Shown here: positions 1-23,069 of the stretch, in pieces
Numbering within the stretch: the first letter of the stretch is position 1
Layout of the letters: each line of letters opens with the position of its first letter
Virus record (IMG/VR): IMGVR_UViG_3300043409_000858
Span: 1 to 23,069 of that record
Origin: a virus
Length of the DNA stretch: 23,069 nucleotides
Reading direction: 5' to 3' (one strand)
The notes under the pieces: model-generated
Databases searched by the model: none
What the model saw: the letters and a program-made list of their open reading frames with translations, nothing else
What the model was told of the DNA's origin: nothing
Translations under genes and position numbers: made by a program

Positions 1-4
1 TTGA

Positions 5-523
5 ATGGCAAAAGCACAAACACTGAGTGAGCTGGCTGACAACATTGCAACCAGGCAGATGAACCAAAAAGAACTTGCCAACATCGAGCGCAAAGAGATG
101 TCTGGGATCAATAAGAAAATTCACGCCTTTGGCGGTGAAGCTATGCTCTTTGACCATATTGCCGAAGGTAAGACCATCGATTCAGTGATTAAGTCTTTGG
201 ACATAAGCATCGGTGGTTTCTACAAATGGATAGAAAAAGATGCCAAGCGGGGGGAACTCCTCGCGCGCGCACGTACGCGAGGTGGGAGAAGTTTAGCAGA
301 ACAGACGCTAGAAATTGCAGACAACGCAAGCCCTCAAGAGGCGCAAGTGGCCAAGCTGAGAGTGGACACAAGGCGCTGGCTGGCCTCTAAGCAGGCTCCA
401 GATGAGTATGGTGACAAGCAGCAGCCACTGGTCAACATCGACCTGGGGAGCATGGCCCTTGATGCACTGCGCAAACGAACTGTCGTATCACTAGACAATT
501 TGACGGATATGAATACCAAATGA
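5..523 (+). CDS. terS: Terminase small subunit (DNA recognition for packaging)
   Basis: This 172-residue protein most likely recognises the phage DNA packaging site and hands it to the large terminase. A helix-turn-helix-like stretch lies at about residues 43-77 (EGKTIDSVIKSLDISIGGFY), the usual N-terminal DNA-binding element of small terminases. It is followed by a charged helical region and a conserved-looking segment KLRVDTRRWLASKQAPDEYG (about 118-137), which I recognise from phage small-terminase proteins. It starts at the first ATG in the window. The large terminase follows about 830 bases downstream, separated by a non-coding stretch and three tiny genes, which is looser spacing than usual. 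The family call rests on recognised motifs and on position. Confidence 0.85.
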   Translation: MAKAQTLSELADNIATRQMNQKELANIERKEMSGINKKIHAFGGEAMLFDHIAEGKTIDSVIKSLDISIGGFYKWIEKDAKRGELLARARTRGGRSLAEQTLEIADNASPQEAQVAKLRVDTRRWLASKQAPDEYGDKQQPLVNIDLGSMALDALRKRTVVSLDNLTDMNTK

Positions 524-552
524 TTCAGCTACTTTATACAACGACCATTATG

Positions 553-590
553 TTAAGTGCATAAGTAGTTATCCACAGAATTAAGTGCAT
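553..590 (+). repeat. 10-bp direct repeat flanking the first DnaA box
   Basis: TTAAGTGCAT occurs at 553-562 and again at 581-590, 28 bp start to start, with the first DnaA box between the copies. It may be an iteron-like binding site for a phage protein; only two copies are seen. Confidence 0.5.
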
Positions 591-633
591 CAAAGTATTA
601 CATCGACAGTTATGCACAGGAATCTGTGGATAA
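569..633. promoter_or_regulatory. Cluster of three DnaA boxes
   Basis: TTATCCACA lies at 569-577 (+), TTATGCACA at 610-618 (+), and TGTGGATAA at 625-633, which is TTATCCACA on the - strand. All match TTATNCACA exactly. The last two face each other with a 6-base gap. By base composition alone one such site would be expected about once per 30 kb of double-stranded DNA, so three in 65 bp is unlikely to be chance. The host initiator DnaA is the expected binder. Confidence 0.65.
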
Positions 634-835
634 GGTTGGCCAAAATCTGGGGACAAGTCGGTGGTGGTCGGCTGCCGGCTGGTGGCCGCGACCCCCCCCC
701 GTGGCCGGTTTGGCGGGGGCGACTGTGGCGGCACTAAACACCTACAAAAAAAATTTTCTAAAAAATAAAAAAATAATTTACCAAACAAGTCAAATTGTGC
801 AAAAATGTCAATTCCACAAACAACGGAGCAACTGA

Positions 836-1000
836 ATGAAAACAAAGCTGGCGACAGTCACAATCAAGGACCAGGAGTGGATCGTCTTAGACACTGATGA
901 GATTAAAGAGAACAAGGTGTTTTGCACACTGACGAATCCAGACAGCACAATTGTCTGGCACGCATGGGTGGATGTTAATCAGATCGTGGGGATAATATGA
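836..1000 (+). CDS. Small conserved-type phage protein, unknown function (54 aa)
   Basis: This 54-codon frame starts at ATG 836 behind a GGAG ribosome-binding site (824-827) and begins MKTKLATVTIKDQEWIVLDT. It has no signal peptide, membrane span or Cys motif. The alternating hydrophobic and charged pattern and a Trp-rich segment near the end (IVWHAWVDV) suggest a small beta-rich fold. Its stop overlaps the next start by four bases (ATGA at 997-1000), so it is translationally coupled to the chain leading to the large terminase. That coupling and the good ribosome-binding site are the main support. Function is not recognised. Confidence 0.6.
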   Translation: MKTKLATVTIKDQEWIVLDTDEIKENKVFCTLTNPDSTIVWHAWVDVNQIVGII

Positions 1001-1158
1001 ATATCAAATTACTTACTAAAGTGCGTCATTTATTTAATGTTGATTATGTGCCGCGCAGTACGAATAGACATAATCAATTGCAATATATTAAGGCGATGAG
1101 AATATTAGGCAATAAGTGGTTAACGCATAAAGATAATATGGTGCAGAGAATACAGTGA
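997..1158 (+). CDS. Small basic phage protein, unknown function (53 aa)
   Basis: A 53-residue basic protein that overlaps the previous gene by four bases (ATGA) and the next by four (GTGA at 1155-1158). The segment VDYVPRSTNRHNQLQYIKAM followed by RILGNKWL resembles small conserved proteins seen in other podovirus genomes, from memory. No enzymatic motif or membrane span is visible. The A/T-rich codons differ from the more G/C-rich terminase downstream. Function unknown; the coding call rests on the overlapping start/stop chain and a plausible protein composition. Confidence 0.6.
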   Translation: MNIKLLTKVRHLFNVDYVPRSTNRHNQLQYIKAMRILGNKWLTHKDNMVQRIQ

Positions 1159-1352
1159 AGAGTAATTTTGTAAATAATCCGGTGAGATTGAATGGCAACT
1201 GCCACGGTCATAAACTACAGAGATGTAGTAAGTGTTTGGCTGAGAAGCCGCCAGAGGGTGGGGTTGAGCTGAGTGCGACCAAGTGGTTGTGTGCATCTTG
1301 CTGGACCGATAGGATCACGGGCAGGAACTTAAAGCAAGTGAGGGGTTTGTGA
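1155..1352 (+). CDS. Small zinc-ribbon-like protein (65 aa)
   Basis: The protein has two CxxC knuckles, CSKC at about residues 24-27 and CASC at about 46-49, spaced as in a small zinc ribbon. It starts at GTG 1155, overlapping the previous stop by four bases, and its stop overlaps the GTG start of the large terminase at 1349. Small zinc-finger proteins just upstream of terL are common in phages; some are HNH nucleases, but no HNH residues are present here. It may bind nucleic acid or assist the terminase; this is inference from position. Confidence 0.7.
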   Translation: MKSNFVNNPVRLNGNCHGHKLQRCSKCLAEKPPEGGVELSATKWLCASCWTDRITGRNLKQVRGL

Positions 1353-2755
1353 AAGAGAATGTTTTTTCTCAGTGGGTAGAGAGGTATCAGCCTGATCCAG
1401 TGCTATTTGTGCGGGAGGTTTTGGGGGTTGACCCTGACCCGTGGCAAGTGAAGTTTCTTGGGGCAATAGCACGGGGGGATAGGAAGATAAGTGTCAGGAG
1501 TGGCCACGGGGTGGGAAAGAGTACGGCAAGCAGCTGGGCCATGCTCTGGTACTTTATGACTAGATCGCCAGTCAAGGTGGTGGTGACTGCACCGACAAGC
1601 TCGCAGCTGTATGACGCGATGTTTGCCGAGCTGAAGAGGTGGATCAATGCGATGCCTTTGCCCTTGCAGGGATTGTTGACTGTCAAGCAAGAGAGGATTG
1701 AATTCAATGCTGCACCGACTGAGATGTTTATAAGTGCCAGGACAAGTCGGGCAGAGCAGCCAGAGGCTTTGCAGGGAATTCACAGTGAGAACGTGATGCT
1801 GGTGGCTGATGAGGCTTCTGGTGTGCCGGAGCAAGTGTTCGAGGCTGCGGCTGGATCGATGTCTGGGCATAACGCGGTGACGCTGCTACTGGGTAATCCG
1901 GTGCGAAGCAGTGGGTTTTTCTACGACACGCATACGCGCCTGGCTGATGAGTGGACCACGTTTCAAGTGGCTTGCACTGACTCGCCAAGGGTAAGTGATG
2001 AGTACGTCAAAGAGATGGCCATGCGGTATGGCGAGGAGAGTAATGTCTACCGGATCAGGGTGATTGGGGAGTTTCCCAAGGGGGATGACGACACTGTGAT
2101 TGCCATGGATTTGCTGGAAAGTGCGGTCAATCGGGATGTTGCGCCAAGTGACTATGCGCCCATGATCTGGGGATTGGATGTGGCGCGGTTTGGGTCGGAC
2201 AGGTCAGCACTGTGCAAAAGGCAGGGCAATGCGGTGACAGAGAATATCCGGACATGGAAAAATCTGGACCTGATGCAGTTGACTGGTGCGGTGGTGGCTG
2301 AGTACCAGGCGCTGCCGCCCAGTCAGCAGCCAAAGGAAATACTGGTTGATAGTATTGGCCTTGGGGCTGGGGTGGTGGATCGGCTGCGGGAGCTGGGGCT
2401 ACCGGCCAGAGGGATCAATGTCAGTGAAAGCCCTGCGATGGGTGGGACTTACAGGAACTTGAAGGCAGAACTTTGGTACAGGGCAAGAGCTTGGTTTGAG
2501 GCACGGGACTGCAAGATGCCAAAGGATGAGGTGCTGATTGCTGAGCTGGCCACAGTGCGGTACAACTTCACAAGCAATGGCAAAATTGCCATTGAGGGGA
2601 AAGATGAGATCAAGAGGCGGGGGCTGCCAAGCCCTGACAAGGCCGATGCCTTTGTCCTGACGTTTGCAAGTGACGCGGTCGCGGGGATGTACGGGTCAGC
2701 GGGTAGTAGCAAGTGGAGCCAACCCCTGCGCAGAAACCTGGTGCGGGTTGCATAA
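1349..2755 (+). CDS. terL: Terminase large subunit (packaging ATPase and nuclease)
   Basis: This 468-residue motor protein cuts concatemeric phage DNA and pumps it into the prohead using ATP. The ATPase half shows Walker A SGHGVGKS (51-58), Walker B VMLVADEA (149-156, with the Asp-Glu pair at 154-155) and a coupling motif LLLGNP (179-184). The nuclease half shows the RNase-H-like acidic residues: Asp277 in WGLDVARFG, Asp334 in ILVDSIGLGAG and Asp430/Asp433 in SPDKADAF. Length and motif order match P22/Sf6-type large terminases. It starts at GTG 1349, overlapping the zinc-ribbon gene by four bases. All catalytic landmarks are intact. Confidence 0.96.
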   Translation: MKENVFSQWVERYQPDPVLFVREVLGVDPDPWQVKFLGAIARGDRKISVRSGHGVGKSTASSWAMLWYFMTRSPVKVVVTAPTSSQLYDAMFAELKRWINAMPLPLQGLLTVKQERIEFNAAPTEMFISARTSRAEQPEALQGIHSENVMLVADEASGVPEQVFEAAAGSMSGHNAVTLLLGNPVRSSGFFYDTHTRLADEWTTFQVACTDSPRVSDEYVKEMAMRYGEESNVYRIRVIGEFPKGDDDTVIAMDLLESAVNRDVAPSDYAPMIWGLDVARFGSDRSALCKRQGNAVTENIRTWKNLDLMQLTGAVVAEYQALPPSQQPKEILVDSIGLGAGVVDRLRELGLPARGINVSESPAMGGTYRNLKAELWYRARAWFEARDCKMPKDEVLIAELATVRYNFTSNGKIAIEGKDEIKRRGLPSPDKADAFVLTFASDAVAGMYGSAGSSKWSQPLRRNLVRVA

Positions 2756-2787
2756 TTCGGATATTGACAAACCAATGGGGGAAACCT

Positions 2788-2976
2788 ATGAAAATGATGA
2801 CCAAAGCGCAAAAGAAGGTCGGCAAGGTGATGAAAGAGTTTGGCTCTGGCAAACTGCACTCCGGCAAGGGTGGACCGGTTGTGAAGAATCCCAAGCAGGC
2901 CATTGCCATTGCAATGTCTGAGGCAAAGATGCCCATGCGCGGTCAGCGCACAGCAAAGAACAAGGCGAAAAAATAA
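2788..2976 (+). CDS. DUF6496-like small basic protein (62 aa)
   Basis: I recognise the central pattern GKLHSGKGGPVVKNPKQAIA followed by IAMSEA as the DUF6496 type found in phage and bacterial proteins; its function is unknown. The protein is very rich in Lys and ends in a Lys-rich tail. I chose ATG 2788 because GGGGGA lies just upstream (about 2777-2782); a longer in-frame start at 2713 would overlap the end of terL by 43 bases. Its stop overlaps the next start (TAATG at 2974-2978). It heads a run of four small overlapping genes. Confidence 0.8.
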   Translation: MKMMTKAQKKVGKVMKEFGSGKLHSGKGGPVVKNPKQAIAIAMSEAKMPMRGQRTAKNKAKK

Positions 2977-3452
2977 TGGCTACTTTAAAACGCACCATGG
3001 AACAAGTCATGGACAGAGAAGAGGGCGAGGACATGAGCGCAGGCGAGAACTGCCCATTGCCTACGCAAGACATCACATTAAATTTGAAAAACCGCGCCAA
3101 GGCAATTACCAGCGCGGCCTATGGTCCTGAGAATCCCAAGCTGCCCAATGAGGCTTTTTGGCGCAAGAAGTCAGACCAGTGGGATGTGAGCATTGAGGAT
3201 TCAAAGAAAAGCCTGTGCGGTAACTGCGCAGCGTTTAACGTGTCCGACAAGCTCAAAGAGTGCATTGCCCAAGGCATTGGCATGGAAGCAGACCCATGGG
3301 GAACAATCAAGTTGGCTGATCTGGGTTATTGCGAAATCTTTGATTTCAAGTGCGCAGCAAGTCGCACTTGCGATGCATGGGTGGTGGGTGGTCCCAATAC
3401 GGGTGAGCAAGAGGGTGAAGAATCTGAAAACTATGAAGAGGATGAATCATGA
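2976..3452 (+). CDS. Cys-rich protein with HiPIP-like cysteine pattern
   Basis: A 158-residue protein with Cys at 26, 81, 84, 96, 119, 126 and 132. The CGNC knuckle (81-84) followed by GYCEIFDFKCAASRTCDAWV (117-136) resembles the cysteine layout of high-potential iron-sulfur proteins, and similar phage proteins are sometimes labelled that way. No signal peptide is seen, unlike periplasmic HiPIPs. The C-terminal 20 residues are strongly acidic. A metal or Fe-S cluster is plausible but is inference. It is coupled to both neighbours, by TAATG upstream and by ATGA at 3449-3452 downstream. Confidence 0.7.
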   Translation: MATLKRTMEQVMDREEGEDMSAGENCPLPTQDITLNLKNRAKAITSAAYGPENPKLPNEAFWRKKSDQWDVSIEDSKKSLCGNCAAFNVSDKLKECIAQGIGMEADPWGTIKLADLGYCEIFDFKCAASRTCDAWVVGGPNTGEQEGEESENYEEDES

Positions 3453-3601
3453 AAGCTGGACTTTATGCAAATATCGCGGCAAAACGTGAACGGATAGCCA
3501 AAGGCTCGAAAGAGAAGATGCGCAAGCCTGGTGCTAAAGGCGCGCCATCAGCTGCTGACTTCAAGGCTGCGGCCAAGACTGCAAAGAAACCAAAGAAATG
3601 A
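3449..3601 (+). CDS. Small Lys/Ala-rich protein (50 aa)
   Basis: This 50-residue frame begins MKAGLYANIAAKRERIAKGS and ends in a Lys-rich tail. I recognise its head as a recurring small phage protein without known function. It overlaps the upstream gene by four bases (ATGA 3449-3452) and the downstream gene by four (ATGA 3598-3601), so it is firmly inside the coupled chain. The high positive charge suggests nucleic-acid binding or binding to an acidic partner, such as the acidic tail of its upstream neighbour; this is inference. Confidence 0.75.
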   Translation: MKAGLYANIAAKRERIAKGSKEKMRKPGAKGAPSAADFKAAAKTAKKPKK

Positions 3602-3894
3602 AGACTCCAGCTTGGCAGCGTAAAGAGGGTAAGTCACCCTCTGGCGGCTTAAATGCCAAGGGTCGGGCAAGTGCCAAGGCCGAGGGTATGAACTTAAAAG
3701 CGCCAGTCAAGGCTGGCGACAACCCAAGACGGGCATCATTCTTGGCGCGCATGGGCAATATGCCTGGGCCTGAGATGAAGGGCGGTGAGCCGACCAGGCT
3801 GCTGCTGAGTCTGAAGGCATGGGGCGCAAGCTCCAAGGCCGATGCCAAATCTAAGGCAGCTGCGATCAGTGCCAGAAATAAGGCCAAGAAATGA
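3598..3894 (+). CDS. DUF6321-like small basic protein (98 aa)
   Basis: The sequence MKTPAWQRKEGKSPSGGLNA, then RASFLARMGNM about 40 residues further on and a late AWGASSKADA repeat-like segment, match the type I know as DUF6321. It is widespread in phages with unknown function, often beside DUF6496 proteins. Lys, Arg and Ala dominate; there are no Cys residues or membrane spans. It overlaps its neighbours by four bases on both sides. The family name is from memory. Confidence 0.75.
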   Translation: MKTPAWQRKEGKSPSGGLNAKGRASAKAEGMNLKAPVKAGDNPRRASFLARMGNMPGPEMKGGEPTRLLLSLKAWGASSKADAKSKAAAISARNKAKK

Positions 3895-4583
3895 TTTGTC
3901 CAATTGTCATTGCCACTGTGAGAGGCCATGGTCTGGCCGTATTGCTAGAGAGTATTAAGCAATATGCGCCAGAGTGTCCGGTCTATCTGCGAGGCCCTGA
4001 GTCGGTGCTTGAGAACTTTGAGGCTGACCTTAAAATTTATGGTCAACCAAGAAACTTTGGCGATGACTATAACGAGATCATTGAGGCGGCCATGAAAGAC
4101 TGGTCGTCATGCATTGTGGCCAATGACGACATAGTGCTGACACCTACCAGCGTGAAAGTGCTGATGGAGGATGTGCAAATCGTGAGAAGTATGAACAGTG
4201 TCAAGCCTGGATGGGTGGCGGCAAGGTGCGATGCGGCACGGCCCATCCAAAATGTGCGCATTGGCAAAGAGGGCGAGAAGATTAAAGGGTTTAGATTTCC
4301 ATCTGAAAGCTACATCAGAATGAGCCAAGTGGTCAGCCCAATCTTTGCATGGATATCAAGTGATGCATTTGAAGAGGCAAAGTTTCCCCCTCTGAATTGG
4401 TACTCAGATGATGTGCATTGTATGGATTTGGTAAGAAAAGGCTATGCACATTTTGTGTCGGCCAGTTATGTCCACCATATTGGCTCAAACACGATTGGCA
4501 TGGAATTTCAAAAGTTACATGAAGATGCGCTGCCATGGCTTAAAGAGAATCGACCCGAATATGCAAAGGCATGGTTTGAATGA
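3891..4583 (+). CDS. GT-A-fold glycosyltransferase-like protein
   Basis: A 230-residue protein with the layout of a small family-2-type glycosyltransferase. It opens with a beta strand MICPIVIATVRGHG, has a nucleotide-sugar/metal-binding acidic motif CIVANDDIVL (Asp79-Asp80) in place of DxD, a second acidic pair WYSDDVHCMDL (Asp173-Asp174) where the catalytic base is expected, and a late His motif YVHHIGSNTIG (about 193-203). It could transfer a sugar to a virion protein, phage DNA or host surface; the acceptor cannot be read from sequence. It is coupled by four-base overlaps to the gene before and to the methyltransferase after. Confidence 0.75.
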   Translation: MICPIVIATVRGHGLAVLLESIKQYAPECPVYLRGPESVLENFEADLKIYGQPRNFGDDYNEIIEAAMKDWSSCIVANDDIVLTPTSVKVLMEDVQIVRSMNSVKPGWVAARCDAARPIQNVRIGKEGEKIKGFRFPSESYIRMSQVVSPIFAWISSDAFEEAKFPPLNWYSDDVHCMDLVRKGYAHFVSASYVHHIGSNTIGMEFQKLHEDALPWLKENRPEYAKAWFE

Positions 4584-5095
4584 GTCACCAAGAACAACTT
4601 AATTTTGTGGCCGCTGTAAAGGCTGAATTCCCAGAATACTTCAGCCAGACCAAGGTCTTGGAAGTTGGCTCTTTAGACATCAATGGCAGTGTCAGGCAAT
4701 TCTTTGAGAATCCAGACAAATACATTGGCTGTGACTTGGGCGAAGGACCAGGGGTGGACATTGTCTGCACCGGCCATGAGCTGCCATACCCAGACGGGAT
4801 GTTTGATGTGGTGATCTCATGCGAGTGCTTTGAGCATGACAAACACTGGGAAAAGACATTTCAAAAGATGATTGACTTGGTGCGGGATGGTGGTTTAGTT
4901 ATTTTCTCCTGTGCCACAATAGGCAGACCGGAGCATGGCACGACTAGAACTTCACCGGCAGACGCGCCATTCACAAACGATTACTATAAAAATTTGAGAG
5001 AGGAAGATTTCAATGACTTCAAGCCTCTCTTCAAACAATACAGATTTGGTCAGTGCCTTAGACCACGCGACCTATATTTTTGGGGATTGAAATGA
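4580..5095 (+). CDS. Class I SAM-dependent methyltransferase
   Basis: The 171-residue protein shows the Rossmann-fold methyltransferase landmarks. Motif I is VLEVGSLDING (26-36); an acidic residue follows the second strand (Asp52 in YIGCDLGEG); DGMFDVVISCECFEH (72-86) is the motif-IV region of the Methyltransf_11 type; and DGGLVIFSC (103-111) follows. No target-recognition domain is present, so a small molecule, sugar or protein is a likelier substrate than DNA. Coupling to the glycosyltransferase upstream (ATGA 4580-4583) suggests the two act on one product, for example a methylated glycan. It overlaps the portal start by four bases. Confidence 0.8.
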   Translation: MSHQEQLNFVAAVKAEFPEYFSQTKVLEVGSLDINGSVRQFFENPDKYIGCDLGEGPGVDIVCTGHELPYPDGMFDVVISCECFEHDKHWEKTFQKMIDLVRDGGLVIFSCATIGRPEHGTTRTSPADAPFTNDYYKNLREEDFNDFKPLFKQYRFGQCLRPRDLYFWGLK

Positions 5096-7302
5096 ACATG
5101 AACGAATTGCCAATTAGCACCGACATTGCAGCCAAAGAGCCAATGGATGAAATGGAACTGCAAGCCATCATTACCCAAGATTTAACTGACGCGATCAGCT
5201 ATGTGGACAGTGATCTGTCCCCCACACGCGCCAAGGGGACTGAATACTATCGCGGTGATTTATTCGGCAATGAGGTCGAAGGTAACAGCAAGGTGGTGGC
5301 CATGGAAGTGCGGGACACTGTCTCGGCCATGCTGCCAAGCCTGATGCGGGTTTTCTTTAATTCTGAGAATGTGGTGGAGTTTTCACCCCGTGGCCCAGAA
5401 GATGTGAAGATGGCCCAGCAGGCGACCGATTACGCAAATTACATTTTCCAAAACGACAATTCTGGATTTTTAACGACCTACGCAATTTTTAAAGATGCAC
5501 TGGTTCGCAAATGCGGCATAGCCAAATTCTGGTGGGAAGATGACGAAAAGGTTCGCATTGAGGAATATACGGGTTTGGATGACCAAACCCTTGAGATGCT
5601 GATGCAAGAGCCTGGTGGCGAGGTCAAGATCATTACATCTTACCCAGACCCACAAATTGACGAAATGCAGATCAGCACTGTGGACCCTATGACTGGCCAG
5701 CCAGTGATGAATCCCCCAGCCATGATCCATGATGTGCAGATCAAGCGCATCACAAAGGATGGCCGGATCAGGATCATGGCCGTGCCACCCGAAGAGCTAT
5801 TACTTGACAGACGCGCTAGGTCTTTTGACGATTCGACCATCATTGCCCACAGGCAAATGGCCACCATGGCTGACTTGTTGGCCATGGGTTATGACCAAGA
5901 TGAGATTGAAGAGAATATGTCTTCAACCGACTTGGACAGTAATGATGAGTATTTGGCCCGTCAGCCATTGAGTACCACTTTTGGTACGAATGACGCTGCC
6001 AATCCGATGATGCGCAGAGTGCTTTACATAGAGGCTTATTCCCGTGTGGACTTTGATGGTGATGGCATTGCAGAGCTGCGCAAGGTCTGCTGCATGGGTG
6101 GTGGCTATAAGGTGGTCAGGAATCTGCCTGCCAGCTACATTCCATTTGCTGACTTTCCCTGCGACCCAGAGCCACACACAAGCCCACTTGAAGCTATGTC
6201 GGTTTTTGACATTACCCGTGACTTGCAAGAGATCAAGTCGGAAATACTCCGCAACACATTGGACAGCTTGGCACAGTCAATTCACCCACGCACAGCGGTG
6301 GTCGAAGGCCAAGTCAATATCGATGATGTCTTGAACAACGAGACAGGCGCAATCATTCGTATGCGCGCGCCTGGCATGGTCCAACCTTTGACAACCCCAT
6401 TTGTGGGTCAGGCCGCATTCCCGATGATGGAATACATGGACCAGATCAAAGAAGATCGCACCGGCATGAGCAAGGCAGCCATGGGGCTGAATGCTGACGC
6501 ATTGCAGTCAAGCACCAAAGCAGCTGTGAATGCGACCATCAATGCCAGCCAAGGCCGCATTGAGCTAACAGCCAGAATCTTGGCCGAAGGCATGAAAAAG
6601 CTATTCAAAGGCATTTTGTTCTTGGCCACAACGCACCAGGACAAAGCCCGAATGGTTCGTATGCGCAATGAGTGGGTGTCTATTGACCCGCGTTTCTGGG
6701 ATGTTGGCATGGATGCCAACATAAACATTGCTTTGGGCAATGGCGACACCAACGAAAAACTGCAAGCGCTGATGATGATCATGTCTAAGCAAGAGCAAAT
6801 CTTGCAACAACTTGGCCCACAGAATCCCTTGGTCACGCCCCAGCAGTTTAGTAATACCCTGCGAAAAATCGTAGAGCTATCTGGTTTCAAAGACTCATCG
6901 AGCTTTTTCCAAGATATCCCTGCCGACTATGTGCCACCCGCGCCACAGCAAAAACCATCACCCGAAGAGGTGCTGGCCCAAGTGCAGGCCGAGTCGATCA
7001 AGGCAGATATCCAAAAGAAAGCAGCCGAGTTGGAATTAAGACGACAGCAAATGATGATGGATGACGATCTATCCCGTGACAAGATGGCTCAGGATATGTA
7101 TCTCAAAAAGTATGAAATTGAGTTAAAGTACAAATCACAGATCAGTACAGCTGAAATTGATGCAGCGCAAAATATTGATCGTGAAGCAATGCGTCAGCAG
7201 GCATTGTTGGCCCAGCAGCAGGCGGCACAGTTTGTGTCGCAGCCGCAGCCACCAATGCAAGAGCAGATGCCCCCATCAACCTTTCAAGGAATGGCACAGT
7301 AA
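5092..7302 (+). CDS. P22-like portal protein
   Basis: A 736-residue portal, the dodecameric ring at the capsid vertex through which DNA enters and leaves. Length and sequence fit the P22-type portal family: an early segment TRAKGTEYYRGDLFG, the conserved IEAYSRVDFDGDGIAE in the middle, a region ending EDRTGMSKAAMGL that I associate with this family, and a long Gln/Met-rich helical C terminus (from about residue 610) resembling the P22 portal barrel. I chose ATG 5092 over the in-frame TTG at 5080: GGGGA sits at 5082-5086 and the ATGA overlap with the methyltransferase is the local habit. It is followed directly by a small gene, then scaffold and capsid genes. Confidence 0.93.
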   Translation: MNMNELPISTDIAAKEPMDEMELQAIITQDLTDAISYVDSDLSPTRAKGTEYYRGDLFGNEVEGNSKVVAMEVRDTVSAMLPSLMRVFFNSENVVEFSPRGPEDVKMAQQATDYANYIFQNDNSGFLTTYAIFKDALVRKCGIAKFWWEDDEKVRIEEYTGLDDQTLEMLMQEPGGEVKIITSYPDPQIDEMQISTVDPMTGQPVMNPPAMIHDVQIKRITKDGRIRIMAVPPEELLLDRRARSFDDSTIIAHRQMATMADLLAMGYDQDEIEENMSSTDLDSNDEYLARQPLSTTFGTNDAANPMMRRVLYIEAYSRVDFDGDGIAELRKVCCMGGGYKVVRNLPASYIPFADFPCDPEPHTSPLEAMSVFDITRDLQEIKSEILRNTLDSLAQSIHPRTAVVEGQVNIDDVLNNETGAIIRMRAPGMVQPLTTPFVGQAAFPMMEYMDQIKEDRTGMSKAAMGLNADALQSSTKAAVNATINASQGRIELTARILAEGMKKLFKGILFLATTHQDKARMVRMRNEWVSIDPRFWDVGMDANINIALGNGDTNEKLQALMMIMSKQEQILQQLGPQNPLVTPQQFSNTLRKIVELSGFKDSSSFFQDIPADYVPPAPQQKPSPEEVLAQVQAESIKADIQKKAAELELRRQQMMMDDDLSRDKMAQDMYLKKYEIELKYKSQISTAEIDAAQNIDREAMRQQALLAQQQAAQFVSQPQPPMQEQMPPSTFQGMAQ

Positions 7303-7566
7303 GTGACAAACGAAGACCAGGTAAGAAAGGGCCGAAAGGCCCAGCAGATTCTTGAGGATGAAACCCTCAGTAATGCAATTACAAAATTGGAAAGCGACCA
7401 ACTTTGGGTATTTCGATCATCGAAACCCGAAGAGTCTGTGAAACGCGAAACAGCATGGTGTATGTTGCAGGCCATTGATGGCTTGCGGCAAGAGTTGATC
7501 AAAATTATGGACAACGGAAAAGTCGCACAGAATGCTATTAGCAGATCACAGAAAAATCTAATTTAA
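7303..7566 (+). CDS. Small phage protein between portal and scaffold (87 aa)
   Basis: An 87-residue helical, charged protein that begins at GTG 7303 immediately after the portal stop. The opening MTNEDQVRKGRKAQQILEDE and the Trp-containing helices WVFRSSKPEESVKRETAWCM resemble short conserved proteins at this same place in other podoviruses. Those often read as helical bundles without assigned function. A role in capsid assembly is possible by position only. Confidence 0.75.
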   Translation: MTNEDQVRKGRKAQQILEDETLSNAITKLESDQLWVFRSSKPEESVKRETAWCMLQAIDGLRQELIKIMDNGKVAQNAISRSQKNLI

Positions 7567-7575
7567 GAAAATACT

Positions 7576-8556
7576 ATGGCAGAAATACAAGCAATGAATA
7601 TGGCCGATGCGGCCAGTGCTATCTCGGCAATGTTAGCCCCCGAAAAGGGACAAGCAGAACTTGACGAGACGCAGCCAGTCGAGGAATCCGAAGAGGAAAC
7701 CGAGACAGCGGCTTCTGAGGAAGATGACTCTGGTGTGGAAGACGCGCCAGACGAAGAGTCTTCAGAGGAACAGTCAGGGGAAGAGGAAGAGACTGAGGAG
7801 CAAGAACAGCCACAGACATTCACCGTCAAAGTTGATGGCAAGGAAGTCGCAGTGACGCTAGACGAGCTTCAAAAAGGCTATTCCAGGACTCAGGACTACA
7901 CTCGGAAAACGCAGCAGATTGCCGAAGTGCGAAAGCAGGCCGAGCAAGAAACGCAAGCAGTCCGAGCCGAGCGTGAGCAATACGCTCAATTGTTGGGAGC
8001 ATTGCAAACCCAACTTCAAACGTCAGAGCCTCAAGTTGATTTGGAACGTCTTTATAACGAAGACCCAATTGAATGGGTAAGGCAAAAGGAAGTCATGCGG
8101 GAGCGACAAGAGAAATTAGGTGCTATTCAGTCTGAACAGCAACGACTTTCTCAAGTGGCCCAGTATGACCAGCAGCGCGCTATGGAGGCCCAGCTTGCCA
8201 GCCAGCAAGAAGCCTTATTAGCAGCCCTGCCTGATTGGAAAGACCCCAAGAAGGCAAAGGCCGAGAAGGCGCTGGTGATTGAGTCTGCAAAGGCAGCAGG
8301 CTTTACCGAAGACGATTTGAAGAGCGTTTACGACCACCGACTGGTCTTACTGCTGCGCAAAGCGGCATTGTTTGACCAAATGGTAAGTAAACGCCAAGGC
8401 ATTAAGCCTGTGGTGAACAATGGCCCACGACCAGCCAAGCCTGGAGCAGCTGGTCGGGTTTCGACAACGACTGAGAGTGTGCGAGCAAAGCAGCGTCTTG
8501 CAAAAACTGGTCGCATCGATGATGCGGCTTCTGCAATTGAACTTTTATTAAAGTGA
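7576..8556 (+). CDS. Scaffolding protein (putative)
   Basis: The 326-residue product looks like an internal scaffold that guides capsid assembly and then leaves. Residues about 28-78 are almost continuous Glu/Asp/Ser. A compact segment FTVKVDGKEVAVTLDELQKG (82-101) plus YSRTQDYTRK follows, which I know from phage scaffold-like proteins. A long Gln/Glu/Arg coiled-coil region runs to about 220, and the C terminus is basic, the usual capsid-binding end of scaffolds. It lies directly before the capsid gene. No protease motif is seen, so self-cleavage is not supported. Confidence 0.82.
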   Translation: MAEIQAMNMADAASAISAMLAPEKGQAELDETQPVEESEEETETAASEEDDSGVEDAPDEESSEEQSGEEEETEEQEQPQTFTVKVDGKEVAVTLDELQKGYSRTQDYTRKTQQIAEVRKQAEQETQAVRAEREQYAQLLGALQTQLQTSEPQVDLERLYNEDPIEWVRQKEVMRERQEKLGAIQSEQQRLSQVAQYDQQRAMEAQLASQQEALLAALPDWKDPKKAKAEKALVIESAKAAGFTEDDLKSVYDHRLVLLLRKAALFDQMVSKRQGIKPVVNNGPRPAKPGAAGRVSTTTESVRAKQRLAKTGRIDDAASAIELLLK

Positions 8557-8563
8557 GAAAATT

Positions 8564-9789
8564 ATGACTATCGTAAGTAACACGTTCTTGAGCTATTCAG
8601 CCAAGGGCATCCGCGAAGACTTGAGCAATGTGATCACAAACATTGCGCCTTAACTTGAGGGCCGTTGCAGAGTAATTTGCAATTGACACTAGGAGAATTG
8701 CTGGAAACCCCTAACGGATAGGCAGCCGAGGGCAATCAGCAGCCGAGCCTCGAAAGAGGAAGGTTCAACGACTAGATCGAAAGATCGTAGGGCCAAGTGG
8801 TCCGAAGCACCTAGCCCCACGAAAGTGGGTGAAGATATAGTCTGATCTGCATAGAAATATGCAGTCCCGCAAGGGAGGTAAGGTCTAACGAGCCTTGCTC
8901 AACATGGATGGAAGAAACGCCTTTTATGTCCAACATTGGCCGTGAAAACGTGTCCAACACTCTGTTTGAATTCCAAACAGATACACTTGCAGCAGCTGCT
9001 GCTAATGCCCAGCTTGAGGGTGATGATGTCGGCACTTTTGATGCTGTCGTTGCCACTGTTCGCGTTCAGAACTACTGCCAGATCAGCCGCAAGACAATCA
9101 TCTTGTCAGCTACTGAAGAAGTTGTGAACAAGGCAGGGCGGCGCAGCGAGCTGGCCTATCAAATCGCGAAGCGCGGTTCTGAGCTAAAGCGCGACCAAGA
9201 ATTCATCATGTTGGCAAACACTGGTGCGGTTGCTGGTGATTCGACTACTGCGCGCAAGACGGGTTCTTTGCTGGCCTTTTTGAAGACCAACATTGACTAT
9301 GACACTACCAATGGTGGAAACCCAAGCTACACCACGCTACCAAGCGCGGCCCGTACTGATGGCACTGTGCGCACATTCACTGAAACCATTCTTAAGAATG
9401 TGATTCAGAAAGTGTGGACTGCTGGTGGAACACCAAAAATCCTGATGGTTGGCCCTGTCAACAAGCAGCGCGTTTCTGGTTTTTCCGGCATTGCTTCTAG
9501 CCGTTTCAACATTGATGGAGGCGCAAAGCCAGCTACCTTAATTGGTGCGGTTGACATTTATGTCTCTGACTTTGGCAATGTGTCTGTGATTGCAAACCGC
9601 TTCCAGCGTGAGCGTGATGCGTTTGTGCTTGACCCTGATTACGCCAAAATGGTTGTGCTGCGCCCTTACCAGCAAATCGAATTGGCCAAAACAGGCGATG
9701 CCGACAAGCGTATGCTCTTGGTTGAGTACGGCTTGAAGGTGTTGGCAGAAAATGCCCATGGTCTGGCAGCAGACTTGGTTACTTCTTAA
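8564..9789 (+). CDS. Major capsid protein, SU10-like, split by a group I intron
   Basis: The coding sequence is exon 1 (8564-8650, 29 codons) joined to exon 2 (8911-9789), giving 321 residues. Exon 1 encodes the N-arm with FSA/YSAKGIREDLSNVI-type sequence and ends NIAP; exon 2 resumes EETPFMSNIGRENVSNTLFE. Joined, this gives the continuous N-terminal pattern typical of SU10-type capsid proteins (DUF5309 type). Later landmarks are VRVQNYCQISRKTIILSATE, KRGSELKRDQEFIML and the C-terminal DKRMLLVEYGLKVLAENAHG. The start at ATG 8564 follows AGTGAG. In unspliced RNA a TAA directly after codon 29 would stop translation. ATG 8908 opens the downstream frame but has no good ribosome-binding site and would lack the N-arm. 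Confidence 0.9.
8651..8910 (+). ncRNA. Group I self-splicing intron, ORF-less, in the capsid gene
   Basis: By eye the 260 bases supply every core helix. P1 pairs exon 8647-8650 plus U8651 with 8658-8662, with U8650-G8659 as the splice-site wobble. P2 is 8665-8669/8678-8682; P3 is 8689-8693/8810-8814; P4 is 8698-8703/8737-8742; P5 is 8709-8712/8729-8732. P6 is 8748-8751/8756-8759 with a GAAA loop. P7 is 8770-8774/8838-8842, within the hallmark GTTCAACGACTAGA and AAGATATAGTC. P8 is 8816-8820/8825-8829 (GAAA). P9-type hairpins are at 8847-8864 (GAAA) and 8865-8876 (GCAA). Two extra hairpins between P7 and P3 (8775-8786, 8790-8803) suggest subgroup IA. It ends in G (8910), and no homing endonuclease is encoded. 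Confidence 0.93.
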
Positions 9790-9802
9790 CAGTAAGCAAC
9801 GG

Positions 9803-9832
9803 AAAGGGCCAGGGAAACTTGGCCCTTTTTTT
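9803..9832 (+). terminator. Rho-independent terminator after the capsid gene
   Basis: AAAGGGCCA (9803-9811) pairs with TGGCCCTTT (9820-9828) in a 9-bp stem with an 8-base loop, followed by a T run to 9832. It sits 13 bases after the capsid stop. It would limit read-through from the head genes into the tail genes, favouring high capsid expression. Confidence 0.9.
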
Positions 9833-9836
9833 AAAA

Positions 9837-10154
9837 ATGATTCACAAAAGACTATTTAGCGAAAACAAAGATCAAGGCATCAAACGCTACTGGCATGAGA
9901 ATGCTGATACTGGCGATGTGACGATCGAAACAGAACAAGATGTCACAGCGGTCATTGAGGCCAACAAGGCCATCTATAACGCTGTGGATGAGAAGGCTGC
10001 ATGGAATGGTGAGTGGCACTTGGTGGCATCCATCCCCGAAGCGCTTTATTACAAGATGAAGGCCGAGGGCAAGATCGATGACCAGGAATACATGAAAAAA
10101 TGGCTCAACGATTCCGACAACCAATTTTTTAGAACTAGACCTGGGAAAGTATGA
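9837..10154 (+). CDS. Small protein after the capsid gene, unknown function (105 aa)
   Basis: A 105-residue protein whose segments HKRLFSENKDQGIKRYWHEN, GKIDDQEYMKKWLND and the ending FFRTRPGKV I recognise as a recurring small phage protein encoded next to capsid genes; its function is unknown. I chose ATG 9837 because an in-frame TTG at 9819 would lie inside the terminator stem. No Shine-Dalgarno is visible before 9837, so translation may be weak or depend on the hairpin. The stop overlaps the next start (ATGA 10151-10154). Confidence 0.75.
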   Translation: MIHKRLFSENKDQGIKRYWHENADTGDVTIETEQDVTAVIEANKAIYNAVDEKAAWNGEWHLVASIPEALYYKMKAEGKIDDQEYMKKWLNDSDNQFFRTRPGKV

Positions 10155-10795
10155 ACTACATTGCAGTCTGCACGCCAGCACGGGACATGGTTCACACCAT
10201 GTACAGCTACGACTTGGTCAATATGGTGGCTTATCACACACTCAACACAAATGATGCTGTGAGCCTCAAGATCAGTCAAGGCACTCTAATTGCCAATCAG
10301 AGGGCAGAGCTATCACTGGATGCAATGCATGAGAATTGCACTCACATTCTCTTCATTGACTCTGATATGCGGTTTCCGCAAGACATGATTGGGCGGCTTT
10401 TAAAGCATGACCTAGATATTGTGGCGACCAACTGTGCCAGGCGCAGAATGCCAACTGGCCCGACAGCGCAGCTCTACAAAGAGAATGGCGACAGGGAATT
10501 GGTCTGGACCATGCCAGAGTCCACCGGACTGCAAGAAGTGGGGTCTGTGGGGATGGGTGTAATGCTCATCAAGGCCAATGTTTTTGCGGCACTGGCTGAG
10601 CCTTGGTTTGAAACGCCTTGGCGACATGACAAAAGAGGCTACATTGGTGAGGATGTTTATTTTTGTCAAAAAGCAGCAGCTGCTGGCTTTAAAATATGGA
10701 TTGACCACGATGTCTCCAAAGAGATTGGACACATAGGGACTTTTGAATTTAAGCACGACCACACTTGGGTGATGAAAGAAATAGAGGCAGCCTAA
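10151..10795 (+). CDS. Second GT-A-fold glycosyltransferase-like protein
   Basis: A 214-residue family-2-like glycosyltransferase. The canonical DxD is clear in ILFIDSDMRF (Asp70-Ser-Asp72) at the end of the nucleotide-binding half, preceded by IANQRAELSLDAM. A catalytic-base type Glu-Asp sits in GYIGEDVYFCQKAAAAGFKI (163-182), and His194 in EIGHIGTFEF could be the third metal ligand. It is more canonical than the first glycosyltransferase (3891-4583). It is coupled to both neighbours by overlaps and sits between capsid and adaptor genes. Glycosylation of virion proteins is a natural guess but not shown. Confidence 0.82.
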   Translation: MNYIAVCTPARDMVHTMYSYDLVNMVAYHTLNTNDAVSLKISQGTLIANQRAELSLDAMHENCTHILFIDSDMRFPQDMIGRLLKHDLDIVATNCARRRMPTGPTAQLYKENGDRELVWTMPESTGLQEVGSVGMGVMLIKANVFAALAEPWFETPWRHDKRGYIGEDVYFCQKAAAAGFKIWIDHDVSKEIGHIGTFEFKHDHTWVMKEIEAA

Positions 10796-11418
10796 TGGCA
10801 CTTACTACATACACAGAGTTAAAGACATCCATTGGTGACTGGCTTAATCGGTCAGACCTGACCACAGTCATTCCCGACTTTATATCTCTGGCCGAGGCGC
10901 AAATTGAAAGAACACTGCGCACCAGGCAGATGTTGACTAGGACAACCCTGACAGTGGATGGAGAGTTTGAAACAACGCCCACTGACTTTTTAGAGGTCAG
11001 GGCGCTGAAGCTGACCAGCACAAACCCAGACACTCCCTTGTCTTTTATGACAATGGATGCCTTGGATGAGGAATCAACAAAATTTACGGCCAGCGGAAGG
11101 CCAAAGTTTTTTGGTGTGGTCGGCACTCAGTTTCGTTTTGTGCCAACGCCAGATGCAAGCTATACGGCAGAAATTGTCTACTTTGCAAATTTAAACAAAC
11201 TGTCTTCAAGTGTTGCAACCAATTTTATTCTGACATCAAGCCCTGATATATATCTTTATGGAGCGCTATTGCAGGCTGCGCCATATTTGCAAGATGATGC
11301 GAGAATCCAAGTATGGGCGACACTTTATGAACGTGCGCTAAACGACTTGCAAGTGGCCGATGACCGAGGTTCAACTTCTGGCGGCAATTTGCTGACCCGC
11401 GCAAAAACTTTTGGTTAA
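10795..11418 (+). CDS. Head-tail adaptor protein (gp4/gp6-like)
   Basis: A 207-residue adaptor that most likely docks beneath the portal and joins it to the tail. It opens MALTTYTELKTSIGDWLNRS, then IPDFISLAEAQIERTLRTRQ, the helical start typical of phage adaptors of the SU10/P22 gp4 type. A beta-rich middle and the segment SPDIYLYGALLQAAPYLQDD, also typical, follow. I chose ATG 10795, which overlaps the previous stop (TAATG) behind AGAGG; an in-frame GTG at 10765 would extend into the glycosyltransferase gene. It comes shortly before the tail fibre. Confidence 0.85.
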   Translation: MALTTYTELKTSIGDWLNRSDLTTVIPDFISLAEAQIERTLRTRQMLTRTTLTVDGEFETTPTDFLEVRALKLTSTNPDTPLSFMTMDALDEESTKFTASGRPKFFGVVGTQFRFVPTPDASYTAEIVYFANLNKLSSSVATNFILTSSPDIYLYGALLQAAPYLQDDARIQVWATLYERALNDLQVADDRGSTSGGNLLTRAKTFG

Positions 11419-11427
11419 GGACTAAAA

Positions 11428-13359
11428 ATGGCAGATACCACCACCACAAACCTATTGCTGACAAAGCCAGAAGTTGGGGCCAGTACTGACACATGGGGTA
11501 CTAAGGTCAACACTGACCTCGATTTAATTGATGCATTGTTTGATGCCGGCCCACTGTTAAAAGTGACAAAAGGCGGCACTGGTGTCGGCACAAGCACAGG
11601 CTCTGGAAACAATGTGTTGTCCACCAGCCCGACTCTTGTCACGCCAGTTTTAGGTACTCCAACATCAGCAACGCTAACCAACGCCACAGGACTGCCAATT
11701 TCAACGGGTGTGAGTGGATTGGGAACTGGCATAGCCACTTTCTTGGCCACCCCATCATCTGCCAATCTTGCTTCTGCTGTTACAGACGAAACAGGAACTG
11801 GCAATTTGGTATTTACCAATTCACCCACTTTGGTGACACCAGCACTTGGAACACCATCTGCGGCTGTACTGACCAACGCCACAGGACTGCCCTTAACCAC
11901 TGGTGTGACTGGCTTGTTGCCAGTGGCCAATGGCGGCACAGGATCGGCTACAGGAGTGGCTTTAGCCACTGGTGTGACTGGGACATTGGCAGTGGCCAAT
12001 GGCGGCACTGGCCAGACAAGCTACACCGATGGCCAGCTGCTGATTGGTAACAGCACCGGCAACACTTTGACTAAGGCATCTTTGACCGCTGGGTCTGGTG
12101 TGACCATCACGCCAGGCGCTGGGTCTATCTCCATTGCATTCACTGGCCCAGGCGCTGGTTCAGTTACCAGTGTTGGTGTATCGGGTGGCACAACTGGACT
12201 GACCACAAGCGGCGGCCCAATCACCTCCTCTGGCACAATTACTTTGGCAGGGACACTGGCGGCAGCAAATGGCGGCACGGGTTTAACAGCATCTGGCAGC
12301 AATGGAAATGTACTGACAAGTAACGGCACGACTTGGACAAGTTCTGCACCAGTTGCTGGCGGTGTTTCTTACACAGCAGTCAAAACAGCCAACTACACAG
12401 CCGCAAACAATGATGGTGTTTTAACAAATACAACGGGCGGTGCTTTTACAGTTACTTTGCCTACAAGCCCATCAGTAGGTAATATTGTTGTTGTTGTTGA
12501 CTCTTTTAGCCAATGGGGAACAAATAATTTAACGATTGACCCTACGGCATCTATTAAGATTGCTGGCAATACGGCTGGTGACACATTGACTTGTGATATT
12601 ACGGGGATAACTGTCACGCTTGTTTATACAGGCGCAAGCTATGGGTGGAATGTTTCTGCACAGATTGGTGGTAATAGTGGGACAGTGGTTACATTAACTG
12701 GCACACAGACTCTTACGAATAAGACTCTGACAGCACCAACAATTGCATCAGCTAATTTGACAACAGCATTGACCCTTGCGGGTGCGGCTGGCACTAACGG
12801 ACAAGTGCTGACAAGCGCAGGATCAGGTTTGCCTACTTGGTCTTCGCCAAGTTCAGGTGCAATGACTTTAATTAGCACACAAACCGCTTCATCTAGTTCA
12901 AGCATATCTTGGACTGGTTTAACTGGTTACAACAATTATTTATTGATTGCATCAGGTATAGATTTTTCCGGCAGTGATTATTTAGCTTTAGAATTTGGAA
13001 CTGGCGGCACTCCAACTTATGTAACTACAGGATATTATAATAGTATGACTGCTGTTGATATTGGTTCAACTACAACAGTAAATAGCTACAGAATTTCAAA
13101 TTACTCAACTGCCATGTTAAGTAATCCCAATCAATCTATTCTTAAAACAAATTGTGTATGTTACATATTTGGAATGACAAATTCAAATAACACAACCTTA
13201 TCTTTTCAATCAAATGGTGTTACATCCGTGCCAGCATACGGAAGTTATGTTGGTCAATCTACATTAACAAACACAACAGCTAAAACAGCTATTAGAGCAA
13301 CAGGTGGAAATAGTAATACATTTAGTGGAACATTATCTCTTTACGGCATTTCATCTTAA
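11428..13359 (+). CDS. Tail fibre protein
   Basis: A 643-residue fibre. The N terminus [20 protein letters not shown] (about 8-27) is the anchor type seen in many podovirus fibres. The shaft is Gly/Thr/Ser-rich with recurring GGTG turns (KGGTG, ANGGTG three times), typical of trimeric beta-helical fibres. A 24-residue unit beginning SPTLVTP occurs twice (residues 67-90 and 132-155). Residues 428-471 are a module shared with the protein at 13664-14302. The tip (472-643) switches to A/T-rich codons and a new Ser/Asn/Tyr-rich sequence, suggesting exchange of the receptor-binding end. The start follows AAGGA at 11417-11421. Confidence 0.9.
11626..11892 (+). repeat. Two 72-base repeat units in the fibre shaft
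   Basis: Units at 11626-11697 and 11821-11892 encode near-identical 24-residue segments, [20 protein letters not shown] and [20 protein letters not shown], each ending TGLP. They are structural repeats of the beta-helical shaft. Confidence 0.8.
12709..12840 (+). repeat. Fibre module, copy A (44 codons)
   Basis: This encodes the segment from [20 protein letters not shown] to SGLPTW. It matches copy B (13730-13861) at 43 of 44 residues but differs at 31 of 132 bases, almost all synonymous. It ends just before the fibre tip starts. Confidence 0.9.
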
Positions 13360-13369
13360 TAGGTAAATT

Positions 13370-13660
13370 ATGATAAATTTAAACACACAAATTATTGCTT
13401 ATTTAAGCGTAAACAATATTTCTTATACGACTGGCGATTATCAAACTGGTCAACCAGAAGGCCAAGAAGACCAAATCTTGCACTGGGATTTAAAGTTGGG
13501 CGCACAGCCTACACAAGAACAATTAACTTCTGCATACGCAACACATCAAGAAAGTTTAATATTGGCAGAACAAGAAAAAACTAATATCAAAGCATCAGCC
13601 CACGCTAAACTTGTTGCTCTTGGTTTGTCTGCTAATGAAATAGCATCTTTGGGAGCATAA
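13370..13660 (+). CDS. Small tail-fibre-associated (assembly-type) protein (96 aa)
   Basis: A 96-residue protein right after the fibre tip, behind AGGTAA. The segment EDQILHWDLKLGAQPTQEQL (about 33-52) and the end LVALGLSANEIASLGA resemble short fibre-assembly or accessory proteins in phages, which often end in such a helix. It shares the A/T-rich codon use of the preceding fibre tip, which suggests that tip and protein travelled as a unit. A chaperone role is inference. Confidence 0.65.
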   Translation: MINLNTQIIAYLSVNNISYTTGDYQTGQPEGQEDQILHWDLKLGAQPTQEQLTSAYATHQESLILAEQEKTNIKASAHAKLVALGLSANEIASLGA

Positions 13661-13663
13661 ATT

Positions 13664-14302
13664 ATGGCTACAGTAGCATTATCTGGAATCATCACACCTA
13701 GCAATGTTGTCACGGCAACAAGCACAACTACGCTTACCAACAAGACGCTGACTGCACCTACTATCGCATCAGCTAACTTAACTACAGCACTAACCTTGGC
13801 TGGCGCGGCTGGCACTAACGGTCAGGTTTTAACCAGTGCTGGGTCTGGGTTGCCATCGTGGACGACTCTCAGCGCTGGTGTTGCTGAAAGTGATGTATAT
13901 GTAACAACAGGTAATGGACACGGAAGCACTAATACAAAAATAAGGCGGTATACAACAACTACAAAAAATGCTGGAACAAACATAACTTATGCTGATAGCG
14001 CAAGTAATGGAGCCTCATTTACGATAAATACTACTGGTGTTTATACCATTTCAATAGGTGATATTAAAGCTAGTGGATTTTTTGTTGGAATATCCCTTAA
14101 CTCTACTCAGTTAGCCACTAGTATTATATCCATCACAGCTGCTAACGAATTGGCAGCGATGTATATTGATGGTGGTGGAGGGGGGTGTATATGTATATCT
14201 GCATATCTAACTGCTACAGATGTAGTAAGACCGCATGGTGATGGTGGGGCAACTGGGTCAACCAGAGAACAGTCATGGTTTAGAATTACGAGGGTAGGAT
14301 AA
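13664..14302 (+). CDS. Second tail-fibre tip protein, without an anchor domain
   Basis: This 212-residue protein lacks the N-terminal anchor of the main fibre. It begins MATVALSGIITPSNVVTATS, then carries the shared 44-residue module (23-66), then a distinct tip. The tip resembles a C1q/TNF-like beta sandwich (ASFTINTTGVYTISIGDIKA, and a late Gly-rich turn before CICISAYLTATD). It may be an alternative receptor-binding tip, a subunit added to the fibre, or the remnant of a longer fibre that lost its 5' part. It starts behind GGGAGC (13651-13656), so it is probably translated. The next gene overlaps its stop (TAATG) and encodes a fibre chaperone. Confidence 0.8.
   Translation: MATVALSGIITPSNVVTATSTTTLTNKTLTAPTIASANLTTALTLAGAAGTNGQVLTSAGSGLPSWTTLSAGVAESDVYVTTGNGHGSTNTKIRRYTTTTKNAGTNITYADSASNGASFTINTTGVYTISIGDIKASGFFVGISLNSTQLATSIISITAANELAAMYIDGGGGGCICISAYLTATDVVRPHGDGGATGSTREQSWFRITRVG
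13730..13861 (+). repeat. Fibre module, copy B (44 codons)
   Basis: Same protein segment as copy A (12709-12840) with one Thr-to-Ser change next to the final Trp. Twenty-six of 44 codons are replaced by synonyms and 17 are unchanged, so the DNA identity is about 76%. Confidence 0.9.
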
Positions 14303-14688
14303 TGAGCAAGTTACTTATAAACAACCCACAGGGGGTTCAGGAAATAATCACAGTAAATGTGGGCGGCGGTTATTTTGACGCATCAAGGGTAATTTGGGAT
14401 GAAAGAGCCGATGGCACATTACCAGCAATCACGTTAGGTGGTATGAAGCGAGTTGGTAACGAACTTGTTTTTGATGAGCAATTGATAACCGCGCATAATG
14501 CTGTTAAAGATGCTGAACAGGCTAAGAGTGTTCGTGCTTCTAGGGACACTAAGTTGTCTGAGACTGATTGGAGATTTCGTAGCGATATGACTCCATCACA
14601 GGCATGGAAAGACTACTGCCAAGCATTGAGAGATGTGCCTACACAATCAGGCTTCCCTTGGACTATTACTTGGCCTGATGCGCCATGA
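14302..14688 (+). CDS. Tail fibre assembly chaperone (Phage_tail_APC-like)
   Basis: The C-terminal half carries the signature of phage tail assembly chaperones: RDTKLSETDWRFRSD followed by AWKDYCQALRDVPTQSGFPW and TITWPDAP. In this family the domain helps fibres fold or trimerise and often sits directly after a fibre gene, as it does here. The N-terminal half is a small beta domain (VGGGYFDASRVIWDE). The 128-residue length is normal. The start overlaps the upstream stop (TAATG 14300-14304), and its end overlaps the holin start by four bases. Confidence 0.9.
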   Translation: MSKLLINNPQGVQEIITVNVGGGYFDASRVIWDERADGTLPAITLGGMKRVGNELVFDEQLITAHNAVKDAEQAKSVRASRDTKLSETDWRFRSDMTPSQAWKDYCQALRDVPTQSGFPWTITWPDAP

Positions 14689-14897
14689 CAAACGAGGCTG
14701 TTATCACAAAGGCGGCATCAGCAGCTACTTATGGTGGCTCTGGTGTAGCGGTTATCTTTGGTCTAACAGCCAATGAGTTTGCTGCTGTCTCTGGTGTTGT
14801 AATTGCTTTAATTGGCTTATTTGTAAACATTTACTTTAAGCACCAACATTTAAAGATTGCAAAAGCATCAGCCAAATCTGACGAGCAAGAAAAATGA
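14685..14897 (+). CDS. Holin (putative)
   Basis: A 70-residue membrane protein with two hydrophobic stretches, about 16-28 (YGGSGVAVIFGLT) and 32-51 (FAAVSGVVIALIGLFVNIYF), and a basic, charged tail from 52 (KHQHLKIAKASAK). Size and layout match small two-span phage holins, which form lesions in the inner membrane to release the endolysin. It opens the lysis cassette and is coupled to genes on both sides by ATGA overlaps. Confidence 0.82.
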   Translation: MTNEAVITKAASAATYGGSGVAVIFGLTANEFAAVSGVVIALIGLFVNIYFKHQHLKIAKASAKSDEQEK

Positions 14898-14986
14898 AAG
14901 ACTGGGCTGTGGCATTTATTGCTGCGGCCTTACTTACCGCGACCATTGGTTGGTCGTTTTTTGTCATCATTTCGTTTTGGCCATGA
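14894..14986 (+). CDS. 30-residue single-span membrane peptide
   Basis: This 30-codon frame encodes MKDWAVAFIAAALLTATIGW plus a hydrophobic end SFFVIISFWP: one membrane helix and little else. It starts on an ATGA overlap with the holin stop, and its own stop overlaps the next start (ATGA 14983-14986). Such tiny peptides next to holins can be antiholins or holin partners, but no family is recognised. Confidence 0.6.
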   Translation: MKDWAVAFIAAALLTATIGWSFFVIISFWP

Positions 14987-15108
14987 TCTATGCTCTGGTC
15001 CTATTAGCAGCTACTGCCGAATATCGATGCACCAGGTGGGCATGGACCGGTGATGTTTACAATCGGAAGGTTGTTTGCCTTGAGTGGAAAAAGGTAGAAA
15101 AGAAATGA
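14983..15108 (+). CDS. Small Cys-containing lysis-region protein (41 aa)
   Basis: The 41-residue protein has a short hydrophobic start (MIYALVLLAATAEYRC) and a conserved-looking core CTRWAWTGDVYNRKVVCLEW that I recall from small phage proteins near lysis genes. The two Cys could form a disulfide if it is exported. I chose ATG 14983, which overlaps the preceding stop; a longer in-frame start at 14857 would run through the holin gene and all of the 30-residue peptide gene. The stop overlaps the next ATG at 15105. Confidence 0.65.
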   Translation: MIYALVLLAATAEYRCTRWAWTGDVYNRKVVCLEWKKVEKK

Positions 15109-15602
15109 TCGATCCAATCACAGCCCTGGCGGGGATACAAAGCGCCATCAGCATGGTCAAGAAGGCAGCAAAGGTTGCCAATGACTTAGGCTCACTTGCG
15201 CCCATGATTGGCAAGCTGTTTGACGCTAAGTCAACCGCTACCAAGGCTATGCTTCAAGCCAAGCAGTCTGGTAAAGGCTCGAACATGGGTACGGCTTTAC
15301 AGATTGAAATGGCTTTGGAACAGGCCAGAGCGTTTGAGGAAGAGCTAAAAATGCTCTTTATGCAGACAGGCAAGATTGATGTCTGGAACAAGATTAAAGC
15401 CAGACAGGCCGAGATGGACTTAGCAGATGCCAAAGAGATAAGTGCATTAAAAGCGGCAGACAAGAAAGCCAAAGAAAAAGAACAAGAGCAACTAGAAATT
15501 GGTTTGGCAGTAGGTGCGGTGTTCTTTGTCCTGTTTCTAGTATTTGTTGGCGTGAATGAAATGATGGATTTCTGTGCCAGTACCAGAAGGTGTGGTCGGT
15601 GA
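15105..15602 (+). CDS. Coiled-coil protein with C-terminal membrane anchor, lysis region
   Basis: The 165-residue protein has an amphipathic N-terminal half (MIDPITALAGIQSAISMVKK), a Gln/Glu/Lys/Ala-rich helical middle and one membrane span at about 131-150. I recognise the type as recurring in podovirus lysis regions, without assigned function. ATG 15105 is chosen for its ATGA overlap with the upstream stop, rather than an in-frame start at 15084. It could be a virion or membrane protein; the tail-anchored layout does not match a canonical spanin. Confidence 0.72.
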   Translation: MIDPITALAGIQSAISMVKKAAKVANDLGSLAPMIGKLFDAKSTATKAMLQAKQSGKGSNMGTALQIEMALEQARAFEEELKMLFMQTGKIDVWNKIKARQAEMDLADAKEISALKAADKKAKEKEQEQLEIGLAVGAVFFVLFLVFVGVNEMMDFCASTRRCGR

Positions 15603-15754
15603 ATGAGTATCAGAAGACCTTTGATGTTTGCCTAAAGATATTCATTTATGGATGTGTGGCTTTGTATTTCTTGGGTTTTCTGAAGTTCTTACCTGATGAT
15701 CTGTCAGACAGAATTGTTAATCTCCTACTTGGAAAGGTTGGACTTGGTAAATGA
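15599..15754 (+). CDS. Small single-span membrane protein (51 aa)
   Basis: This frame begins at GTG 15599, forming a GTGA overlap with the previous stop, with AGAAGG at 15585-15590 at ideal distance. It encodes a charged start (VNEYQKTFDVCLK), one membrane helix (IFIYGCVALYFLGFLKFL) and a short tail that contains DDLSDRIVNLLLG. Its stop overlaps the lipoprotein start (ATGA 15751-15754). A GTG at 15590 would add three residues. It may be a holin or antiholin partner. Confidence 0.65.
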   Translation: MNEYQKTFDVCLKIFIYGCVALYFLGFLKFLPDDLSDRIVNLLLGKVGLGK

Positions 15755-15948
15755 AATATATTCTGATTTTTATAGCACTTATGCTATTGGGATGCGAAGA
15801 AAAATATCGATACAAGTGCCAGAATCCTGACAATTTTCATGCGACAGAGTGCCAGAAACCTAGATGCCTATTCACTCAGACTTGCCCAGAATACTTGGTA
15901 GCACCAATCTTGGAGAAAAAAGTTGACGAAGTTAAACCTAACAACTGA
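15751..15948 (+). CDS. Small Cys-rich lipoprotein (65 aa)
   Basis: The N terminus MKYILIFIALMLLGCEEKYR is a lipoprotein signal with lipobox LLGC, so the mature protein would be about 50 residues starting at Cys15. Further Cys at about 23, 34, 39 and 45, plus a PEYLVAP segment, suggest disulfides in the periplasm. It could be an extra outer-membrane lysis factor; the better o-spanin candidate is the nested gene at 16598-16843. It is coupled to its upstream neighbour. Confidence 0.75.
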   Translation: MKYILIFIALMLLGCEEKYRYKCQNPDNFHATECQKPRCLFTQTCPEYLVAPILEKKVDEVKPNN

Positions 15949-16390
15949 AGAAATTGAGGTCAGGGTCTGGAGCATTGTGGTGCTTGCCGTCACCCTGATT
16001 CTTTTCTTTATCGTGATTGCGCTTTTGTATTCTGTGACATTCGTCACCCAGCCCATTAAATCCATGGCCCCAATTGACCAGGCATATACCAAGATGCTGA
16101 ACGATATCGTTCTATTGATTGTGGGCGGTATTGGTGGTGTGATTGGCAAGCGGGCAATGACTTCTAGGCAGCAACCACCACCCATGGGGCAATGCGTTGG
16201 CCAGCCAATGGGTGGCTACCCGACACCAGGCTACAGCAACAACCATGGGCTTAATGCAATGCCAACTTGGACCAATCCAGAGCTTGATGAGTCTTGGACA
16301 CCTGGGCCACCACCGACAACGCCACCGGACCATCTTGAAGATGACAATGAGCGCGAGCAGCTAGCCATTGCCAGACGGGAGTCAGAATAA
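15923..16390 (+). CDS. Two-span membrane protein with Pro-rich tail, lysis region
   Basis: A 155-residue protein with membrane spans at about 16-41 and 60-76, followed by a Pro/Gly-rich cytoplasmic-type tail and an acidic end. The frame has no early ATG: TTG 15923 is supported by GGAG at 15912-15915 and overlaps the lipoprotein gene by 26 bases. The second span with its GGIGGVIGKR turn is holin-like, so this may be a second holin or a holin regulator. The tail is long for a holin. The stop overlaps the Rz start by one base. Confidence 0.65.
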   Translation: MTKLNLTTEEIEVRVWSIVVLAVTLILFFIVIALLYSVTFVTQPIKSMAPIDQAYTKMLNDIVLLIVGGIGGVIGKRAMTSRQQPPPMGQCVGQPMGGYPTPGYSNNHGLNAMPTWTNPELDESWTPGPPPTTPPDHLEDDNEREQLAIARRESE

Positions 16391-16866
16391 TGTTTGGCAT
16401 ACCTTTACCCTATATCGCCCTGGCAATCTGCATTGCCTTGTTTGGTTCTTACCGCGGTGGCTATCACTTTGGCTGGGAAGACAGGGACAATGACATGAAG
16501 ATTGCCATTGCCAAAAAGAATGATGAAGCCAGAGCCAAAGAGGCAGAGCTTGGCACTAAGTTGATTGACCAGGAAACGAAACTCAGAAAGGCCCAAGATG
16601 ATGTCAAGAAAAAACAGTCTGCTATGCATGAGCTTGCTCGCACTGGTCGGCTGCGGCTCCCAGCCCCAAGTTGTCCACAAGCCAATGCAAGTGCCAGCGT
16701 TGCCGTTGGAAATATCCAACCCGAACAGCCCGATGCAAGCGAATCTGAGCGACAGACTATTGCAGCTCTTATCGACCTCGCAGCCGAAGGAGATAAAGCC
16801 ATCAACAAGCTCAACGCCTGCATCAACTCCTATAACGAAGTGAGGGTTTTAGTCAATGGTCAATAG
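16390..16866 (+). CDS. Rz: Rz-like inner-membrane spanin
   Basis: A 158-residue i-spanin: a short N-terminal membrane anchor (about 5-20, PLPYIALAICIALFGS), then a long charged, coiled-coil periplasmic region rich in Lys, Glu and Ala, and a segment RLRLPAPSCPQ (about 92-102) that I recognise from Rz proteins. It pairs with the lipoprotein encoded inside it in another frame (16598-16843) to fuse inner and outer membranes in the last step of lysis. The endolysin start overlaps its last 11 bases. Confidence 0.85.
   Translation: MFGIPLPYIALAICIALFGSYRGGYHFGWEDRDNDMKIAIAKKNDEARAKEAELGTKLIDQETKLRKAQDDVKKKQSAMHELARTGRLRLPAPSCPQANASASVAVGNIQPEQPDASESERQTIAALIDLAAEGDKAINKLNACINSYNEVRVLVNGQ
16598..16843 (+). 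CDS. Rz1: Rz1-like outer-membrane spanin lipoprotein, nested inside Rz
   Basis: An 81-residue frame lies entirely within Rz in a different reading frame, as in lambda. It begins MMSRKNSLLCMSLLALVGCG: a basic start, a hydrophobic core and lipobox LVGC with the lipidated Cys at 19. The mature part has a Pro-containing stretch (VVHKPMQVPALPLEISNPNS) and little secondary structure, as expected for an o-spanin. AGAAAGG at 16585-16591 could serve as its ribosome-binding site; ATG 16601 is an alternative start. The nested arrangement and lipobox are seen directly; the partnership with Rz follows from family knowledge. Confidence 0.85.
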   Translation: MMSRKNSLLCMSLLALVGCGSQPQVVHKPMQVPALPLEISNPNSPMQANLSDRLLQLLSTSQPKEIKPSTSSTPASTPITK

Positions 16867-17452
16867 TGAGCAACTTAAACAACTGCACATTGGCCCAGAG
16901 TGGGTCGATGCGCTAAACGAGACATTTCAGCGCTTTGACATTTCCACGCCATTGCGCCAGGCTGCTTTTATTGGCCAGTGTGGCCATGAGTGTGGCAATT
17001 TTAGGATTCTTGAGGAAAACCTCAATTACAGAGCTGAAGCACTGCAAAAGCTCTGGCCCAAGCGCTTTGACGCGGCCAAGGCCCAGATGTGTGCCAGAAA
17101 TCCCAAGCTCATTGCCAATACTGTTTACAGCAGCCGAATGGGTAACAGAGATGAGGCCAGTGGGGATGGATATCGTTTCCGAGGCCGTGGATGCATCCAG
17201 TTGACTGGATCGGCCAACTATCACCATGCAGGCCAAGCGCTTGGCGTGGACCTGATCATGCAGCCGGAGCTGGTGGCCACGCCCCAGTATGCGGCCCTGA
17301 CTGCCGGATGGTTTTGGGACACTCAGAAGCTCAACCAGTATGCTGATAGCCAAGACTATCGGACTATGACAAAACGTATAAATGGCGGGTTTATTGGCCT
17401 TGACGATCGCATCAAACACATCAACCATGCACTGTCTGTATTGGCCACTTAA
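16856..17452 (+). CDS. Endolysin, glycoside hydrolase family 19 type
   Basis: A 198-residue GH19 (chitinase-like) muramidase that cuts host peptidoglycan. Its active-site stretch is GHECGNFRILEENLNYRA (43-60), with Glu45 as the expected acid and Glu54 as the second catalytic residue. The usual motif is HES; here the residue after the catalytic Glu is Cys46. The second conserved block YRFRGRGCIQLTGSANY (106-122) is intact. No signal peptide or cell-wall-binding domain is visible, so release through the holin is expected. The start overlaps the end of Rz by 11 bases. Confidence 0.93.
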   Translation: MVNSEQLKQLHIGPEWVDALNETFQRFDISTPLRQAAFIGQCGHECGNFRILEENLNYRAEALQKLWPKRFDAAKAQMCARNPKLIANTVYSSRMGNRDEASGDGYRFRGRGCIQLTGSANYHHAGQALGVDLIMQPELVATPQYAALTAGWFWDTQKLNQYADSQDYRTMTKRINGGFIGLDDRIKHINHALSVLAT

Positions 17453-17487
17453 ATTAAATTGACATATAAGTGATATAAGGTGTTGAT

Positions 17488-17862
17488 ATGTCTAACATTC
17501 CTACACCACAAGATGCTGCGCTATTTGCACAAAGTATAAAGAAATGGCAGCAAGTTCTTAATCTTGGCGACTGGCGCATTGAGAAGGGTTTGAAGCCTGC
17601 AAAGAATGCCATGGCTTCAGTCGAATTCAATGAGTCTGCCAGGCTTGCAACCTACAGATTAGGTGACTTTGGTGCGGAAAAAATTACGAAGGAATCTTTA
17701 GACCAGACGGCTTTGCATGAGCTGCTTCATGTCTTTTTGCATGACCTTATGACTGCGGCCCAAGACCCTCGGTCATCTCCAGAGCAACTGGAATCTGAGG
17801 AACACCGCGTGGTCAATCTTTTAGAAAAGTTGTTGATTAAGGATTCCCATGGGCAGTTATAA
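17488..17862 (+). CDS. Zincin-like metallopeptidase-type protein
   Basis: The 124-residue protein carries HELLHVFLH (77-85), an HExxHxxxH zinc site in a helix, with a Glu/His-containing helix further on (SEEHRVVNLL, 103-112). The N-terminal half has small beta strands (ASVEFNESARLATYRLGDFG). Size and layout resemble minimal SprT-like or phage-encoded zincins; the substrate is unknown. AAGG at 17477-17480 precedes the ATG. It overlaps the next gene by 14 bases. It may process virion or host proteins. Confidence 0.72.
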   Translation: MSNIPTPQDAALFAQSIKKWQQVLNLGDWRIEKGLKPAKNAMASVEFNESARLATYRLGDFGAEKITKESLDQTALHELLHVFLHDLMTAAQDPRSSPEQLESEEHRVVNLLEKLLIKDSHGQL

Positions 17863-18835
17863 CCAAACGTGTAGCGATACAGAATTTATCCAACTATGGG
17901 GTCAATTCCAATCTGCCCAAAGACTGGCTGAACATCTTTGCATCAATATCAGAGCCATTCATTCACGCAGAAGGTGGATTGAAAAAGAATACAACATGGC
18001 ACTTAGCGCAAGTGACCATCGTGGTTTTAAATACGATAAAAACAAACCTAAGTCATTTTCTCCACTCAAGCAAATTGAGCTTGGAATGCTAGATGGCACT
18101 GTGATCGTTTTCTCTGATGCCCACTTCATACCTGGTCAAAGGTCCACAGCCTTTAAGGGATTACTGTGGGCTATTCAAGAATTCAAGCCTCATGTCGTCA
18201 TCGCAAATGGGGACTGTTTTGACGGCTCAACAATATCGCGCCATGATGTGACAGACCAGCCTCAGACCTCAGTTGTCCAAGAACTCAAAGCTACGCAAGG
18301 TGCGTTGGGTGAGATCGAGGAAGTGGCCAAGGCAGCCAGGCACAATGTAAAGCTCCTGTTTACATGGGGAAACCATGACATTCGTTTTGGCAACCGGCTG
18401 GCCCAACACGCGCCACAATTCAAAGAGGTTAAAGGTTTTAAGTTGACAGACCACATCCCAGATTGGGAATTTTGCTGGGCAGTGTGGCCAACTGAAGATG
18501 TGATTATCAAACACCGTTTTAAGGGTGGAATTCATGCTACTCACAACAATACGGTCCAAGCGGGAAAATCGGTTATCACTGGGCATTTGCACAGTCTCAA
18601 AGTTACGCCATTCAGCGACTATAACGGCGTGAGATATGGGGTAGATACTGGAACGCTGGCCGAGACCGATGGGCCACAATTTACTTATGCCGAGATAAAC
18701 CCTGCCAACCACAGATCGGGCTTTGCGGTGCTGAACTTCTTTAATGGACAACTACTATGGCCTGAGTTAGTCCACAAGTTTGATGAGAATTTGATCCAGT
18801 TCAGGGGCGAAGTGGTTGATGTGGGTGAATTTTGA
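17849..18835 (+). CDS. Calcineurin-like metallophosphoesterase with N-terminal HTH
   Basis: The 328-residue protein has all two-metal phosphoesterase motifs in order: SDAH (89-92), GDCFD (121-125), GNHD (174-177), a His in GGIHATH (227-232) and GHLH (245-248). Residues about 12-48 (LWGQFQSAQRLAEHLCINIR onward) look like a helix-turn-helix, so it may bind DNA. Likely substrates are nucleic acids or nucleotides; a DNA end-processing or repair role is inference. It overlaps the zincin gene by 14 bases and the next small gene by four. Confidence 0.87.
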   Translation: MGSYNQTCSDTEFIQLWGQFQSAQRLAEHLCINIRAIHSRRRWIEKEYNMALSASDHRGFKYDKNKPKSFSPLKQIELGMLDGTVIVFSDAHFIPGQRSTAFKGLLWAIQEFKPHVVIANGDCFDGSTISRHDVTDQPQTSVVQELKATQGALGEIEEVAKAARHNVKLLFTWGNHDIRFGNRLAQHAPQFKEVKGFKLTDHIPDWEFCWAVWPTEDVIIKHRFKGGIHATHNNTVQAGKSVITGHLHSLKVTPFSDYNGVRYGVDTGTLAETDGPQFTYAEINPANHRSGFAVLNFFNGQLLWPELVHKFDENLIQFRGEVVDVGEF

Positions 18836-18975
18836 GCGCCTGGCTAATTATTCTCACAGGGGCAATCTATGCCTACATTGCTGGTGAGCAGCTGTTCAAA
18901 GGCAACCCCAGTATGGCGGTGGTATATGCCGGATATGCTTTTAGCAATGTCGGACTTTACCTATTGGCAAGATAA
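18832..18975 (+). CDS. Small two-span membrane protein (47 aa)
   Basis: This frame starts at TTG 18832, overlapping the previous stop by four bases (TTGA), behind a GGGTGA element. It encodes LSAWLIILTGAIYAYIAGEQ, then LFKGNPSMAVVYAGYAFSNV and a hydrophobic end. I recall near-identical small proteins (GAIYAY...GEQLFKGNP...GYAFSN) in other phages, which supports the unusual TTG start. Two membrane helices flank a short polar loop. Function unknown. Confidence 0.75.
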   Translation: MSAWLIILTGAIYAYIAGEQLFKGNPSMAVVYAGYAFSNVGLYLLAR

Positions 18976-19008
18976 GCCATTGGGGTCTGTTTAAGGCAAA
19001 ATCGAGTC

Positions 19009-19659
19009 ATGGCCACCAAACAGCAACAACTTGAAGCTCCATCCATACCGAGTCTGGGTTATCCCCCAGAGGTGTATGAGCGCAGAAATTTCAACGAGAA
19101 CAATAGCGCCTTAAATATTTATATAAAGAAAGTGACATCAGTGCTTGGGTCTTTGTTTGGACCAAGAGGTGGTCGATTTATGAATAACCCTTATGGGGCT
19201 TTTCAAGATTCAACTGACCAGGTGGCTGCCAACACGACAACGGCCTATGCGGTTTCATTCAACACCACAGACTTTAGCAATGGCGTGACCATTGCCAGCG
19301 GGTCCAGAATTACTGTGGCCGATGCCGGAATCTGGAACTTGCAGTTTTCCATTCAGCTTACAAATACGACAAACGCCTCTCAAGATGTAGATATTTGGTT
19401 TCGGGTCAATGGCACAAATTCGGCCAATTCAAACAGCAGATTTGGATTTGCACCAAGAAAAGGTGTTGGAGACCCATATCACACCATTGCGGCCATGAAT
19501 TATTTTTTGAGCTTAAATGCCACAGATTATGTTGAAATCATGTGGAGACCAACCGACATAGGAGTGACAATTGAGCAATACGCTGCTGGGACAAGTCCGA
19601 CACGGCCAGCAGTGCCATCAGCCATTGTCACAATGAGCTTTGTGTCTAACATTACATAA
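19009..19659 (+). CDS. Virion-type protein with a C1q/TNF-like beta domain
   Basis: A 216-residue protein. Residues 1-55 are polar and helical (YERRNFNENNSALNIYIKKV). From about 60 it reads as a beta sandwich: GAFQDSTDQVAANTTTAYAV, a turn at SGSRITVADAGIWNLQFSIQ, and the end VTMSFVSNIT. This pattern is typical of small phage structural or host-attachment proteins. No strong ribosome-binding site precedes ATG 19009. It sits just before the tail nozzle gene, which supports a virion role. Confidence 0.7.
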   Translation: MATKQQQLEAPSIPSLGYPPEVYERRNFNENNSALNIYIKKVTSVLGSLFGPRGGRFMNNPYGAFQDSTDQVAANTTTAYAVSFNTTDFSNGVTIASGSRITVADAGIWNLQFSIQLTNTTNASQDVDIWFRVNGTNSANSNSRFGFAPRKGVGDPYHTIAAMNYFLSLNATDYVEIMWRPTDIGVTIEQYAAGTSPTRPAVPSAIVTMSFVSNIT

Positions 19660-19667
19660 TAAGCACC

Positions 19668-21146
19668 ATGTACATACCAATCAAATTACCGCCAGGGGTT
19701 TACAGAAACGGCACTGAGTACCAGGCAGCTGGGCGGTGGTATGACGCAAACCTTGTCCGGTGGTACGAGAACACATTGCGCCCTATGGGCGGCTGGAGAA
19801 AACGTGCAACCGGACAGATGACTGGTCTATGCAGAGGCTTCATCACTTGGCGCGATAACAGCGCCAACCGATGGATTGCAGCTGGTACGCATACCAAGCT
19901 ATTTGCTATGAATGAGGCTGGAACACTAAAAGACATTACCCCAACCGGATTCACAACTGGATCGGCTAGTGCATTGTCCACGACAGGTTATGGATACAGC
20001 ACTTATGGCACATTGGCCTATGGTACGCCACGGCCAGACACTGGAACAATTACCCCAGCCACCACATGGTCGATGGACACATGGGGTGAATATCTTATTG
20101 CTTGCTCCAACGCCGATGGCAAGCTATATGAATGGCAATTAGGTTTTACAACCCCTACCATTGCCGCTGTCATTACCAATGCGCCAACGAGTAACAAGGC
20201 TGTTTTGGTCACTTCAGAGCGCATCATGTTTGCCCTTGGAGCTGGTGGCAATCCACGCAAAATACAGTGGTCAGACCAAGAGGACAATACAGTCTGGACA
20301 CCGGCAAGCACAAACCAAGCAGGCGACTATGAGCTGACAACGCCTGGCACACTGCTCGCTGGTAAGCGTGTTAAGGGTATCAATCTATTGTTTACCGATG
20401 TGGATGTCCACACGGCCCAGTATGTTGGCGCTCCATTTGTCTATGGATTTGAGAAAGCTGGATCAGGCTGTGGTCTTATTTCGGCCCAGGCTGTAGCGGC
20501 CATTGATACGGCAGCCATTTGGATGTCACGCGCAGGCTTTTGGATATATGACGGCTATGTCAAGCCACTGCCAAGCGATGTGTCGGATTATGTCTTTGGC
20601 AATATGAACTTTAACCAGGCATCCAAAGTCTATTCTGTCCACAATAGCAAATTTGGTGAAATCTGGTGGTATTACCCAAGTAGCGGAAGTAATGAAAATG
20701 ACTCTTATGTCACTTTCAATTACCGCGAAAATCACTGGAACATAGGCTCATTGGCCAGAACTGCCGGCACTGATTCCGGAGTGTTTATTAACCCGTTGAT
20801 GGTCTCAACTGACGGCTTTATCTACGAGCATGAGGTTGGTTTTGCTTATGACAGCGCCAGCCTTTATGCCGAGTCTGGCCCAGTGCAGATTGGCAATGGC
20901 GACAACATCATGTCTGTGCGCCAAGTTGTGCCAGATGAGCAGACACTTGGTGAGGCTGTGGTCTCATTTAAAACCCGAAACTACCCGACTGGGACTCAGT
21001 CTACATTTGGGCCATATACGGCAGCAAACCCAACTTCAGTTAGGTTTTCTGGCCGTCAGGTCAACATGAAGGTGACTGGTAACACATTGGCTGACTGGCG
21101 GGTTGGCACAATGAGACTAGATGCTGTCCCAGCCGGTAAGAGATGA
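19668..21146 (+). CDS. Tail nozzle / DNA stabilization protein, P22 gp10-like
   Basis: A 492-residue protein whose opening (about 5-20, IKLPPGVYRNGTEYQA) and following RWYDANLVRW and RPMGGWRKR are the hallmark start of the P22 gp10-like tail hub/nozzle family. The rest is a string of beta strands with Trp- and Gly-rich turns (ITWRDNSANRWIAAGTHTKL, RKIQWSDQEDNTVWTP, NYRENHWNIGSL), consistent with a beta-propeller. It plugs the portal-adaptor channel and holds the packaged DNA. Its end overlaps the next start by four bases. Confidence 0.9.
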   Translation: MYIPIKLPPGVYRNGTEYQAAGRWYDANLVRWYENTLRPMGGWRKRATGQMTGLCRGFITWRDNSANRWIAAGTHTKLFAMNEAGTLKDITPTGFTTGSASALSTTGYGYSTYGTLAYGTPRPDTGTITPATTWSMDTWGEYLIACSNADGKLYEWQLGFTTPTIAAVITNAPTSNKAVLVTSERIMFALGAGGNPRKIQWSDQEDNTVWTPASTNQAGDYELTTPGTLLAGKRVKGINLLFTDVDVHTAQYVGAPFVYGFEKAGSGCGLISAQAVAAIDTAAIWMSRAGFWIYDGYVKPLPSDVSDYVFGNMNFNQASKVYSVHNSKFGEIWWYYPSSGSNENDSYVTFNYRENHWNIGSLARTAGTDSGVFINPLMVSTDGFIYEHEVGFAYDSASLYAESGPVQIGNGDNIMSVRQVVPDEQTLGEAVVSFKTRNYPTGTQSTFGPYTAANPTSVRFSGRQVNMKVTGNTLADWRVGTMRLDAVPAGKR

Positions 21147-21511
21147 GTGACCAAGAGCATTTGGAAAGGCTGCGCCAACAAGTGGAGGCGGCATTAGAAT
21201 ACTCTGGAGGCACACATAATTTTGACGATATCGCTGAGATGGTTGAAGATCACAGATTACAGCTGTGGCCAGCCAAGAATTCGGTGGTATTGACAGAGAT
21301 CATTGTCTATCCCAGGCTAAAGAATTTGCATTATTTTCTGGCTGGTGGCGACCTAGATGAACTCTCAAGGATGAGACCATTGATCGAATCTTGGGGCAAA
21401 TCGGTTGGATGCACCAGGGTGACTTTGGCAGGCCGAAAGGGCTGGGCAAAGACATTTTTAAAAGACGAAGGATACAGTCCACAATGGGCTGTACTTGCAA
21501 AAGATTTATAG
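21143..21511 (+). CDS. GNAT-like small protein (122 aa)
   Basis: The segments HNFDDIAEMVEDHRLQLWPA, VVLTEIIVYPRLKNLHYFLA and GCTRVTLAGRKGWAKTFLKD match a recurring phage protein that reads like a reduced GNAT acetyltransferase fold. The usual acetyl-CoA loop (Q/RxxGxG/A) is not obvious, so activity is doubtful. It follows the nozzle by a four-base overlap and precedes virion genes, as in related podoviruses, and may have become a structural or regulatory protein. Confidence 0.7.
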   Translation: MSDQEHLERLRQQVEAALEYSGGTHNFDDIAEMVEDHRLQLWPAKNSVVLTEIIVYPRLKNLHYFLAGGDLDELSRMRPLIESWGKSVGCTRVTLAGRKGWAKTFLKDEGYSPQWAVLAKDL

Positions 21512-21521
21512 GGGAAAGACT

Positions 21522-22664
21522 ATGGCTACATTACCAGCATATTTTCAGCAAAATCCAGATGTTGCTGCTGCATATCAAAAAAACACCTATGGCTTAACGC
21601 CACAGGAATTTGCTGATACTCACTTTGCACTTTATGGCCAAACAGAGCAAAGGGCTGCGCCAGCTGCTGCGGTTACGCCTGCAACTATAACGCCAGCGGC
21701 CATGACACCTACAACAACAACGTCTGCGCCCCCAGCATTGCCAACATATTTTACGCAAAACCCTGATGTGGCGGCTTCATATTTAGTAAACAACTATGGG
21801 TTAACACCACAGCAATTTGCTGATACGCATTACACAAAATTTGGTCAGTATGAGCAACGTATTTCTCCATCAGGTGCGCCAGCAATCATTCCAAAAAAGC
21901 CAGTCACACCAGTGGTTAAACCACCAGTGACACCGGTTGTTAACACAACAAACACAGGCTCTTCACTGCAATATTTCAGGCTGAATCCTGATGTGGCTGC
22001 TTCATATTTAGTAAACAACTACGGCATGACACCAGAGCAGTTTGCGGCTGCGCACTTTGCAAAATATGGTCAGTTTGAAGAGAGGACTGCACCAAACGCA
22101 ACCCCATTTTTCAATGCGACTCAAGGCTTTGACCAGAATTTTCAGAACTATCAATCCATCCCAATTGGCTCTCAGTACAACCCCAATGCAGTTGGTGGCA
22201 CTGGCTCTCCATACTCTCAGATCATGGGCCAGATGAGACCAGCTGGTCCCTATAACCCATACATGGATGTGGTATCCAACACCCCAATGGGTGGCTATGA
22301 CCCAGGACTGTATAACCGAATTGCCCAAGCAAAGGCTGCGGCTAGTTTGCTTGGCGGGACTCCAGATCAAGCGGGTGGAATGTCTATTGGTGGTGATAGT
22401 GGTGTTAGTGGTGGCGGTGGCGATGGAAACACAGGTGGTGGCCCTGGCACTGGCGCTGCTGGTGATTCAGCATTTGCAAAAGGCGGCATGGTTAACAGTT
22501 TGCTTGGACCAGACCCACAAGGTCCAGACGATGGCATGGGCTATCTTGACAAGGGCGAATATGTGATCAAAAAGTCAGCAGTCAATAAGTATGGCAAAGG
22601 ACTTCTGGACATGATCAATGAAGGCAAAGTGCCTGCCAAGAAAATCAAGTCTCTTTTAGATTAA
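21522..22664 (+). CDS. Triple-repeat virion-type protein with Gly-rich linker
   Basis: The 380-residue protein has three copies of a roughly 41-residue unit (4-44, 73-113, 148-188) of the form YFxxNPDVAAxYxxNxYGLT followed by PQxFADxHFxxYGQxEQR, joined by Pro/Thr-rich linkers. An Asn/Pro-rich middle and a Gly-rich stretch (about 285-315) follow. The C terminus (GYLDKGEYVIKKSAVNKYGK, GLLDMINEGKVPAKKIKSLL) recurs in phage structural proteins. NPDV-type units also occur in bacterial surface proteins, so an adhesion or assembly role is possible. I chose ATG 21522 behind GGGGA (21511-21515) over an in-frame start at 21495. Confidence 0.8.
   Translation: MATLPAYFQQNPDVAAAYQKNTYGLTPQEFADTHFALYGQTEQRAAPAAAVTPATITPAAMTPTTTTSAPPALPTYFTQNPDVAASYLVNNYGLTPQQFADTHYTKFGQYEQRISPSGAPAIIPKKPVTPVVKPPVTPVVNTTNTGSSLQYFRLNPDVAASYLVNNYGMTPEQFAAAHFAKYGQFEERTAPNATPFFNATQGFDQNFQNYQSIPIGSQYNPNAVGGTGSPYSQIMGQMRPAGPYNPYMDVVSNTPMGGYDPGLYNRIAQAKAAASLLGGTPDQAGGMSIGGDSGVSGGGGDGNTGGGPGTGAAGDSAFAKGGMVNSLLGPDPQGPDDGMGYLDKGEYVIKKSAVNKYGKGLLDMINEGKVPAKKIKSLLD
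21531..22085 (+). repeat. Three protein-coding repeat units (21531-21653, 21738-21860, 21963-22085)
   Basis: Each 123-base unit encodes one NPDVAA...YGQ domain of the surrounding gene. Units 2 and 3 share a nearly unbroken DNA stretch around CTTCATATTTAGTAAACAAC, while unit 1 has diverged. Units 2 and 3 therefore look like a more recent duplication. Confidence 0.85.
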
Positions 22665-22674
22665 AGGAAATAAT

Positions 22675-23069
22675 ATGTCTAAGGGTGGAACAACAACATC
22701 AACAAGCTCCATTGATCCACAGATCAAAGAAGCATTCTTGGCCAACTTTCAGCAGGCCCAAGGGGTCGCTGGCGCTTTACCGACTCAGCAGTTTGCCGGA
22801 TACAACCCAATGTATCAGGCAGGCGAGGAGGCTTTGGTTAACACGGCCCTTGCTGGCCCAGGCATCAGTGGAACAGACTTGGCCGCGCAGATGGCGGCTT
22901 ATGGCGGTGTTTATCAGCCTGGTCAGATTTCAGCGCAGCAGACCAATTTGGGGATGACCGGACCAGGCTCAATTGGCAGTTACATGAATCCATACACAAG
23001 CCAAGTGCGCACCAATGCATTGGCTGACTTAGAGTCTGCAAGGCAAGCGGCTATTCAGCAGACTGGTGA
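22675..23069 (+). CDS. Internal virion / ejection-type protein, N-terminal part (runs off the window)
   Basis: The frame opens at ATG 22675 behind AAAGGA and stays open to the last base (131 codons). The start MSKGGTTTSTSSIDPQIKEA is Gly/Thr/Ser-rich. Later YMNPYTSQVRTNALADLESA, then RQAAIQQTG, matches what I know of long internal or ejection-type proteins in podoviruses, where the pattern YMNPYT...DLxxAR is followed by a Gly/Ala-rich helix. The C terminus and full length are not visible. A role in DNA ejection is inferred from position and pattern. Confidence 0.72.
   Translation, partial: MSKGGTTTSTSSIDPQIKEAFLANFQQAQGVAGALPTQQFAGYNPMYQAGEEALVNTALAGPGISGTDLAAQMAAYGGVYQPGQISAQQTNLGMTGPGSIGSYMNPYTSQVRTNALADLESARQAAIQQTG

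Follow-up and report, generated by a model that had tools for sequence, protein, structure and literature searches.

A conserved cluster of DnaA boxes between the terminase genes of a phage family, a candidate distal arm of a two-cluster origin region

The DNA analysed here, referred to below as the window, is the whole of record IMGVR_UViG_3300043409_000858 (23,069 bp); its first gene is terS, and sequence 5′ of terS lies outside it. The features of the interval between the genes for the small and large terminase subunits are collected in Table 1, and the TerS protein of one relative also matches Sf6_terminase PF20901. Elsewhere in the window, genes that by eye resemble those for glycosyltransferases and for a SAM-dependent methyltransferase are found amid the head and tail genes (3891-5095 and 10151-10795), a tail-fibre-like gene pair shares a near-identical common segment (11428-13359 and 13664-14302), and a protein with repeat units of the form YFxxNPDVAxxYxxNxYGxTPxxFAxxHFxxxGQxExR is encoded at 21495-22664. 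In a genome collection, the search for a host led only to a contig of 3.7 kb from a gammaproteobacterial MAG and to a partial, possibly misbinned match in a MAG of Porticoccaceae. Lysogeny by means of a tyrosine integrase was considered and dropped, as PF00589 has no match in 23 phage records.

Relatives were gathered both through TerL and through TerS, giving 128 loci that contain both genes; these overlap in part, and the window is counted four times among them. TerL identity is 92-100% in the relatives used. The sets compared comprise 92 distinct sequences for the identity profile, 88 distinct ones that are readable for box types, 85 relatives for reading frames and 90 for the promoter comparison.

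Table 1. Features of the terS-terL region of the window.
Feature	Positions	Strand	Evidence
terS, terminase small subunit	5-523	+	phrog_1482, E 9.6e-20
DnaA box 1, TTATCCACA	569-577	+	exact match; types in 88 relatives: TTATCCACA 51, ATATCCACA 36
DnaA box 2, TTATGCACA	610-618	+	exact match; types in 88 relatives: TTATGCACA 75, TTATCCACA 11
Spacer GGAATC between inverted boxes 2 and 3, invariant	619-624		mean identity 0.98, 92 distinct sequences
DnaA box 3, TTATCCACA, inverted	625-633	-	exact match; types in 88 relatives: TTATCCACA 75, CTATCCACA 13
Degenerate further box positions	634-660	-	TTGTCCACA/TTATCCACA-like in 20/88 relatives; decayed in window
GC-rich element, C-tract 692-700, GGCGGGGGCGACTGTGGCGGCACTAAACACCTAC	689-745		mean identity 0.91
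A/T block, AAAAAAAATTTT then variable A/T sequence	746-780		A8T4 part 0.97 identical
Promoter-like site TTTACC, 18 bp, AAAAAT	777-806	+	weak (8 of 12) in window; stronger in relatives
terL, terminase large subunit	1349-2755	+	phrog_2, E 2.5e-44

A preliminary description of this DNA reported three exact DnaA boxes within 65 bp, and these are indeed present (569-633) and are the only exact matches to TTATNCACA in the window. Their number alone is ordinary, with 0.98 expected and at least three in 8 of 100 shuffles, but their clustering goes beyond chance, as none of 3000 simulated windows has three boxes within the observed span. The direct repeat of 10 bp, TTAAGTGCAT, that was said to flank box 1 can also be seen (553-562 and 581-590), although both copies occur in only 2 of 92 distinct relatives, and it was dropped as a conserved part. 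No iterons are found at this cluster. Inspection of the alignment, following PMC7561715, gave no run of at least three DnaA trios after the GC cluster, and the window has two separated CTA triplets only, neither of them conserved. The open reading frames that cross the terS-terL interval, of 69 aa on the plus strand and 103 aa on the minus strand, lack conservation: of the 85 relatives, 70 have no open frame on the plus strand and 71 none on the minus strand, and from one relative to another the boxes and the A/T block are not separated by a constant multiple of 3. With frames closed in most relatives and length changes that break them, a coding role for 524-835 was ruled out and the segment is taken as non-coding.

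The boxes prove to be well conserved. With the exception of L077, L079 and L081, all 128 loci have exact boxes between the two genes, and their spacing is constant: box 2 follows box 1 at 41 bp, and box 3 follows box 2 at 15 bp. These offsets hold in 88 distinct relatives although terS, repA and gap length vary; over the 128 loci, TerS identities span 47-100% and the terS-terL gap extends from 643 to 3903 bp. Box sequence and spacing are better conserved than the nearby terS and repA. Across 92 distinct sequences, the boxes and the 6-bp centre average 0.92-0.98 identity, the bases immediately ahead of them 0.47 and those between boxes 1 and 2 0.71; one or two extra boxes follow box 3 in some relatives. 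In 19 genomes totalling 678 kb, 93 exact boxes fall within two clusters, this one and a second described below, versus 12 elsewhere. Distant TerL relatives (49-54%: phiM5, MW202711, MW202496 and C72C1) have 0-1 exact boxes each, which confines the feature to this phage family. An 18-bp scan of viral contigs for the element elsewhere gave a terS/terL context in all loci examined among the matches listed, except L215, L227 and L238, which have none of four marker genes.

The only relatives with a serine resolvase gene between terS and terL are ones that lack the boxes there (L077/G007, L079, L081, and MW202879.1 at 1188-1628 on the minus strand); the gene may be part of a resolution system for circular multimers. 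Two peculiarities of contig structure were seen among the relatives. At its contig end, L240 (IMGVR_UViG_3300020044_000658, 58-81) has the box pair and the terS start a second time in inverted orientation, probably because that end is a chimeric assembly; and L137, L138 and L141 all break in terS codon 126-127, where terS becomes highly conserved, probably as an effect of assembly.

Beyond the boxes lie the GC-rich element and the A/T block, the latter with A or T at 34 of 35 bases; in every genome tested it ranks among the five 50-bp windows of lowest stability, and in several it comes first. Of 90 relatives, 51 have a sigma-70-like promoter match of at least 9 of 12 after the A/T tract, versus 2.3% of random windows. 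The C-tract, G-rich part and A/T tract are retained without any box in G007, L079 and L081, and in the resolvase group a strong promoter-like TTGACA..CATAAT follows the C-tract/A-T element (L081:2549 and homologous sites). Since this part outlives the boxes, it serves a function independent of them, and the duplex may melt elsewhere; the A/T block can be an unwinding element, a promoter (UP) element, or both. RNAalifold on the GC-rich part yielded invariant C-G pairs only, with no covariation.

A scan for further exact boxes adds none in the window. Whole-record scans of 22 relatives reveal a second three-box cluster ∼1.25-1.4 kb upstream of the terS-terL cluster. It consists of one box followed, after 120, 132 or 141 bp, by two boxes 11 bp apart, all on one strand, and in 76 of 80 loci it is situated 91-102 bp past the stop codon of rep, a gene with a ∼720-aa product containing PriCT_2 and AAA_25 domains. 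The stretch between the clusters holds a VRR-NUC gene, terS and a small reading frame, and the genes on either side of the point where rep ends and the iterons lie share the same direction. The upstream boxes are placed among iterons of ∼11 bp in direct and inverted copies, which are of several kinds: GTAAACCGGTA and its variants, CTAATRCGGAA, and GGGACG or CCGGACG types. Where the inverted copies vary, their two arms change in step. In the resolvase group the upstream boxes are still present and those between terS and terL are lost, and four loci with Rep type III have no boxes at the upstream cluster and keep the terS-terL cluster.

The Rep C-terminus and the iteron region vary in concert (Spearman 0.85), and the type of the one equals the type of the other in all readable distinct cases with no true mismatch, the one mixed entry (Rep type III with iteron II) being L157, in which the CCGGACG repeats were miscounted. 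Because iteron type follows Rep C-terminal type, the iterons are probably Rep's own sites, and the C-terminal domain of Rep probably binds its cognate iterons. There are three matched sets (L129:3635-4084 and homologous Rep C-termini, with the iterons directly downstream), and domain and iterons appear, from these comparisons, to have been swapped as matched sets among otherwise similar phages. In an AlphaFold model of fair confidence (pLDDT 81) the Rep C-terminus has a helix-turn-helix and a winged-helix-like order of strands, and as modelled it looks like a winged helix; structural matches are weak, the best being to cullin (Z 4.9), followed by CRP and CodY domains. Foldseek with this C-terminus gave no match under E 0.001, and a sequence search of solved structures with Rep gave nothing useful. 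We note that in L126 and L143 the Rep frame is shifted near its end, such that Rep identity values are meaningless there.

None of 23 phage records encodes a DnaA DNA-binding domain (DnaA_C), and a phage-encoded DnaA-like binder was dropped as a candidate. Variation in the terS-terL cluster correlates little with that of Rep or TerS (Spearman 0.25 and 0.22), and so whatever recognises the cluster would be shared by all the phages' hosts. As the boxes follow neither TerS nor Rep and the phages have no DnaA domain of their own, host DnaA is the likely ligand, and it likely binds the boxes at both clusters.

The preliminary description looked to GC skew for an inflection at the terS-terL boxes, but this is not where it is found. 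The minimum of the detrended cumulative GC skew is 1458-1885 bp upstream of the cluster in 18 of 19 genomes, and 1003 bp upstream in the other. It coincides with the end of rep and the iterons, including in genomes with another rep type, and in G007 and MW202879, which have no terS-terL boxes, it is also near the 3′ end of rep. Third-position skew is -0.21 in rep, +0.13 in VRR-NUC, -0.01 in terS, +0.27 in terL, 0.03 in the portal gene and -0.11 in the capsid gene, and as it is uneven downstream, the skew evidence for the start site is moderate.

The explanation we prefer, and to which we give about an even chance, is that host DnaA binds the terS-terL interval as the distal arm of an origin region that has two clusters and is composed of iterons and DnaA boxes. 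The core arm of this phage's origin would most likely lie ∼1.4 kb upstream, beyond the edge of the window, because it is present there in the nearest relatives. It would comprise iterons and three DnaA boxes directly 3′ of the gene for the primase-helicase with PriCT_2 and AAA_25, and would be followed by VRR-NUC, terS, the terS-terL boxes and the low-stability A/T tract. The Rep C-terminal domain would bind its cognate iterons, as suggested by the type-for-type match, and host DnaA would occupy the boxes of both clusters; the Rep-iteron and DnaA complexes would then help to open the duplex, in the iteron arm or else in the A/T tract. Helicase and primase would both come from Rep, and extension by a host polymerase is proposed because no phage polymerase was seen. 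Given the Rep type III loci without core boxes and the resolvase group without terS-terL boxes, neither cluster would be strictly required, and joint action would not be needed.

A simpler arrangement, that the interval is a self-sufficient origin in which DnaA on the three boxes opens 746-780 and a fork starts between terS and terL, we think quite unlikely. The exact, conserved boxes do adjoin a tract that is the genome's least stable 50 bp in several relatives, and they are there even where the upstream cluster has none; however, the skew minimum lies 1.5-1.9 kb upstream, as do the rep gene and the iterons, the A/T tract persists without boxes, and a run of at least three DnaA trios is lacking after the GC cluster (PMC7561715). 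The host-DnaA-dependent origin of the preliminary description stands insofar as conserved boxes are concentrated at two sites in phages with no DnaA domain, although with the skew minimum, rep, iterons and a second cluster all upstream the interval is not supported as an origin by itself; the A/T-rich block, assigned to that origin, has the low stability expected of it, but is kept where the boxes are gone and lies just upstream of a likely promoter. Alternatively, the interval may be a regulatory region with no direct part in initiation, where DnaA controls a promoter just downstream that feeds terL and the structural operon, or is titrated, and the A/T tract is an UP element. The late operon starts at this interval, and both the frequency of promoter-like sites after the A/T tract and the strong site in the resolvase group speak for it. 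We nevertheless hold a regulatory region to be unlikely, if worth keeping in mind: the boxes are ∼145 bp upstream of the -35 site, which is far for a simple repressor, the promoter match in the window itself is weak, and the second cluster at the iterons is left unexplained.

It is improbable in our estimation that the GC-rich and A-tract sequence at 689-757 is a packaging start (cos, pac or the edge of a terminal repeat), with the boxes serving replication separately. The strong conservation of this GC-rich non-coding stretch, next to A-tracts in the terS-terL gap, would suit such a site, as would its survival where boxes are lost, and in the distant phage phiM5 (52% TerL identity) a 357-bp terminal repeat ends just before terL. 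Against this, there is no covariation with TerS type (0.22), pairs at 54-57% TerS identity share 94-97% of the site, and contig ends, albeit a poor proxy for virion ends, do not pile up there. The link between replication and packaging that the preliminary description suggested is one of position only; the boxes do not follow TerS type. Hairpins containing DnaA boxes, of the A-site kind, have been described (PMC6127211), and the inverted boxes 2 and 3 could in principle fold in single-stranded DNA into such a structure to load the host helicase in the style of an ABC primosome, TTATNCACAGGAATCTGTGGATAA being an inverted repeat with an invariant 6-bp centre. We regard this as very improbable, as the stem contains a G.G mismatch in 77 of 88 distinct sequences, so that pairing is lost while recognition of TTATNCACA is kept.

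The two-cluster origin region can be extended to a bolder, rather doubtful proposal, in which the origin is split by terS, DnaA on both sides of VRR-NUC-terS and a swappable Rep-iteron core would form one initiation complex, and the distal arm would also start the late terL operon and possibly packaging, such that replication, late transcription and packaging would be timed at one 1.6-kb locus. Should the two-cluster reading itself hold, these phages, an abundant freshwater family, would rely on the host's replication timer DnaA at two fixed sites, with the phage initiator and its iterons swapped as a matched cassette while the DnaA sites stay; the dependence of replication on host range and cell cycle would be directly testable, and the phages would offer a natural set of matched Rep-iteron specificities. 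A limited check of the open-access literature found no report of DnaA-box clusters flanking a terminase small-subunit gene.

In layout, the phage region resembles the bipartite oriC of B. subtilis, H. pylori and C. difficile in having two gene-separated box clusters, an organization in which a gene lies between two DnaA-box clusters and an unwinding region beside one of them (PMC7561715). It differs in that terS and VRR-NUC, instead of dnaA, are between the clusters and no DnaA trio was found, and it is therefore not a strict bipartite oriC. The placement of the proposed origin directly 3′ of a primase-helicase gene is like that in the pRN1-type replicon and in the proposed BPP-1/BIP-1 origin, and the BPP-1 replication protein has PriCT_2 (PMC4234260). 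Unlike the phage region with its AAA_25, iterons and boxes, pRN1 combines an SF3 helicase with a stem-loop and lacks DnaA boxes. Phage P4 uses two separate sites, ori and crr. P4 alpha with ori/crr, and RSF1010 with oriV, similarly combine helicase and primase functions with iteron recognition, and P4 alpha has a winged helix at its C-terminus with which it binds repeats (PMC4234260); the primase of P4 alpha is Toprim, however, RSF1010 needs three proteins, and neither system is defined by DnaA boxes.

In P1 both DnaA-box arrays are close together at one origin, whereas ∼1.3 kb containing VRR-NUC and terS separates the phage clusters, and Rep is a primase-helicase. One of the two arrays in P1 is able to act as a back-up (PMC4980987). 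We liken the working of the phage region to that of iteron plasmid origins (PMC4980987), and infer binding, looping, opening and initiation here. As in P1 oriR and the iteron plasmids RK2, F and pSC101, iterons for a cognate Rep are found together with DnaA boxes.
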